64,000 bases of DNA from a candidate division SR1 bacterium Aalborg_AAW-1 (GTDB lineage Bacteria; Patescibacteriota; Gracilibacteria; Absconditabacterales; Absconditicoccaceae): the NCBI GenBank assembly GCA_001007975.1, contig CP011268.1, positions 744,001 through 808,000 on the forward strand, written 5' to 3'. The notes under the pieces are model-generated. The model was not told where the DNA came from, ran no database searches, and saw only the letters and a program-made list of their open reading frames with translations. Positions 1 to 64,000 of the stretch are shown piece after piece. How positions within the stretch are numbered: the stretch's first letter is position 1; every line of letters begins with the position of its first letter. The translations under genes were made by a program, and so were the position numbers.

Positions 1-60
1 AAAGCTCCATGATCATCGTAACAAGACCGTAAATAGGAGTCAGAATAGTGTTGTTTTCAT
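1..60 (-). CDS. partial secreted or membrane protein (N-terminus only)
   Basis: An ATG at 60-58 opens a minus-strand frame that runs off the left edge of the window. The 20 visible codons read MKTTLFGLLFTVLLRGSWSF with TGA as Gly, a basic start followed by a hydrophobic stretch, as in a signal peptide or membrane anchor. It lies downstream of the SanA-like gene on the same strand, separated by a dispersed repeat. Nothing about its function can be said. Confidence 0.45.
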
Positions 61-69
61 GATGTTATG

Positions 70-116
70 ATGTGGTAAAGAATATGGATTGCCACGTCGT
101 TCCTCCTCGCAATGAC
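70..116. repeat. dispersed intergenic repeat, copy 1
   Basis: The spacer holds a sequence of the type gcaatcc / cgtcgttcctcctcgcaatgac. This is a palindrome-prone element seen between genes in many unrelated bacteria and often mis-annotated as short peptides. Degenerate relatives occur at about 25890-25975 and 48705-48752 in this window. All three lie outside genes. Confidence 0.6.
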
Positions 117-121
117 AGAAC

Positions 122-763
122 TTATATATTCCAAGGAGTAGATTCTGGTGAACCAGCGATGGTAGGAGATGGAGAGATGAAAAAATCATATCGCAATTTT
201 ATCCTCGCTGCAAACTCACGGATATAGACTCTAGGTGCAATTCATACTGCTACATCTTCGCTTGCGCTTCATTGACACTTCAGATCAAAACGAAAACAGG
301 CTACTAAACCTCTCTGAACTTGGAATTTCTGTGAAATCAACAAAAGATCTTCTGCTCAGAAAATGGTTTGAGCACGAGCAACACTATCCCAAGTACTGAG
401 ACCAGCATAATCCAAGATAATATTTTCGGACGGTATTCCGCGTTTGATCAACGCATCACGCATGTCGCTAGGTTCGTCGTAATCTGATCTACGATTGTCA
501 CCAGAGACTAGGATGTATTCGATTTTTCCTGCTTGATACAATCTCACGGCATGTTCTATTCTTTTGAGAAAAAAGAGATTCTGACCACCATTCACGGTTG
601 ATTTACTGGTTCAGAAAATGAGTCACACTGTATGGAGAGAGATGTTTTCATCCTTATCGATCAAGGGATTAGCGAGAAAATTGATGAGAAAATAATTGAA
701 AATAATCAGGACTATTCATCAGAGTATAGTATAGAGAGATCGTTTGAGGAATTGCTGAAACAT
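122..763 (-). CDS. SanA/YdcF/ElyC-family membrane-anchored protein (DUF218)
   Basis: 213 aa with TGA read as Gly. An N-terminal basic segment and one hydrophobic helix (about residues 15-35) anchor it in the membrane. The DUF218 core follows: GLIFGTSKS, then NLFFLKRIEHAVRLYQ, ILVSGDNRR, PSDMRDALIKRGIP and LDYAGLSTWDSVARA, which match the SanA order of motifs; the Gly in IFG is a TGA. SanA-type proteins affect envelope permeability and cell-wall precursor use, but their chemistry is unclear. The ATG overlaps the TAA of the upstream small gene (TAATG), so translation is probably coupled. Family assignment is solid; the role here is inference. Confidence 0.85.
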
Positions 764-981
764 TATATAACAAAAATATCCATAAGCTGTTGTTCAGAGT
801 CTCGAAATTTTCTTTGAGATTCTAGTCTATATTTCTCTAAAGAATTTTCAAGTTCCTCAAAAGCTTGTTCTAAATCTACCCCATCAAGTGCCACCATTAG
901 ACTTTCTTGATTATCCGATATAGTTCCTTTTGTTATACCTTCTTCAATAGCTTTTTCAAAGTTGGTTTTGATCTTTTCCAT
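763..981 (-). CDS. small helical protein of unknown function
   Basis: 72 aa, acidic and predicted mostly alpha-helical, with heptad-like stretches (LEQAFEELENSLEKY). No internal TGA and no motif I recognise. It sits 25 bases after the ProRS stop and its TAA overlaps the start of the SanA-like gene, so proS, this gene and the SanA-like gene probably form one transcript. A regulatory or scaffold role is possible but unsupported. Confidence 0.6.
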   Translation of the reverse strand: MEKIKTNFEKAIEEGITKGTISDNQESLMVALDGVDLEQAFEELENSLEKYRLESQRKFRDSEQQLMDIFVI

Positions 982-1006
982 AAGATTATCAAATTATATA
1001 AAATAT

Positions 1007-2536
1007 CTAATAACTTCTAGCAAAGAGTACTCTTTGTGAGCTTGGTTTACCTGTTTTGATACAAGTTCCTGGTTGGAAGATTTGGTCAGCATGATCATAG
1101 GTTTCTCCTTGGAGTGGGATACATCTGGTTACTGCTTTGCATTCTTCTTTGATGAGAGCCTCTGTTTCTGGTGTTCCATCTCGGTGAGCGAAAACGAATT
1201 TCCCATCATCAAGAGCTTGTTGGAATTCTTCATAGTTTTCTACAAAAACTGTTTTTTCTGACCTCATATTCTTGTTCTGTATAAGAAGATTGTTTTGGAT
1301 ATCATAGAGAGTATTCATGACTTTTTCTGCTACTTGTTCAAGTGGAATAAGTTCTTTCTTACCAGTATCTCTACGGAAGATTTCAACGAGACCTTGTTCC
1401 ATTTCTTTCTTACCTATCGTCAGTCTCACTGGCACACCTTGAAGTTCATATTCATTAAACTTCCAACCTGGGGTTTTAGCATCGTCATCATCAAATTTGA
1501 TAGTAATATCTCTTATAAATGGTTTGACTTCCATAAGAATCGTAAATTTTTCATTACTGAGTTTATCTTGCACTGGTCGAATATATTCTTGAATAGCAGT
1601 CAGATCTTCTTGTGTTTTGAAAAATGGCACAATCACGACATGAAGTGGTGCAACTGCTGGAGGAAGTACAAGACCTTTGTCATCACTATGTGACATAATT
1701 AATCCTCCCATAGAACGAGTACTGAGACCTCGAGAAGTCGCATAGGCGTATTCTTTTTCATTGTTTTTGTTCAAGAACTGTACATCGAATGCTTTCCCAA
1801 AACTTTGCCCAAGGTAGTGTGAAGTAGCAATTTGTAGCGCTTTACCATCTTGCATCATAGCTTCTACACAGTAAGTGTTTTCTGCTCCAGCAAAACGTTC
1901 TGATTCAGATTTTTCACCTTTTATACCAGATATAGCAAGCACTCTTTCGAAGAAATTATTATAGACATTCCACATTTTTTTTGTTTCTTCAAGTGCTTCT
2001 TGAGGTGTAGCATGAGCAGTATGTCCTTCTTGCCAGAGGAACTCAGCCGTTCTGAGAAAAAGTCTTGTTCTCATTTCCCATCTCACAACATTCGCCCATT
2101 GATTTACGAGTATTGGAAGATCACGATACGACTGAATCCAGTCTTTATAGGTATTCCAAATAATAGTTTCTGACGTAGGACGAACGATAAGCTCTTCATC
2201 AAGTTTCGCTTCAGGATCGACAACTATCTCGCCAGTTGTTTCATCCTTTTTTAATCTATAATGCGTTACAATAGCTGATTCGGTTGCAAATCCTTCGACA
2301 TGTTTTGATTCTTTGGTGAAGAATGACTTCGGGATAAAGAGTGGGAAATAAGCATTACTGTGACCAGTAGCTTTAAATGATGCATCGAGAATACTTTGTA
2401 TGTTTTCCCAGATAGCGTATCCATACGGTTTGATAACCATACACCCACGGACAGCAGAGTGTTGTGCAAGATTAGCCTGTTCTACCAGTTCGTTATATCG
2501 AGCAGAGAAGTCAGTGTTGCGAGGAGTAAGTGCCAT
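1007..2536 (-). CDS. proS: prolyl-tRNA synthetase, archaeal/eukaryotic-type (short form)
   Basis: 509 aa class II synthetase that charges tRNA-Pro. Visible are motif 1 region [12 protein letters not shown], motif 2 [20 protein letters not shown] with the HTAHAT segment, motif 3 [17 protein letters not shown], the anticodon-binding domain (about 290-400) and a C-terminal domain ending RVLFARSY. It lacks the INS editing insertion of the long bacterial ProRS. From memory of the family, the closest look-alikes are Bacteroidota ProRS, which share the same internal phrases and C-terminus. There is no TGA among roughly 30 glycines, unlike native neighbours, which suggests acquisition from a standard-code donor or strong TGA avoidance. 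The start is ATG, 33 bases after the stop of the phosphatase gene. Confidence 0.97.
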
Positions 2537-2569
2537 GATGAAGTTAGAAATTATTTATTAAAAGCTTTA

Positions 2570-3187
2570 CTAAAGGTGAGAGAAATCATTATACGTTACA
2601 ATTCTTGTAAGATTTTTGTCGGTATCAATATCAAGAATAGTGAGACCTGTATTCTCTATAGGCATAAAATGTCATAGATAATCAGATCAGTGTATATTCA
2701 GATGATGGGAAAGATATTCTCTGAGTGTGCTTCCATGTGATATGATACCTATAGTTTGTTGGTCTGTATGTATAATATTATTATCTAAGAAGGCTTGAAC
2801 TCTTTGCACGATTGCTGTGCTGTGCTCAATCTCAGTATCATGATTATAATAGTCAGACATATATTCATATCCAGCTTTCTTGGATATAGTACGTAAATGT
2901 TCTATAGGTCTTCCTTCATATAATCAGAAATATCTTTCTCTTAATTTGGTATCTGTTTGTACCACAATGAGATTTGGTTGATATGATGCAATGATTTGTG
3001 CTGTATCATAGGCACGAGAGAGATCGCTCGATCGTATACTATTAAATTGTATATTGCTTAATTTTTTGGCTAATGTATGAGCTTGTTCTTTTCATTCTTC
3101 GCTTAGTAGATCATCCATCTGTCCATTTAGAATATCTGCTATGTTTCGTTCTGTTTTTCAATGACGAATAAGATAAAGACGCATCAT
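2570..3187 (-). CDS. histidine phosphatase superfamily protein (phosphoglycerate mutase-like)
   Basis: 205 aa. It opens MMRLYLIRHGKTERN, the catalytic RHG loop, with the invariant Gly encoded by TGA. SDLSRAYDTAQII (phosphate-pocket Arg), LRERYFGLYEGRP and SHGSTLREYL (second catalytic His) follow in the standard order. The family includes cofactor-dependent phosphoglycerate mutases and broad-specificity phosphatases such as CobC and GpmB; the sequence does not decide the substrate. Two ATG codons are adjacent at 3187 and 3184. It lies directly upstream of proS on the same strand. Confidence 0.92.
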
Positions 3188-3251
3188 AGAGAGAAGAATT
3201 AAATTATTATGTTATATAATAGGTATTTGGATTGCTTTTGCAATTTAAAGT

Positions 3252-3281
3252 AAAAGAAAAACTCCCTATCAATTTAGGGAG
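3252..3281 (-). terminator. intrinsic terminator of the 3294-3662 gene
   Basis: A perfect CTCCCT/AGGGAG stem (3262-3281) is followed on the minus strand by a T-rich run (3261-3252), 13 bases past the TAA of the small membrane-protein gene. Confidence 0.85.
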
Positions 3282-3293
3282 AATTTAGAATGA

Positions 3294-3662
3294 TTAATCA
3301 TACTGTTTCAGCTCTTTCTCAAGATTCACTTGTTTTCTACCAATTTTTTCAAATTGATTTTGTACTTTAGAAAATTGTTTCTTTTTTTTCTCTAATTCTA
3401 ATGACAATAAGTATTTAGAATAGAGTAATAATTTGATCTGATTTGGCTTCCACTCAAACTTGATGAAACTCATGATAAATGTTGATAATATCATGATACT
3501 ATTCACTATAATATTGAATGTACTATCAAATGATAAAAACTTAAAGTTTTTGGATTGGGTTAATAGATATATAATCAATACTAAGCAAATGTAATATTGA
3601 ATATGTACATTTTTATTCCAACGAAGAGCATCTTTTGCTTTTTTTTCTTGTTCTTGTGTCAT
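3294..3662 (-). CDS. small membrane protein with C-terminal coiled coil
   Basis: 122 aa, no TGA. Two hydrophobic helices (about 20-38 and 50-68) are followed by a charged, Lys/Glu-rich helical tail with heptad spacing (EKKKKQFSKVQNQFEKIG). It has its own promoter (3705-3733) and terminator (3252-3281), so it is a single-gene unit. No homologous family is recognised. It may be a small orphan of the TGA-free class discussed in the findings. Confidence 0.65.
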   Translation of the reverse strand: MTQEQEKKAKDALRWNKNVHIQYYICLVLIIYLLTQSKNFKFLSFDSTFNIIVNSIMILSTFIMSFIKFEWKPNQIKLLLYSKYLLSLELEKKKKQFSKVQNQFEKIGRKQVNLEKELKQYD

Positions 3663-3704
3663 AATTTTCTTTTTTTAGTTTAACAATTTATTTTTATTTT
3701 CCAA

Positions 3705-3733
3705 AATATACTGATTTATTTTTATAAAGTCAA
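3705..3733 (-). promoter_or_regulatory. sigma70-type promoter for the 3294-3662 gene
   Basis: On the minus strand, TTGACT (3733-3728), a 17-base spacer and TATATT (3710-3705). The -35 box starts two bases beyond the stop codon of the mazG-like gene. Confidence 0.75.
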
Positions 3734-3735
3734 TA

Positions 3736-4140
3736 TTAATTATATAGCTTATTGTGTTGGTCTTCCAGTCTTTCTTTCTGAATTTTTTTGACTTCATCTC
3801 GTGCAAGATCAGAAGATGATTTATCCGTTTTATCTATGACTGCAGAAGTTCTTTCATGAAATTTATCATATGATTTTTGTAAGATTGTTTGAGTATCAGA
3901 GATATATCATTGAGTTTCGAGTAATGTAAGAAAATTCATATAGTTCCAAAAAATATCTCAGAGCTCATCTTCAAGATATATCTGATTCTGCAGTTTTAGC
4001 TCTTCATCAACTTCCTGGACTTCGTTCAAGAGACCTTGTAGTCGATGCTTAGGTTCTCAGAGACTGAGTCCACTGATGTTTTTCTGTCGTTCTTGTTTTT
4101 GTTGGATAAGTGCGATATATTGTTCTATAAATGTATCCAT
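3736..4140 (-). CDS. MazG-like nucleotide pyrophosphohydrolase
   Basis: 134 aa. The core LLNEVQEVDEEL followed by LEDELGDIFWNYMNFL matches the all-alpha NTP-pyrophosphohydrolase pattern ExxExx(12-28)ExxD, whose acidic residues bind Mg2+; one Gly in DELGD is a TGA. The C-terminal third is charged and helical, without a recognised domain. MazG-type enzymes hydrolyse (d)NTPs to monophosphates and clean the nucleotide pool; the exact substrate is unknown. It is the third gene of an operon with the methyltransferase and RlmE. Confidence 0.8.
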
Positions 4141-4165
4141 AATGAATGCCAGGAGATGAATAAAA

Positions 4166-4804
4166 TTATATCTTCACAATATAGGTTTCTTTACTTTCTT
4201 TACGACAGGCTTTGGGTTTGAAGATTTTGATATGAGCAGCTCATCGTCTCTCGCGACAGTAGGACACAAGATCTTCGAATCCTGGTCACATAAATACTTT
4301 TATGGTAAATTTCCCATGAGGTTTCAAAAGCTGTTCATACATCCACATAGTTTCCATAACAAGACTACATGATCTGAGGGCATCGGTTCCCTTATTTCCT
4401 ACCGTATCAGGAGCCATATCGGAGATGATAACATCACAACCTCACCCCAACCCCTCGTCCTTGATAGGAGAGGGGGTAATAACTCACTGAGAAGCGAGTA
4501 TGGTTTTTACCGCTTCTTGATCTGTGATGTCTTGGACAAAGGTTTTCGTAAAAGGGAGATTGATTTCTACTTTTTTGAGATCAAAACCTATGAGTAATGA
4601 TTCTTGTTTTCATTTATTTTTTGCTAATCTCTTACTGGTATATTGTAATCGTGAACCTGGAGCACAACCAATATCAATCACTGTACGTACATTCTTGTCA
4701 AAAAAATTAAATTTTTCATCAATTTCTTGAAGTTTAAAAGCACTACGAGCGACATATCCCTCTTTTTTTGCGAGACGAAAGTAATGATCTTGGATGGATA
4801 ACAT
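4166..4804 (-). CDS. rlmE: 23S rRNA (uridine-2'-O-)-methyltransferase, FtsJ/RlmE family
   Basis: 212 aa with TGA as Gly. YVARSAFKLQEID carries the first catalytic Lys, VIDIGCAPGS is the SAM-binding loop, SDMAPD holds the catalytic Asp, FTIKVF the second Lys and KESKETY the Glu, giving the K-D-K-E tetrad of RlmE. I start at the ATG at 4804 because the conserved N-terminus begins there and the upstream gene ends at 4836. Between the fourth beta strand and SDMAP there is an insertion of about 11 residues encoded by a repeat-like palindrome (see the repeat at 4441-4487). Confidence 0.93.
4441..4487. repeat. palindromic repeat inserted in frame within rlmE
   Basis: The segment ctcaccccaacccctcgtcc is followed by ttgataggagagggggtaat; cccctc and gagggg form a stem. 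It is much more GC-rich than its surroundings and looks like the intergenic CACCCCAACCCCTCTCC-type repeat found in many bacteria. Here it lies inside the rlmE frame and adds residues at a surface-loop position, without a stop in code 25. Confidence 0.6.
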
Positions 4805-4835
4805 GCATTGATAAGGTTTATAAAGTAACGAATTT

Positions 4836-5366
4836 TTATTTGGTGGCTGTGATGATACAGACGGGAGGCAAATTTCGAAGGTGTCGTCTTTGTGTGATAG
4901 ATATAAAATGAGGATTGAGGAATTGCTTAGCATAAGAACTATATTGTCCTGTAATGAATGTTCCTCAAGGTTTCAGTGCTTGGTAGCTTTTTTGTATAAT
5001 ATTTGCAACAGTTGTTTTTTCGATAAGGCTCATTGGTATAGTACTAATAATGGTATCAACTGATGCTTGTTCAATATATCTATCGATCTGTTCACAAGAG
5101 AGATAATAGATAGTCAGTCTAGGATCAGTGATTTTTTGAAGATGAGATTCAAAATCTTTTTTATTGATTTCAAAACAGATAAGCTGACCATCAGGTGAGA
5201 GTTGATCGAGTATAAGTTTGGTTATATTTCCATCACCTGGTCCAAATTCAATAATAGATTTTGTTTGAGATCGGTCTATTTCTTTAAAGATATCTCTTAT
5301 ACTACTTTTACTATATCTACTTATAGCGCCTGTAGTTTTTGGGGATTTTATTATAGCTTCAAACAT
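4836..5366 (-). CDS. class I SAM-dependent methyltransferase (phospholipid/rRNA-methyltransferase-like)
   Basis: 176 aa from the ATG at 5366; a TTG at 5393 would add nine residues. SPKTTGAIS near the start and SIIEFGPGDGNITKLIL (SAM-binding motif I) resemble bacterial phospholipid N-methyltransferase-like proteins and KsgA relatives. ICFEIN is motif II and TIISTIPMSL takes the place of the usual NxPY/F segment. Substrate unknown. It starts the operon with rlmE (31-base gap) and the mazG-like gene, behind a minus-strand promoter at 5413-5440. Confidence 0.8.
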
Positions 5367-5412
5367 AGTCAAAAAGTCTCTAAAAATTTGCAAAAAAAAA
5401 TAATCTGATTAC

Positions 5413-5440
5413 ACTATAGTTATTAGATGAGTTGCTTCAA
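5413..5440 (-). promoter_or_regulatory. promoter for the methyltransferase-rlmE-mazG operon
   Basis: Minus-strand TTGAAG (5440-5435), 16-base spacer, TATAGT (5418-5413), placed about 50 bases before the likely ATG in the divergent spacer. Confidence 0.55.
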
Positions 5441-5479
5441 GTGGAAGTCAAAACTTTATCGTTATGATACCTGATTAGT

Positions 5480-6163
5480 ATGGCACGATGAGATATTTAT
5501 AAAATTGTACAAGAAGATAATATCAATACCAAAGAATGACTTGGTAAGCATTTGCATGATGATAAAAAAGAAAAATTAGAACAACAAGTCGATCATCGAC
5601 TTATGCACGGTAATGACATACTCAAACAGGATAGAATACTCGACACGACTTTCAGAAAAAATGATCTTTTTAAATCTTTATGACAAGATAGTCATGATGA
5701 TAAGACTATTGATTTTGATAGAAAGCGTGGTGTAGCCCTTAAAAAGGCTGATGAAGATAAAGATGGAGATTTAGAACTTCATGAATATAATAAACACAAA
5801 GAGAAACTTGCAGATGTTTTTGTAGAAAGTCAAAAAGAACAGCAAAACCCTATTGTGCAAGAGTTTGAAGAGAGTAAAAAAGAATACTATGCTGACTTGG
5901 ACGCTGTAGATGCTACGGAGAAGAAGCTTTTATTTAATGAAGTATCGGATCAATTAGCTGATGCAAAAGGAAGTATTATATCTTGAAATGCTAATAAAGA
6001 GATGATAGCAGGTAATGCAAGGAATGAAATAGTCGCAGGTAATGCAGTGAATGTGGTTGCAACCAATGGTAAAACGCCAGAGGAATATGCTGCGACAGAT
6101 CCTTTTGCTTATGCTCAAGAATATATTAGACAACAAAATATCTTGAGATGAGTTTTGGCTTAG
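5480..6163 (+). CDS. EF-hand-like cytoplasmic protein with AGNA repeats
   Basis: 227 aa with five TGA-Gly codons. A canonical EF-hand loop DEDKDGDLELHE (residues about 93-104) has acidic residues at positions 1, 3, 5 and 12 and Gly at 6, so calcium binding is plausible. Around residues 170-195 there are three spaced repeats of the form I/V-x-A/S-GNA. No signal peptide or membrane helix is visible. It is highly charged and has no recognised family. It stands alone between divergent genes. Function unknown. Confidence 0.75.
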
Positions 6164-6514
6164 TTTATATAAAAATTTTAATAAAATACTTTTTTACCAG
6201 TTAAATGTATTTTAAATAATATTATTTCATAAAATAAAAGTATTTTCATATAGTGAATGACTTTATTTTGATATGTAAAGTTAGTATAGTGTATCGTATC
6301 CCAAGAAGGGATTCGTTTTATTTTAGGAAAAAACTCCTAAAATAAGTTCATTAACAAATTAATAAAACAAAAGAACCTATGAAGTAATAAAAAATTTTTT
6401 GCATGATCTCACAGTATCACATAGATGCTGCATGCGTATGAATCTCCGTGTTGGTTTGGAGATGAGACAATAATCAACAAGAATAAAACAAAAAGTAAAT
6501 ACAACAAATTCATT
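6164..6514 (+). promoter_or_regulatory. structured leader region upstream of the 80-aa gene and ppsA
   Basis: This 351-base gene-free stretch is AT-rich. It holds several inverted repeats: atccc/gggat (about 6298-6316), a perfect 11-bp stem TTATTTTAGGA/TCCTAAAATAA with a 6-base loop (about 6318-6346) that lacks a T-run and so is not a simple terminator, and atctcc/ggagat (about 6440-6465). A TATAGT box lies at 6285-6290 with only a weak -35. It could be a long regulatory 5' UTR; I recognise no known riboswitch class. Confidence 0.4.
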
Positions 6515-6757
6515 ATGAAAAATCGTAACAACGATCAACAAATTGCTTATTTTGAGTTAGGGGAAGAAAAAATCCCAATTTCAGTAGAGGCAAGACAAGA
6601 AGAAATAAATTCTCTTCTTGAAAAAATTGAGAAAAGCCAACATTGTGTTGGTGTGAAATTAAATCCTGCATGGGAAACTCTTTCGAAAAAATATCCTCAA
6701 TTAGAGGAAAAAGTTTTGGAGAGATCTTGTTATGCAGTAAATGCAGCAACTTGTTAA
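6515..6757 (+). CDS. small protein upstream of PEP synthase
   Basis: 80 aa, no TGA, starting MKNRNNDQQIAYFELGEEK behind an A-rich leader without an obvious Shine-Dalgarno. The middle is Glu/Lys-rich and helical, with two cysteines near the C-terminus (ERSCYAVNAATC) and one in SQHCVG. It is 67 bases upstream of ppsA on the same strand and probably cotranscribed. I know no family; a regulatory role for PEP synthase is only a guess. A longer frame from 6425 exists but lacks support. Confidence 0.55.
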   Translation: MKNRNNDQQIAYFELGEEKIPISVEARQEEINSLLEKIEKSQHCVGVKLNPAWETLSKKYPQLEEKVLERSCYAVNAATC

Positions 6758-6824
6758 AAAATGGGCAACAGCAGTCTGAAGAAAAAAAACAATTAATAAA
6801 ATAAAAAATTAAAAAATTAAAATT

Positions 6825-9563
6825 ATGCGAAACAAAACAAACATTCCACATCAATTAGATGAAAACGGTGATTTATTATGGGTAGGAGGAACTGCTGAGC
6901 AGCCTTGGATTGTAGTTACTAAATCTCCAGACATTCTTAACAAAGAATTTGTTGGAGGTAAATCTGCAAAGCAAGCTGATATTTATCGTAAGTTGAATGG
7001 CTTGGATGACAATATGTCTCCTAAAGCAGAAACAATTATCAAACAATTGCAATCTCTGCCTATGAAGGTTATCGCAGAAAATCAATTTGGGATAACAGAC
7101 TTTGCGTATCAATTGTTCATCGCTCCAATATTGCCTCAATTAAGAGTATATTTGGATAGAGGATCTCTTGATCTCAAAGATAACGAAAGCTTTACGACTG
7201 CAGAAGAAAACAGTCAAGCTCTTGTCTCTGAGCAGGACTTTTCTCCGGAATTTGTAGAAGCTGCACAGATCGCATTTGAATGGTTGGAAAGTAAAAATCC
7301 AGGTGTCCCGCGTGCTGTGAGATCTACTGCTCCATCTGAAGATGGTGCTGAATTTAGTGGAAGTGGAAAATATTCCACGAAATTACGCCAATTTGGATTC
7401 GAACAAATCTTAGGAGCTATCAAAAAATGTTTTGTATCTCGATTTAATCGTGGAGCGATTCATTATCAGTTTGGAGCACCACAAGCATTTGGAGAAGATC
7501 TAGCATCACTATCTTTTGCTGTTATGGTACAAGATATGCAACCACAGATTGATGTTGCTGGTACCATTTTTACTGCTGATACACAAAGTAAGCATGCCGG
7601 TTTCGTAGAGATCAATTTTACGTATGGGCTTGGTGAAGCTGTTGTATCTGGTAGAGTATCGAGTGACTCTTGGATGTTTGCAAAACGTCCGTTAAGACTT
7701 GGTCTTGATGGTCTTATTGACTTTAAATTAGGTCAGAAACAAGAACGTTTTGATGGACAATGGCATCCGAATACTTCTGATGAACGTGCCCGCAAATGTA
7801 TGAATGATGAAACAGCAGCAGTATTGGCTACAGCTGGTATGTTGCTTGGTGATTTGTTTAGAGAATTAGATCCGGATAGTATTGAGAGTGATCTTGAAGC
7901 TGCAGTGAATTTTTCTAACAATACCATTATCATTACTCAACAAAGGGCGATTACAACACTCAAAAGAGAACCCATCCATCAAAAATTTAATCTTGAAGGA
8001 TTGAATGAAGATGGAGAAGAAACTGATGAGTTGCGTAATGCAGTTTTATTGCAAGAACAAGGAATCAATGCTGGTATACCTGGTATTACTCATGGTGTAG
8101 TGATTTCATTATTTGGCGAAGGACCTCAATTCAAAAAAGAATTTGAAAAGAAGTTTAACGCAAAACGTAAAGAAGTTACTCAACGCTATGGTGATAAAGT
8201 AGGTGTGATACTCGTAACTGCTATGACGTATCCATGGATGGAACCATCTATGGAGCAAACCGTAGCTTGTGTTACAACTCGTGGAGGTAAAAATGATCAT
8301 ACACCAATTTGGTGCAAAGAACATGGTTTGCCTTGCGCTGTATCTGTAAAAGAAGCTGCTGATCGTTTGCTTGATGGCGCTTTGATTACGTATTATGGTG
8401 TTGGAGATACTCCAACTTTCTATAATGGTCGTCATGGTTATACCTTGACTGAAACCAAATTAGAAGGATTAAAGGCTTCTCCAATTCCAATTCGTTTGAT
8501 TATTTCCGATGCAAATACGGCACGTTCTGTCGCTATGAGATCTTATTTTCCAGAACTTAATATTGGTATGGGATCTGGTCTTGTGCGTTGGGAAATGCTT
8601 GCTGCAAAACTGAGAGTACATCCAATGGCTATTGTAAATTATGATACGTTGATACAAGACTTCTTGAAGCTTGTTAATCAAGGTCGTATGACGAGAGAAG
8701 ATGCCGTACGTACTGCTGAAGATGTTACTGAATACATCAAAGCAGAAGCAAAAAACTTAAATCCTGTAGAATGGTATGTGAAAGCATTGGCTAAAGAAAT
8801 CGCTGGTATTGTATCTCCGTATTATACAGATGATATCAATCAACCTATGGTAATTCGTTTGCCAGATTTCAAAACTAATGAGCATGCTGATTTGCTTGGT
8901 GGTAGAGCTTATGAACCTGTTGAAGAAAATCCAATGTTGGGTGATCGTGGTGCAGGTAAATATTTAGGTCCTTACCAAAAAGCATTTGTTGCTATGGATT
9001 TGAAAGCATTAGCGTATGTTATCAACGATATGGGCTATACCAATATCCATATTGAGGTACCGTTTGTACGCACTCCAGAAGAAATGGAAGAAGTTGCTTC
9101 TATCGTTAAGGCTAATGGTATTGATATACCATTGGATATGATGATTGAACTGCCTGTGAATATTTCTAGAGCAGTAGACTTCTTTAAAGTTGCTGATGGC
9201 GGACAAATTGGATCAAATGACTTGCTACAATTAGAATTTGGTTTAGATAGATCAGGCGGTGATATCACTCCATGGCATATCGAACATTTGAAATTCCGTA
9301 TCAATAAATTGATTCAACGTCGTAATCGTGAAGCTCCAAATTATCATTTGGGATTGTGTGGTAATTTACCATCAACCAATCCTGAATTTGCAAAATGGTT
9401 AGCAGAATCTGGTATTGAAGAGTTTTCAGTAACTCCAGATGCTTTGATTCCTGCTTTACTTGGGGTTACGGGAGAGAAGCCAGATGGCAAACAAACTATT
9501 ACAACATTTACAGTCAAAGGAGAAATCCTTGTAAATGGAGAATTAGTTGAAACTTATGCTTAA
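6825..9563 (+). CDS. ppsA: phosphoenolpyruvate synthase (pyruvate, water dikinase)-like
   Basis: 912 aa. An N-terminal ATP-grasp domain (about 40-390: GGKSAKQADIY, PRAVRSTAPSEDGAEFSGSG, VEINFTYGLGEAVVSG) is followed by the swivelling phosphohistidine domain with TTRGGKNDHTPIWCKEHGLPC, where His is the phospho-carrier, and a PEP/pyruvate TIM barrel (about 560-880) with GSNDLLQLEFGLDRSGG and the catalytic Cys in GLCGNLPS. The enzyme makes PEP from pyruvate and ATP, or may run in reverse. It is longer than E. coli PpsA (792). All 74 glycines use GGN codons and none uses TGA, a sharp contrast with native genes, which supports transfer or strong codon selection. Confidence 0.93.
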   Translation: MRNKTNIPHQLDENGDLLWVGGTAEQPWIVVTKSPDILNKEFVGGKSAKQADIYRKLNGLDDNMSPKAETIIKQLQSLPMKVIAENQFGITDFAYQLFIAPILPQLRVYLDRGSLDLKDNESFTTAEENSQALVSEQDFSPEFVEAAQIAFEWLESKNPGVPRAVRSTAPSEDGAEFSGSGKYSTKLRQFGFEQILGAIKKCFVSRFNRGAIHYQFGAPQAFGEDLASLSFAVMVQDMQPQIDVAGTIFTADTQSKHAGFVEINFTYGLGEAVVSGRVSSDSWMFAKRPLRLGLDGLIDFKLGQKQERFDGQWHPNTSDERARKCMNDETAAVLATAGMLLGDLFRELDPDSIESDLEAAVNFSNNTIIITQQRAITTLKREPIHQKFNLEGLNEDGEETDELRNAVLLQEQGINAGIPGITHGVVISLFGEGPQFKKEFEKKFNAKRKEVTQRYGDKVGVILVTAMTYPWMEPSMEQTVACVTTRGGKNDHTPIWCKEHGLPCAVSVKEAADRLLDGALITYYGVGDTPTFYNGRHGYTLTETKLEGLKASPIPIRLIISDANTARSVAMRSYFPELNIGMGSGLVRWEMLAAKLRVHPMAIVNYDTLIQDFLKLVNQGRMTREDAVRTAEDVTEYIKAEAKNLNPVEWYVKALAKEIAGIVSPYYTDDINQPMVIRLPDFKTNEHADLLGGRAYEPVEENPMLGDRGAGKYLGPYQKAFVAMDLKALAYVINDMGYTNIHIEVPFVRTPEEMEEVASIVKANGIDIPLDMMIELPVNISRAVDFFKVADGGQIGSNDLLQLEFGLDRSGGDITPWHIEHLKFRINKLIQRRNREAPNYHLGLCGNLPSTNPEFAKWLAESGIEEFSVTPDALIPALLGVTGEKPDGKQTITTFTVKGEILVNGELVETYA

Positions 9564-9595
9564 TTATTTACCTTGATTTAAGGCAATGTTATAGA

Positions 9596-9624
9596 GTTCC
9601 CCGTATTTACGGGGGACTTTTTTT
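9596..9624 (+). terminator. terminator of ppsA
   Basis: gtcccccgt-type stem (gttcccc...gggggac, 9596-9617) followed by seven T. Confidence 0.9.
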
Positions 9625-9630
9625 GACTTC

Positions 9631-9652
9631 AAAAAAACCTGCAAAGCAGGTA
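9631..9652 (-). terminator. terminator of the pseudouridine synthase gene
   Basis: ACCTGC/GCAGGT stem (9638-9652) with a T7 run on the minus strand (9637-9631), just past the minus-strand stop. It stands back to back with the ppsA terminator. Confidence 0.85.
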
Positions 9653-9657
9653 TTCGC

Positions 9658-10704
9658 TTATGGTATAAGTTTTTTCATATCAGTAAGTAGTGGAGCTTCA
9701 AAACTGATCTGTTTTCACTTCATATCAGTGAAACTATAACATCGACAATGAAGGAGTTGTCTGAGAATATTATGAGTTTTCTGGAGTCTACGGTTGTAAC
9801 TTGGGAGACCATAGACGATATCTCCTAAAACGGGATATCCAGCATCAGCCATATGGACTCTAATCTGGTGCATACGTCCTGTCATGATCTTTACTTTAAT
9901 CAGGGTCAGAGGACCGAGCACTGGGTCAGATCGAGATTTTTCATTATATCCTATCGTATGAGCAGTCTGTGCATCAGGATCAGAGGGATTCGTAATGATC
10001 ATTTTCCCTCTTCCAAACTGTTTATCGACGATTTTTTTCATAGGTTTGGTCATAGTGAGCTGCTTAGGGAAGGTACCTACGACGATAGTATAGTACATTT
10101 TATCGATGTTATGTTCACGAATTTGTTCGTTGAGGTGTTGGAGTCAAGTATAGGTTTTCGCTACGATGACAAGTCCAGAAGTTTCTTTATCTAATCTATA
10201 GGCTACATTGGGTTGAAACATCGAACCTGCAAACCCACGAGAGGAGTAGTATTGTTTGATAAAGTCATAGAGTGAAGCAGGAGATTGGGAAAGATTACTG
10301 GTCTGACCAGGGTGGATGCTGATACCAGCTGGTTTGTTGATGACGAGTCGATTGTCGTCTTCCGAGATGATTCGTGATTGAAAATCAGCTAAGTCATAAC
10401 TGGTGCTTTCTTTTTTAGGTTTGTTTTCTTTTTTGACGGGGTTTTTATTCGTTAGGAGATCTATGAAGGACTCATGAAAGGTAATGAGATCTTCTTCTTT
10501 GAGGGATTTAGATTGGTCAACTTTTTTGCTATTGAGTTTGATCTGTCCGGTTCTAATAGCCTTGAAAATCATCACCAGAGAAATATCCGGATACGGACGA
10601 AAGAGTTTACGTAAAAACCTATCCAGACGCTGATTAGCGGTATTGGCTGTAATTGTTATTCCTGATTGGAGTTGGTTAGTGAGAGCATTATTTTTACTTG
10701 ACAT
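9658..10704 (-). CDS. RluA-family pseudouridine synthase with S4 domain
   Basis: 348 aa with TGA as Gly. The N-terminal S4 RNA-binding domain (QRLDRFLRKLF, IFKAIRTGQIKLNSKKV) is followed by a basic linker (about residues 85-105). The catalytic domain has NKPAGISIHPG, AYRLDKETSGLVIVAK with the catalytic Asp, and GRMHQIRVHMADAGYPVLGD. This is the RluC/RluD type, which isomerises uridines in 23S rRNA; the exact target sites cannot be told. The start ATG at 10704 sits under a divergent promoter for the next plus-strand gene. Confidence 0.93.
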
Positions 10705-10726
10705 TTATGATATTATTATTTATAAT
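10698..10726 (+). promoter_or_regulatory. consensus promoter for the 10783 gene
   Basis: TTGACA (10698-10703), 17-base spacer, TATAAT (10721-10726): a perfect sigma70 consensus. It overlaps the first codons of the divergent pseudouridine synthase gene. Confidence 0.85.
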
Positions 10727-10782
10727 GAAAATGGACGATGATGATATGTTTTGTATTATTCGGGATGCCACTAAAATAAATT

Positions 10783-11025
10783 ATGAAAAACTTATTTTTG
10801 TTCTTAAAATTTGGACGTATCGTTACAGGATTGCTGTTGGTTGTGCAAATAGTCTATGTTATATTTACTAATAATGATTTAATTTCCTTTTTGGAATATC
10901 CTAAGTCATTAACGTTAGCATTATTATGTGGATTTGGATATTCTCTTGAGAAGTGTAAAGATCCTAAATTAGAAAAACCTAATACTTACACCAAAAACAA
11001 GAATGACTTGAACTCTAATATTTAA
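10783..11025 (+). CDS. small membrane protein
   Basis: 80 aa, no TGA. Two hydrophobic segments (about 12-28 and 42-54) with a polar, Lys/Asn-rich tail. It is a single-gene unit with a perfect consensus promoter and a terminator whose stem includes its last codons. No family recognised. Confidence 0.6.
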   Translation: MKNLFLFLKFGRIVTGLLLVVQIVYVIFTNNDLISFLEYPKSLTLALLCGFGYSLEKCKDPKLEKPNTYTKNKNDLNSNI

Positions 11026-11041
11026 TTAGAGTTCTTTTTTT
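11011..11041 (+). terminator. terminator overlapping the end of the 10783 gene
   Basis: aactctaat/attagagtt stem with the TAA stop in the loop, followed by cttttttt. Confidence 0.85.
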
Positions 11042-11208
11042 ATACTCAAAATCCAGTCAGAAAGCAATGTTTTTATTTTCTTGTTGATTTGTTTTAGGTT
11101 TATTTAAGGATGAAGAATATACTGCTCGTGTTCCTCAAAGGATAGTGGACGCACGACCATGAGTGAATACTGTAGTATACAGTTCTTTATAACCTTATCA
11201 TTAGTAAT

Positions 11209-11829
11209 ATGAACAATAAAACACTTATAGCAGCTGGTCTTGGAGTTTTGTCTCTAGGAACACTCGGAGTAGTGGGTATCACTTCAGCAGCAACAGCGAC
11301 AGATGCTCCTACAAGCACTACAACTCAAATATCTTCCAATCCTATGAGAGGAGGTGGAAAATGAGATTTCTGACCTAGTATGGGAGGTGGAAAACATGGG
11401 TGAGAGTTTGGTGGCAGAGGAATGTTTGGACCGCAAGATGATGCAACCAAAGCTGCTCTTGAAGCCAATGATTATAACGCCTTTGTAAAAGCATGGGAAT
11501 CAAATACGAATAAACCATCGGATGCAACAGCACCAACACAAGAACAATTCAACAAGATGGTTGAAGGGTATAAAAAGCAAGTTGTTGTAGAACAAGCTCT
11601 TAAAGACAATAACTATGATGCATATGTACAAGCTACAACTCCTACCAAGGAAGAATTTGCGCAGAGAGTTTCAGAATATACTACTCGTACTGCTATGAAA
11701 GCTGCAGTAGATACAAAAGATTATGACGCCTTTGTAAAAGCATGGGAATCAAATACGAATAAACCATCGGATGCAACAGTACCAACACAAGAGCAATTTA
11801 ATAAGATGGTTGCTCGTTCTGAACAATAA
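11209..11829 (+). CDS. secreted repeat protein
   Basis: 206 aa. An N-terminal signal sequence (MNNKTLIAAGLGVLSLGTLG...SAATA) is followed by a Gly-rich linker (about 45-75; MRGGGK, SMGGGKHGG) in which several Gly are TGA. Two near-identical modules then follow (YNAFVKAWESNTNKPSDAT and YDAFVKAWESNTNKPSDAT, each followed by PTQEQFNKMV), with a diverged related module between them (YDAYVQATTPTKEEFAQRV). The two outer modules are also almost identical in DNA, so the duplication is recent. Probably an extracellular or envelope protein; function unknown. Confidence 0.75.
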
Positions 11830-11860
11830 TATTATCTGACCCAAATCTTCCAAAATAAGA

Positions 11861-11888
11861 AAACTGTCTGTGTGTGGGCAGTTTTTTT
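11861..11888 (+). terminator. terminator of the secreted repeat protein
   Basis: aactgtc...ggcagtt stem with T7, 30 bases past the stop codon. Confidence 0.85.
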
Positions 11889-11971
11889 AATAATATGATT
11901 GCAAAAATAGAGAGAATGTCTATATATGACTCTTGATAAGATAGTTATTCTTCTATTGTAATGATGATGAA

Positions 11972-12003
11972 ACTATTCTTAATTCTTAATTCTTAATTTT
12001 TCA
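11972..12003. repeat. short tandem AT-rich repeat before pheT
   Basis: Three copies of a 9-base unit (cttaattct/cttaattt) precede pheT. Similar AT-rich motifs (TTAGCAAT, AATTGATAATT, TCTAATTGTTAAT) recur at 22165-22203, 22525-22550, 24275-24333 and 53395-53412, mostly in spacers. Confidence 0.5.
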
Positions 12004-12008
12004 TTGTC

Positions 12009-14546
12009 ATGTTGTTTTCTTCTAACCTTCTGAAAAAATATATTTCTCTGGATATTGAACCACAATCACTTATGTCTAATATGACGCTTCATGCTTGTGA
12101 AGTAGAGCATGTTGAGGTCAGAGTTCTTCCAGAACTTGTCGTGATTGGATATGTCACTGAAACGAAAAAACATCCTAATGCAGATAGTTTAACGATTTGT
12201 AAGTTAGACTGTGGAAGTCATGGAACGTATCAAATTTGTACGGCTGCGGACAATATTGTAGCGAATATTTTTGTCCCTGTTGCACTTCCTGGATGTTATC
12301 TCCCAGCGATTGATCTTACTATCGGAGCTCGCCAGATGAGAGGAGAAGATAGTAATGGAATGATCTGTGCAAAGGTTGAATTGGGTATTAATGAAGATGC
12401 TGATCAACATGGTATCTGGATATTAGATGAAGATTTTAGTGATTTGAATTCAGCTGATCTGTGAGTATCTCTTTCAAAAAAATATGAATGGCTGAATAAT
12501 ACACTTCTGGATGTCGATAATAAAACGATCAACAATCGTCCTGATCTGACGGGACTTCTGGGTATGGCAATAGAGATGAGAGCTATTTTTACGAATCTGG
12601 CACAGAGAGGAGAAAACAATGTCATCAAACAGCAAAATATTGCTCATGAACTTTCTGAGCATTATCCAGGTCGTGTTCTTGAACTTCTGAGCCATGCGCA
12701 ATCTCCTAGACAGCAGGTAGAAGTGAAAACAGACTGATGTAGCGTATACTCACTGCTGCAACTGGACGCGATTACGGTCAGAAGATCACTTTTTTATGAT
12801 AGATTATCGTTGATTGATAGTGGACTGCAATCGAAAAATAATTGGGTAGATTTTTCTAATCTGTTTATGACGATCGTTGGTCAACCGATTCACATTTTTG
12901 ATGCTGATAAGATTAAAGGAACTATAGTAGTGAGAAATGCTAGTGATGGTGAACACTTTGTAGATTTATTTGGAGCATCACATAGTTTAGTAGCTCAAGA
13001 TATTGTGATTGCTGATGAGAGCGGTGTTATTGCGCTTGCAGGAGTAATTGGAGGTGCAAGTACTGCTGTCTCGGATTCTACTACAAATATTGTGATCGAG
13101 ATGGCTCATTTTGATCCTGTAGCAACGAGAAGAACAAGTATGAGAATAGGTGTGCGTACTGATGCGGTGATGAGATTTGAAAAAACAATTTCTCCATTAT
13201 TGTCTTTGACTTCATTGAGTTTGATTTTGGATGTATTGAAACAATATGCTCCAATGCTTGGTGAGTATACCATTGTTGGTGCGACGAGTATTATGACGGA
13301 TGAAATTCGTACCAAAGCAATGAGTGGTCAGTATATTACTATTGATCCAGAAGAATGTATACGTCTTCTCTTTGGGCGTGCGTATGATGAAACAACTGAT
13401 AAATCCATGATGATCGATATTCTCAAACTCTTAGGATATGAAGTAGAAGCTAATCGAGATGTTCGTATTCCTCGATGGAGGTGAAGTGACGATATGAATA
13501 TCGCCCATGATATTTATGAAGAAATTGTAAGAATTTATGGATATAATCGTATTGAACCCGTAGCAAATAAAGAGGTTATAGCCTATCATCCTTTCCGTCC
13601 TGCTATCAGAATCAACAGAATAATCGAACAAATTCTTGTGCATTCTCATCATGCAGATCAACTTCAAACCTACTCTCGATGTGATGAATCATTTTTTGAC
13701 TTATTGTGATATGATCGTAATAATCTGGTTAAACTCCGTAATGCCGTAGCGCCAGAACTTTCTTATCTGAGACCAAGCATTCTTCCAAATTTGCTTCAAG
13801 CGATCACCAAAAATAGCAAGATCTATGATAGCTTTACACTCTTTGATAGTGGTCAGACACGAAATAAGTCAGAAAATTTTTCTTCTTTCCTGAATAAACA
13901 ATCATTTGAAACCACAAAGATTGGAATAGTTTCCTACAAAAAATCAGTATCTGAATGGATGGATGATACGGTTCTAAAGATGAAAGAAATGATCACGGAT
14001 ATTGTACAGTGATTAGGTATTAGTGGTGTTTTACAGTATGCTCCAACGAGTTTGAGTCACTTTCATCCTAAGAAGCAAGGAACAATTTCAATCGTTTATG
14101 GAGATCAGAGTGTGGTGATTGGTATGATAGGGCAATATCATCCTCGCGTACTTGAGAGTCTTAAGATTGATAGTCATGCACAAGTGGTAGGAGTAGAATT
14201 GCAACTGGAGACACTTGAACAAGTTGTAACATCTCAAGGACAGAGTTTTGAAACAACGAGTCACTATCAAACTATTCAAGATCAAATAGTAACGAGAGAT
14301 ATTAGTTTTGTAATTGCAAAAGATCAACCATTTTGATCACTTGTACAAGTAGTAGAATCACTCGATAATGTAGCTCATGTTGAGGTTTTTGATCTGTATC
14401 AAGGAGAACATCTTCCAGAAGGTAAAAAATCTATTGCTCTGACTCTTACGATTGTAGGGGATGGAACATGGACATCTGATCAGATTAATGAAGTATTGAA
14501 TCAAGCTATTGTTGAAGTAGAAAAAATTGGAGGACAATTGAGATAA
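12009..14546 (+). CDS. pheT: phenylalanyl-tRNA synthetase beta subunit
   Basis: 845 aa with six TGA-Gly codons; read with the standard code it would break into seven pieces. The N-terminal EMAP/tRNA-binding domain (about 40-150: VVIGYVTETKKHPNADSLTICKLDCG, then GARQMRGEDSNGMICAKVELG) is followed by B3/B4 (HFDPVATRRTSMRIGVRTDAVMRFEK), B5 and the cat-like core. The C-terminal anticodon-binding FDX-ACB domain has RDISFVIAKDQPF...SLDNVAHVEVFDLYQG...KSIALTLTI. It pairs with PheS, which is not in this window, to charge tRNA-Phe. Length is normal for the family. Confidence 0.96.
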
Positions 14547-14612
14547 TTTTGACAAATGAGAGAAAAAGATTATTATAATGTCTAAGGGTATTTATAATAA
14601 TTTTTTTGCAAA

Positions 14613-15449
14613 ATGGAACAACTGCATCATGATAATCAAGATTTTATTGCGAAACTAGAGTGATATCTTGAACATTTTAAAAAAAGAATGAGTCATGATA
14701 TGAAACAACTTAATTTTGAACCCACGGCTACTCAACAGCATGATGGATATGATGGAGTAGTAACAGAATTGAATAATAATTTTGAAACTCTTGGTATAGA
14801 TAAAACGGAGATATTTACTTCACCAGAGAAGACGAATCAGTTGTTAATGTCATGTTTACAATCTCCTGCTGATTGAGAAAAACTTGATCAAGATCAGTTG
14901 ACTCATTTTTTAAAATCTAGTACTCGCAGGCCATATCATGATCCTTTTACTGGTGACTTTTATCCAGAAGGTAGATATGAAGTGAATGATGTGATAGATT
15001 CGAAATTATTGGCTCAATGCTTACAGCAAGAGAAAGAAAAATTAGAGAAAATACAACATATAGAAAAGTTTTTAGCATCGTGGAGAGAAGAACATATCAA
15101 AGCGATACATGCTCATACATTATCCCATTTTGGGGATATCTATCGTCCAAAACTTACAGCACTTGGAATAAAAGAAGCATACTCTTTTCAAGAGATGGAA
15201 TATATTATCGATCAGTACTTGTATAAGGGAAGAAAAGTATATCGTTTGATAAGAAGATTTCCTGAGAAAGTTAATGAACATGACTTACAATTATATGAAG
15301 AAGTAAAAACAGATTCATTATTTTCATTACTCTCTGGGGGAACTGAAGGAGCCTGAAGAGAATCTCATATTTTTAATACTGAAAAGCTCTCAAAGATATT
15401 GCTGGAAGTAAATAATCTAAATATGATTAAGAATGTAATTGATTCATAG
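14613..15449 (+). CDS. hypothetical cytoplasmic protein
   Basis: 278 aa in code 25, with three TGA-Gly codons. No signal peptide, no membrane segment. The composition is rich in Gln, Glu and Lys and looks helical (CLQQEKEKLEKIQHIEKFLASWREEH). It follows pheT by 66 bases and is directly followed by the frameshifted gene, so the three may share a transcript. No family recognised. Confidence 0.65.
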
Positions 15450-15455
15450 AGAGAA

Positions 15456-15723
15456 ATGTATGATCAACATTCATCTACGGTTGAACAAAGAAGTGATACG
15501 ATAGTGTTATTTTATAATGCTCTTAAACCATATACAAATAAAAAAACTCACCATAGTCTGATTCTTACCTGAAAAAGATATACAGATTATTGAGCAGAGT
15601 ATATCTGGTCATCAAAAAGATCCTCTCTATCAATTATTGTATGGATGAACACCATATGGATCATCTCATAGTATCGATTCTTGGGAACTGGCCAAAATCT
15701 TGTTTATGGTGTTTTGAAAATAA
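15456..15723 (+). pseudogene. small protein gene with a frameshift at an A7 run
   Basis: The first frame starts with the ATG at 15456 (MYDQHSSTVEQRSDTIVLFY...) and is protein-like up to ALKPYTNKK. From the run of seven A at 15540-15546 the +1 frame continues as LTIVGFLPEKDIQIIEQS...GHQKDPLYQLLYGGTPYGSS...SWELAKILFMVFGK with a TAA at 15721. Removing one A would give one continuous protein of about 88 aa with Gly-TGA codons in place. It could be a sequencing error, a real mutation or slippage. The downstream frame also has its own ATG at 15518. Confidence 0.55.
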
Positions 15724-15751
15724 AAAAAGATTCCTTATATAATTTGGAATC
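15722..15751 (-). terminator. terminator of the 15765-16088 lipoprotein gene
   Basis: gattcc/ggaatc stem (15729-15751) with T7 on the minus strand (15728-15722). Confidence 0.8.
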
Positions 15752-15764
15752 CTTATGATGTTTT

Positions 15765-16088
15765 TTAATCATCCAATCCATCAAACTGAAATTCAATAGA
15801 TTGTATAATTAATTTTTTTTGTCCTAGGTAGATACTACCATCAGACATTTTTTTACCTTTTTTGGCAAATAATCCTTTTAAAGGAAAACTATATTCTAGT
15901 CTACCTTTTTTATTTGTTATAGCAACAGGGATACTATCTCCTGCGCCTTTGCCATGAAGATTTATAGTTTCTTCAATGAAAGAAATTTTTTCTCCTTTTT
16001 CATCTACAAGAGTCACTTTAGCGGACCTTGCACACGATACCATCAGCATTGCTAATACTAGACTAGCTAAAAAAGTTTTTGTTTGCAT
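15765..16088 (-). CDS. small lipoprotein
   Basis: 107 aa, no TGA among about eight Gly. The signal peptide MQTKTFLASLVLAMLMVSC ends in a lipobox (MVSC), so the mature N-terminus would be a lipidated Cys. The mature part (VTLVDEKGEKISF, INLHGKGAGDSIPVAITNKKG) is a short beta-rich domain. The short SC lipobox is typical of Bacteroidota lipoproteins. It is a single-gene unit with its own promoter and terminator. Function unknown. Confidence 0.65.
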   Translation of the reverse strand: MQTKTFLASLVLAMLMVSCARSAKVTLVDEKGEKISFIEETINLHGKGAGDSIPVAITNKKGRLEYSFPLKGLFAKKGKKMSDGSIYLGQKKLIIQSIEFQFDGLDD

Positions 16089-16114
16089 ATTTTTTGTTTT
16101 ATAGTAGTATAGAG

Positions 16115-16143
16115 AGTATACGGAATATGGCTCTAGAATTCAA
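16115..16143 (-). promoter_or_regulatory. promoter of the 15765-16088 lipoprotein gene
   Basis: Minus-strand TTGAAT (16143-16138), 17-base spacer, TATACT (16120-16115). Confidence 0.7.
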
Positions 16144-16161
16144 GTATTTATTTCTTGTTAT

Positions 16162-16193
16162 AAAAAATCTCTCATACAATGCTACGAGAGATT
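16162..16193 (-). terminator. terminator of the 16204-16440 gene
   Basis: aatctctc/gagagatt perfect 8-bp stem (16166-16193) with a T-run on the minus strand, right after the stop. Confidence 0.8.
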
Positions 16194-16203
16194 AGAGATT
16201 TTT

Positions 16204-16440
16204 TTAAGTAGTTAGAGTTTGTTCATCTTCATTGGGATAGAATACCAATCCTATCAGTAATAGTACTGGTGCTATAAGAAATCCAATCCATGGATTACCG
16301 AATAGGTAACCGAGTTTTTGCAATACCGTCACCATCCATGGGGTAGGAGGTGAATCTTCAAGTAAAACGAATAGCCACAAGCCGTCATATATTACAAATA
16401 GAAATCCTATGAGTAATATGATTTTTAAAATTGTTTTCAT
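16204..16440 (-). CDS. small membrane protein (two TM)
   Basis: 78 aa, no TGA. Two hydrophobic helices (about 5-27 and 46-69) separated by a Pro-rich loop (EDSPPTPWMV), with an acidic tail. Own promoter and terminator. No family recognised. Confidence 0.6.
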   Translation of the reverse strand: MKTILKIILLIGFLFVIYDGLWLFVLLEDSPPTPWMVTVLQKLGYLFGNPWIGFLIAPVLLLIGLVFYPNEDEQTLTT

Positions 16441-16469
16441 AAATTTATATAATTTTGTTTTAGATTGTT

Positions 16470-16498
16470 ATAATACTAATTTATATTATAAAAGTCAA
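16470..16498 (-). promoter_or_regulatory. promoter of the 16204-16440 gene
   Basis: Minus-strand TTGACT (16498-16493), 17-base spacer, TATTAT (16475-16470). Confidence 0.7.
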
Positions 16499-16584
16499 GT
16501 CTTAGCGAAAGGAGAAGAGGAGAAAAATAGAAAAATTGTAAGAAATCGTTATACTTGAGGAGAGAAATTTAGTTTCATAACCAT

Positions 16585-18171
16585 ATGCAAAACCAGATCT
16601 CCAAGAGAATACTTGAACTTTCTGATATCTCGACCCTCACACCGGTCAGAGGTAAACTTTCTTTGATTCCTGAAAATCTTGCGCGTCAGTTTGAGGTAGT
16701 GGCTTTTGATGGGGATGGTACACAAGTTGTTCTTGTAACAACAAATACTTTTTCTGAGGAGTTAAAAACAATTTATGCCTGACTGGAAAAAGCTGGGTAT
16801 ACAACAGATATCTATTATACGGATAAGGCTGGTATTGATCTTGCACTTTGACGATATACTCAAGTCAACGCCCAAGAGCAGGCAAATGCGCAGAAAATAA
16901 AAGAACAAAAAGAAGCAATAGGAAAGAATGCTATTGCACAGATTATGGAATTGTATCCGAAAAGATCCTCTATGGATCCTGGAGAATTTTTAGTACAAGT
17001 TATTAAGTTTGGTTTTCAAGCATGAGCTTCTGATCTTCATCTTCAAGTCCAAGAAAAAGATGTACTTCTTCGTCTGAGAATTGATGGAGTATTAAAGACA
17101 ATTTGTACCTTTGATCATAATGAATATATAGCCTATGTTCAGAAGATTAAGTTTATGGGAGGATTAAAGATGAATATTGATTATCTTCCTCAGGATGGGA
17201 GATTGGCCTTTGATGTAGACCTGGCGAATGGTATACATAAAAAAATTGATGTGCGTATCAATACGATGCCAGGAATGTGATCAGAAAATGTTGTGATGAG
17301 ATATTTGGATTCGAATGTATCAGTTACGACATTTGAACAGATTGGATTTTGGTGAAAATGATATGATCAGCTCAAAAGAGCATTGCAACATAATGATGGT
17401 ATGATATTGGTAACCTGACCAACAGGATCAGGAAAGACAACTACACTGTATACGATGTTACAAACGCTCAATGATGGAACTCGTAAGATTATTACTTTAG
17501 AAGATCCTGTAGAATACACGATACAAGGTATCGAACAATCACAAATTAATTATCCTAAATGATATGGTTTTGAGGAAGGACTGAAAGCTATTTTAAGACA
17601 TGATCCTGATATTATTCTTGTAGGAGAAACTCGTAGCGCTGAAACAGCAAAAACAGCACTTAATGCAGCACTAACCTGACATCTTGTCTTTACAACATTG
17701 CATACGAATTCTGCTCTTGAATCGTTATCAAGATTGCTCATGATGGGTGTAGAGGCGTATTTGCTTGCTCCTGCATTGAAAGTGGTCATGGCACAGAGAC
17801 TTGTTCGTAAAGTCTGCCCTCATTGTGTATCATGGCGTGAAGTAACGGACCAGGAGGATGCTTTTTTACAAAAATCATTAGCAAAAATTCATGATATCAG
17901 ACCAGATCTGACAATCAATTACGAAAAGAAAGTTCCGACTGTGGTAGGATGTGATCAATGTAATGGTACAGGGTATATCGGAAGAACAGCTGTCATCGAA
18001 GTCTTCGAGCTTACTCCAGAAATGAGAGAAAAAATTGTTGATAATCTCAAAAATACAGCAGAGCTTATGCAATTGATGAGAAATAATGGTTTCCTTACCA
18101 TGCAAGAGGATGGAATTATCAAAATGCTTGCTGGACACACAACGATGGAAGAGTTAAGGAGAGTGATTTAA
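16585..18171 (+). CDS. pilB: type IV pilus assembly ATPase, PilB/GspE family
   Basis: 528 aa with many TGA-Gly codons. After an N-terminal domain come the GspE motifs: ASDLHLQ, LRLRIDG, the Walker A loop [14 protein letters not shown] in which the first Gly is TGA, the Asp box LEDPVEYTI, Walker [16 protein letters not shown], and the His box [17 protein letters not shown] tetracysteine zinc motif (CPHC and CDQCNGTGY) is present, as in PilB. The enzyme powers pilus extension. A matching prepilin lies at 27852 and an actin-fold PilM-like protein at 24335, so a type IV pilus is likely. Confidence 0.95.
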
Positions 18172-18202
18172 TATAATTATTTATATTCATGAGTATAATA
18201 TA

Positions 18203-19003
18203 ATGGCTGTTTTACAAGTGTCTTGATTTGATGGAGAAAAATATTGAGATAATAATAGTGTCTATTATAAAACTTGATTATTAAAAAAACATATGATCCC
18301 TTTTGAGAAGTTTGAATTTTTACAAAGATGAAACCCAATATTAAAGATAGATCGATTGTGAAATGATGTTTCAACTATGGAAGATAATCTTGAAGAAATT
18401 AGATTTCCTTATGTCTTTGATGAAGAAGGGGCGCGTTTATTTAATAACAGTCTTTTATGAATTTTATGATCACACAATACTTTAGAAGAAAAAGACCATA
18501 TGAATGATTCTTCTGAAATATTATTTACTGAATTTGATAAGTATGTAAAATATAATTTTGATAATAATATAACTGTAAATTATGATGAAATTTTATTAAG
18601 TCTTATTCATAGTTCTTTCTTAACGTGGTTAGATGATGTGTTATGTTATGATAGAATTGAATATGATAATAGTCATATAGATGAGGTGGTTGCTGTAATA
18701 AAAAGAACATCTCATCTTGAAAAAATTGCTATAGACATAATTAATAGATATAATACATTTACTTATGGGGTTCAGGCAGATCTAAGTTTTTATGATGAGA
18801 TGGATCAATATCAACAACGTTATGAAGACATGCTTTCTATCTTACAATCCGCCCTTATACAATCTCTTAAATTTGTATTTCATGCTTTATATAATACGCT
18901 TGATGATATTGAAGAAGAAGTAATGAATGGTATTCTTACAACCTATAGACAATTGATTTTGGTCTCGTTAGCATGCTACTATTTACAAAAACTAGAGAGA
19001 TAA
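18203..19003 (+). CDS. hypothetical protein
   Basis: 266 aa with TGA at several Gly, so the real start is the ATG at 18203 and not the internal Met at 18500. It is acidic and helical, with no signal peptide or clear TM segment. It follows pilB by 31 bases. The N-terminal VLQVSGFDGEKYGDNN faintly resembles the start of the next gene (ILPIPGFDDYDVQ), and both are about 267 aa, so they could be distant paralogues. No known family. Confidence 0.65.
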
Positions 19004-19063
19004 AAGGGTTTTTTGATTTTATATGATGCTATAGTAAGTTTATTTAATACTGTAATGATAATA

Positions 19064-19870
19064 ATGAAGAATAATATTTTACCAATCCCTTGATTTGATG
19101 ATTATGATGTACAATACCATTTTATACAAGGTACACTATCCGATGAATTGTTGGATGTTTTTGATTCTCACTCATTATCAAAAAAAATGATACCTATGCA
19201 TACATTTCGTCATGGAGTTGAATTACCAGTGATCCAGAATGAAATCTTAGATAAGATTATCAAGAATGATTTGCTCTACAATCCACTATCAGTAGAAGTT
19301 TCTACTCCGACAGACCAATTAGCTATCTATTGTATTCAATTATTGAAAAATCCATCCAAAGAAATAATGGATAAAATTATAGAAATGACTGAATTGATAT
19401 TTGACACCATAACGAAAGATCAAGCACCTATTGTTGCTCAATGATCTGTAAAAAGATATAACGAATTGTTTTTAGCTCATTTGTGCAGTTATTTATTCGA
19501 ACATAATGAACTGATTGTATGACAATACGATGACGATGAATTTGAACTACTTTTGGGTGAGTTAAATGATCTTGAAGAACAAGATATATGAACTGATATC
19601 AATGATAAAATAAAAAATATTGATGAAGAATATAGACGAGAAAAGTTTAGTAATTCTCCTCAAAAATCAATGGCATTAGAAAAACTGTATAAAATGAGAA
19701 GTGAACGATTTCAGCATAAAAAAATCATTACAAGATACTATGATCTCCTGATGAAGTATTTTGTATCTATAGTAGAGCAAGCATCATATAGCCAAGCATT
19801 TGATGTTGATGGTTTGACCGAAACGTATGCTCAATTAATGAAAACCAAAAAAGTATTAGATTATTTATAA
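19064..19870 (+). CDS. hypothetical protein
   Basis: 268 aa with four TGA-Gly codons joining what would otherwise be three frames. Mostly helical and charged, soluble. It is in line with pilB and the 18203 gene and converges on the L,D-transpeptidase gene. No known family; an operon link with the pilus ATPase is the only clue. Confidence 0.65.
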
Positions 19871-19876
19871 GTCATA

Positions 19877-20941
19877 TTATTCCTCTTCTTTCCCCTTGTC
19901 ATAGAGGTTGAAAATAACGACTTTTACAATTCTACCATCTATTCTATCGAATAGTTCCATAGCGATTTGACCAGTTTGACGTGCACATCCATGAGAGAGT
20001 TTTTCTCCATTAGATCTTCCTTGATGTAAGTATATACCATTTTGTTCTTTTGTTGCAACTATAGGTATAGCATAAGGCATAGAAGCATTGAAAGATCCTG
20101 ATTTACGTGTTGAATTTTGTAAATCATTTGGTGTATCTTTTTGCCAGATTGTATCCTTTATTGTTTTGATTTCTCCATTTTCTGATTTTTCTTGTTTGGT
20201 GATTGGATATGGTCTAATGTAATCTTTATTAAAATTTGTATATAATATACCTTCTGGTGTTCGTTTATCAGCTTTCCTTTTCTTTTTCAATTTATGATCA
20301 TAAACTCTTTCTCGTCAACCTTCTCATGGAGAACTGTACTGAGCAAGTTCGATCTGTCAGTGGTTATAATAGAGTGTTACAACTTTATTGTTTTCGTTTC
20401 TGGTGATGATAATGACTTCATGATCAGTTTGTAAACTATCTTGTACTCGTTGTGGTTTATCTTGTAAAAAATCTTTCAGTCTCAATTTAGCAAAATCTTT
20501 AAGATCTGGATAAATAGCTGGGGTTTTTATGGTTTTTTGTTTGATTTCAGAGTAATGGATTTGATCAAGATTTTTAGAATGAAGCAATGAATCTAATTCT
20601 GGATTATACTTGATAAGTATCTCTTTATCATAACCGTGATATCACAGAAGTGCAGATAAACTTCTCGATATTTTTGGCATTGTGCCAAGAGGTCCTGTTC
20701 TGACACGGTCCATGTCTATCGTGAGAGTGTCTACGAATGGCTCTGTGTTGAAGGTTATAGGATTATATATTGTAGTAGTAGGAAGTTCTAGTGGAGCATC
20801 AGGATTACTGATGATATGTTCTGATTGTTGAAGAGTATCAGCAATATCAGCATGTGTTGACGTTGAAGTATCTTGTTTACAGCTTTGTGTCAGGAGAGTA
20901 GCTCATAAGAGAGATCAAGAGATGACAGATTTCATATTCAT
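19877..20941 (-). CDS. L,D-transpeptidase (YkuD-type) lipoprotein
   Basis: 354 aa. The signal peptide MNMKSVISGSLLGATLLTQSC ends in a lipobox-like TQSC. The catalytic C-terminal domain has GIYLHQGRSNGEKLSHGCAR, the HG...SHGCxR signature with the nucleophilic Cys. YkuD enzymes form 3-3 cross-links in peptidoglycan or attach proteins to it. TGA codons encode Gly in the signal peptide, in LLGYHGYD and in PGEGGRERV. It lies on the minus strand next to the convergent 19064 gene. Activity on the cell's own or a partner's wall cannot be told apart. Confidence 0.9.
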
Positions 20942-21007
20942 AATTCAAAAAAAACTATAGCAATAAAGAAATTATACTATAGTGATTTAAATGTATGATG
21001 TCAATAC

Positions 21008-22039
21008 TTATTCTTGTTCTCCCAATAATTCTTCAACTAATACACTAGCGTAGCATCCTTTAGGAAGGGTAAATTGAAGGAGGAGGTCGTCTCCTTGTCG
21101 TGAATGTGATGCTTTCGTTGGTTTCACTCGTATCGGTCTACGGCGTCAGAATAATCACACTTTTTTGAATGCTTCGAGTGTTTTTTTATCCAAGTCGAAA
21201 TGTTCTTTTCGTTCTTTTTCTAACTTTCCAGCTTCTGTCTTCGGATCAGCCCAGGTCATATCATCGCCAAATACAGGACCAGTAATCTGATTGTTTTCGA
21301 TGATGTCACCTTCAATTTCTTTTAGTCCGTATTTGGTTTCTCTATAGGTACAGTAGTTGTTGAAGAGCCAACTTGCCAAACTTTGGAGCTTGAAGACAAC
21401 TTCGGATTTGTCCAGATTCTTTTTCTTGCCTTCGATAAGCTCTTGTGCTATACGGTGGTTAGCATGAGTAAATCAAAATCTTTGTTCACCGTAGAGATTG
21501 AGAAATCCTTGTGTATAGAGTTTCTTCAGTCTCTGTTCTAGATATTCATTAGCTATATTTGCTCCTTTAATCGCAGTTGTATCAATCATACCTTTGTTTT
21601 TGTTTTTTGGATCAGCGAGTGATTGTTTGACTGCTTTTTTTTCTCTGTTTTTGGGGTCTTTACGTAATCTAATCCAAAAACTATTCGTGATTTCGGTTGA
21701 AAGATTCAGTGCATTGGGTGCAAATCCAAAATCAATTACTTTCGTAATCTCTTGAAGAGATTTGAGGAAGGTTTGGTCTCCAATTTTTGCTACATCTGAG
21801 CTATGAAAACATAATCGCTGACGGGCAAGAGCATGCTTATCTTTCAGTCAGGCAATTCCTATTTTTTTTCTTGGTAGTCAAAATTTCTTCATCACTTGTT
21901 TCACCACATCCATGGTATTAAGGTTTCTTTTTTCGATCTTCACGTAGAGCCAAGGACTCTTATCTTTGTGCTCTTTACTTAAGGGAAAAGAAAGATTTTC
22001 TTCGACAACGAAGTCGACATAACGATTTTTGAAAAGCAT
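21008..22039 (-). CDS. truD: tRNA pseudouridine synthase TruD-family
   Basis: 343 aa. YVDFVVEENLSFPL is the family N-terminus, GIAGLKDKHALARQ carries the catalytic Asp (the Gly before LKD is a TGA), NLYGEQRFGFTHANHRIA matches the conserved NYFGEQRFG block (Gly = TGA) and EIEGDIIENNQITGPVFGDD the late core. TruD makes pseudouridine at tRNA position 13. The ATG at 22039 is the first in frame after a TAA. It lies 20 bases downstream of rlmH. Confidence 0.92.
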
Positions 22040-22059
22040 TCGTCAGGTGTAGTAAAAAT

Positions 22060-22515
22060 TTAGTAGTGGTATGATCTGTTATTTTGTATCATCCATATTC
22101 TATAGATTTGCTCGGCTAATACAAGCTTAGCTAGTCCATGTACGAGAGTTTGTTTTCATAATCCGATCATTGATAATTGATAATTGCTCATTGCTAATTT
22201 ATTTTCGTCCAATCCATGTGGACCACCGATGATAAAACAATATTTCTTTCAAACAGGAAATGATCTGACCCAGTCTTCGGTCGGTTTGTCTTTCCCGTTG
22301 ATGCTCAGGAGGATGAACTGATCATATTTGTTGTTATTTTTGTTTATCCAATCAATGATGAGGTCGGTATCTTTCTGGATAGCTCATTCTCTATTATCAG
22401 CTTTACTGGGTTTGAGATCGATGATAGTGAGATTTTTTGGCAATCTCTTGAGATACTCAGCTATCGCAGAGTCGAAGTGTTTATCAGAGTCGGAAAGGGA
22501 GAGAATGGTGTACAT
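22060..22515 (-). CDS. rlmH: 23S rRNA (pseudouridine-1915-N3)-methyltransferase RlmH
   Basis: 151 aa SPOUT methyltransferase of normal length. The knotted C-terminus shows CFIIGGPHGLDE and LGKQTLVHGLAKLVLAEQIYRIW, ending NNRSYHY, all standard for RlmH. TGA encodes the Gly of LGKQ. The segment coding NKLAMSNYQLSMIG coincides with the AT-rich dispersed motif (TTAGCAAT...AATTATCAATTATC), which is unusual inside a gene. Operon with truD. Confidence 0.95.
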
Positions 22516-22614
22516 ACAAAATTAGTAATTATGAACTAGAAATTAGCAATGAGAGTGAAGTGAGTATATGGTAATTGAGGAGGGAAAGCAAATAGGATTC
22601 ATAATCAAAAAAAC

Positions 22615-22643
22615 TTGACTTTATTTATATAAATGATTAAGAT
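22615..22643 (+). promoter_or_regulatory. promoter of the 22722 gene
   Basis: TTGACT (22615-22620), 17-base spacer, TAAGAT (22638-22643). Confidence 0.65.
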
Positions 22644-22721
22644 AGATAAACATCCACCAATAACTCTGAAGTATATCGAGATGAGCTTGGATGGAGACAT
22701 AAAATCAAAAATTTAAATAAA

Positions 22722-23231
22722 ATGGAAAATTCTAAAAAAGGAAGTCGAGCAATTATTTTTGCTTTAGTATGTTCAGTCATTACATCAATTATGGGATCTT
22801 TATATTTAGGTCTTGATACTATGATGTTACTAATGAATCTTGGAATTTCAGCATTCGTAGTTGGAAAATTTTCAATGGCTATGATGTTTACACAAGGTTG
22901 GAAAGTGTTTAATCGCAAAATAATTCTTGGTATGCCAATGCTATTATTTCTCTTTTATCTTATTGTTGGAGGATTGTTAATCTCCCTCTTTACAGTAAAT
23001 AATCAGATGGATAGTAGTTTTGATTCTGCTCAAAGAAATATTTTTGGGTTTGTAATTTCAGCTTCAGTTGGTGTTATCTCAACATTTATAGCCTGGTATT
23101 CAGGTATAAATGCTTGGATGGCACAGGGTTCTGAATATGATGCAAGAGCCGAATTTACTAAGAAAGGATTCTCGAAGCAACTCATAGAAGAAAAAATTGG
23201 ACAATTACGAGAATATGGACTCCTAAGTTAA
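22722..23231 (+). CDS. multi-pass membrane protein of unknown function
   Basis: 169 aa, none of its 13 or so Gly uses TGA. Four predicted membrane helices (about 10-30, 32-54, 68-90, 105-128) precede a soluble C-terminal helix pair (RAEFTKKGFSKQLIEEKIGQLREYG). Own promoter and terminator. No family recognised. Confidence 0.65.
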   Translation: MENSKKGSRAIIFALVCSVITSIMGSLYLGLDTMMLLMNLGISAFVVGKFSMAMMFTQGWKVFNRKIILGMPMLLFLFYLIVGGLLISLFTVNNQMDSSFDSAQRNIFGFVISASVGVISTFIAWYSGINAWMAQGSEYDARAEFTKKGFSKQLIEEKIGQLREYGLLS

Positions 23232-23249
23232 AGGATTATCTATCCTAAG

Positions 23250-23284
23250 AACTGTATGTATATTGATATATACAGTTTTTTTTT
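23250..23284 (+). terminator. terminator of the 22722 gene
   Basis: aactgtatgtata/tatatacagtt stem with T8; the T-run touches the stop codon of the convergent exonuclease gene. Confidence 0.85.
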
Positions 23285-24075
23285 TAATCCTTTAATTCCA
23301 ACACCACCGGACAATGATCAGAACCCATGACATAATCTTGGTGTTCACAGGAGAGGATGAAGTTTTGTAGATGTTCATCTACCATCATATAGTCGATCCT
23401 TCGGCCTACATTGCGAGGTCTCGCTCCTGCTCTATAACTCCACCAGGTATAGTGATCAAGTGTTTCTGGGTGAAGATAACGTCGCATATCGAGACTGTTC
23501 GTGTCTTCTATAAATGATCCGATCTTTGCTCTCTCTATAGGGAGAAATCATATCGTGTTTTCATTTTCCTTCGGTCTTGCGATATCGATAGGAGTATGGA
23601 CGATATTGAAGTCTCCTGTTACGATGGTTTGAAAGCCTTGTGATTGCAGAGATTGTACATATCAGATGATCTGATCATAAAAATTGAGTTTATAACTGAG
23701 CATCTCTGTTCCATCAGCTCTCGATCATCCGTTGGGAAAATATCCGTTGATGATCTTGAGTGTGTCGATAGTAACTTCTGTAATCCTACCATCATCATGA
23801 AGGAGATCATATCATTCAAAGATATTATTACCTGGAAGTTGTCAGAATTTCTTTTTGTAAAAAATGGCCGTACCAGCATATCCTGGTCTCGTACCAGCAT
23901 GCCAGATATAATCGTAGTCATAGGACAGTGACTGGAGTGAAGCAGGTATCTGATGGTCAAATGCTTTAGGTTCTTGGATACAAACAATATCCAAATCATT
24001 TGCCCTGACTCGTTCTACGAATCATTTGTCAGCGATAGCACGAATTCCATTCACATTTCGAGTGGCTATTTTCAT
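23284..24075 (-). CDS. xth: exodeoxyribonuclease III / AP endonuclease
   Basis: 263 aa. Motifs of the ExoIII/APE1 family are in order: NVNGIRA, QEPKA (catalytic Glu), NGYFPNGG (with TGA), VTGDFNIVHTPIDIARP, DYMMVDEHL and GSDHCPVVLEL (catalytic Asp-His). It acts in base-excision repair by cutting at abasic sites. The initiator ATG overlaps the end of the 66-aa upstream frame by 10 bases. Confidence 0.96.
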
Positions 24076-24266
24076 GGTTTGGTTGTATATCAGTATAAAA
24101 TAATTCTTATTGCGAGTACGAAGAAAAGGACAAACTTTTTCAACGTTGGTTTGACCCAAAAGTAAACAGGGTAGTCTTTCAAGCAGAACGTGAGAAACTG
24201 TCAGAATCTATTGTTTTCTGAATTCTTAAATGGATAGATAAGGAGATCACGGAAGAAGGTGAACAT
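24066..24266 (-). CDS. small membrane protein visible only with TGA = Gly
   Basis: 66 aa from the ATG at 24266 to the TAG at 24068-24066. It reads MFTFFRDLLIYPFKN... with a hydrophobic segment KFVLFFVLAIRIILYGY near the C-terminus; three Gly are TGA. Its end overlaps the first codons of xth, which suggests coupling. The opposite strand of the same interval also has an open frame but without a start. Plausible but unproven. Confidence 0.5.
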
Positions 24267-24274
24267 TTCATAAA

Positions 24275-24333
24275 TTAGCAATTATAAATTATGAATTGGC
24301 AATTGTTAATTTTTCATTTCTAATTGTTAATGC
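24275..24333. repeat. AT-rich dispersed repeat
   Basis: Alternating aattagcaattataaatta and aattgttaat-type units with internal dyad symmetry, related to motifs at 22165-22203, 22525-22550 and 53395-53412. Confidence 0.5.
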
Positions 24334-24334
24334 T

Positions 24335-25306
24335 TTATATAAGCTCTTTAGATTCTGCAAAGTTCAAATACGTGAGTATATCAAGTTCATTTGTCTGTCG
24401 TTCCCTATCATAGGTTTCTAGTTGATGATGGATAGAGTTTGGAATAATATATCAACCAATACGAGATTGATATGTATCAATAAAAGTCTGATATAAGATA
24501 TTGTTTTTGAATTCTGGGTAACTTATAATACAGCTTGTAATACCTTCATTATGCTCTTGAAGCCGATCAATTACGATATTGATATAAAACTTTATGTTAT
24601 CTTCTAATATTGTTGCGACTAGTGAGTTATGTTGAATTTCCGTATCACTTTTGCTCAGATAGGCAATGATATTGTTGCTGATGAGGATCTGTTTGAGGTT
24701 ATTGATACCTCGATCTAAGGTGTGAATGTTATGATAAAATCAGTCTTTTACAAGGATAAGTTTAATAGTATGCTCATGGAATGATACCATGATAAACGAT
24801 GGTATAGAAAGTTGCTTACTAATAAATTGGACAGTAAAATAACTGGATGGATAGATATAAGGTGATGGTTTTTCAGTTGCTAATGTAGGGCAAGAAATAG
24901 CAAGAGAAGGTTTTATAAACACAAGAAATATATCTCGTTGAAGGTGTCCTGTTTGACCTAATAAATAGTTAGACTGTTCTCCATCTACCCTTATATGATC
25001 GATATCATATAATAATATAGAACCCTTGATATTTTCTTGTTGTTTGACTTCTCTAATTTTGGATTCAATGAGGTTGGTGAGTTGCTCTATTTTGAGCGGC
25101 TCATACAGCATACCTTCTACAGGATAACGTACGAGTTCAAAGAACTCTTCATCAAGTAAAAAAGTACGATTAGCATCATTTTGAAATTCAAAAAGAAGAT
25201 TTTCAATGGTATCAGTGAGTTGGATTTTTTGAATTTTTTTCTTGATTTGATACCATTCTATGGATTGTTCTCCTTGTTGTTGTGAAAGTGGGCGATAGAT
25301 ATGCAT
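24335..25306 (-). CDS. actin-fold protein, PilM/FtsA-like
   Basis: 323 aa. After a helical N-terminal region with DIDHIRVDGEQSNYLLGQTG, the segment FIMVSFHEHTIKLILVKDGFYHNIHTLDRGINNL resembles the second phosphate loop and strand of PilM/FtsA/MreB actin-like ATPases (dG..t...i...g......l..Gi..l), though the first Gly is replaced. Two Gly are TGA. PilM links pilus assembly to the membrane. With pilB and a prepilin nearby this is reasonable, but the match is distant. It sits 16 bases after ruvC. Confidence 0.5.
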
Positions 25307-25322
25307 AAAGAAGTGATAAAAT

Positions 25323-25874
25323 TTATAAAGTCTGTTTGCTCATTGCTTTAGTAACATAAGCGATTCCTAGTGCATCGGAGATATCTGCATATTTTGGTTT
25401 TGTGTTGAGATTATACAGCGACATAATCATGGTGTGAATGTTAAGTTTCTTAGCTCATCCTCGTCAGGTAATGTATTTTTTCATTTCTGTAGGACCTACA
25501 TCATAGATAGCTCGTCATTGCGTAAGAGCATACATTACTAGTGCTCACCTCAGTCCATAGAGAAATTCAGCATGCTGTTGAGTACGAGTCATAAAATAGA
25601 ATTGCTCTAGGCCTATGACGGAAATATTATCTTTGTATGGTTCGATAATCTTGATTATTTCATTATAGGTATCATACATTCTCGTCAATCGCATACGACG
25701 ATCAGCTTTTTTTTCGTCAATAATTTTATGGTCGTTGATGAGGTACTGATTATATGATTCAGAGTTTTTTTTTTCATTAATGAGGACTCCTGCATCAATA
25801 ATAGTATTGTCAGAAGTAATAAGAGCATATCAACATCTACGGATACCTGGATCTATTCAGAGGATATAAGTCAT
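25323..25874 (-). CDS. ruvC: Holliday junction resolvase RuvC
   Basis: 183 aa. ILGIDPGIRRCGYALI has the first catalytic Asp (Gly codons include TGA), VIGLEQFYFMTR the first Glu, and the C-terminal ISDALGIAYV the final Asp. RuvC resolves recombination intermediates with RuvAB. It is slightly longer than usual because of an insertion around residues 35-60. Operon with the actin-fold gene. Confidence 0.93.
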
Positions 25875-25884
25875 TGCGAGACAC

Positions 25885-25978
25885 ATTTATGCAAATAAAA
25901 TACTGCGAGTCGCTGCAATCTCCTTATTGGATTGTTTCTTTCCCCCTTTGCTTCGCAACTAAAAAGCATAATTACAGG
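25885..25978. repeat. dispersed intergenic repeat, copy 2
   Basis: The ruvC-yebC spacer contains gattg/caatc and gcgaagc-type segments (cagcgactcgcag, ggagattg, caatcc) that match a degenerate form of the repeat at 70-116. Confidence 0.45.
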
Positions 25979-26728
25979 TTATTCAATATTTGTCCAAACT
26001 TTTTGAACATCATCATCATCTTCTAGATGTTCTAAAAGAGTTTCTAGCTGACTTGCTTCAGCTTCTGATAAGGTTTTCATGTTATCGCAGACAGCTTCGA
26101 TATCTGATCATATGATCTTATATCCTGCATGTGTTAATGCAGTACTGACTGCAAAATAATCGTTCTTGCTTGTAGTGATTACACAGATACCATCATCAAA
26201 TTCTATATCTTCTGCTCATGCTTCAATAGCATCCATTTCAAGAGTTTCTTGTTCATAAGGATCGATAAATTCTGTTTCATTTCATTTGACGATTTCTATT
26301 CTTGATTTACCAGAGATTGTTATGATACCTTTTTGTTCAAATTGTCGCGCAACTGATCAAATCTCTCCAATAGCTCATCCATATTTTTGGAGAGTAACTC
26401 TTACGGCATTACTAGTTCTATTGGTATTGTCAGTGAGTGTCTTGATATAGATAGCGCATCATCCAGGTCCATATCATTCATAAAACACTTCTGTATAAGC
26501 TGCTCATCATAATTGACCAGATCATTTTTTGATCGCTTTTTCGATTACATCTCTAGGAACCCCATTTTGTCTAGCTTTCATAACGGCTTGAGCTAAGCTT
26601 GGATTGAGATCAGGATTTGCACCATTTTTGGCTTGTATTTCGATTATTTTACTCATCTTTGCATACAATTTTCATTTTGATGCAGCTGTTCACATTTTTT
26701 TATTAACTATACTATGTCGTCTTCACAT
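25979..26728 (-). CDS. yebC: YebC/PmpR-family translation/transcription factor
   Basis: 249 aa. From the ATG at 26728 it reads MGRRHSIVNKKMGTAASKGKLYAK, the YebC N-terminus (compare MAGHSKWxxIKxKKxxxDAKRGK); its second residue is a TGA-Gly. NPSLAQAVMKARQNGVPRDVIEKAIKKG, VFYEGYGPGGCAIYI and LTDNTNRT follow, all canonical. Proteins of this family help ribosomes through proline stretches or act as regulators. The gene follows map by 19 bases. Confidence 0.95.
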
Positions 26729-26747
26729 TATTATGTATAAGATTATG

Positions 26748-27518
26748 TTATAAAGATTGAATTCCAGCTAATATTTCTGGGCCATTATCAGTTATGGCAA
26801 CGGTATATTCTCGTTGCGCTCCCAGATCTCCATGTTTTGTATAAAGATTCCATCCATTTATTTTGTCTTCGATATAAGATTCAGATGTTTTTGCAGTAAT
26901 GGGTTCTAATGCAACAACCATACCAGGATTGAATTTGATTTTGTATCAACTTGGATGAGGGTAATTATAGATATTAGGATCTTCATGGACGTGAGTACCT
27001 ACACCGTGTCAGGTAAGGTTTTTGATAATGCTATGGTTGTGAGAGTATACATAATCAGCAACTGCTTCACTATATTCAGCTATGAATTTACCTGGTTGTA
27101 CATATTTCATCCCTTCATCTAGAGCTCATTTTGTAATATCAATAAGAAGTTGTCCTTCAGGATTTTTATCTCCACCTCCTATGACAATACTAAATGCAGA
27201 ATCACTAATAGCACCACGATAGTTTATTCCCATATCAACTTTGAGTACATCTCAGTCTTTGAGTAGCGTTCTATCTGGTATTCCATGTACAACACAGTCA
27301 TTGAGAGAAAGGCATAATTGCCCTGGGAATCCATTAAAATCTTTAAAGGCCGAGATAAGATGGTGTTGGTCCAGATAATTCTTTGTCGTAGTTTCAAGAT
27401 CTTTTAGCATAATGCCAGCTGTACATTGCTGATACAGAATATGCAAAAGTTCTGTAAGATACTGACCCGATGTGCGTATTTTGTCGATATGTTGGGTGCT
27501 TTTTTTAATGATATGCAT
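26748..27518 (-). CDS. map: methionine aminopeptidase, type I
   Basis: 256 aa. The metal ligands are visible: Asp in VDMGINY, Asp in ISDSAFS, His in LTGHGVGTHVHEDP, Glu in VVALEPIT and Glu in QREYTVA. The substrate His is in NDCVVHGIP. Several motif glycines are TGA (KDG, GHGVG). It removes the initiator Met from new proteins. First gene of the map-yebC-ruvC group. Confidence 0.97.
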
Positions 27519-27851
27519 ATGATAGGTGAAAATGATGAGATAAAATTATTCACAACAATGAAAACAAATCGTTGTAGTATTGATGTGTAGTATACATATC
27601 TCTTGTGATGAGTGCAAGATTAAAAAATCTCTTAACTCTCTCAATTATTATTACTTATTATAATTTCTAAAATATGTCATTATATTTTTAAATTATAATT
27701 ATTTTTATACAATACATAAATTATATAATTTTTCATATTGTAGAATGAAATACTATTATTCCTCTTGTAACTGTCGAATATAATACGTAGTCTTTGTGGT
27801 AATGTATCTATATTTTGGAAGATACTATTTTATCTTTATTGTATTACACAC
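27519..27851. other. AT-rich spacer between map and the prepilin gene
   Basis: 333 bases between divergent genes, very AT-rich, with no protein-like frame in code 25 and no clear RNA. The prepilin promoter must lie in the right-hand part, but no box pair stands out above the AT background. Confidence 0.5.
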
Positions 27852-28379
27852 ATGAAACTTACAAGAAAGTGATTTACTTTGGTAGAAATGCTGATCGTGA
27901 TTGTGATTATTGGTATTTTGGCTGCGGCTCTTATTCCTAGACTTACTGGTATTCAGGCAAGAGCAAGAGATACTGCAAGAAAAGCTGACCTTAACCAAAT
28001 CTCAACATCATTATCTACATATGCTTTAGATAACAATGCATATCCTGTTCACACATCTTGGACTTCTATTACTACAGGTGGTACTGCTGGTGCTCTTACA
28101 GGATTGGCTACTTATATGACTGCTATACCAAAAGAAACTTCTGCTAATTGGATGGGTTATCAATATCAATCAAATTCTGCTGGAGGAGTATTCGTTATTG
28201 CTTCTGTAAGTGAAGGAGGATGAGTAAATGCTAACTGGTCTGGAGGAGCAAGTGCAACTGCAACTTCTGTACCTGCTGCAATTACTATTGGTACATCACC
28301 TGTATCTGGTTGTACACCTGGTGCTGCTGCATGTATAGGAACTAGTAACGTAGGATATAGATATATTCTTTCTAACTAA
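27852..28379 (+). CDS. type IV major-pilin-like protein
   Basis: 175 aa. MKLTRKGFTLVEMLIVIVIIGILAAALIP is a classic prepilin N-terminus: short basic leader, cleavage after Gly-7 (encoded by TGA), Phe+1, Glu+5 and a long hydrophobic helix. The C-terminal half is Gly/Ala/Ser/Thr-rich, with two cysteines near the end (SGCTPGAAACIG) that could form the usual disulphide. It is likely the fibre subunit driven by the PilB at 16585. Single gene with its own terminator. Confidence 0.93.
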
Positions 28380-28401
28380 TTTCTAAATCAGTACTCATAA
28401 A

Positions 28402-28427
28402 AAACTCACTTTAAGTGAGTTTTTTCT
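28402..28427 (+). terminator. terminator of the pilin gene
   Basis: aaactcact/agtgagttt stem followed by a T-rich run. Confidence 0.9.
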
Positions 28428-28438
28428 TTTGTATGAAC

Positions 28439-28467
28439 TTGAACTGAATGATTGTTTTACGTATACT
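28439..28467 (+). promoter_or_regulatory. promoter of trmD
   Basis: TTGAAC (28439-28444), 17-base spacer, TATACT (28462-28467). Transcription would begin near 28475, downstream of the upstream in-frame ATG at 28448, which argues for the GTG start at 28499. Confidence 0.75.
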
Positions 28468-28498
28468 ATGAGTGATTTATTTTCTGTTTGGTTATATT

Positions 28499-29296
28499 GT
28501 GCATATTACATATTTAAGTATTTTCCCAGAGTTGTTTGATTCGTTTCGCGAGACGACATTAATTTCTAGAGCAGTAGATAAGAATCTTCTCACTTTTGAG
28601 ACGATTAATCCTAGACACTTCTGTGATGATAAACATCGTGTTGTTGATGATGAGATTTATGGATGATGACATGGATTACTGATGAAAGCACCTCCGATTA
28701 TTGCGGCCATTAAGCATTGGATAGAAAAAAATGGATTAGTAGAAAATGGAACATTGAAAGTTGAAAGTTGAAAAAGAAATAAGAAAACTCACCACCCTAT
28801 ACCATGAACTCTAAACTTCAAAATCATTATCCCTCATCCGTCTCAAGACGTGTTCAATCAATCTTTTGCGCACAATTGGTCAGAATGTAGTCACCTTTTG
28901 TTTATCTGTGGGAGATATGAGTGAATTGATGAGAGAGTGCGATTACGATTGAAAAAGAATTATCCTGATCATACACAAAGAATATCGCTCTGACAGTTTG
29001 TAACGTTGGGATGAGAATTACCAGCAATGACGATGACTGAAGCAGTCGTGAGACTCCTACCTGGCGTGATTAATACTGAGCTTTCATGGATAGAAGAAAG
29101 CTATAGCCTAGAACAGAATATGCAAAACTTAGAACATCCTCAATACACAAGACCTGAAGTTGTCGAGGGTATGAAGGTACCAGAAGTATTGCTTAGTGGT
29201 CATCATAAAAAAATTGCTGAGTGGAAAAAAGATAATAGTCTTAATCTCCCTCCAGACTTTTTCTTCAATAGGAGAGGAGATCGTGAAATTGAATAA
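28499..29296 (+). CDS. trmD: tRNA (guanine37-N1)-methyltransferase TrmD
   Basis: 265 aa from a GTG at 28499 (M/V-HITYLSIFPELFDSF), chosen because this is where the family begins and because the promoter overlaps the earlier ATG. DDEIYGGGHGLLMKAPP, CGRYEGIDERV, SLGQFVTLGGELPAM and the C-terminal domain LLSGHHKKIAEWK are canonical for TrmD. Several Gly in the knot (GGGHG, LGGEL) are TGA. It methylates G37 and prevents frameshifting. The stop overlaps the start of the DUF192 gene by one base. Confidence 0.95.
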
Positions 29297-29763
29297 TGTT
29301 TTATTGTATTATGATAATGAAGATTATGAGGTATTGGTTTTGTTTGTTATGTATTCTATTATTTGTGTTCCTTTCTGGATGTAAAAATAATAAAAAACCA
29401 CAACAAATATCACAGGTCTGTTTTGAAGAGCATTGTTTTCAAGTAGAAATTGCTGATACTGATGCTACACGTCAAATGTGACTTATGTATCGTGAATCAC
29501 TTCCCAGTCAAAGTGGTATGCTGTTTGTATTTGATACTTCTTATCCTCATGGATTTTGGATGAAAAACACCTTACTACCATTGGATATGATTTGGATAGA
29601 TGAAGATAAAAAAATAGTAGATATTCAGACTGCTATTCCTTGTAATGCTGATCCTTGTCCGTCTTATATTCCTAGTGGAAACGCAACATATGTCCTTGAA
29701 ATTAATGGTTGATGAGCAGATCGATATGATCTCCAAACAGGAGATATTGTGGATTTTATATAA
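29296..29763 (+). CDS. DUF192-family lipoprotein
   Basis: 155 aa. The hydrophobic N-terminus MRYWFCLLCILLFVFLSGC ends in a lipobox (LSGC). The DUF192 domain follows: TRQMGLMYRESLPSQSGMLFVF, FWMKNTLLPLDMIWID, YVLEINGG. DUF192 proteins have a small beta fold; their role is unknown. Its first ATG overlaps the trmD stop (taATG), and a later Met (29317) is also possible. Gly codons include TGA. Confidence 0.88.
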
Positions 29764-29786
29764 TAAAAGATAGAAAAGTATAGAAT

Positions 29787-29813
29787 AACTGACTCGATGT
29801 GAGTTGGTTTTTT
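29787..29813 (+). terminator. terminator of trmD-DUF192
   Basis: aactgactc/gagttggtt stem (with G-T pairs) plus T6. Confidence 0.7.
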
Positions 29814-29840
29814 GTTTGTTAATATGAAAACAGATATAAT
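29812..29840 (+). promoter_or_regulatory. promoter of the 29874 gene
   Basis: TTGTTT (29812-29817), 17-base spacer, TATAAT (29835-29840); the -35 begins in the T-run of the preceding terminator. Confidence 0.65.
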
Positions 29841-29873
29841 AAAGGTAGTATTTAATTGTTATGATTCTATCTC

Positions 29874-31733
29874 ATGCCTGATAATAAAAAAAGTCTAGAA
29901 GTTCTAACATCTTCTCTTGATCTTAATCAAGAAAAACTTGCTGATAATGAAAAGAATGAACGTGTACAAGAGATAGTCGATACTCAGAATAACAAAGACA
30001 TAGACAATAAAATTAATGAAATAGAGACCGCATCTGATACTCTGGTGACTAATGAACAGATGAAAAAAGAACTCTGAGCGCATAAAGTAGAAGCAGAGAT
30101 GAGTGCTCGAGAAAAAATTAAAGAAAAATGAGGAGAAACTGCTGAACGAGCAAAAAGAAACTGGTGATTGATTGTTTGATGAGTAGGTTCTTTTTTGGGT
30201 ATTCGTCGATTATGGAAAAAGATCAAATGAAACGAAACTACGGAAACGAGCAACTCCACAAATTCTACAGAAACAAAAGATAGTAAAGGTAATACGGTTA
30301 TCAATGTCGATGCGACACCGAAGAAGAATTGGTTTCAAAGAAATTGGGGATGGTTAGTATGAGGAGCTTGAGTAGCTGGAGCTTGATATTTTTTAAGAGA
30401 TAAAGTATATAAATTACCATGGATATGACCACAGTTAGATAAATTATTTAATAAAAGAATGACAATGGAACAGGCAATTCCATATGTAGAAGGTAATATA
30501 CTTAATAAGGCAGCAGAAACTCATCTGAAATGAAATCCAAAACTTAATTGGAACAGTGCATCTAAAAAATTAAGTGTCTTTGATCAAGAATTTGAAATAG
30601 ATACTGATAATAAAAAAATTAAATGACTAGATATACAGTTTAATAAATTTGAAGATCTCATTACCACTGCTTGGATAATTTGATCAGCAAAATATAATTT
30701 TCAATGAGCATGCCTTAATGATTCACCATTTTCCATTACACAAAGATGATGAGATATTGAAGTCGCTCTAAATAAAGATGCTAACAAAGATCTTGTAAGT
30801 TGAAAAAGTCCAATTCCTGTAGGTACCATTACTGGTGGAGTGTTAGGTGCTACTCTTGGATGAGTAGCAGGAGCATATTTATGAAAAAATATCACTACTA
30901 CTGTATGATGAGCAGCAGCAGGAGGTCTATGATGAGCAGCGCTTGGTAATGTTATAGATAATAGTGATACTCTCTCTAAGGTATGTCCTGTTCTTAATGA
31001 ATGAGATAATAGAGATTATCTTGTATCATATTTAAATTCAACAAAATGATGGGTACAATGAAATGATGAAAATCTTGAACAAAAAGCTAAGACAGATAAT
31101 GAAAAAGTTAATAAAACATTTATAGATACTTTACATAAAATAGAAAATACTATTGATAAAAATGATGATAAACGTAGCCAAAGAGGGAAAGAGAGAAGTG
31201 CAAGTATAAGTAATTATAATAATCAACCTAATATTATAGAACTCAAGTCACGATGATCTTCATTTTATTTTCATACAATATTGGATACAGTAGGTAATAT
31301 TGTATCAATAGAACCTGAAGATACAGGAATTGTTTTTAATGGTCCTAATGCAGTTAGTGAAGCTATTCATTTTTGATTATTTATTAATCAATCAGAAAAA
31401 GAACTTGCGTGAAGATGAGATACAGCAGAACCATTTGAATATAGAGATGGTATCACAGTATCTACTTTGAATAAAGAATGAATATATTTTGATGAATCAT
31501 GGTCTGTTTTTGATTATAAGCTTTCAAAAGATGCGATGCAAAAAAATATACCAACTTTATTACAGTGAAATAATATGCAAAAAACTATCTCATGGTTAAA
31601 TAGTAGACAGAGTACTAATGGTATGTCATTATGGAAGAAAAATGAAGCAAATTGATCACGTAATAATACTTATCTCAAATCTTTATGATCAAAAAATAAA
31701 ACTATTAATTCTGAGCAGAAAAAAACTGCATAG
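29874..31733 (+). CDS. large TGA-rich membrane/glycine-zipper protein of unknown function
   Basis: 619 aa containing about 34 TGA codons; in the standard code it would be unrecognisable. An N-terminal coiled-coil-like region (residues 1-80) leads to short hydrophobic segments (NWGLIVGGVGSFLGI; WGWLVGGAGVAGAGYFLR). Near residues 310-365 there is a long glycine-zipper stretch (GTITGGVLGATLGGVAGAYL, then GGAAAGGLGGAALG) of the kind that packs in membranes or forms pores. The C-terminal 230 residues are soluble. It heads a run of four unknown genes. A surface or contact-dependent role is inference. Confidence 0.75.
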
Positions 31734-31759
31734 TATTTATATTAATATAAACCTTTATC

Positions 31760-32407
31760 ATGAACTCAAAAGAAATATATCACTATTCTCCAGAACTTAT
31801 ACAACAGCACTATGAAAAAGTACTGGATGTATTCAGAAAAAATTTATCAGAAAATCTTTGAAAGGATGTTGATATCACTATAGATCAAGATGATACGAGA
31901 ATGCGTCTAGAGGCATTGGTCTCTGCAATAGATGATCAGGAATTGTCTCCTGAAGATAGGAATATTGTAGAACAAGCTAAAAAAGATCTTCATCTTGATA
32001 TTTCTAGACCAGTTGAATGGAATGAACTGAGAGAACAATATAAAGAAGATCCAGAAAAACTATCAGCTCTAGATACTCTTCAGGCAGGATTAGATATTGC
32101 TGGCTTTGAGCCAACTATTGGTTCTTTCGCTGATGGTGCTAATGCTCTGATCTATGCGATGAGATCAGCAAAATCTTTAATAAGTGGTCAGTGAAATCAA
32201 GCAAAAGAACATGCTCTTGATGCTGCAATATCGGCGGTTTCTTTAATTCCATTTGCTGATGTGATTAAGGTGTTGAGACTGCGTAAGATACCAAAACTCG
32301 CCAAAGTAGGTATAAAGTGAGCTCGTGGACTCAAATCATATGCCAAAACAGAAAAAGTTAAGAGAGTGCAAGATAGAACATGATATGAGCATAAACTTGC
32401 AGCCTAA
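31760..32407 (+). CDS. pretoxin-like helical protein
   Basis: 215 aa. After a charged helical N-terminus, LDTLQAGLDIAGFEPTIGSF, ADGANALIYAMRSA and DAAISAVSLIPFADVIKVLRL match the general pattern of pretoxin/PT-TG-like segments found before the toxin domain in polymorphic toxins (LD...DlaGl.P..G...D..NaliY...G....Al....a.iP..d). There is no recognisable toxin domain after it; it ends in a basic tail. This is a motif-level resemblance only. It follows the glycine-zipper gene by 26 bases. Confidence 0.6.
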
Positions 32408-32527
32408 GGATTATATTTGAATATCATAATGTCAATATGTCTTCTTAGCCAGGAAGATGTATTTTTTTATTTTTAATATTTTTGTATATACTTATAGAGA
32501 GAGAAAATTTATTTGTTATGATTCATT

Positions 32528-33775
32528 ATGTGATTAGAAAGCTTTAAGGATGCTATGATACAAGTGAAATCTGTTATAGAGACAGCGAAGAATTTTTCCG
32601 AAAGTGTGACTGATATGCTTTGACTTCAAGTTGAAGAACAGAAAAAGGAAGAACAGCAAACTATTGACCATACCAAGCATGATATCGTGAATTTACAACA
32701 ACAGGTTGATAAGAAAGAACAATCACCAGAGTATAAGAAAATGATAGCAGCATTGAGTGAATATTGTAGATTGCTGCTTTCTCCCTCTGAGCTTCAGTCG
32801 ATAGGTAATATTTTTATATGAGATACGTTGGAAGAGCAATTGCATGAATATGTGAAGGAACAACACTATATTCAATCAGAAAAGAAAAAAAACAATAGCA
32901 TCCCACAACAATCTCTTCAAAAGGCGTATGATATTTATGATCCTACAACAAATATTCAAACACTGTTTGATGAGGTAGCTAACCAACTCGCGGGTAGTAC
33001 TTCAAAACAACAATATGAATATGTGACCAGTTATTTAAATACTACAATCGCTAGAAAAGAGCAAGTTGTACTACGTCAACAAGAATTCCGTTCTCACTCA
33101 TCAACTACAAGATTACAAACAAAACCAAATCCTGACCTTGTTCGTTATCATGATGAAGAGAAAGCGTTGAAGACTACAGGATTCGCGTATGATATCAACA
33201 ATGAAAAAGATCCTCAGATGAAGACTCCTGCAAATATCTTAAAACGTTTTGTCTCTTCTTGAGTTGCAAAAAGTGAAAAATGAACAACACTTTGTGCAAG
33301 AACAACCTTTCTAGATGCTCAGAGATTATTTCATCTCAAACTTCCACTTCATGATGCATTTACTGTCATGCGTCAGGAACAAGGTAATTTTTCTAGATCA
33401 ATCGTTTCAGATCTTTATAATAAAAAAGAAAAAGCTAAAACAAAGGTAGATTCTATTCATCCCAATTGGAATATGGGTAATAATGATTATATTAATAAAC
33501 TAGCTCCTCAAGAAACAAATGTCGCAGATCTCTTCGTTACGTCAAATACACCTAAGTGAAAACTCTATGGACATAGAGCACTCATGTTTCGTGTGAGCAA
33601 TCAACGATATGTGCTTGATCCTTATACTGCTGTTCAACCTGGTGAAGATAAGAATAAACCCAGAACATTAGAAAGTTATGCTAAGTCTATGAAAACTGGT
33701 AAGAATAAGAGAGAGTTTATGAGAATGAATTTCTATAAAGCTCCCGTGAATCTTGAAACGAAAGCAGTAACATAA
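32528..33775 (+). CDS. coiled-coil protein with putative cysteine-peptidase-like C-terminal domain
   Basis: 415 aa with TGA-Gly codons, including codon 2. The N-terminal half is Gln/Glu-rich and helical (VEEQKKEEQQTIDHTKHDI). In the C-terminal half, GTTLCARTTFLDAQRL, then LYGHRALMFRV and QRYVLDPYTA, place Cys, His and Asp in the order and spacing of papain-like or NlpC/CHAP peptidases. No signal peptide is seen. A wall- or protein-cleaving role would fit the neighbours, but this is inference. Confidence 0.6.
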
Positions 33776-33813
33776 ATGAGAATGTTCACCATATTTACAA
33801 GTCTCCATCTTCT

Positions 33814-34599
33814 ATGCTAAAAATTTTTCGTCTTATTACATCATTTCGATTCTATGTAGCACTTGTTGTTATTATTGTTTTGGTGATGCTGATGACGAGA
33901 ATTAATGTGAATTCATTTCGTTGGGTACCATCACTTGATGTCATGACTAATATCAAACAGGGTGATAGTGTTTATATTTCACAACAAGCTATTGCTGATC
34001 AAGCCGTATTGCTTGCTTATGTTAATATTACTCTCTGACATGGTGGGTCAAGTTCTTCCAGTTCTCTGTGATGATCTGATATACAATGAACAACAGTTGA
34101 ACAAGCATTACTTATAACGAAGTATCTTAATTCATTAAGAACTACAGACGTTATTGCAGTACAACAAAAAGCAACTGATGTATCTAATGTAAACACAATA
34201 ATTCAGCAAGGTTCAGCATTGATTGCAAAAGGTAATGCGCTTATCGCTCCACTGACAGTAATCGTAGATGAACAATCATCTATAGTATCGACATGTACTT
34301 CTCAAAAACAACAAGCAGATGATCTCTATAATGAGTCACTACAACAATATAATGGTATCTCAGTAGAAAAAGCTACACAACAAGCACAACAGGCAAGCAG
34401 TTGTATATCACAAGCATCTGTTGCGATGAATAGTGCAAAGTGAGTATTGTCGAATTTAGAATCTGAACTTAAAAAAACACAAAACTATGTATCATTATTA
34501 ACAGCAAATACATCACTTTTGAAACAATATGCTGGTGTCTTAGATACTGATATACCTGCACAACTTGTACAACTTAAAAAAGATCTTGCAAATTTATAA
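33814..34599 (+). CDS. membrane-anchored coiled-coil protein
   Basis: 261 aa. One N-terminal membrane helix (FYVALVVIIVLVMLMTRI) is followed by a Ser/Gly linker (HGGSSSSSSLGGSD, several TGA) and a long Gln/Ala/Ser-rich helical domain with cysteines (IVSTCTSQKQQADDLY, QASSCISQAS). Last gene of the four-gene unknown cassette. No family recognised. Confidence 0.65.
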
Positions 34600-34623
34600 A
34601 AAAATCTACCAAAGAAGGCAGAT
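34598..34623 (-). terminator. terminator of the holin-family gene
   Basis: atctacc/ggcagat stem (one G-T pair), T-run on the minus strand. Confidence 0.65.
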
Positions 34624-34649
34624 TACTATGATTGTTATACTTCAAAGAA

Positions 34650-34988
34650 TTATTTTTTAGATCAGGCTCAAAGAATACCATTCACAATACCAAGAATAAC
34701 AGCAAAGATAAGTCCGGACATCCAATTGGAAATTTCAAACCCTGGAACAAGTTGTGCAGTAAGGAGAATCATCAAAAATCCAATGAATGCACTCACTAAT
34801 CCTAAGGTAAGAAAATTTACTGGAATAGCAAGAAATCTTAATGCTGCTCCTATTGTTGCGTTTACTAAACCAAGTACAACGGCTACAATAATTGCTGTAA
34901 TAAATCCATTTACACTTACTCATGGAGTAAAATATGCTGCAAGAGCAACAGCAAGACCAGAAACAAGAAGATTGATAATAAATCACAT
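34650..34988 (-). CDS. phage holin family 4 / YvlD-like membrane protein
   Basis: 112 aa. MGFIINLLVSGLAVALAAYF, then PGVSVNGFITAIIVAVVLGLVN, LRFLAIPVNFLTLGLVS and VPGFEISNWMSGLIFAVILG match the four-helix Phage_holin_4_2/YvlD family, which despite its name is mostly chromosomal and of unknown function. TGA encodes Gly at codon 2, in PGVS and in LGAGSKK. Own terminator. Confidence 0.9.
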
Positions 34989-35097
34989 GACGATGAATGG
35001 TTATAAGATAAAACATTTCAATTCTAGGATAATAATTGATTGATTGCAAGAGAAAATGCTCTTGTGATACCGCTGTGATTTTTTTATACTTACTGTT

Positions 35098-35853
35098 ATG
35101 TATTATCAGGATGGAACATATATAATTGATTCTTTGGGTAATAATGCTCTCAGTTTTCAAGAAAGAAAAAAACAGTGATCTGACACGAGTTTATATGTCC
35201 CTGAGTTGATAAGGTGACACCTAGAAGATGTTCGTCTCTCTCATACTACTACTGCTTATGAATATGTGGATGAAGATGGTGTATTGCACAGTTCGTATGG
35301 ATTAGAATCTCTTGTGAACATTGATGGTTATGGAAAAGATGTCTATGTAATTGATAATCATAATCATGCATTTGCAATGTGGTGGAGATCATACCTCTCT
35401 TGATCCGTGCAACGAGGTAGTCATCTGATCCATATTGATCAACATTCTGATTATGCTGAACCAGAGTATTATATGGAAAGTATATTCTCAGAATATAAAA
35501 ACTTGAGTAGAGTACCACAAGAAAATATTGATACCTACACGAACGAAGTATTAACGATAGGGTCATTTATTAAACCTGCTTTGCAATGAGGATTATTAGC
35601 AAACCATGAGATGGTGTTGACAGAATATTCATTGTTGCAACTCTCAATCCTTAACTCTCTACGTTCAATTATTCTCGATATTGATCTAGATTTTCGAGCA
35701 CCGGAGATGAGTATACAAGAGTATGAGAAAACAATCACTCAAGTCAGAAAACTGATTTTTTCACCTCAAGTACAATGTATCACTATAGCAACTTCTCCGA
35801 CGTATATTAATCAATTAAGAGCATTAGAGGTAATGAATGATTTGATATGATAG
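35098..35853 (+). CDS. UPF0489-family protein (arginase-like fold)
   Basis: 251 aa. VYVIDNHNHAFAMWW, HLIHIDQHSD and IILDIDLDF match the UPF0489 family, whose Asp/His pairs sit where arginases and deacetylases bind metals. Read in code 25 it ends with Gly and TAG. The biochemical role is not established for the family. The gene is alone between a holin-like gene and the 35996 gene. Confidence 0.82.
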
Positions 35854-35935
35854 TATAATTTTTCTTTTTATCAAGAATCACTTTTGTTAGTCAAGAAATA
35901 TATGTTATTATTAGAGATCTATGATTGGTATTTTT

Positions 35936-35963
35936 TTGACAAAAAAGATATTATAGTTATAAT
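35936..35963 (+). promoter_or_regulatory. promoter of the 35996 gene
   Basis: TTGACA (35936-35941), 16-base spacer, TATAAT (35958-35963). Confidence 0.75.
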
Positions 35964-35995
35964 TATTCTATATTATTTTGTTGATATTGTTTAGT

Positions 35996-36424
35996 ATGAA
36001 AGAATCTTTTGAACAACAACATGGAACAGAATATCTCTTGTTTTTACCAAGTGATCCTGATTTTAAGGAAACGTGAACTTCATATAAGTTATTGATAAAA
36101 TATCTTGAAACAATGAATATACAAATATCTCCTGATAAACCATACCATATAGATAACTGTATTGTTATTGTCCTACCAGAGAATATTTCTGAAGATCAAG
36201 TGAAAAAAAACATTCAAAAAGATGTTGTGAATGCTCCATTTCTATCAGGTGTGGAGGGCATTCGTAATATGAATATTGAGAAAAGAAATATCTTCAATGA
36301 ACAGAAACAACAACTTGTGGATGCTATTATAGATAGAGCAAAAAACGAACAAGATCAGGACTATAGCTCAGAAAAAATTGAACGCTTGAAACATGATTTG
36401 CAAAATCTTTTAGATCAATTATAA
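35996..36424 (+). CDS. hypothetical soluble protein
   Basis: 142 aa with one TGA-Gly. An N-terminal alpha/beta part (TEYLLFLPSDPDF, CIVIVLPENISEDQV) and a helical C-terminal tail (IERLKHDLQNLLDQL). It has a near-consensus promoter and lies just upstream of the tmRNA gene. No family recognised. Confidence 0.6.
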
Positions 36425-36468
36425 AAAACTTGTTTCTCATCATGGAATCATTATAATCAAATTCGTAC

Positions 36469-36860
36469 GGGGATGTGTTGGTTTTGATAGGAGTATCCCA
36501 GTATGATCGATGGCCACCACTCGATGAGCGTACCGAGTCTAAAATAATCGTTCACGCACCAAAAATGCAAACTCTAATCTAAGACTCAACGTAGCAAAGA
36601 AATTCGCTTTCGCTGCTTAGTCAAGTCCTCTTTATGGGGCATAACCCGTCTTGCGTGATCTCTCTACAATCGCAGGGTAGTGGCGCTGGAGATACCCAAG
36701 GTTCTGACTATTACAAAACTTACTGGTCTGACACTATGTCCGTGTAAGTGCTCGTAATAGTACGACTGAAAACAATAACCAGAGTCTCTAAAATAGTGCT
36801 ATAGTGGTACACTGTCCTCATCCTGACTTCTAGACGCGGGTTCGAATCCCGCCATCTCCA
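36469..36860 (+). ncRNA. ssrA: transfer-messenger RNA (tmRNA)
   Basis: The 5' end GGGGATG pairs with 3' CATCTCC as the acceptor stem, and the T-arm gggttcgaatccc is at the 3' end; CCA is not encoded. The tag frame is read as TKNANSNLRLNVAKKFAFAA, ending in TAG at 36618-36620 and in the usual Ala-Ala degron. The tag is about 19-20 residues, longer than the 10-11 of E. coli or B. subtilis type tags. It rescues stalled ribosomes with SmpB. Confidence 0.95.
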
Positions 36861-36912
36861 TGATTAGTAAAGACTAAAAATCATTGCAAACATAATAGTA
36901 TATTCTTATTAT

Positions 36913-37027
36913 ATGGTGTTCTTTCAGGTTACTCCCTCAAAGCATTGCTGTCGTTGAGTCATACCTCAAGCATCTGATAGAGTATAAACTATCTCTACAG
37001 GGGGTGAAAGCAAAAAATATACACCAT
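36913..37027 (+). ncRNA. unidentified structured RNA between tmRNA and tRNA-Val
   Basis: An outer 7-bp stem ATGGTGT (36913-36919)/ACACCAT (37021-37027) encloses a second stem (ttactccc, 36929-36936, with gggggtgaa, 37000-37008) and two hairpins, ttgag/ctcaa (36954-36969) and gatag/ctatc (36976-36993). The 3' end abuts base 1 of tRNA-Val. It has no T-arm, so it is not a tRNA, and lacks the GGAA-loop signature of SRP RNA. Class unknown. Confidence 0.5.
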
Positions 37028-37100
37028 GCGCGATTAGCTCAGTTGGTAGAGCGCAACATTGACGTTGTTGAAGTCAGAGGTTCGAATCCTCTATCGCGCA
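37028..37100 (+). tRNA. tRNA-Val (GAC)
   Basis: Full cloverleaf: acceptor GCGCGAT/ATCGCGC, D-arm GCTC...GAGC, anticodon stem CAACA/TGTTG with loop TTGACGT (anticodon GAC), T-arm AGAGG/CCTCT with TTCGAAT. CCA is not encoded. Confidence 0.97.
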
Positions 37101-37213
37101 TTTTTTTTATTTTTTGAAAAAAGGAGCACAATGCACCTTCGGAATATCGCGCATTTTTTTTATTTCTTGGAAAAAGGAGAGCAATGTCTCCTTCAGAGTA
37201 TTGCGCATTTTTG
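37093..37213 (+). repeat. tandem repeat carrying copies of the tRNA-Val 3' end
   Basis: Three copies of an ATCGCGCA-like box followed by a T-run start at 37093 (in the tRNA), 37146 and 37200 (period 53-54). The two full repeat units carry a hairpin (aaggagc...gcacctt; aaggaga...tctcctt). The second unit shows paired base changes that keep or improve the stem. Confidence 0.75.
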
Positions 37214-37218
37214 TATTA

Positions 37219-37245
37219 TAAAAAAATAGACGGAATATCCGTCTA
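37219..37245 (-). terminator. terminator overlapping the stop of the 37243 gene
   Basis: tagacgg/ccgtcta stem; the TAG stop is the last three bases of the stem, with a T-run on the minus strand. Confidence 0.8.
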
Positions 37246-37467
37246 TCCTTGGCTATATTGTAGCCATTGTTTTTGTTTTTGTGCTAAGTTTTGTTGAAGT
37301 CTAAGAATATTCTCTCGTTCTTCAGCAGTTGTAGCTTTTTTGAACTGTTGCTTAAGCTCTGTGTCTTTGCTTTTGAATTCATCATCAATAGCAAAGTTAG
37401 GAAGAACGCCTATTTGAGTCATCCAGTTTTCTGGTAAAACTCCTTGTAATAATTTTTGTAAATTCAT
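37243..37467 (-). CDS. small helical protein
   Basis: 74 aa, no TGA, soluble, Gln/Lys-rich and helical in its C-terminal half (ERENILRLQQNLAQKQKQWL). Single-gene unit with its own promoter (37494-37521) and a terminator that includes its stop. No family recognised. Confidence 0.6.
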   Translation of the reverse strand: MNLQKLLQGVLPENWMTQIGVLPNFAIDDEFKSKDTELKQQFKKATTAEERENILRLQQNLAQKQKQWLQYSQG

Positions 37468-37493
37468 TGTATTTTAATTTTTTATTATATTGC

Positions 37494-37521
37494 AATATAC
37501 ATATATTGATATTAAAGTCAA
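37494..37521 (-). promoter_or_regulatory. promoter of the 37243 gene
   Basis: Minus-strand TTGACT (37521-37516), 16-base spacer, TATATT (37499-37494). Confidence 0.65.
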
Positions 37522-37611
37522 TACTTTGTAGCTGGTAGAATAAAAGTCATTGATTGTAAGGGGGAGAATCTGTATGATGAAGCTAAGTAATTTAGCTCGT
37601 CTCTCATCTCC

Positions 37612-38223
37612 ATGCCTATTATTTCAGCGAAATTTCTCAAAAGTGGAGCAAAATTAGAACATTGTCCTGATGCGGATAGAGCAGAATTTGCCTTCATCGG
37701 GAGGAGTAATGTCGGTAAGTCTAGCTTAATCAACGCACTCTGTAAGAGAAAAACACTTGTTCAAACATCACCCAAACCTGGTAAGACACAGTTGATGAAT
37801 TTTTTCGATGTAGTGATAGAAAATGGAAAGAAAGAACATGCGCAAGCCTATCTCACGGATCTCCCAGGGTATGGATATGCCAAAGTAAGCAAAGACAAGA
37901 GATATGGTTTTGAGGCGATGATTATAGAGTATCTGACGAAGAGAGAAAATCTGGAACAGATATTTGTTCTCATCGATAGTAATATCCCTCCTCAGCAGAT
38001 CGATATTGAGTTTATCCAATGGATATCGGGACAGAAACTTCCGTATACGATCGTCTTCACCAAGTCTGACAAACCAACTCAAAAATCACTTAGTCAGCAT
38101 ATTAAATTATTTCTGATTTCGCTAAGTAAAGCAAATATTGAGATACCGTCTTACCTCATCACGAATGCCGTGAAGCAGTGATCGATCAGAGAACTCGAAC
38201 AGCTAATAGAAAAATTGGTATAG
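37612..38223 (+). CDS. engB: ribosome-biogenesis GTP-binding protein EngB (YsxC/YihA)
   Basis: 203 aa. G1 GRSNVGKSS, G2 region PKPGKTQ, G3 DLPGYGYAKV, G4 TKSDK and G5 SYLITNAV are in order. EngB helps assemble the 50S subunit. One TGA-Gly lies near the C-terminus (KQGSIREL), so with the standard code the protein would be cut short. Confidence 0.96.
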
Positions 38224-38256
38224 AAAAAAGGACAGTAATTACTGTCCTTAGTTTTG
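38222..38256. terminator. bidirectional terminator between engB and the 38282 gene
   Basis: Perfect palindrome aaggacagtaattactgtcctt (38228-38249) with an A-run on the left and a T-rich run on the right. Confidence 0.8.
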
Positions 38257-38281
38257 TTGTTAGTAATTTTTTAGATTTGTT

Positions 38282-38545
38282 TTATAGAGGTAATTTGTCT
38301 AGAAAGATGCTTTTGTATTCTAGCCATTCATGGTAGAGTTTATTTCGTCTTTCTAGTTTGGCTTGCTCGTTTTTGAGATTTCCAGGAGAAATGTTTATGA
38401 AATCATCATATGACACTAAGCAACACAATTCATAAAGTAACTTTATAGTGATATTTACTCTATTCTTGTGTTGTAGTAGTTCAATAATTTCTTGCTCTTC
38501 AGGGAACTCCTGCTTAGTTTTATTAGCTAATTCTTCGTAGTTCAT
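38282..38545 (-). CDS. small hypothetical protein
   Basis: 87 aa, no TGA, charged and helical (MNYEELANKTKQEFPEEQE; EQAKLERRNKLYHEWLEYK). Last of three small minus-strand genes separated by only 12-13 bases of A/T-rich leader (38559-38795, 38808-39095), so probably one operon from the promoter at 39130-39158. No family recognised. Confidence 0.6.
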   Translation of the reverse strand: MNYEELANKTKQEFPEEQEIIELLQHKNRVNITIKLLYELCCLVSYDDFINISPGNLKNEQAKLERRNKLYHEWLEYKSIFLDKLPL

Positions 38546-38558
38546 AATTTTTAACTTT

Positions 38559-38795
38559 TTAAGATTTTGTTAATGATTTTTTACTTGTGACCGTACCATC
38601 CGATAATTTTGTCCAAAAAATGAAGACTAAAGTTCCTGATAGACAAACTAATCCATAGGCTAATCGGATAAGATTGTCACTGTTGATAGTTATACCTATT
38701 AATAATAAAATAACTAACATAGCTAGTGCAATTTGCATCATACTCAAAAGTTTTGATGCTTTCTGTTCGTTGATAAATACAATCATTTTTTTCAT
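38559..38795 (-). CDS. small membrane protein
   Basis: 78 aa, no TGA. Two hydrophobic helices (about 17-37 and 45-62) with short basic ends. Middle gene of the three-gene unit. No family recognised. Confidence 0.6.
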   Translation of the reverse strand: MKKMIVFINEQKASKLLSMMQIALAMLVILLLIGITINSDNLIRLAYGLVCLSGTLVFIFWTKLSDGTVTSKKSLTKS

Positions 38796-38807
38796 AATTT
38801 TAATGTT

Positions 38808-39095
38808 TTAGATTTGTTTTTCTTTGATTTGAATTTCAGGTACTTGTTGTCCAGATTTCCAGAGTACCGTTCCTTCTACACGTTGATTGTTAAGAAGTGC
38901 TTTGAATTCTACATCAATCGTTTTGTTATTAGATCTATAGGTTGATAGACTAATTTGTTGTAAACCCTTTTCAGATAATCTTTCAAAGATATCATGGATA
39001 TCATCTTTAGAAAATCTTCTTGCTGTTATCAGTTGAGATAAGAGATACCCACCGATAAAACCTAGCGTTGTTGTAAGAATAAGAGATTTTTTCAT
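38808..39095 (-). CDS. small membrane-anchored protein
   Basis: 95 aa, no TGA. An N-terminal anchor (SLILTTTLGFIGGYLLSQL) precedes a soluble beta-rich domain (TIDVEFKALLNNQRVEGTVLW). First gene of the three-gene unit. No family recognised. Confidence 0.6.
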   Translation of the reverse strand: MKKSLILTTTLGFIGGYLLSQLITARRFSKDDIHDIFERLSEKGLQQISLSTYRSNNKTIDVEFKALLNNQRVEGTVLWKSGQQVPEIQIKEKQI

Positions 39096-39129
39096 ATATT
39101 TTATTTTTAATTTTTGTTTTCTTGGTAAA

Positions 39130-39158
39130 ATAATACATATTTTATATTATAATGTCAA
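39130..39158 (-). promoter_or_regulatory. promoter of the three-gene minus-strand unit
   Basis: Minus-strand TTGACA (39158-39153), 17-base spacer, TATTAT (39135-39130). Confidence 0.75.
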
Positions 39159-39245
39159 GTATTAAATATTGAATAGATTCTGGTGTTGAAGTTGAATTGT
39201 ATATCTTTATACTAAGCAGTTATTTACTTCCCCTCTCTTATTGTT

Positions 39246-40988
39246 ATGTGATTTCTCTCTACTTATCTTCGTCCGTATTGGAAAATGCTTATTGCTGTAC
39301 TGATTCTCGCTGCGATTAATCAGATTTTTTCGTTGTTGAATCCTCAGATCCTCAGATGGTTGATGGATAACTATCTGGTCAAAGCTGCAACATGAGGATT
39401 CACGACGAACCAATACGTCACGTGAGTCTTACGATGATTGGGTGGAATGATTGGAACAGCGATGGTCTCTCGTGTAGCAAAAAATTTCCAAGACTATTTT
39501 GTGAATGTGATGACACAGAAGATTGGAACATCAATCTATCAGGACACGATTGCTCATACCTTCTCGCTTCCGTATGCGGTCTTCGAAGATCAACAGTCAG
39601 GACAACTCCTTTCTAAACTTGTTAAAGCCAAAGAATCTATCCAGCTCTATATCGCTAGTCTGATCAATGTGGTATTTTTTGCCTTAGTAGGAGTAGCGTT
39701 TGTTTTAGTCTATGCTGCAACAGTTGATTGGAGAGTAACTGCGATGTATGGGTTGTTGATCCCGTTGATGGCATTGACGACGATCGGATTGTCGAAGAGA
39801 ATCAAAAAAGCACAAATGGCAATCTCAGCTCAATCGAATACCGTGGCGTGATCCATCACAGAATCTATTCGTAACGTTTCTCTCATCAAAATGCTCGGAC
39901 TGGTAGGACAAGAGACCAAGAGATTGGATAAAGCAAACCAAGAAATTCTCTGACTGGAACTCAAGAAAGTAAAGACCGTCAGATCGATCGAGTTTATTCA
40001 GGGTACAATCATCAACGCTATGAGTACCAGTATTATCGGATTGCTTGCGTATTTGGTCTATGATGGAGGAATTACGGTGGGAGAATTAATGTCGCTCTAT
40101 TTCTATTCGTTCTTTGTATTTGGACAGTTATCTCAGTTTGGACAAGTGATCAAAAACTATCAAGAAGCGAAAGCAAATCATGAAATTATCCAAGATATTA
40201 TGAAACAACAACCAGAGGCTCCTGATGAACATCTTAAGGTTATTGAGCATGTTAATTCTCTCAAACTTCAGGATGTCTCCTTCTCTTATAACGCTGATAA
40301 AGAGATTATATCTGATTTCTCTGCCCAACGATCATCGGGTCAGACCATTGCGTTTGTAGGACCATCATGAAGTGGAAAATCAACGATTCTTAAGCTGATT
40401 TGTGGATTATATCTTCCTACTCATGGAACAATTGCAATTAATGATATTCCTACAACGGATATTAATTTGACGGCATTGAAACATAAGATTGGTATTGTCT
40501 CTCAAGATGCACAACTGTTTTCTGGTACTATTCGTGAGAATCTTTTGTTCGTAGCTCCAGAAGCGACTGATGATGATATTCGTCTCGTATTGAAACAGGC
40601 TTCACTGGAGTCCTATATTGCTGAATTGGAACTCGGATTAGATACGATGATCGGTGAAGGATGAGTAAAGCTTTCGTGAGGTCAGAGACAGAGATTGGCG
40701 ATAGCTCGTGCGTTATTGCGTAATCCACAGATTTTGATCTTCGATGAAGCGACAAGTGCCTTGGATAGTTTGGTGGAAAAAGAGATTGCTGACACGATTC
40801 AGAGTATTAGTCAGTCTCGCCCAGATCTGATGACGGTGATTGTAGCACATAGACTCAGTACTGTGATGCATGCTGATAGTATTTATGTCCTCGAACATGG
40901 TAAGATTATTGAACAAGGTCATCATGATCATCTTCTAACTCTTCACGGTTTGTATGCAGCGATGTGGAGACAGCAAATTGGAGAATAA
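39246..40988 (+). CDS. ABC exporter, fused membrane and ATPase domains
   Basis: 580 aa with TGA-Gly at codon 2 and many later sites. The N-terminal six-helix transmembrane domain (about 1-320) is followed by an ATPase domain with Walker A VGPSGSGKSTIL (Gly-4 is TGA), Q-loop VSQDAQLFSGTIRENL, signature KLSGGQRQR (first Gly is TGA), Walker B ILIFDEATSALD and switch VAHRLSTV. This is the MsbA/LmrA half-transporter type and works as a dimer to export lipids, peptides or drugs; the substrate is unknown. Confidence 0.95.
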
Positions 40989-41017
40989 AAAAAAAGTTGC
41001 CTTGATACAGACAACTT
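40986..41017 (-). terminator. terminator of the 41017-41611 gene pair
   Basis: aagttg/caactt stem with T8 on the minus strand, directly after the TAA at 41017-41019. Confidence 0.7.
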
Positions 41018-41424
41018 TATAAGTTTCATCTTTTTTTAAAGAGAGATTCACATAGTTTGTCCCAAACACTCTCTCTTTTTTTCTTTGAGAGAGTTTCTGT
41101 TTTAGGAACAAGAATAAAATTGTAAATACTAAATGTTTTTGCAAACCAGTTTCTTTTTTTGATTTCCCAGTTACCATTTTTCACAATAACTGTTTTTAAG
41201 GCATTAATAACACCACCTAATGTCGTTTCATCAGTAGAAAAATCATTGTGACCAATTTCTTTTCCTTGCTTATTGTGATAATCAACATAAATTGATTTAT
41301 CATCTTGAGTTCGATACCAGATGATTTTAATTTTTGTTTCTTCAGCTAAGAAGCTGTCGAAACTTTCCTCAATTGTGCTTTCAATCTTCTGTTGAAGAGC
41401 ATGATAGTTATTTTTTGTTTCCAT
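41017..41424 (-). CDS. hypothetical protein whose C-terminus crosses a TGA
   Basis: 135 aa in code 25. No internal TGA until the very end: after ESLFKKR comes TGA (41028-41026), then Asn, Leu and TAA. A donor gene in the standard code would stop at the TGA. The protein is soluble and mixed alpha/beta (IKIIWYRTQDDKSIYVDYHNK). It overlaps the start of its neighbour by 17 bases, so the two form an operon. No family recognised. Confidence 0.6.
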
Positions 41425-41611
41425 CGTTTTTTGTTTTTTTAATTAATTCTTCAAGTTGTGTTATTATATGAGGATCATTATCTCCATATAATGTATAACT
41501 TGTCTTTTGCACATGTAATGCATCAGACAATAACAAAGGCTGTGCTTTGGCTATATTAATCATATAGCTTGGGAGTATACCCAATGTAATTAATTTTTGT
41601 ATTTCTTCCAT
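41408..41611 (-). CDS. small hypothetical protein
   Basis: 67 aa, no TGA. MEEIQKLITLGILPSYMINI with a charged C-terminus. First gene of a two-gene unit with its own promoter (41644-41672); its end overlaps the next gene. No family recognised. Confidence 0.55.
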   Translation of the reverse strand: MEEIQKLITLGILPSYMINIAKAQPLLLSDALHVQKTSYTLYGDNDPHIITQLEELIKKTKNDGNKK

Positions 41612-41643
41612 ATTTTTAAAATTTAATTATTTTTGTTTTATAT

Positions 41644-41672
41644 TTTATATATATTTATATATTATAAGTCAA
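41644..41672 (-). promoter_or_regulatory. promoter of the 41611-41017 unit
   Basis: Minus-strand TTGACT (41672-41667), 17-base spacer, TATAAA (41649-41644). Confidence 0.7.
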
Positions 41673-41763
41673 TAGATAGATGTGATCATATAGGATATAG
41701 TATTGATGGTTGATTTTATATGATGCTTTGAGTATGATATGGTGTTTTAGAATACTATTTTGT

Positions 41764-42189
41764 ATGGCACAACAGTCGTTATTTGCATGATGGGGAGAGA
41801 AAACAATGAGTTCTGACTATGTCTGCGAACAGAATATTATTGTCGATAGATGATCCAAGTATACCGTATCGGCTGGTTCGCTATCGGGAGATAAAACGGA
41901 CATCAAACAACGACTTACTCACTACTTGTCAGACAAATATTTTCAAAAAGCAACCCACAATACCTATGCATACAGAATCAAAGATCATGATGGGTTTCTG
42001 ATGGAATGAAAAAATGATGACGGAGAGACGTGAGCTGGACAATGTATTCTGAGTGTCTTACAAAAACAAAATATCGTGAATGTGATTGTCGTGGTGACCA
42101 GATATTTCGGAGGAGTACAGTTGCATGGGGATAGATTTCGTCATGTGATCGATGCCACGAAGATGGTTGTGGATAGGTATATGTCTTAA
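41764..42189 (+). CDS. IMPACT/YigZ-family protein
   Basis: 141 aa with TGA-Gly. KATHNTYAYRI, NDDGETGAGQCIL and VIVVVTRYFGGVQLHGDRFRHV are the conserved blocks of the UPF0029 domain. Bacterial YigZ has a second, C-terminal domain that is missing here, so this is a single-domain form. Its role (translation or nucleic-acid related) is not settled. Confidence 0.88.
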
Positions 42190-42253
42190 TTTTTTTGCTT
42201 TTTTGTAATATATTAATAGAATATAATAATAATAATTTATTTTAAAGATTGTT

Positions 42254-43177
42254 ATGGAATACTTAAAAAAACTCTATCAACCACAAGAATGACAATCATA
42301 CGAGCAATTTAAGCAAGGAACGGTGGAAAATATTCATAATCTTTTTGATATATATTCTAAGTCAGATGTTATGACGTTACAGAATTTTCTTGAAAATACT
42401 GATCATGGATTGGAGCATGAATATAATGTCTACCAGAAGGCCATAGAAATTATTGATCGTTATGAGCAAAAAACTTGAAAGAAAATTCGTAAACATATGA
42501 TATATCCTATGGTTATAGTTCATGATGCTATAAGATCTCTCCAATATGATCCTATGGATAAACAGAAAGCTCGCAAAGAAAAAAGAAATGATAGAAATCA
42601 TGAAAAGTATGGCGCATTTCTCTTTGAAAAAATGATACAATCTTGAAATCAAAGAGATGTCTTTATCAATCTCTCAGAACAAGAGCAAGCAGAGATTAAA
42701 GAATATTTGATTAATCATGACTATTTTTCAGAACAACTTAATGGAGGTAGATTTCATGAGCCTACGAGTATAGAAGGGCAAATTGTAAGACTTGCCGATA
42801 GAATTAGTGTACCACTCAAAGATGAAATTCAAAGATATTGGGATACCTGAAAAAGACTCAATACTCCATTTTTCAATCAATCCATGCCATTGTCAGAAAG
42901 AGAAAACTTTTCGTTTGATAAGATGGGATTGTATTTCAAAAATGGTTGGGTTGATGAAGTATTGTTTTTTACAGCATTGTTGATGATTACAGAAAAAGAC
43001 TTTTCTGATCCAGTATTAGGTGAAATCTATAAAAAATGGGCGGTCGATAAAGATAATGCTATTGATTTTATTCTCGATATTGGTAAACAAGAAGGAGCAA
43101 CTCCTGAACAAATGGAAGATTTGAAAGTATTATTGTCTCATCTTGGTGAGAAATTTGGTTTTCATGTGAAGGGGTAA
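42254..43177 (+). CDS. HD-domain phosphohydrolase-like protein
   Basis: 307 aa with four TGA-Gly codons. NTDHGLEHEYNVYQKAIEII, then YPMVIVHDAIRSL and IEGQIVRLADRIS give the H...HD...D metal-binding pattern of the HD superfamily. The substrate cannot be inferred. It precedes the APH-type kinase by 24 bases, so the two may act together. Confidence 0.75.
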
Positions 43178-43201
43178 TTTACTCCTTTTTTTATAAATCA
43201 T

Positions 43202-44080
43202 ATGTTACAAGAATATCATCTCATCAAGCATAGAAGAAATTGATCCACAATCTATCAATGTAAGCATTATACACACTACATGAAGGTTTGATCTCAAGAG
43301 ATGATACAATCAGAAGTAGATATGTACAGTATTGTACATCAGTATTGATTTCCTTTACCTACGCTTCTAGAGTATAATATTGAGCATGATGATATTTCTT
43401 ATATGAAAGAGGAATCATTAGAGGGTAATCTTTTTGCTGACGTTTTTACATATGATTGTGAACAATATTGAGAGATTAGGAAAAATCATTTTGATTCTTT
43501 CTGTTTATATCAAAAAAATCATCTCTATTTTCAGTTACAAACACAAGATAAAGCGCTTGCTCAAACTTTTTTTGATAAATTTGAAGACTTGTATGAAGAA
43601 GGAGAGATAGATCATAATATTATTGATCAATTGAAAGAGAAGATTGTGAGAGTAACAGCAACACTTCCTGTGGTACGAAATCATGGAGATCATAATCCTT
43701 ACAATATTTTTACTGATGGTTTGATTGATTTGGAGGATTCTTTTGATGGACCTTTGTGATATGATACGATTACTGCTTTAACTCAAAATTATTGGTTTCC
43801 TACGCAAGGAGGAGAGCTGAATCAACAGCATGCTTTTACAGAAGGGCAAATCAATCGTTATCTTAAGTATTGTAGTAGAAAAGAAATAGACTTTATGGAT
43901 AATGATATATTTGCAGCGCTCTTTATTATGAGATGAATATTTGCTACTGTAAAAACAGTAAATTTTCCATGATTATATCAGTTTAGATATAAAAAATTAT
44001 TACAAACGATTACTGAATATCTTAACGGAAATCAAAATATGATCCACTATTTTATTACTCACTATAAAACTTCACTCTAG
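43202..44080 (+). CDS. aminoglycoside-phosphotransferase-like kinase
   Basis: 292 aa with many TGA-Gly codons. NHGDHNPYNIF (catalytic HGDxxxxN loop) and GLIDLEDSFDGPLGYD (metal-binding acidic residue) are the APH/choline-kinase signature. The N-terminal lobe is diverged. Substrates of the family include small alcohols, sugars and drugs. Resistance is not implied. It follows the HD hydrolase gene. Confidence 0.8.
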
Positions 44081-44094
44081 TTTTTATTTATCAC

Positions 44095-44123
44095 TTGACA
44101 TGTGGTGTTAATATAATTATAAA
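44095..44123 (+). promoter_or_regulatory. promoter of the 44162 gene
   Basis: TTGACA (44095-44100), 17-base spacer, TATAAA (44118-44123). Confidence 0.75.
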
Positions 44124-44161
44124 AGATATCTAAAAATAAAATAAAAAATATATAATTTATT

Positions 44162-44416
44162 ATGGGAAAAAATGAACAAAAAGGTGCTGCTGATGCTCAT
44201 AGAGTTACAAAAGCAAAAGAACAATTAGACCAAGAATTTCCAATCATTGGTCAACAGTCACCTAGGGGTTTACTAGAGCTGTTAGAAATTAAAAAACTTG
44301 AACAGTATGTTCATGAGAGAAATGATGAATGTACGTTATATGATTATAACGTAGCTCTCATAGAATTACTGAATGATCGTAAGCAAATAGGCGTTTTCGT
44401 CTGATTACAACAATAA
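44162..44416 (+). CDS. small hypothetical protein whose end crosses a TGA
   Basis: 84 aa in code 25: after NDRKQIGVFV comes TGA (44402-44404), then LQQ and TAA. In the standard code it would end at the TGA as an 80-aa protein. Helical, charged, no internal TGA otherwise. Own promoter and terminator. No family recognised. Confidence 0.6.
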
Positions 44417-44449
44417 TTCTTTATGATATGTTCATAAAGAATTTTTTTA
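44416..44449 (+). terminator. terminator of the 44162 gene
   Basis: attctttatga/tcataaagaat perfect 11-bp stem plus T7; it overlaps the TAA, whereas the earlier TGA lies 12 bases before it. Confidence 0.85.
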
Positions 44450-44658
44450 GTATTGTTTTCTTAGTATCGTTAATAACTATGACTTGATTTTGTTGTCAAA
44501 ATATCTATATATGGAGTTATGCAATACAATTCTTCACTTATATTCTCATGTTGTTGTGCTCATCAGATCGATGGGTAATGTTTGCATAGACTAAAAATAA
44601 CACTTTTGTCCTTCACATACTCAGAGATCTCTCATCTAGCAATAGGAGAGATTTTTTG
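44450..44658 (+). other. short terminated intergenic unit
   Basis: No clear gene. A terminator (atctctc/gagagat stem, 44627-44652, with T6) ends the stretch although no recognised gene precedes it. A 26-aa frame at 44513-44593 (MELCNTILHLYSHVVVLI...) or a small RNA could be the product; neither is supported further. Confidence 0.35.
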
Positions 44659-44696
44659 TTTCAGTGAAGATTTTTTATCTTATATGAGTACTACTT

Positions 44697-44996
44697 ATGA
44701 TGACACTTTCACCAAACCGTATCGAAGAACTTCGTATCCTTCCTAAAACTCCAGAGTATAAAGGAGTGCAAGATTTATTTGATGTCTTATCTATTTGGCA
44801 AGAGGAAGAGAGAGAACACAAAAATGACTATGAGTATGAAGCATTACAACAACTTTCTACGATAATGATTTCACAGACTCAGGTACTGAATATATTGCAA
44901 TGATGGGATAGATCATGATACGAGTCACTCAATGAAGAACAGCAAGATCAGTATAATACCTTGATAGACGTCTTGTTAGGAAATCAAACACTATAA
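44697..44996 (+). CDS. small hypothetical protein
   Basis: 99 aa with two TGA-Gly codons near the end (LQGWDRSGYES). Acidic, helical, soluble (IWQEEEREHKNDYEYEALQQ). Two adjacent ATG codons; I use the first. No family recognised. Confidence 0.6.
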
Positions 44997-45009
44997 TGAT
45001 CACTATATC

Positions 45010-45038
45010 TTGACAATTTATACTTAATTGATTATATT
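45010..45038 (+). promoter_or_regulatory. promoter of the 45072 gene
   Basis: TTGACA (45010-45015), 17-base spacer, TATATT (45033-45038). Confidence 0.75.
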
Positions 45039-45071
45039 GTTTTCCTAAAACAAAAAATAAATATTATTATT

Positions 45072-45401
45072 ATGAAAAACAATGTATTAAATCATGTGAG
45101 TGTAGACTGTTCTCTCCCCTTGTCTGTAGATTTATTAGTGGTAAGAGTTCTTTATCAATTTTGTATTTCAAAGGATATAGAAATTCCTGTAAATACAACT
45201 ATGGCAACTTCTCTTCAAGAATTAGTTTGCTATGTGCTAGATAAGACTAAAGAAGAAATAGCTGCTTATAAGGACTTCCAGTATTATGGTGCAAAAACAT
45301 GGGAAATCTTAAAAGAAAAAAATTCTGAATTGAAAAAAATTGTAGAAATGACTTCTGAAGAATTTGAGAAGTATGAAGATAATATCGAAATTGTCTTTTA
45401 A
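45072..45401 (+). CDS. small hypothetical protein
   Basis: 109 aa, no TGA. MKNNVLNHVSVDCSLPLSVDLL opening, helical C-terminus rich in Glu/Lys (EKNSELKKIVEMTSEEFEKY). Own promoter and terminator. No family recognised. Confidence 0.6.
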   Translation: MKNNVLNHVSVDCSLPLSVDLLVVRVLYQFCISKDIEIPVNTTMATSLQELVCYVLDKTKEEIAAYKDFQYYGAKTWEILKEKNSELKKIVEMTSEEFEKYEDNIEIVF

Positions 45402-45406
45402 AAAGT

Positions 45407-45439
45407 AAACTCTTCCCGAATGCGTGGGAGAGTTTTTTT
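45407..45439 (+). terminator. terminator of the 45072 gene
   Basis: aaactctt-ccc/ggg-agagttt stem with T7. Confidence 0.85.
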
Positions 45440-45519
45440 GATCCTTTTCTCTTGTAACTGGTGACGAAAATAGGTATATTGAAAGTGATATATTCTATCT
45501 TTCCTATCTCTCTATACTT

Positions 45520-46425
45520 ATGAGCTCATCAGATAAAAAAACTATTTACATTCTCGATCGATACACGAACAAAAACTACTGACTTGAAGTTCCGTCAGAT
45601 GAAGAGTTTTTACTTTGAGAAAAAATTATTTTTGAGCAAGTAGGAGGAGATGGGAAGAAAACACAATCCATCGGTACCTATATTGGTGATAAGTATAATG
45701 ATATTGAGAGAACATGTACCTATGTTGATCGTATGACAGATCAGGAGATTGAACAGTTTGAAGATATGCAGAAGAAAGCAAAATGACACTTCCCTCTCTT
45801 CAAAAAAATGTTTAAAACAGCTTTTCCGACCGCTATTCCTGTGACGGCGAGATATCATATGTTTGCTCGTCAGTGGTATTTCTATTTCTATTCTGAACAG
45901 AGATTTAATTTTGTAGAATTTATTAGAGAGTTTCGTCAGGCGCTGTGAGGTCAATTTTTTCTCTTCCAAGTAGGGGCAAGAGATATGGTCAAGATGTCTC
46001 CAGGGACTGATCACATCATAGGTTGTAATGGTCGTAATCTGTGTTGTAAATCGAATCGTCCGTTACCAAGTATTGATGTAGAGGATTTGTTGGTACAACA
46101 TTTAGATGGACGTGATATTGAAAGATTAAAATGACGCTGTGGTAAATTAAAGTGTAGTCTGATCTATGAGGTAGAGACCTATGTCACAGAATCTCAAAAT
46201 TTTCCATCAAAATGATCTACTATCGATATTAAAGATTGTGCGCAATGTGGTATGGTGACGAATTTCAATATTATGACGAATAAAATTGATGTTCAACTTG
46301 AAGATGGAATACGTATACAAATTGATCTTAGTGAAGTAAAAAAGATACATGAAATGCGTAAATGAAGAGTGCATGATGATCATGAAAGAGAATTAGTTGC
46401 TGCTGCAAAAGATGCGGTATGATAG
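45520..46425 (+). CDS. PSP1/RicT (YaaT)-family protein
   Basis: 301 aa. The PSP1 domain is clear: FYFYSEQRFNFVEFIREFRQ, QVGARDMVKMSPGTD, CNGRNLCCKS and GRCGKLKCSLIYE, with the cysteines that in RicT of Bacillus help hold Fe-S clusters in the RicA/F/T complex. A beta-rich N-terminal part and a basic C-terminal tail flank it. Several Gly are TGA; it ends Val-Gly-TAG. A role in RNA processing is known for relatives, not shown here. Confidence 0.88.
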
Positions 46426-46444
46426 ATAGAGTGTTTTAGTTGTT

Positions 46445-47572
46445 ATGAATAATGTTATGATAGAATTTCTACAAAATATAGTATTTCCTCTGGAGCTTGA
46501 TACATTGCGAGGATGGCGAATATTATTGACGATTCTTGTGATTGTGGGAAGTATTGTCTATGCGATATTGTGATATGTTGTGGAGAAAAAATCTTGACCG
46601 CAAGAGAAAAAGAAGTCATCTTCTGTGAAAAGTGAACATCGATTTCAACAATTGTTTACTTCAAAGCAGATTACCAAAGATACTCTCCATGAGAAAGTAG
46701 AACATATAGTTCATGAAGTAGAAGCAATAATAGATGAAGAACTTGGATGAGAAGAAGAGTTGGAATGAGAAGAGGAGAAACCACTTTCTGAAATAAGAGA
46801 AGAATCTTTAGCTCCATCTTTGCCTCGATGGAAAAAACTAATGGGTAAAAAGGCTGCTATAGTACAAGAAGAATATATTCAAGAAGAAGAAAATATCCAC
46901 CAAGAAAATATCCAAGAAGAACATATTCAAGAAGAAGACATTCCTCAATCAGAGATTCTTATGACAGCAGATACGGTAGATCAAATTGAACAACATAATA
47001 AAATACAAATTAAACGAGAAGAATTTAAAGCTGATCTTGATTATCTGAAGAAGAGACAAAAATGGGATGAATATGAAAGTAAACTTATTGAATGACTTGC
47101 ACAAGATCCAGATCATGCTGATATTCTGGAACATCTTGCAGATTTTTATATGATGGATAATCAGCCTAAAAAAGCTCTTCCACTGTATAAAAAACTTGTT
47201 GAAAAATATCCAGAACAACACGTCTTACTCCGAAAAATGGCACAAGTATACTTGAGTATGAAAGATTTACAAATGGCAGAGGTCTTGGTTGATAGAGCGC
47301 TTGCACTCCATCCTAATACACCAAAATATGCTATGAATCTTGTAGAAATCTATTATGGTACAGAGAGAAAAAAAGAAGCTCTTACGATGTTAGAACGTAT
47401 TGTAGAACGAAGACCAAATAATTTGAGTTATCGAACGACATTAGTCAATCTGTATGAAGAATTTGAATTGTATGGTAAGGTTGTGGATGCCTACGAATCT
47501 ATGTTACTTATCGATCCTACCAATGTTATGCTGAAAAGAAAGCTACTCGAAGCAAGGACACAAATACAGTAA
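46445..47572 (+). CDS. membrane-anchored TPR protein
   Basis: 375 aa. One N-terminal membrane helix (WRILLTILVIVGSIVYAILGY) is followed by a long charged linker with a degenerate IQEE/IHQE repeat (about 140-170), then at least four TPR units from about residue 225 (DILEHLADFYMMDNQPKKAL, LLRKMAQVYLSMKDLQMAEV, KYAMNLVEIYYGTERKKEAL, SYRTTLVNLYEEFELYGKVV). TPR domains hold partner proteins. It lies 19 bases after the PSP1 gene. Confidence 0.85.
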
Positions 47573-47633
47573 AAGTGTAGAGTTTATAGTGTAGAGTAGT
47601 TATGTATCTTATTTATTATCTTATATTATAGTT

Positions 47634-47726
47634 ATGTCGAGAAAAACAGTTATTAAAGTGTTTGCTATTCTTATGATTATTTTTTTGATCTTAGGATCAT
47701 TTGCTGCTATTGCTCCTTATTTGTAA
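47634..47726 (+). CDS. 30-aa single-pass membrane protein
   Basis: MSRKTVIKVFAILMIIFLIL with a short tail GSFAAIAPYL. Basic N-terminus plus one hydrophobic helix; it resembles the small DUF4044-type proteins of Firmicutes in layout only. It lies 27 bases before the AlaRS-like gene on the same strand. Confidence 0.5.
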   Translation: MSRKTVIKVFAILMIIFLILGSFAAIAPYL

Positions 47727-47753
47727 TTTTTATTAGAATCGATATCCATTATT

Positions 47754-48680
47754 ATGAAACTTTCTATAGATCTATCACATAGATATGCATGTATGAGAGC
47801 ACATACTGCTACTCATCTTCTGCATGCAGAGCTAACGAAAATTTTTCCTCAAACCAAACAAGCTGGTTCGTATGTTGGACCAGATGAGCTGCGTTTTGAT
47901 TTTTTTGCAGAAAGAGGATTGACGTCTGAAGAGCTAGACTCTATAACTGCTCAGGTCAATCACATCATATCTGCTAACGAAAAGGTATCAGTACAAGAAA
48001 TGCCCTATGATCAGGCTCTAAAAACAGGAGCGAAGGCATTTTTTGAAGATTCTTATCCAGAGATAGTAAGAGTGGTATCGGTATGATATCAAGGAAATAC
48101 ATCATATTCGGTTGAACTTTGTGGAGGTACTCATGTCGCTGAAACTGGTCAGATTGGTGCGTTTGTTATCATTGAACAAGGTGCAGTAGCAGCAGGAGTA
48201 AAAAGAATTACTGCTCTGACTGGTCCGAAAGTAGCAGCCTATGTGGGACAGTTACAGTCACAGATTGATGGTTTAGCTCATAAGGTAGGAGTACCTACTA
48301 AACAATTGGAAGCAAAGATAGAAAAGATTCTTGCTGAATCTGATGAAATGAGTACGAAAATTGAGCAACTTTCTGCTGGTCTTATAAAAAGTATCATATG
48401 GAAACCAGGACAGATTGAATCCGTATCGTGTGATGCAATTTGGTCATATGAAGATGATATTGCATTGCTTGGGTTATCGTTTGCTGATGCAGTGAATAAC
48501 ATCAAGAGTGTCGCTCAAGATAGATCATGGCTTATGGTATCAGCTACAGGTCAGTATGCACTATCACATAAGCAAGCAAAAGTTATTGTAAAAGAACTTG
48601 GTCTTAAAGGTGGTGGTTCTGATACCTTTGTACAGGGGAAAGATGAGAATATAGTGAAAAGTGTACAGTTGAAAGTGTAG
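47754..48680 (+). CDS. stand-alone C-terminal half of alanyl-tRNA synthetase (editing + C-Ala domain)
   Basis: 308 aa. It starts exactly at the editing domain: [18 protein letters not shown] (HxxxH zinc ligands), [26 protein letters not shown] (Cys/His ligands), [11 protein letters not shown] coiled linker and the DHHA1-type C-Ala domain with [13 protein letters not shown] follow. The catalytic and tRNA-recognition domains of AlaRS are absent in and around the gene. It resembles AlaRS itself more than AlaX proteins, which carry an extra N-terminal beta domain. It hydrolyses mischarged Ser/Gly-tRNA-Ala in relatives. A split AlaRS is likely if the N-terminal half is encoded elsewhere. Confidence 0.9.
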
Positions 48681-48704
48681 AATTCCTTAACTGTTGAGAA
48701 ATTG

Positions 48705-48752
48705 TCATTTCGCCTTTTGTCTGCGAAGCTGGTAGGAACGAAGCAATCCATA
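48705..48752. repeat. dispersed intergenic repeat, copy 3
   Basis: Contains tctgcgaagctggtaggaac and gaagcaatccat, a degenerate form of the repeat at 70-116, in the spacer after the AlaRS-like gene. Confidence 0.5.
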
Positions 48753-48765
48753 GTACATTAACCAG

Positions 48766-48789
48766 TCTCTCAAGTGAGGGATTTTTTTT
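48766..48789 (+). terminator. terminator of the AlaRS-like gene
   Basis: tctctc/gaggga stem (one G-T pair) with T8. Confidence 0.7.
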
Positions 48790-48803
48790 GAAGACAAAAC
48801 AAC

Positions 48804-48832
48804 TTGACTTTTATTTACTTTTTTAATATTGT
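48804..48832 (+). promoter_or_regulatory. promoter of the CPBP protease gene
   Basis: TTGACT (48804-48809), 17-base spacer, TATTGT (48827-48832). Confidence 0.6.
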
Positions 48833-48860
48833 GTTTGTTGAAAATTAAAACATTAAAAAC

Positions 48861-49382
48861 ATGAAAACAAAAACAATAATAGAAATTTTAAAAGGAGTCC
48901 TTTTTTGTGAATTATATAATCTATTCTTATTGTCTATAATTATTGTAAATTATATTCATAATGATACTTATATTTTTGAAGGATCTAGTGAATATACTGG
49001 AACTCCAGAAAAAATGGACATATCGATTAATGAGTGGATATTAACTTTACCTTATTGGGCATTAAAAGAAGAAATACAATTTCGATTACTGCCAATGATG
49101 ATTTGGTTATTCATAGTATTTTGTTTGAGAATAAAATATAGTGTTTGTGAATTGTATGTCTATAGAATTACGCTTGGTATTGGGATTGTGACTTCTATAT
49201 GGTTTGGATATGTACATGGAAATTATCTGAATATATTTATCCAAGGAGTTCCAGGATTTATTTTCTTTATGGTATTTTATAATGTATATCGTATAGAAAA
49301 AAGTATGATAAAAGCAACATTAGCTTCTACAATTAATCATCTAATTACTAATTTACTTGTAGTATTGTATAATTATTATTAA
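48861..49382 (+). CDS. CPBP (CAAX/Abi-type) intramembrane protease
   Basis: 173 aa, no TGA. Several membrane helices with the three CPBP motifs: ALKEEIQFRLLP (EExxxR), IWFGYVHGNY (FxxxH) and STINHLITN (HxxxN). Such glutamate-type intramembrane proteases process prenylated proteins or confer bacteriocin self-immunity; the role here is unknown. Single-gene unit of the TGA-free class. Confidence 0.85.
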   Translation: MKTKTIIEILKGVLFCELYNLFLLSIIIVNYIHNDTYIFEGSSEYTGTPEKMDISINEWILTLPYWALKEEIQFRLLPMMIWLFIVFCLRIKYSVCELYVYRITLGIGIVTSIWFGYVHGNYLNIFIQGVPGFIFFMVFYNVYRIEKSMIKATLASTINHLITNLLVVLYNYY

Positions 49383-49406
49383 GTCTCAAATTTTTGAGAC
49401 TTTTTC
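49382..49406 (+). terminator. terminator of the CPBP gene
   Basis: agtctcaaatttttgagact stem plus T5. Confidence 0.85.
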
Positions 49407-49478
49407 TTTATCTCTGAATTGAAATAGACAGGAAGATAACTATACTGAGTTGTTATTTAGTTAGTATAAACACGATTT

Positions 49479-50339
49479 ATGACAACAATCATGAAAGGAA
49501 GGGACATCGCGAATCAGATGAAAGCAGAACTTACACAACGAGTCAGAGAGAACGATTTTGCACACAAGTATGTTGCGATTATTTATGTGGGTGATAATCC
49601 AGCTTCTGCGACCTATGTCCGTATGAAGATGAAGTTTGCTCATGAGATTGGACTGCAACTCAAAGTTTTTGGTCAAGATCCGAAGATAGAGACTTACGAA
49701 CAACTGATGGATACGATAGTAGAACTGTCGTATGATGATGATTGTCTCGGTGTGATGCCACAACTTCCCCTTACGGCTGAATTGAGGCCTCATCTCATGG
49801 AGATACTGGATGCACTACCTCCGTATAAGGATATTGATGGACTGAGTGGTGGGTTTATGGGACAATATCTTACTGAACAGATTGATTTTCTAGGTGCTAC
49901 TCCACAAGCAGTATTTACCTTATTGGATCACTATGGATATGGTGATCTGTATGGTAAAACAATAACTATTGTCTGACAAAGTAACTTGTTAGGTAAGCCA
50001 TTGGCGTTAGGAGTAATGCGTCGTGGTGGTACTGTTCTTTCATTCAACTCTAGCTCGCCTGATGATATTGTCAGAAATGCTTGTTTGCAATCAGATATTA
50101 TTATCTCTGCTACAGGAGTAGTACATCGTCTAGATGAAAGCTATTTCCGTGATGATCAATCACAAGTAGCGATTGATGTGGGACGAGGAGAGCGAAATGG
50201 AAAACCAGCAGGAGATATAACTTTACATACAATTAGTGATAAAGTTGCTGCCTATACACCGATCCCATGATGAGTATGACCACTCACTATTGCAAATCTT
50301 TTGATGAATATTAAGAGATTATATACTATATATAATTAA
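49479..50339 (+). CDS. folD: methylenetetrahydrofolate dehydrogenase/cyclohydrolase FolD
   Basis: 286 aa. VGDNPASATYVRMKMKFAHE holds the catalytic Lys region, MPQLPL and DIDGLS the folate site, TIVGQSNLLGKP the NADP loop (Gly is TGA) and TPIPGGVGPLTIANLL the family signature, in which three glycines are TGA. It interconverts one-carbon folates. A second ATG 9 bases later (MKGRDIA) is also possible as start. Confidence 0.96.
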
Positions 50340-50432
50340 TGTAAAGTAAAAACATAAAAAATCTATTTTATTTGTATGATAATAGTGTAAAGTAACTATA
50401 ATTATTATGTTTTAGTTTATATATTACATTCT

Positions 50433-51479
50433 ATGAAGAAATTATTTTCGCTTCTTGCTGTATCAGTAGTGGCAATGAGTTCACTTACTCCTACATTGCT
50501 TTTTGCTCAATCAAATGATGAAGTAGTTAAAGACTTACTTGCAACTTCAGCAGATTGGTGATATGCGGCATCAGATAAAAATCTTGTTAAAGTAATTTCT
50601 AAGACTAGTACAACAGCAACTATAGAGGCTCCTGTAGCTAAAAGAAATGGACAGACAGTGAGTTCATACTATATTACATGGGCACCACTTTCTTATGAAC
50701 AGATTGTTACTAATACTAATCTTGATGATCTTGCTAAAGTGAAAGATTCAGATAAGGCAGCTCTAAACGCTGGAGGGACTCCTATCTATAAGGTAGAAGG
50801 AGATAAGCTCGTATTTACTATTGATATTGCTGAACCTACAAAAGATATCTATGTTACTATTGAACCAGAAGATGAAAATAGAAATACAGGAAATACTATC
50901 AAAGATTTTACTTTTAATCTTTCTACAGTAAAAATTGGTGCTACTGGTACGACTACTGCGGTAGCAGGAGATGTCTATGATACTTCATTGAACCAAGCAA
51001 TTACAAATGTTTCTTGTGTTTGGGATGCAACAGCAAATAGAACAACATTGCTTTGGGACATTAATACTGCATTGTCAGCAATAACAGTAGAAATTTCTCA
51101 TAGACCTGATGAAAATCAAGGAGATATGACAGTCAAAGGTACCCCAAATATCACAGATAGAAGATTTGTAGTTGATACTCCTCATCGTGATGTACAGCTC
51201 TTTAGATTGAAACCTCTTGATGGTAATAAAGCTATGGTAGGTAATGAAATTCAATATATTTGTAAACCAGATACTCCAAGTGATAAATGTACTATCGATG
51301 GTAAAACTAATTTAGATAAAAATGATCCTAATTGTAAAGCAGATACTCCTGTTACTCCTACAAATCCTGCTAAACCTATTCCAGTAACTCCAGCAACAGG
51401 ACCAGTTGAGACAGCTGCGATTGTACTTATTATTTCAATTCTTGGATATGCTGTTTATAGAAAAGTAAGAAAAGCATAA
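50433..51479 (+). CDS. secreted surface protein with sortase-like C-terminal anchor
   Basis: 348 aa. Signal peptide MKKLFSLLAVSVVAMSSLTP ending near LLFAQ; a Thr/Asp-rich beta domain follows (VTIEPEDENRNTGNTIKDF). The C-terminus has a Pro/Thr linker, PATGPVET, a membrane helix (IVLIISILGYAVY) and a basic tail RKVRKA: the layout of LPxTG-type cell-wall sorting signals with a variant motif. A paired-cysteine, Asp-rich motif (ICKPDTPSDKCTIDG) lies before the linker. One TGA-Gly. Role unknown, likely adhesion or surface layer. Confidence 0.8.
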
Positions 51480-51508
51480 TACAGTTAAGAGTGTAAATCT
51501 ATTAGTGA

Positions 51509-51539
51509 AGAGTTTACCTTGATGAGGTAACTCTTTTTT
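51509..51539 (+). terminator. terminator of the surface-protein gene
   Basis: agagtttacc/ggtaactct stem with T7. Confidence 0.85.
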
Positions 51540-51557
51540 ATAATTATTTTTTTACAT

Positions 51558-51601
51558 AAAAAAACAGCCATCCTGCCTGATCGGTAGGCGTTCTGACTGT
51601 T
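51558..51601 (-). terminator. probable terminator of the HPF-like gene
   Basis: acag...ctgt outer pairing around cctgcc/ggtagg, with a T7 run on the minus strand. Confidence 0.55.
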
Positions 51602-51639
51602 ATGGAAGTGATATCCTTAATGAGCATATAAGATTGTGC

Positions 51640-51957
51640 TTATGCGGCGAGCGATTCGGTGAATTTTTCAAATCCATTATTGACTAAGTCGATGATGTTT
51701 TTATATTCTTGTCTACTGTAATCCAGATTTGGACCTCAAGGAATAGTAAGTCTGATAGTACCATTATATGTTTCATTATCGTTTTTTTCAAGATCGATTT
51801 TAATAAGTGCTTCTGCATCTGGATGTTTGAGATGTTTCTTCCAGAATGATGACATTTTACTTCATTCTACATTCTTGTGAATTACTGTTTCAATGTCTTG
51901 TTTCATGACTTCAGTAATGTTTTCAAAACGTTTTTGATACTTGATGTTATAATTCAT
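51640..51957 (-). CDS. HPF/RaiA-like ribosome hibernation factor (short form)
   Basis: 105 aa with two TGA-Gly codons (VEGSK, IPGGP). The layout beta-alpha-beta-beta-beta-alpha, with NIKYQKRFENITEVMKQDIET, ALIKIDLEKND, IRLTIPGG and a final helix EYKNIIDLVNNGFEKFTESL, fits the S30AE/HPF family and its size. Sequence identity to known HPF looks low, so this is a fold-level call. HPF proteins stabilise idle ribosomes. Confidence 0.5.
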
Positions 51958-52237
51958 GCGATTGTCATTATGAGGTAAAGACACGGTCTATTATATATTC
52001 ATAAACATAGATTTCAAGAGTAAAATCGTAGATTCTAACCATATTTTATCTTGCAATAGGGGGGGGTAAATACTTATAGTTAGCAGGTTATAACAGTAAA
52101 ATAAAAATAAATATATGGATCCATAAATACTAGGTCTTTTTTGTTTCTGAAGCAAAGTAGGAAATAAAACGAAGTCGTACTATCCTTTGTAGCTGATAGA
52201 CAAATCTTAACTCTTATTAAAATTAAAAATTTAAACA
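51958..52237 (+). promoter_or_regulatory. leader and promoter region of the metallopeptidase gene
   Basis: No gene is seen in this 280-base stretch. TTGCAA (52051-52056) and TATAGT (52075-52080) with an 18-base spacer holding a G8 run form a plausible promoter. The transcript would have a leader of about 150 bases, ending in an A/T-rich stretch before the ATG. Confidence 0.45.
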
Positions 52238-53215
52238 ATGAAAAAAATTTTTTTACGGGTAATTCCCGTTATTCTCGTTTTATTCTGTAGTGCTGTGTTT
52301 TTTTTGTCTTGTTCGCAAGATGATAATGATATTGTTATCCCTCAAGATGAATTAGCTATCTCTGATCCTCAAATTAAAAAAGAGATAGAGTTTATGAGAG
52401 AGAAAAATATCATTACCGAAGATCTGTATCAGCAATGGCTTACTTCAAAAAGGTCAGATATACTTGATGAATGGGACGTTCTGATTAATGAAAAAGGTAC
52501 AATAAGACATGATGAAGCTTATCGTGTCAAATATCCTTTAAACTCTCATCAATCTAAAAGTGGTATGTCTAGAATTGATAATACTCTTATAGACAGAAGA
52601 ATTATTCAAGATTCAATGAAAGAATCTGAATCATCAGTATTAAGTCGAATGAAGCGTTGGAAGCATATGTATGGATCATCAGGAGGTACAATTACTCTTC
52701 GAGTATTTACAAGTGATGGAGGTGGACGATTAAAAGTCACTACTGCATGGAGACTAGCCCTTAACAATGCAGTTGCAAAATGGAATGCATTAGGTTTAAA
52801 AGTTAAATTTGCTGTAGTGAACGCAACTAATACGAATATTGTTGGTGGCTATGTCAATGTGTACATGAAAAATTTGGGCGATTCTGGTATTTTTGCTCAA
52901 ACATTAACTCCAGGTACACCAGGATATTTTGGTGAAATAATGGAGATAAATACTTCTAGTTCTCCACATCCTGATGTAAATGGTAAAATAACTGTGTTGG
53001 TTCATGAATTGGGACATGCTGTTGGTTTTATGCATACAGATGAAGCTGCTAATGGCGTTAATATATTTAATACTGCTGTTACTTGTAACGAATATTCAGA
53101 CAATAATTCATTTATGTATAATGGTAGTTATTACAATCAAATATTTACAGATTTTAGCACTTGTGATAAACAGAATCTCCAATATTATTGGGGATACTGA
53201 TCAACTTTGTCATAA
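52238..53215 (+). CDS. M10/M57-like zinc metallopeptidase lipoprotein
   Basis: 325 aa in code 25. The signal peptide MKKIFLRVIPVILVLFCSAV... ends in LSCSQDDND, a Bacteroidota-style lipobox. The peptidase domain shows VLVHELGHAVGFMHTDE, the HExxHxxGxxH zinc site of metzincin-like peptidases, as in the Bacteroidota-rich M57/dual-action HEIGH family. There is no TGA in the body; the only one (53198-53200) follows YYWGY and is itself followed by STLS and TAA, so a donor protein would have ended at YYWGY. Likely cell-surface proteolysis. Confidence 0.85.
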
Positions 53216-53235
53216 CTATTTCTAATTTAAAAACG

Positions 53236-53266
53236 AAGAGGTGAGCATTTTCTTGCCTCTTTTTTC
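53236..53266 (+). terminator. terminator of the metallopeptidase gene
   Basis: aagaggtgag/cttgcctctt stem (with one mismatch or G-T pair) plus T6. Confidence 0.8.
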
Positions 53267-53418
53267 TTTTGCAATAATTATGAAAACTCGTATACTCTCT
53301 ATAAGAGTATTCATGGCTCGGTGAATCATATATCAGATTTGATTATTATAATGAGATTTGTTATGTGACTCTTCGGTTATGAATGTACTCTACATTTTTA
53401 ACTCTTAATTTTTTGTAA

Positions 53419-55554
53419 ATGGCTATTACCAAAAGAACTCCAAACGAAATCCGTAATTCTTATGAGATTAGCGGTCAGAATTTTACTTTTGCATCTGGAA
53501 TACTAGCACCACAAGCTGATAGTGCAGTGACGGTACAATTTGGTGATAATGTATTACTATTTACTGTTGTGATGGAAAAACATCCTCGTCCAGAACTTGA
53601 TTTTCTCCCTCTCACTATCGATTATAGAGAGATGTTTTCTGCTGGTGGTAAGATCGGTGGTGCTGCTTATAGAAGAAGAGAAGCAAAACCTTCTGATAAT
53701 TGTATTTTGTATGCGAGATTGACTGATAGAGCACTCAGACCCTTGTTTCCTAAAGGAATGATTAACCCTGTTGTTATTTCAGTTACTCCGTTATCCTTAG
53801 ATGGTACTCAGGATTTGTGAGTGATGTCATTGATTGGTTCATCACTGGCTACGATGATGGCTTGAATCCCATTGAAGTGACCAGTGGGTGCTGTACGTAT
53901 TGGACGTATCGATGGAGAATTTATCATCAATCCTACTCTTGAACAGATTGAAACTGGTGAGATGAATCTTATTTGTGCTGGTAAGAAATGATCGATTAAT
54001 ATGATAGAATTGGATGCAAAACAAGTATCTGATGAAATTATCAAACAGGCATTTCTACTCGCTCAGACGAAGATCGACGAGATGTGCGATATTCAGAGTC
54101 AGTATCTAACTTCTTTTTCTGTTACTCCTAGAGAAGTGGTCTATAATAAACCATCACAAGCGCTTCTAGACTATGTACGTAATTTGTATAGTGATGAGAT
54201 TAAAGCTGGTATGATAGGTAATACGAAAGTATCCTTTAATGATAAATTTTATGAGTTTGAGCGTATGGTGATGGAAGATGCGAAAGCATCGATAGAAGAT
54301 GATACGATAGAAGATTTTACAACATCTAAAGTAAAAATGGCTGTCTTTCAAGTCATTAAAGATGTGATCCGTGATCGTACGTTACATGAAGGACTCAGAG
54401 TAGATAATAGATCAATGACTGATATTAGACCATTATTTACGCAAGTAGATACAGTTCCTAGAGTACATGGATCAGGATTGTTCCGAAGATGAGATACGCA
54501 AGTATTATCAACGGTAACCTTAGGATCGCCATGAGATGCTCTTTTGATTGATGATATGGAACATACTGATAAAGAACAAAGATATTTTCACCATTATAAT
54601 TTTCCTCCATTTTCTACCTGAGATGCTCAAGCGATCAGATTTCTCTCTCGTAGAGAAGTAGGTCATGGAAAATTGGCTGAAAAAGCACTTGAACATGTCT
54701 TGCCATCGAAAGAAGAATTTGGATATACGATTAGAGTAGTGAGTGACTGTCTTGCATCTGGAGGTTCTACTTCTATGGGTGCTACGTGTTGATCGACGTT
54801 ATCTCTTTTAGCTGCAGGAGTACCTTTGAAAGCTCCTGTGTCTGGAGTTGCGATGGGTTTGATGACAGAACAAGATGATGAAGGACATATTACAAACTAT
54901 AAGATCTTGACTGATCTTATGGGTACTGAAGATTTTATTGGAGATATGGATTTTAAAGTGGCTGGTACGAGAGATGGTATCACTGCGATCCAATTAGATA
55001 CAAAAGTCGGTGGTCTGACTATGGAGATTATTCACAATACCATTGATCTTGCTCATACAGGTCGTAATGAGATCATGGATGTTATGTTGGAGACCATTTC
55101 AACACACAGATCGCAACTTAGTCCTTATGCACCGAAGATGGTAGTCTTTAAGATTAATCCAGATAAAGTGAAAATGGTAATCGGTAAAGGAGGTGAGATG
55201 ATTGATAAGATTATAGAATTGTCTGGAGGAGTGAAGATTGATTTTGAAGATGATGGAACGTGTTATGTTGCTCATATGGATCAAGATAAGATCGATAAAG
55301 CTATTGAACTTATTAAAGATATAGCAGAAGATCTACCATTGAATACGGTGATTGAGGGAAAGATCGCGAAAGTAGAAGCATTCTGATTTTTCGTAGACTT
55401 ACCGAAAAAGCAGTCAGGATTGATTCATGTTTCACAACTTGGTGAACTTGGTAAACCTACAGTTTCAGCTCATTTTAAACCTGGACAATTTGTGAAAGTT
55501 ATTGCGACAGGTACTGATGATAAAGGAAGATTACAATTAAAGATGGCATCATAA
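53419..55554 (+). CDS. pnp: polyribonucleotide nucleotidyltransferase (PNPase)
   Basis: 711 aa with about ten TGA-Gly codons. First RNase PH domain ([33 protein letters not shown]), helical linker, second RNase PH domain ([38 protein letters not shown]-type block, catalytic Asp in [19 protein letters not shown]), KH domain ([18 protein letters not shown]) and S1 domain ([15 protein letters not shown], where GF is a TGA-Gly). It degrades RNA from the 3' end. Normal family length. Confidence 0.96.
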
Positions 55555-55577
55555 TTTATTTGATAAAATTTTCTTGT

Positions 55578-56339
55578 ATGCAGAAGAATAAACAGTCTTG
55601 TCATCTTGTGCTGTCGTGATGATGAGTCAGGGGATTTGCTCATGTAGGCGTGTACAAAGCTCTTCATGAGCATGGTTATATTATAAGCAGTATATCATGA
55701 ACGAGTATGGGATCATTAGTAGGAGCGATGATTGCTTCTGGCTTGTCTCCTTATGAAATAGAATCACTTAGTACTAGTAAATCTCTTCGAAAATTTTTAG
55801 ATATCAATTTGAGTAATTGGTGATGATTTTTTTCCTTAAATAAGGTAATGGAATTGCTTCAATTAGCGACACAAGTTGATGTAATTGAAGATTTATCTTT
55901 ACCTTTGTGTGTCTGTGTAACTGATGTACAGTTAGCTCAACCACGTTATTTTGCTCAATGAGATCTTAAAAAAATTATTAGTGCGTCTTGTGCAGTACCA
56001 TGATTATTTGATCCTATTGAATATGATAATACGCTTTTTATAGATGGTGGTGTGACTGATAACTTCCCAATGCAATGAATGCTTCATCAAGATCAATATA
56101 TGATATGAGTACATGTTAATCCACTACCAAAGTTAGATGATTATACTATTAAAGATATACCAACGAGAGCTGTAGAGATTATGCTATGACGTGCAGTGCG
56201 TGATTGTCAATCACAATGTGATATCTTTATAGAACCACCAGCATTATGTCAGATCAATCAATCTCTTTTTGTTGATCCATCTGAAATTATTCAAATATGA
56301 TATCAGTATGCTACTCAATTATTATCTCAAAAACAATAA
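55578..56339 (+). CDS. patatin-like phospholipase (RssA/NTE type)
   Basis: 253 aa. LVLSGGGVRGFAHVGV is the oxyanion loop, with three consecutive TGA codons for GGG; SISGTSMGSLVGAM has the nucleophile Ser in GxSxG; FIDGGVTDNFPMQG has the catalytic Asp in DGG. A Ser-Asp lipid acyl hydrolase of the bacterial RssA/YlbK type. It lies 23 bases after pnp. It may act on the cell's own membrane or on host lipids; the sequence does not say. Confidence 0.93.
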
Positions 56340-56344
56340 AATTA

Positions 56345-56382
56345 AAAAAAGACAATAATAAAAAACAGAAAAAGTCTTTTTT
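56345..56382 (+). terminator. terminator of pnp-patatin
   Basis: aaaaaaagac/gtcttttttt stem with a large loop and T-run. Confidence 0.7.
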
Positions 56383-56429
56383 TCTTTTCACCTATACAGT
56401 ATGATAGAATATATTTATTTTATACACAT

Positions 56430-57284
56430 ATGAGTATGTCTGATCAACAAGTACCAGTATCTCCATCTTCTGACGTTAAAACACCAGAACAGATGATTCA
56501 GGATGTGAAAAATTCTGTATCAGATACAGCAAATTCAGTACTAGGTGAGGGAACTGTGGATAATTTTAAACAAACTGCTACTCAAGTCACAGCTACAGTA
56601 GGGCAAGTAACTAATGTGGTAACTGACCAAGTAGAACATCTTTCTCAAAAAGTATGATGACAAGAATTTGTAGGAGAAGTAAAAGATATGGTTAATCCTA
56701 TTACTGATGTGGTTCTTGATGTTATAAAAATAGCATTCTTCTTGAAACCACAGCAAAGAATATCTCGTTGACAATATATTATTGGAAGTTTGTCAGTAGT
56801 CGTTGTAGTAGGATTGTTTGTCTCTTTGTTGGGAGTAATTATATGACCATTAGGAGTATGATTATGATCATTGTTGATAGCTATACCACTCATTAATCTT
56901 GCCATCAGAAGATTTCATGATTTGAATAAATCAGGGCGATGGGCAATTTCAGTAGTAGTTCCATTGGTTGGTTGGATTATGCCATCATTATTTCAGTGAG
57001 TAAACGAAAATAATACTTATGGTCCAGATCCCTTGCTTACTCAAAAGGCAGATCTTACAACCTATGTTATTACTGCACTTTCTTTATTGATTTTATCAAG
57101 TATTGTTACTACTGTTCTTGGTTTTTTATGACTCCGTGTGAGAGAGCCTCAAGTAGATGTTACAGATCCTAATACTATTAGTAATCAAATAGGAGGAGGT
57201 ACAAATACTTTCCAACAACCAGTGAATACCACTAAAAATTCTGCAACAAATACTGTAAATCAAGCAACAAACAATTTAAGATAA
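56430..57284 (+). CDS. DUF805-type membrane protein with long N-terminal helix
   Basis: 284 aa with many TGA-Gly codons. A soluble, Thr/Val/Gln-rich helical N-terminus (TANSVLGEGTVDNFKQTATQ) precedes four membrane helices; LINLAIRRFHDLNKSGRWAI is the DUF805 signature (RRxHDxxxSGxW). The C-terminus is Asn/Thr-rich. Function of DUF805 is unknown. Own terminator. Confidence 0.8.
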
Positions 57285-57289
57285 AAAAT

Positions 57290-57316
57290 AACTTCCTGAC
57301 TAAGAGGAAGTTTTTT
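57290..57316 (+). terminator. terminator of the DUF805 gene
   Basis: aacttcct/aggaagtt stem plus T6. Confidence 0.85.
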
Positions 57317-57343
57317 CTTGTTTATTTATATAGTATTGTGTAA

Positions 57344-57871
57344 CTAAGCACCTACCATTCTAACAATCCATTGGACAATAACGTCAGCGTCTTTACCATA
57401 TACTATAGCTCATCATAGGGCTCATGTTATAGTTAGTGCAAAAAAGCCTACGCATGCTCATAGGTATATAATATAATAGGATTCTATAAAAGAGATGATT
57501 TTTGCAATAAGTGATTTGGTAGTTCATGATAATTTTTGGAGTAGAGAGTAGTGTTGTCCTGACTCAGAGATTACCCACTTAAGAATATAAAATAGAGTTA
57601 ATCCCCAAAAAATACTTGTACTTAACCCTGCAAAGAATTCATGACGTTCTACAAGTAGTGTTCTTAAACCAATGGCATGTTTTGCTGCTTCACCGCTATT
57701 TGATGCAAGTGATGATCATATGGATCATACAATTAGTAATATAGTTTTCATAAAAAGAAGATTACTATTATTTTTCCATTTTTTTATAAAAAGCGAAAGA
57801 ATCTCAATACAAGCATAAAGTGTTAATAATGCGATAGGAAAGTGTACGAAAATAGGATGTAATGTTTCCAT
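57344..57871 (-). CDS. DUF2231-type membrane protein
   Basis: 175 aa. LHPIFVHFPIALLTLYACIE and NSGEAAKH...LVERHEFFAGLST carry the conserved histidines of DUF2231; four membrane helices are predicted. TGA encodes Gly in VGSIGSS, LSGTTK, LGACVG and TGALGGA. Function unknown, possibly haem- or metal-related in relatives. Confidence 0.8.
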
Positions 57872-57924
57872 AGTTGGAAAGATATATAAAATAAAAAGTA
57901 ATATAAGCTGATTATAATAAAAAG

Positions 57925-57945
57925 ACTGATAGAAGAATTATCAGT
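57925..57945 (-). terminator. terminator of the SPFH gene
   Basis: actgata/tatcagt stem, T-rich run on the minus strand. Confidence 0.6.
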
Positions 57946-57964
57946 TTTTTAGATATGATTGAGA

Positions 57965-58822
57965 TTATTCACCATCGTTAATCATACTTGCCATTTTACC
58001 TTCAAGATTCTCATTCAAGTAGATAACTTTTGCATTGTCTTGACCAACTCTTTCAAGTGTTTCGATACGAGAAGCAGCAAGTAAGAAATCTAGAATTTCT
58101 CTTCATTTGAGATCTTTATCAGCATTTTTAATCTCATCAATAGATTGACTAAATCCATCAGCGATAGCTTTTCTTTGTGCAGCCATACCTTCCCCTAAGA
58201 GTCTCTTCATTTCTTTGTCTCCTTCAGCCTTAAGAATTTCAGCTTCCTTACGTCCTTCTGCCTCAGTAATAGCTGCTTTTTTATTTTTTTGCGCTGATAC
58301 AACGTTATTCATTGCCTCCATTACAAGAGCGTCAAGTTGAATATCTTTTACTTGAACTGAATCTAATTCCATACCAAATTCATGAAGTTTAGAAGCAAGA
58401 GTTTCTTTTACTTCATCACCAATTTCATTTCTTTTTCCAAAGATTTCATCATGTTGGAAGGTAAAGATTTTTGCTCTCAGTTGTTCTTCAACCATTGCTC
58501 TAATCGTCTTAATAGGATCGTTTATTTTGAATACACTATCAATAATTGACTGATCGTCATCTTTTACTCTGAAGATCACATTGAGTCAGACAGTAGTTTT
58601 TACATTATCTAACGTAATACCATCAACAGTAACATCAAGATTCATAAGAGCAAGTGATTGACTCTTTGTCCATTCAATAAATGGGATTGTAAAATTTAGT
58701 CCTTCTCTAAGTATTCTATTGGTGTTTCCAAGTCTGAGTACCACTGCAGCTTTACGAGGAGAGATAATTTTAATTCCTAAAAATATACCAATAATGATAA
58801 TACCAATAATTCCATAGATCAT
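57965..58822 (-). CDS. SPFH/band-7 family membrane protein
   Basis: 285 aa. An N-terminal membrane helix (MIYGIIGIIIIGIFLGIKI), then the band-7 domain (RKAAVVLRLGNTNRILREGLNFTIPFI, LMNLDVTVDGITLDN, IRAMVEEQLRA) and a coiled-coil tail rich in Ala/Glu/Lys (EAEGRKEAEILKAEGDKE). HflC/QmcA/stomatin-type scaffold. TGA at Gly in TVGLNV and near the end. First gene after a divergent spacer; a promoter is not obvious. Confidence 0.92.
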
Positions 58823-58897
58823 AGCAATTATTTTGATAAAATAAAAAACTACTATGATAGTAGTTATCTTATACTCATATGCAAGATATTTGTATTC

Positions 58898-59602
58898 TTA
58901 TTCTATAAAATCAGACTGACTGACATGAACGGCTGGATTATACGCAGCAAACAAAAGAGAAACAATGTCTTTGAGTTCTAGTCTTTCTACTGTCATTCAT
59001 GCTCCTTTTAATCATTCGATAACAAGATTTGCTCTGATATCTAAATATCTTCTATGCTTAATAAATGTTCTATATTTGGATACTATTTTATCTATACCTT
59101 CTTGTGTATCTAATACCATGAGAAGTTTTTGCCATCGTGGCTTTTTTATCATCTCATTCTTATTGCTATCTGGATAATAAGGAATAACGATATAAAATTC
59201 TTTTACAAATATGAGACCCTGTTGTGCACTTATTTTATCAAGAAATGCAATGTATTGATTCCCTTGATCTCTCAGCATTGGTGCACTTATTTTGGATACT
59301 GATTTCTGCATATAATCAATATATTGTGTAAGATCAAGATAGGTATTTCTAATAAGAATTTGAATAGGAAAGTCGAGAGAATTGATAAATCTTTTGTATT
59401 GCTCTAATACCATAAGAGTTTCATCGTCATTACGAAGATCAAGGTTAAGTCATTCCACTTTGAGGATCGCTCTGAGTCCTCCATCTTTAAGAATGATAGT
59501 ATTTTCTTGAATTTCAGAAATCGGCAACATCGTTTCTGTATTGTACAGTTGATCAGATTTTTTGCCTTTTTGTATGAGTTTTTCTTCAATCAGTGATGAC
59601 AT
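58898..59602 (-). CDS. TraC N-terminal-domain-like protein of a T4SS-type apparatus
   Basis: 234 aa. LPISEIQENTIILKDGGLRAILKVEGLNLDLRN and FINSLDFPIQILIRNTYLDL match the N-terminal region of the TraC/VirB4-like proteins common in CPR genomes. The VirB4 ATPase domain that normally follows is absent; here the protein stops after a short tail. TGA-Gly in VEGLN and EGLKGAG. It precedes two VirB2-like genes in reverse order on the same strand, pointing to a type IV secretion or conjugation-derived machine. Confidence 0.75.
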
Positions 59603-59637
59603 AATATCTACTATATAGTTAAAATTATAGTGTTTGA

Positions 59638-60105
59638 TTAGCTAATAAATTGATCATAGATATTGAATAAGAAAGTGACAATGAACCAACTTACTGCAAT
59701 GATACCAATAGCAATAGCAGCTCATTGAACTGTTTTCTTTGCTTCAGTGAGTCCTTCATCATCTTTGGCAAAGAAAATTTTTGCAAATCCATAGATAATG
59801 ACTACTAATGCAATAAAACTTATCAACCCAAGTGCAATATTGATAATGTATTTTACAAATTCTAGTGCAGAAGCATTGGAGAGATTAGTAAATTGCTCAA
59901 GATTAAAAACTTTGAGTATGCTTTTTAAAAATCCATCATTAGAATCAACTACATCAGTTTTGATAACAGTATGAATAGTAGTTGTTGGTTGGTCAGTAAG
60001 ATCATCTCCATAAAAGAAAGAATCTTCTGATGATTGAGCAAAACCTACACTGAGAAATAAAATCAAAGAACTCAGTCATAGCAATGTTTTTTTATAGAAG
60101 GACAT
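59638..60105 (-). CDS. VirB2/TrbC-like pilin, copy 1
   Basis: 155 aa. Signal peptide MSFYKKTLLGLSSLILFLSVGFAQ, a polar segment, then two long membrane helices (FVKYIINIALGLISFIALVV; AAIAIGIIAVSWFIVTFLF) separated by a short loop FFAKDDEGLTEAKK. This is the TrbC/VirB2 pilin layout. It shares the ending AIAIxGIAVSWFIVxF with copy 2. Two TGA-Gly codons. Confidence 0.75.
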
Positions 60106-60122
60106 AAGAAAAATAACAAAAA

Positions 60123-60608
60123 CTAAATAATACTTCCAAGAGCTGCAAAAATGAAACTCACAATAAACCAACTTACTGCAATGCCAGCTATGGCAATAGC
60201 ATAATTTTTAAGTTTTCAGAATGCTTTTTTATATTGGTCAGTATCAGTGCCTGAAGTAACGATTTTATATCATTCAATCAGAAGTAATACAAGTACAACA
60301 ACGGCTGTAAATGATAGTATGATGTTGATAATATTACGAATAAGATGAAGAGTTTCATTTTGTGCTTGATCAAATCATCGTATCTCACTGATATTCATAA
60401 CATCGAGTATATTGTTCCCATCAGGAGATTCGATGAAAAAACGTGTACCCTGTCTTAAAGGATTAGAGATATTATTGGTATCAACTACATGATCAATCGA
60501 TTGTGTGATAGAGGGAGATGTATGATCAATAGTACTGAGTTGTGCAAAAGTAACTGCACTTATACTGAGTATACTATATCATATCATGGTGATAAAGAAA
60601 CGAATCAT
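60123..60608 (-). CDS. VirB2/TrbC-like pilin, copy 2
   Basis: 161 aa. Signal peptide MIRFFITMIGYSILSISAVTFAQ, a polar segment, then helices IRNIINIILSFTAVVVLVLL and YAIAIAGIAVSWFIVSFIF separated by KIVTSGTDTDQYKKAFGK. Same fold and length as copy 1, 17 bases upstream of it; the pair is an old tandem duplication. Four TGA-Gly codons. Confidence 0.75.
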
Positions 60609-60706
60609 AAGAGAATTATATCAAAACTAAAGAGAATTACTTGATTATAGGTGTTCTCTCTAAAACATCAACTTTATCATTATTTTGTTTTGAGCTATAA
60701 TTGACA

Positions 60707-62119
60707 TTATAGCTGTTTTAAAACATAATCAATAACCTCATCTTGAGGTGTGTCGATTTTATCACTTATGATGACATCAGGTTGAAGTCATATTCCATCA
60801 ATCCATGTATTACTTTTTCCTAATAACCGTTTTCCTGTGGTAAATTTTACTGTTTGTGAACTTGTTTCATATACGGTTTGTACTGTTCATTTACCATAGG
60901 TTGTTGTACCAATAATTTTACTATTGGGATAGTATTCATGAATTACACCAGCAAAAATTTCTGATGCTGATGCTGTGTCATTGTTGGTGAGAAAATAGAT
61001 AGGTGTTGATGGTGATAGTGATTGTTTTGCTCACTGAGAAATTACTTTTTCTGTATCAGTATTGGTTTGGATCGAATAGAGGGTATTACCTTTGGGTATA
61101 AAATGATTCAGCATTTGTCTAGTATCTTCAAGACTTCATCAGAGATTGTTTCTTAGATCGATCACAATACTTTTGCTTTGTTGTAATGATGGAAGTTTTT
61201 TGATGAAGCTATCATAGGTATTTGTTTGAAACATGCTAATCGTCATGAGTGTACTATGGGTTCAAATATCCTCTATGACAATAGGATCTATTGTGATTTT
61301 TTTTCTGTTTATAGTATATTCTATAACTTTATTATCTCTGAGAAGAGCAATCACTACTGTTGTTCATTCTTTTCACTGTATCAGATCTCCTACATCGGTC
61401 AGTGTGGTTTTTTTTGTAATCATAGTATTATCGACACGAATAATACTATCACCCTTTTGTATTCCTGCATTTTTTGCTGGACCGTCATAGACATGACCTA
61501 TAATAGTATTGTTTTCACTATCTTTTTGTAGAGATACGCCTATACCTACGAGCTCTCATTGGAGAAGGTTATCAAAGTCTTGTGCATTTTTACCACTATA
61601 GTTTTGTGCATAAGGATCATCACCAAGTAACTTTAAAAGCTGATTAATTCTTTTTTGGTCAGAAATTCTATCTCTTTCTAAGAGTCTGATGAGTTCTTGT
61701 TGTATGTCTTCTTTGTTTGTAGGAAGTGGTTGTTTGATAGAGGTATATCCTGCGCGTATGAGTTTAATTGCTTCAGATCGGGTTTCATCGGTTACTGCCG
61801 CATCTCCATAAATGGGAAGACGAACTCCAGCATAGATCTGTGCCCGCGATCTTAAACTATCATTTGTAAATTCATATTTGAGTTTGATAATAAGATTTTT
61901 GTTTTTGATATATCATTGATCAATTGCTTGTTGAACAAGAGTATACTGAAGAGAACTTTTTAATATTCATCTATAACGTACTTGAGTCTGTGATACGGTA
62001 GTGCTATTACCGACAAGCTCTTGGAGGAGATCTGTACCATTATAAGCAAAACTTGAAAACAATGCATTCAGACCGAGAATGAGTGTCAGAAGAACTCGTT
62101 TGTATGTATATTTGAGCAT
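60707..62119 (-). CDS. carboxyl-terminal processing peptidase (S41) with PDZ domain
   Basis: 470 aa. Signal peptide (MLKYTYKRVLLTLILGLNALFSSFA). An N-terminal region with three S-layer-homology-like or degenerate repeats precedes the PDZ domain (GIGVSLQKDSEN...VYDGPAKNAGIQKGDSIIRVD) and the S41 core with NNLGGSLEDTR, DTASASEIFAG (nucleophile Ser) and TTYGKGTVQT (catalytic Lys). Many TGA-Gly, including in GKG. It trims secreted proteins. It stands upstream of the pilin genes on the same strand. Confidence 0.93.
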
Positions 62120-62211
62120 GTAAGGAATAGATGAGGAGTAAAATTCTATTATGTTATTCTAACTATAGAGAAATAAGTATACAATGCAATGCTCGTCAAT
62201 ATACTATTGTC

Positions 62212-62240
62212 TTGACTTTGTACTATAAAATTACTATATT
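62212..62240 (+). promoter_or_regulatory. promoter of the 62281 gene
   Basis: TTGACT (62212-62217), 17-base spacer, TATATT (62235-62240). Confidence 0.75.
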
Positions 62241-62280
62241 CGGACTTCGTCCAAAAATAAAAAATTAAAATTACTAGATT

Positions 62281-62601
62281 ATGAAAAAACAAAAATTCCT
62301 TTTGATTGCTATTACTATTGTGTCAGTTATGTCATGTACACAAGGACAGGAACAAAAACCTACTAACGTTGAGAAGAGGAAAATGGTTAATTTGCTGATC
62401 TGTTCAGAAAAAGGTACACAGTATGAAGTGGTACAAGAAATACCGCTTGATACTATTCCTTATCAGAAGGGACAAGAACTTGTGATAGCGCAACCCAGTA
62501 AGAATGTACCTGATTATTGGGAAATCCCTAAGTCAGATACTGAGTATATTCAGTATCGCAAAGGGAAAGTAGATACTATTCAATCTATTTATTTTGAATA
62601 G
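62281..62601 (+). CDS. small lipoprotein
   Basis: 106 aa, no TGA. MKKQKFLLIAITIVSVMSC is a lipoprotein signal with lipobox (VMSC). The mature part is a short polar domain (YEVVQEIPLDTIPYQKGQEL, KSDTEYIQYRKGKVDTI). It resembles small Bacteroidota lipoproteins in layout. Own promoter and terminator. Confidence 0.65.
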   Translation: MKKQKFLLIAITIVSVMSCTQGQEQKPTNVEKRKMVNLLICSEKGTQYEVVQEIPLDTIPYQKGQELVIAQPSKNVPDYWEIPKSDTEYIQYRKGKVDTIQSIYFE

Positions 62602-62609
62602 TTAGTGTA

Positions 62610-62633
62610 AGCGAAGATTTCTTCGCTTTTTTT
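62610..62633 (+). terminator. terminator of the 62281 gene
   Basis: agcgaaga/cttcgct stem plus T7. Confidence 0.9.
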
Positions 62634-62647
62634 GTTATTATATTTTA

Positions 62648-62676
62648 TTGACTTTTTGTAGTTTGTTGTGTATAAT
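62648..62676 (+). promoter_or_regulatory. promoter of the 62699 gene
   Basis: TTGACT (62648-62653), 17-base spacer, TATAAT (62671-62676). It lies inside a longer open frame from 62648, so that frame's start is wrong and the ATG at 62699 is right. Confidence 0.8.
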
Positions 62677-62698
62677 ATTGGAAATAAAAATAAAAAAT

Positions 62699-63061
62699 AT
62701 GAAAACAACAGAAGAAAAAAAAGAAAATAACCAGACTATTATTGATTTGGTTGCCTGTTTTAGTCCTACTGGTGTAGAATTGAAGCAAAATGAAGAAATT
62801 GTGAATATTTTAGATTCAGATTTCTTTAGAAAATATTTTGCAAAGAAACCTGTTCCTTCAAAAGAGCAAATTATTACAATGATTTTTGATCTTAGATCAG
62901 ATGCTTTAATTCTCTCTAAGAAAGAAGTATTATTTCAAGAACTTACCGGAATTGCTACTAGACTCTTTTCTGCCAAAGAAGTAGATATCCAGGAAATATT
63001 GGATCATCTTTCTTCTAAGAAGAAGGAATATAGTGAAACAATTATGAAAAAAAATCGTTAA
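62699..63061 (+). CDS. small soluble hypothetical protein
   Basis: 120 aa, no TGA. Helical and charged; MKTTEEKKENNQTIIDLVACFS, FRKYFAKKPVPSKEQIITMI, SSKKKEYSETIMKKNR. The promoter position fixes the start. No family recognised. Confidence 0.6.
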   Translation: MKTTEEKKENNQTIIDLVACFSPTGVELKQNEEIVNILDSDFFRKYFAKKPVPSKEQIITMIFDLRSDALILSKKEVLFQELTGIATRLFSAKEVDIQEILDHLSSKKKEYSETIMKKNR

Positions 63062-63068
63062 ATTACTG

Positions 63069-63094
63069 ACCGACTGTTTTCAGTCGGTTTTTTT
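63069..63094 (+). terminator. terminator of the 62699 gene
   Basis: accgactg/cagtcggt stem plus T7. Confidence 0.9.
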
Positions 63095-63123
63095 ATAATG
63101 TACTGAAATATACTTATTGTCTC

Positions 63124-63152
63124 TTGAAAAAAGCTTTACTTTTCTGTATAGT
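63124..63152 (+). promoter_or_regulatory. promoter of the 63170 gene
   Basis: TTGAAA (63124-63129), 17-base spacer, TATAGT (63147-63152). Confidence 0.7.
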
Positions 63153-63169
63153 ATGGTAAAATAAAAATT

Positions 63170-63376
63170 ATGAAAAAAATAAAAACTATAGTATTACATG
63201 CTATTAGTAGTATGATGATACTTTTTTTTGCTCACTTTATGTTATTGTCCCTTGTTTTACTTATCATTGAATTGATAGGGATTTCACTACATCCTAGTGA
63301 GATATTTTATCCCAAAACAATGATAATTATCAGTATTGTGTTATTTGTCTTTATTATGAAAAAGAGAATAGCATAA
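63170..63376 (+). CDS. small membrane protein (two TM)
   Basis: 68 aa, no TGA. Two hydrophobic helices (SMMILFFAHFMLLSLVLLII; TMIIISIVLFVFIM) and basic ends. Leader from promoter to ATG is very short. Own terminator. No family recognised. Confidence 0.6.
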   Translation: MKKIKTIVLHAISSMMILFFAHFMLLSLVLLIIELIGISLHPSEIFYPKTMIIISIVLFVFIMKKRIA

Positions 63377-63385
63377 AATTGTTGT

Positions 63386-63413
63386 CCATTATTGTTTCTA
63401 ATAATGGTTTTTT
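63386..63413 (+). terminator. terminator of the 63170 gene
   Basis: ccattatt/aataatgg stem plus T6. Confidence 0.85.
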
Positions 63414-63443
63414 ATACTTAAAATTTATATTTTTATAAAAGTA

Positions 63444-63472
63444 TTGACATTTTTGTATTATTTAATTATGAT
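63444..63472 (+). promoter_or_regulatory. promoter of the 63498 gene
   Basis: TTGACA (63444-63449), 17-base spacer, TATGAT (63467-63472). Confidence 0.75.
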
Positions 63473-63497
63473 ATATTCAAACAAAAAATAAAAAATT

Positions 63498-63887
63498 ATG
63501 AAAACAGAAATTATTATCGCTCTTGTAGTGGTGTTCTTTAGTGTAGTATGTTTTATACTATATATGTTATGGAAACACTCACAAGAAAAAAAAGAAAAAC
63601 GTAAGAAGAGAAATGATCTACACATGGATACTTTCTTTATCCCGCCAACTGATAGTTCTCATCATATCCATATGAACGGAGAACAGTTTCAAGGGTTTGG
63701 TAATGGAGGAGAATTCGGTGGAGGAGGAGCTTCTGGAAGTTGGCCAAGTGCTGAAGATATAACTCCTGATGTGGCAGAGGCATCTGAAGGATTATTAGAA
63801 GGTGCTGGGGAAGCACTAGGAAATGCAGCAGAAGCTGTAGGTGATACCATTGGAGACGTTCTTGGTGGTATAGCCGATGGATTATAA
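63498..63887 (+). CDS. membrane-anchored protein with Gly-rich and amphipathic tail
   Basis: 129 aa. One N-terminal helix (IIIALVVVFFSVVCFILYML), a basic stretch (KKEKRKKRN), a Gly-rich segment (GFGNGGEFGGGGASG) and an Ala/Glu/Gly helix (EGLLEGAGEALGNAAEAVGD). It has more than 20 glycines and none is TGA, the clearest small example of the TGA-free class. No family recognised. Confidence 0.65.
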   Translation: MKTEIIIALVVVFFSVVCFILYMLWKHSQEKKEKRKKRNDLHMDTFFIPPTDSSHHIHMNGEQFQGFGNGGEFGGGGASGSWPSAEDITPDVAEASEGLLEGAGEALGNAAEAVGDTIGDVLGGIADGL

Positions 63888-63914
63888 AAAGTATAATGTC
63901 AAAACAAAAAAGTT

Positions 63915-64000
63915 ATGTTTAATTTTATTAAAAATTTGTTTAAGAAAAAAGGTCCTTCAAAAGAACCTAAAGAAGGAAAAAATTTAGAAATTGTTCACAA
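63915..64000 (+). CDS. partial gene running off the right edge
   Basis: Starts MFNFIKNLFKKKGPSKEPKE and stays open to the window end, 28 codons. Basic, probably soluble at this end. It follows the 63498 gene by 27 bases and could be cotranscribed with it. Confidence 0.5.
   Translation, partial: MFNFIKNLFKKKGPSKEPKEGKNLEIVH

Follow-up and report, generated by a model that had tools for sequence, protein, structure and literature searches.

The interval between the tmRNA and tRNA-Val genes of a Patescibacterium almost certainly encodes, at positions 36918–37017 (+ strand), a member of a conserved structured RNA family of about 90 nt that is widespread in phages and is not in Rfam 15. Positions are those of the window, that is, the whole 64-kb stretch of DNA analyzed. 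An earlier reading of the sequence alone had proposed an unidentified structured RNA between tmRNA and tRNA-Val, a proposal now borne out by the match of a covariance model built only from phage sequences and by covariation. What is new is the RNA family, which is absent from the standard RNA catalogue; the claim does not extend to its mode of action. On one tentative reading, the family is a new kind of small phage RNA, either a ribozyme or a regulator, whose two topologies are interchangeable. Huge and T4-like phages would use it within tRNA arrays, inside tmRNA genes and at message 3' ends, and the Patescibacterium would have acquired it between tmRNA and tRNA-Val. A widespread, strictly conserved phage RNA that the catalogue does not list would be a new class of functional RNA, and the copy in a genome of the Absconditabacteria type suggests that phages and these poorly known bacteria exchange RNAs. 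The recurrent placement of the element in tRNA arrays, inside tmRNA and before terminators makes cheap and concrete tests possible.

The tmRNA–tRNA-Val locus

The host genome is a single contig of 1.04 Mb. Under the standard code, TGA interrupts the reading frames of the window, which fits the use of code 25 (UGA = Gly) by Absconditabacteria/Gracilibacteria. On the + strand, the interval 36913–37027 is flanked 5' by a tmRNA gene at 36469–36863 (ARAGORN and Rfam RF00023) and 3' by a tRNA-Val(GAC) gene at 37028–37100 (ARAGORN and Rfam RF00005), so that the coordinates first given for a region wedged between these two genes were right. The region had also been described as not coding, and the longest sense frame inside it has only 24 codons (code 25). 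Just 5' of the interval lies a promoter-like site, TTGCAA-17-TATTAT (36884–36912, + strand), identified by consensus scan only. The scan found four such sites vs 2.2 expected, which is weak evidence; if the site is used, the start would fall past most of the 5' strand of the outer stem described below. Downstream of the interval (37083–37212), the 3' end of tRNA-Val with its T-run recurs twice more at a spacing of 53–54 nt. These repeats are degenerate copies of the tRNA end and are perhaps scars of element integration at the tRNA.

The sequence-only reading could match the RNA to no tRNA, tmRNA or SRP pattern, and the Rfam search concurs. At the gathering threshold, no Rfam 15 family matched the element in the window or in 35 phage loci, and relaxing the search to E values up to 10 produced nothing credible, ribozyme families included. 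No description was found in the open-licence literature, exact sequence strings included, and an earlier description elsewhere is not excluded. Several specific identities were also rejected. A divergent SRP RNA (RF00169) was considered, and the genome contains no SRP RNA, no Ffh M domain and no Ffh/FtsY GTPase domain; the RNase P RNA is located elsewhere in the genome. Similarity to a tmRNA or tRNA remnant does not exceed that of shuffled sequences (p = 0.75 for tmRNA; p = 0.24 for the best of tmRNA and 12 distinct tRNAs), and a weak match to permuted tmRNA spans a gap of over 100 nt.

As a separate observation, the SRP is apparently missing in the host genome (G000) and in 48 genomes of its family, in which no SRP RNA and no Ffh/FtsY GTPase domain above cut-off were detected; absence of the Ffh M domain was checked in the host's own genome only. 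That Vampirococcus, like many other CPR bacteria, lacks SRP subunits has already been reported (PMC8080830).

Folding of the interval

All stems named in the sequence-only reading (outer, G/C-rich and hairpins) form when the interval is folded as a single sequence, and four of the helices on the + strand are also found in the family alignment. These are the G/C-rich stem P2 (36931–36937 with 36999–37005) and the hairpins P3 (36941–36943 with 36947–36949), P4 (36954–36958 with 36965–36969) and P5 (36976–36980 with 36989–36993), the last of which is followed by UCUACAG. In alignment with 33 phage sequences, the core of the RNA covers about 36925–37010 (+ strand), running from the closing pair C36925–G37010 via AGGUUACUCCCU to AGGGGGUGAAAG.

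By folding energy, this structure cannot be told apart from one that an ordinary spacer or a tRNA leader would form by chance. The interval has a z-score of −1.6, and 16 of 200 shuffled sequences are equally stable, which is not beyond chance. Equally good folds are found in 16% of the GC-matched stretches of the window, and 22% of intergenic 115-nt windows reach z ≤ −1.6. A perfect 7-bp closing stem occurs in 20% of shuffles and in 32% of other intergenic stretches. High GC was likewise discarded as a sign of an RNA gene, a content of 40% being reached by 22% of intergenic windows. The evidence of the sequence-only reading, a single-sequence fold, could not by itself have shown a structured RNA.

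The weakest part of the original model is its 7-bp outer stem (36913–36919 with 37021–37027, + strand). It does fold in the isolated interval, but no columns of the alignment correspond to it, and adding the tRNA trailer to the transcript takes its predicted probability from 0.92 down to 0.00, the U-run of the trailer pairing with the leader. The outer stem, which in the window copy would lie beyond an internal loop, is plausible but unproven. P2 and P4 persist in every context folded.

Homologues in phages and their absence from sister bacteria

Searches among bacterial relatives also seemed to favor a chance fold. BLASTN against 59 relatives matched the tRNA alone, and about 30 regions downstream of tmRNA in the host's family contained nothing resembling the element. 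A covariance model made from the window sequence only (R1) found no further copy in 49 family genomes and none at a credible level in 353 genomes of the class; a weak class-wide match in one genome (G090, E = 0.039) was not confirmed by a better model. When R1 was applied in reverse, 34 of 40 phage loci were matched at E values up to 1 (best E = 9e-12), and its failure in the class genomes is therefore informative for close forms. The window copy is the sole one found among the 353 genomes. The neighboring GTPase gene was used to seek close relatives, and none were found.

The homologues are in phages. A distant BLASTN search of the spacer against GenBank phages returned a single hit, in LR756500, an uncultured phage of 462 kb, where 40 nt align with 95% identity (E = 1e-8). 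The shared 20-mer CTGATAGAGTATAAACTATC is present in five IMG/VR contigs, including contigs of 362 and 429 kb, and a looser pattern (CTCCCT, 50–80 nt, ACAGGGGGNGAAA) yielded about 40 more members. The family consensus reads [P1]GGGUGGCUCCCUCAAGGC-loop-GCCGUCGUCAAGGCGUACCUUGAGCAUC[P5]UAUACAGGGGGCGAAA[P1'], and the corresponding window copy reads AGGUUACUCCCUCAAAGC-AUU-GCUGUCGUUGAGUCAUACCUCAAGCAUC-[P5]-UCUACAGGGGGUGAAA. A search pattern free of P2, GGNGTACCTTGAGCATC, also recovers the family, which therefore does not owe its existence to the pattern used first. The element is carried by 86 viral records altogether (45 + 41), huge phages among them and some of the copies near-identical. Five loci (L099, L114, L116, L124 and L137) were excluded because they matched the pattern only by chance.

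A second covariance model (R3) was built from 33 phage sequences with the window left out. Searched against the 64-kb window, R3 has the element as its only match (71.0 bits, E = 6.8e-14), and the extent of this match defines the element at 36918–37017. An accidental fold, suggested by the unremarkable energy and by the lack of a homologue in sister genomes, is overturned by the phage homology and the covariation described below, and with a phage-only model matching the window it is refuted and no longer a serious contender. The sequence-only reading had also proposed comparing the same spacer in related genomes. Sister bacteria lack the stems; homologues and compensatory changes were instead found in phages. 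A phage is the probable source of the bacterial copy, an origin that is inferred.

Covariation and two topologies

An alignment of 34 sequences (A4; 33 phage sequences and the window) was used to assess covariation. Changes on both sides that keep pairing occur in 21 of 28 base pairs, and the covariation score is 0.408 vs 0.152 for shuffled and at most 0.128 for slid alignments. Support falls on the same stems that the window sequence folds into: the P1 position, P2, P3, P4 and P5 all have compensatory changes in the phage homologues. For instance, the closing pair 36925/37010 is C–G in the window and G–C, U–A or A–U in other members, and the outermost pair of P2 is G–C in 27 sequences, A–U in five (window included) and G–U in two, and is never unpaired. 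Covariation was repeated on the independent set obtained with the P2-free pattern, in which an inner pair of P2 is U–G (18), G–U (5) or A–U (2). All three pairs of P3 vary on both sides in the family, and the hairpin is substituted or absent in some members. In P4, 98.5% of cells are paired despite wide variation in sequence, and five of six pairs change on both sides; all five pairs of P5 vary on both sides in members with the P5 topology. The window's own letters form 7/7 pairs of P2, 3/3 of P3, 5/6 of P4 and 5/5 of P5, in agreement with the energy fold. The invariance of CTCCCT, ACAGGGGG and GAAA in A4 was not counted as evidence, because all three were in the first search pattern. The sequence-only reading would have been refuted by a lack of covariation in relatives; covariation is present, the relatives being phages and not sister bacteria.

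The core is closed in one of two ways. In topology 1, found in most members with the P5 hairpin, the flanks are brought together by a closing helix, P1 (e.g., CACUGAGC/GCUCAGUG in L096). In topology 2, the strand 3' of GAAA pairs with the strand just before UAUACAGGGGG, forming a pseudoknot with P2, and all four tested pairs of this pseudoknot helix change on both sides. The window copy has topology 1 (C36925–G37010 and P5).

This architecture bears on the possibility that the element is a self-cleaving ribozyme, with the conserved junction as its active site and interchangeable closing helices. Cleavage would separate tRNAs, trim messages upstream of terminators and nick tmRNA in the pseudoknot region. 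Small size, a conserved unpaired core, variable closing helices and the lack of a fixed partner are habits of known small ribozymes. The element is small, its unpaired GGUGG, GCAUC, UAUACA and GAAA are strictly conserved, its closing helices vary freely in two topologies (helix-closed and pseudoknotted), and it has no fixed gene partner. However, no ribozyme family of Rfam matches it even at E values up to 10, no cleavage site can be identified, and a cut within tmRNA would need to be tolerated. Self-cleavage is a real possibility and a doubtful one.

Genomic context of the family

Context was examined in 48 members. Transfer RNAs lie within 1 kb in 11 of the 48, and all 47 such tRNAs are on the same strand as the element; nearby upstream frames share its strand in 27 of 35 cases. 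Some placements are flush, with the element directly after tRNA-Ala (L155) or between tRNA-Met and tRNA-Pro (L106), and in L193 it sits amid some 25 tRNAs. In two phages, the element is within the tmRNA gene (L110:753–1218 and L129:6519–6983), where it separates the tag reading frame from the 3' half; the L110 element is bordered by short direct repeats (GAAAAATCC), and L117 and L140 share the flanks of L110 and L129. In many other members, the element starts right at a gene's stop codon or shortly past it, and an intrinsic terminator follows within 4–22 nt. Such a downstream terminator is found in 17 of 48 members vs 2.5% of random positions. The upstream gene encodes ribonucleotide reductase in L168 (0 nt from the element) and thioredoxin in L132 (7 nt), and a gp25 baseplate gene lies beyond the terminator in L168 and L126. 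In four lineages (L095, L107, L118 and L122), the upstream frame terminates inside the P3 hairpin at the same place. The window copy meets this family context, being between tmRNA and tRNA-Val on the same strand.

Three side observations concern individual loci. The proteins encoded upstream in the four lineages (L122:1015–1452, − strand, and its counterparts in L107, L118 and L095) come from unrelated phage lineages and have similar tails, SLKA or SLKD; the L122 protein has a CANCH motif like that of HNH endonucleases and is not recognized by Pfam. In three tRNA-rich phages (L089, L102 and L133), the element forms the inner part of a larger RNA; the outer stem of that RNA shows covariation on visual inspection (AACA..ACUCGUG/CACGAGU..UGUU and variants), and a second conserved stretch follows near GGUUUCUAGAGCC. 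Downstream of tmRNA in L043 (minus strand of the locus), AGCAACC..AAGGTGCTAAATCC resembles a SAM-type riboswitch core, by appearance only.

The element occupies the sense strand and runs in the same direction as the tRNAs, the tmRNA or the reading frame before it. Strand and placement are therefore those of a transcribed RNA in the 3' part or spacer of a larger transcript, and the element is very probably transcribed, an inference made without expression data.

The position before terminators has been weighed in three ways. The element could be a small RNA that is freed from tRNA, tmRNA or 3' UTR transcripts and acts in trans, for instance by decoying or inhibiting a host factor or a defence system. 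That it folds autonomously, has a conserved core and occurs mainly in phages would suit such a role, and a pre-terminator position is typical of small RNAs derived from 3' UTRs; embedding in tmRNA is odd for a free RNA, however, and no promoter of its own has been shown, leaving this role rather unlikely. Alternatively, the nascent element might bind RNA polymerase as an antiterminator (like HK022 put or EAR) that lets it cross terminators and long untranslated tRNA operons. In favor are the frequent location 4–22 nt ahead of an intrinsic terminator, past which a gene follows in the same orientation, and the untranslated nature of tRNA arrays and tmRNA; but 31 of 48 members have no downstream terminator, and known put elements are located near promoters. 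Antitermination is judged improbable. A classical riboswitch is less likely still, because the element does not overlap the following terminators in the cases read.

A possible role at RNA ends

No single mechanism is established. The favored reading, possible at best and inferred in the absence of data on expression, half-life or processing, is a structural module embedded in cis whose task is to define or protect RNA ends, with the ribozyme and the trans-acting RNA close behind. The element would be transcribed within a longer stable-RNA or messenger transcript, would fold autonomously around its P2-closed core, and would then set a processing boundary and resist exonucleases, such that an RNA end is defined or protected. 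In the host, the window copy might delimit tmRNA from tRNA-Val within a single precursor, the 3' side of the element being made by RNase P. The sequence-only reading had suggested that the cut freeing the tRNA 5' end would also produce the 3' end of this RNA, an idea that leaned on the outer stem, the least certain of the helices. This role is uncertain because only one cellular genome with the element is known.

An end-defining module fits the embedding of the element in tmRNA, in tRNA arrays and at 3' ends. Against it, the messenger cases already have a 3' end protected by a terminator hairpin, tRNAs require no extra stabilizer, and the strictly conserved unpaired letters suggest binding or catalysis rather than mere stability. 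The explanation as a whole, which combines family identity, placement, an end-protecting module and phage origin, is with its mechanism included no more than a provisional proposal.

Relation to known RNAs

GOLLD and ROOL, which are known from phages and prophages and are often near tRNA genes, offer a parallel in habitat. Like the element, they are structured RNAs whose role is unknown. GOLLD and ROOL have been resolved by cryo-EM as large, ornate RNAs (PMC12286853). They are several times longer than the element, and their Rfam models do not match it. The relation to tmRNA (RF00023) is one of position: the element adjoins tmRNA in the window and sits inside the tmRNA gene in L110 and L129, but it is not tmRNA sequence, and the tmRNA model matches its flanks and treats it as an insertion. 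With the small ribozymes (hammerhead, twister, pistol and HDV-like) it shares small size, a conserved core, variable closing helices and alternative topologies, although no Rfam ribozyme model matches it. Finally, HK022 put and Bacillus EAR are small structured phage or bacterial RNAs that act on their own transcript, as the element would if antitermination were the right reading; in contrast to them, it is positioned at gene ends and in tRNA arrays, not near promoters.
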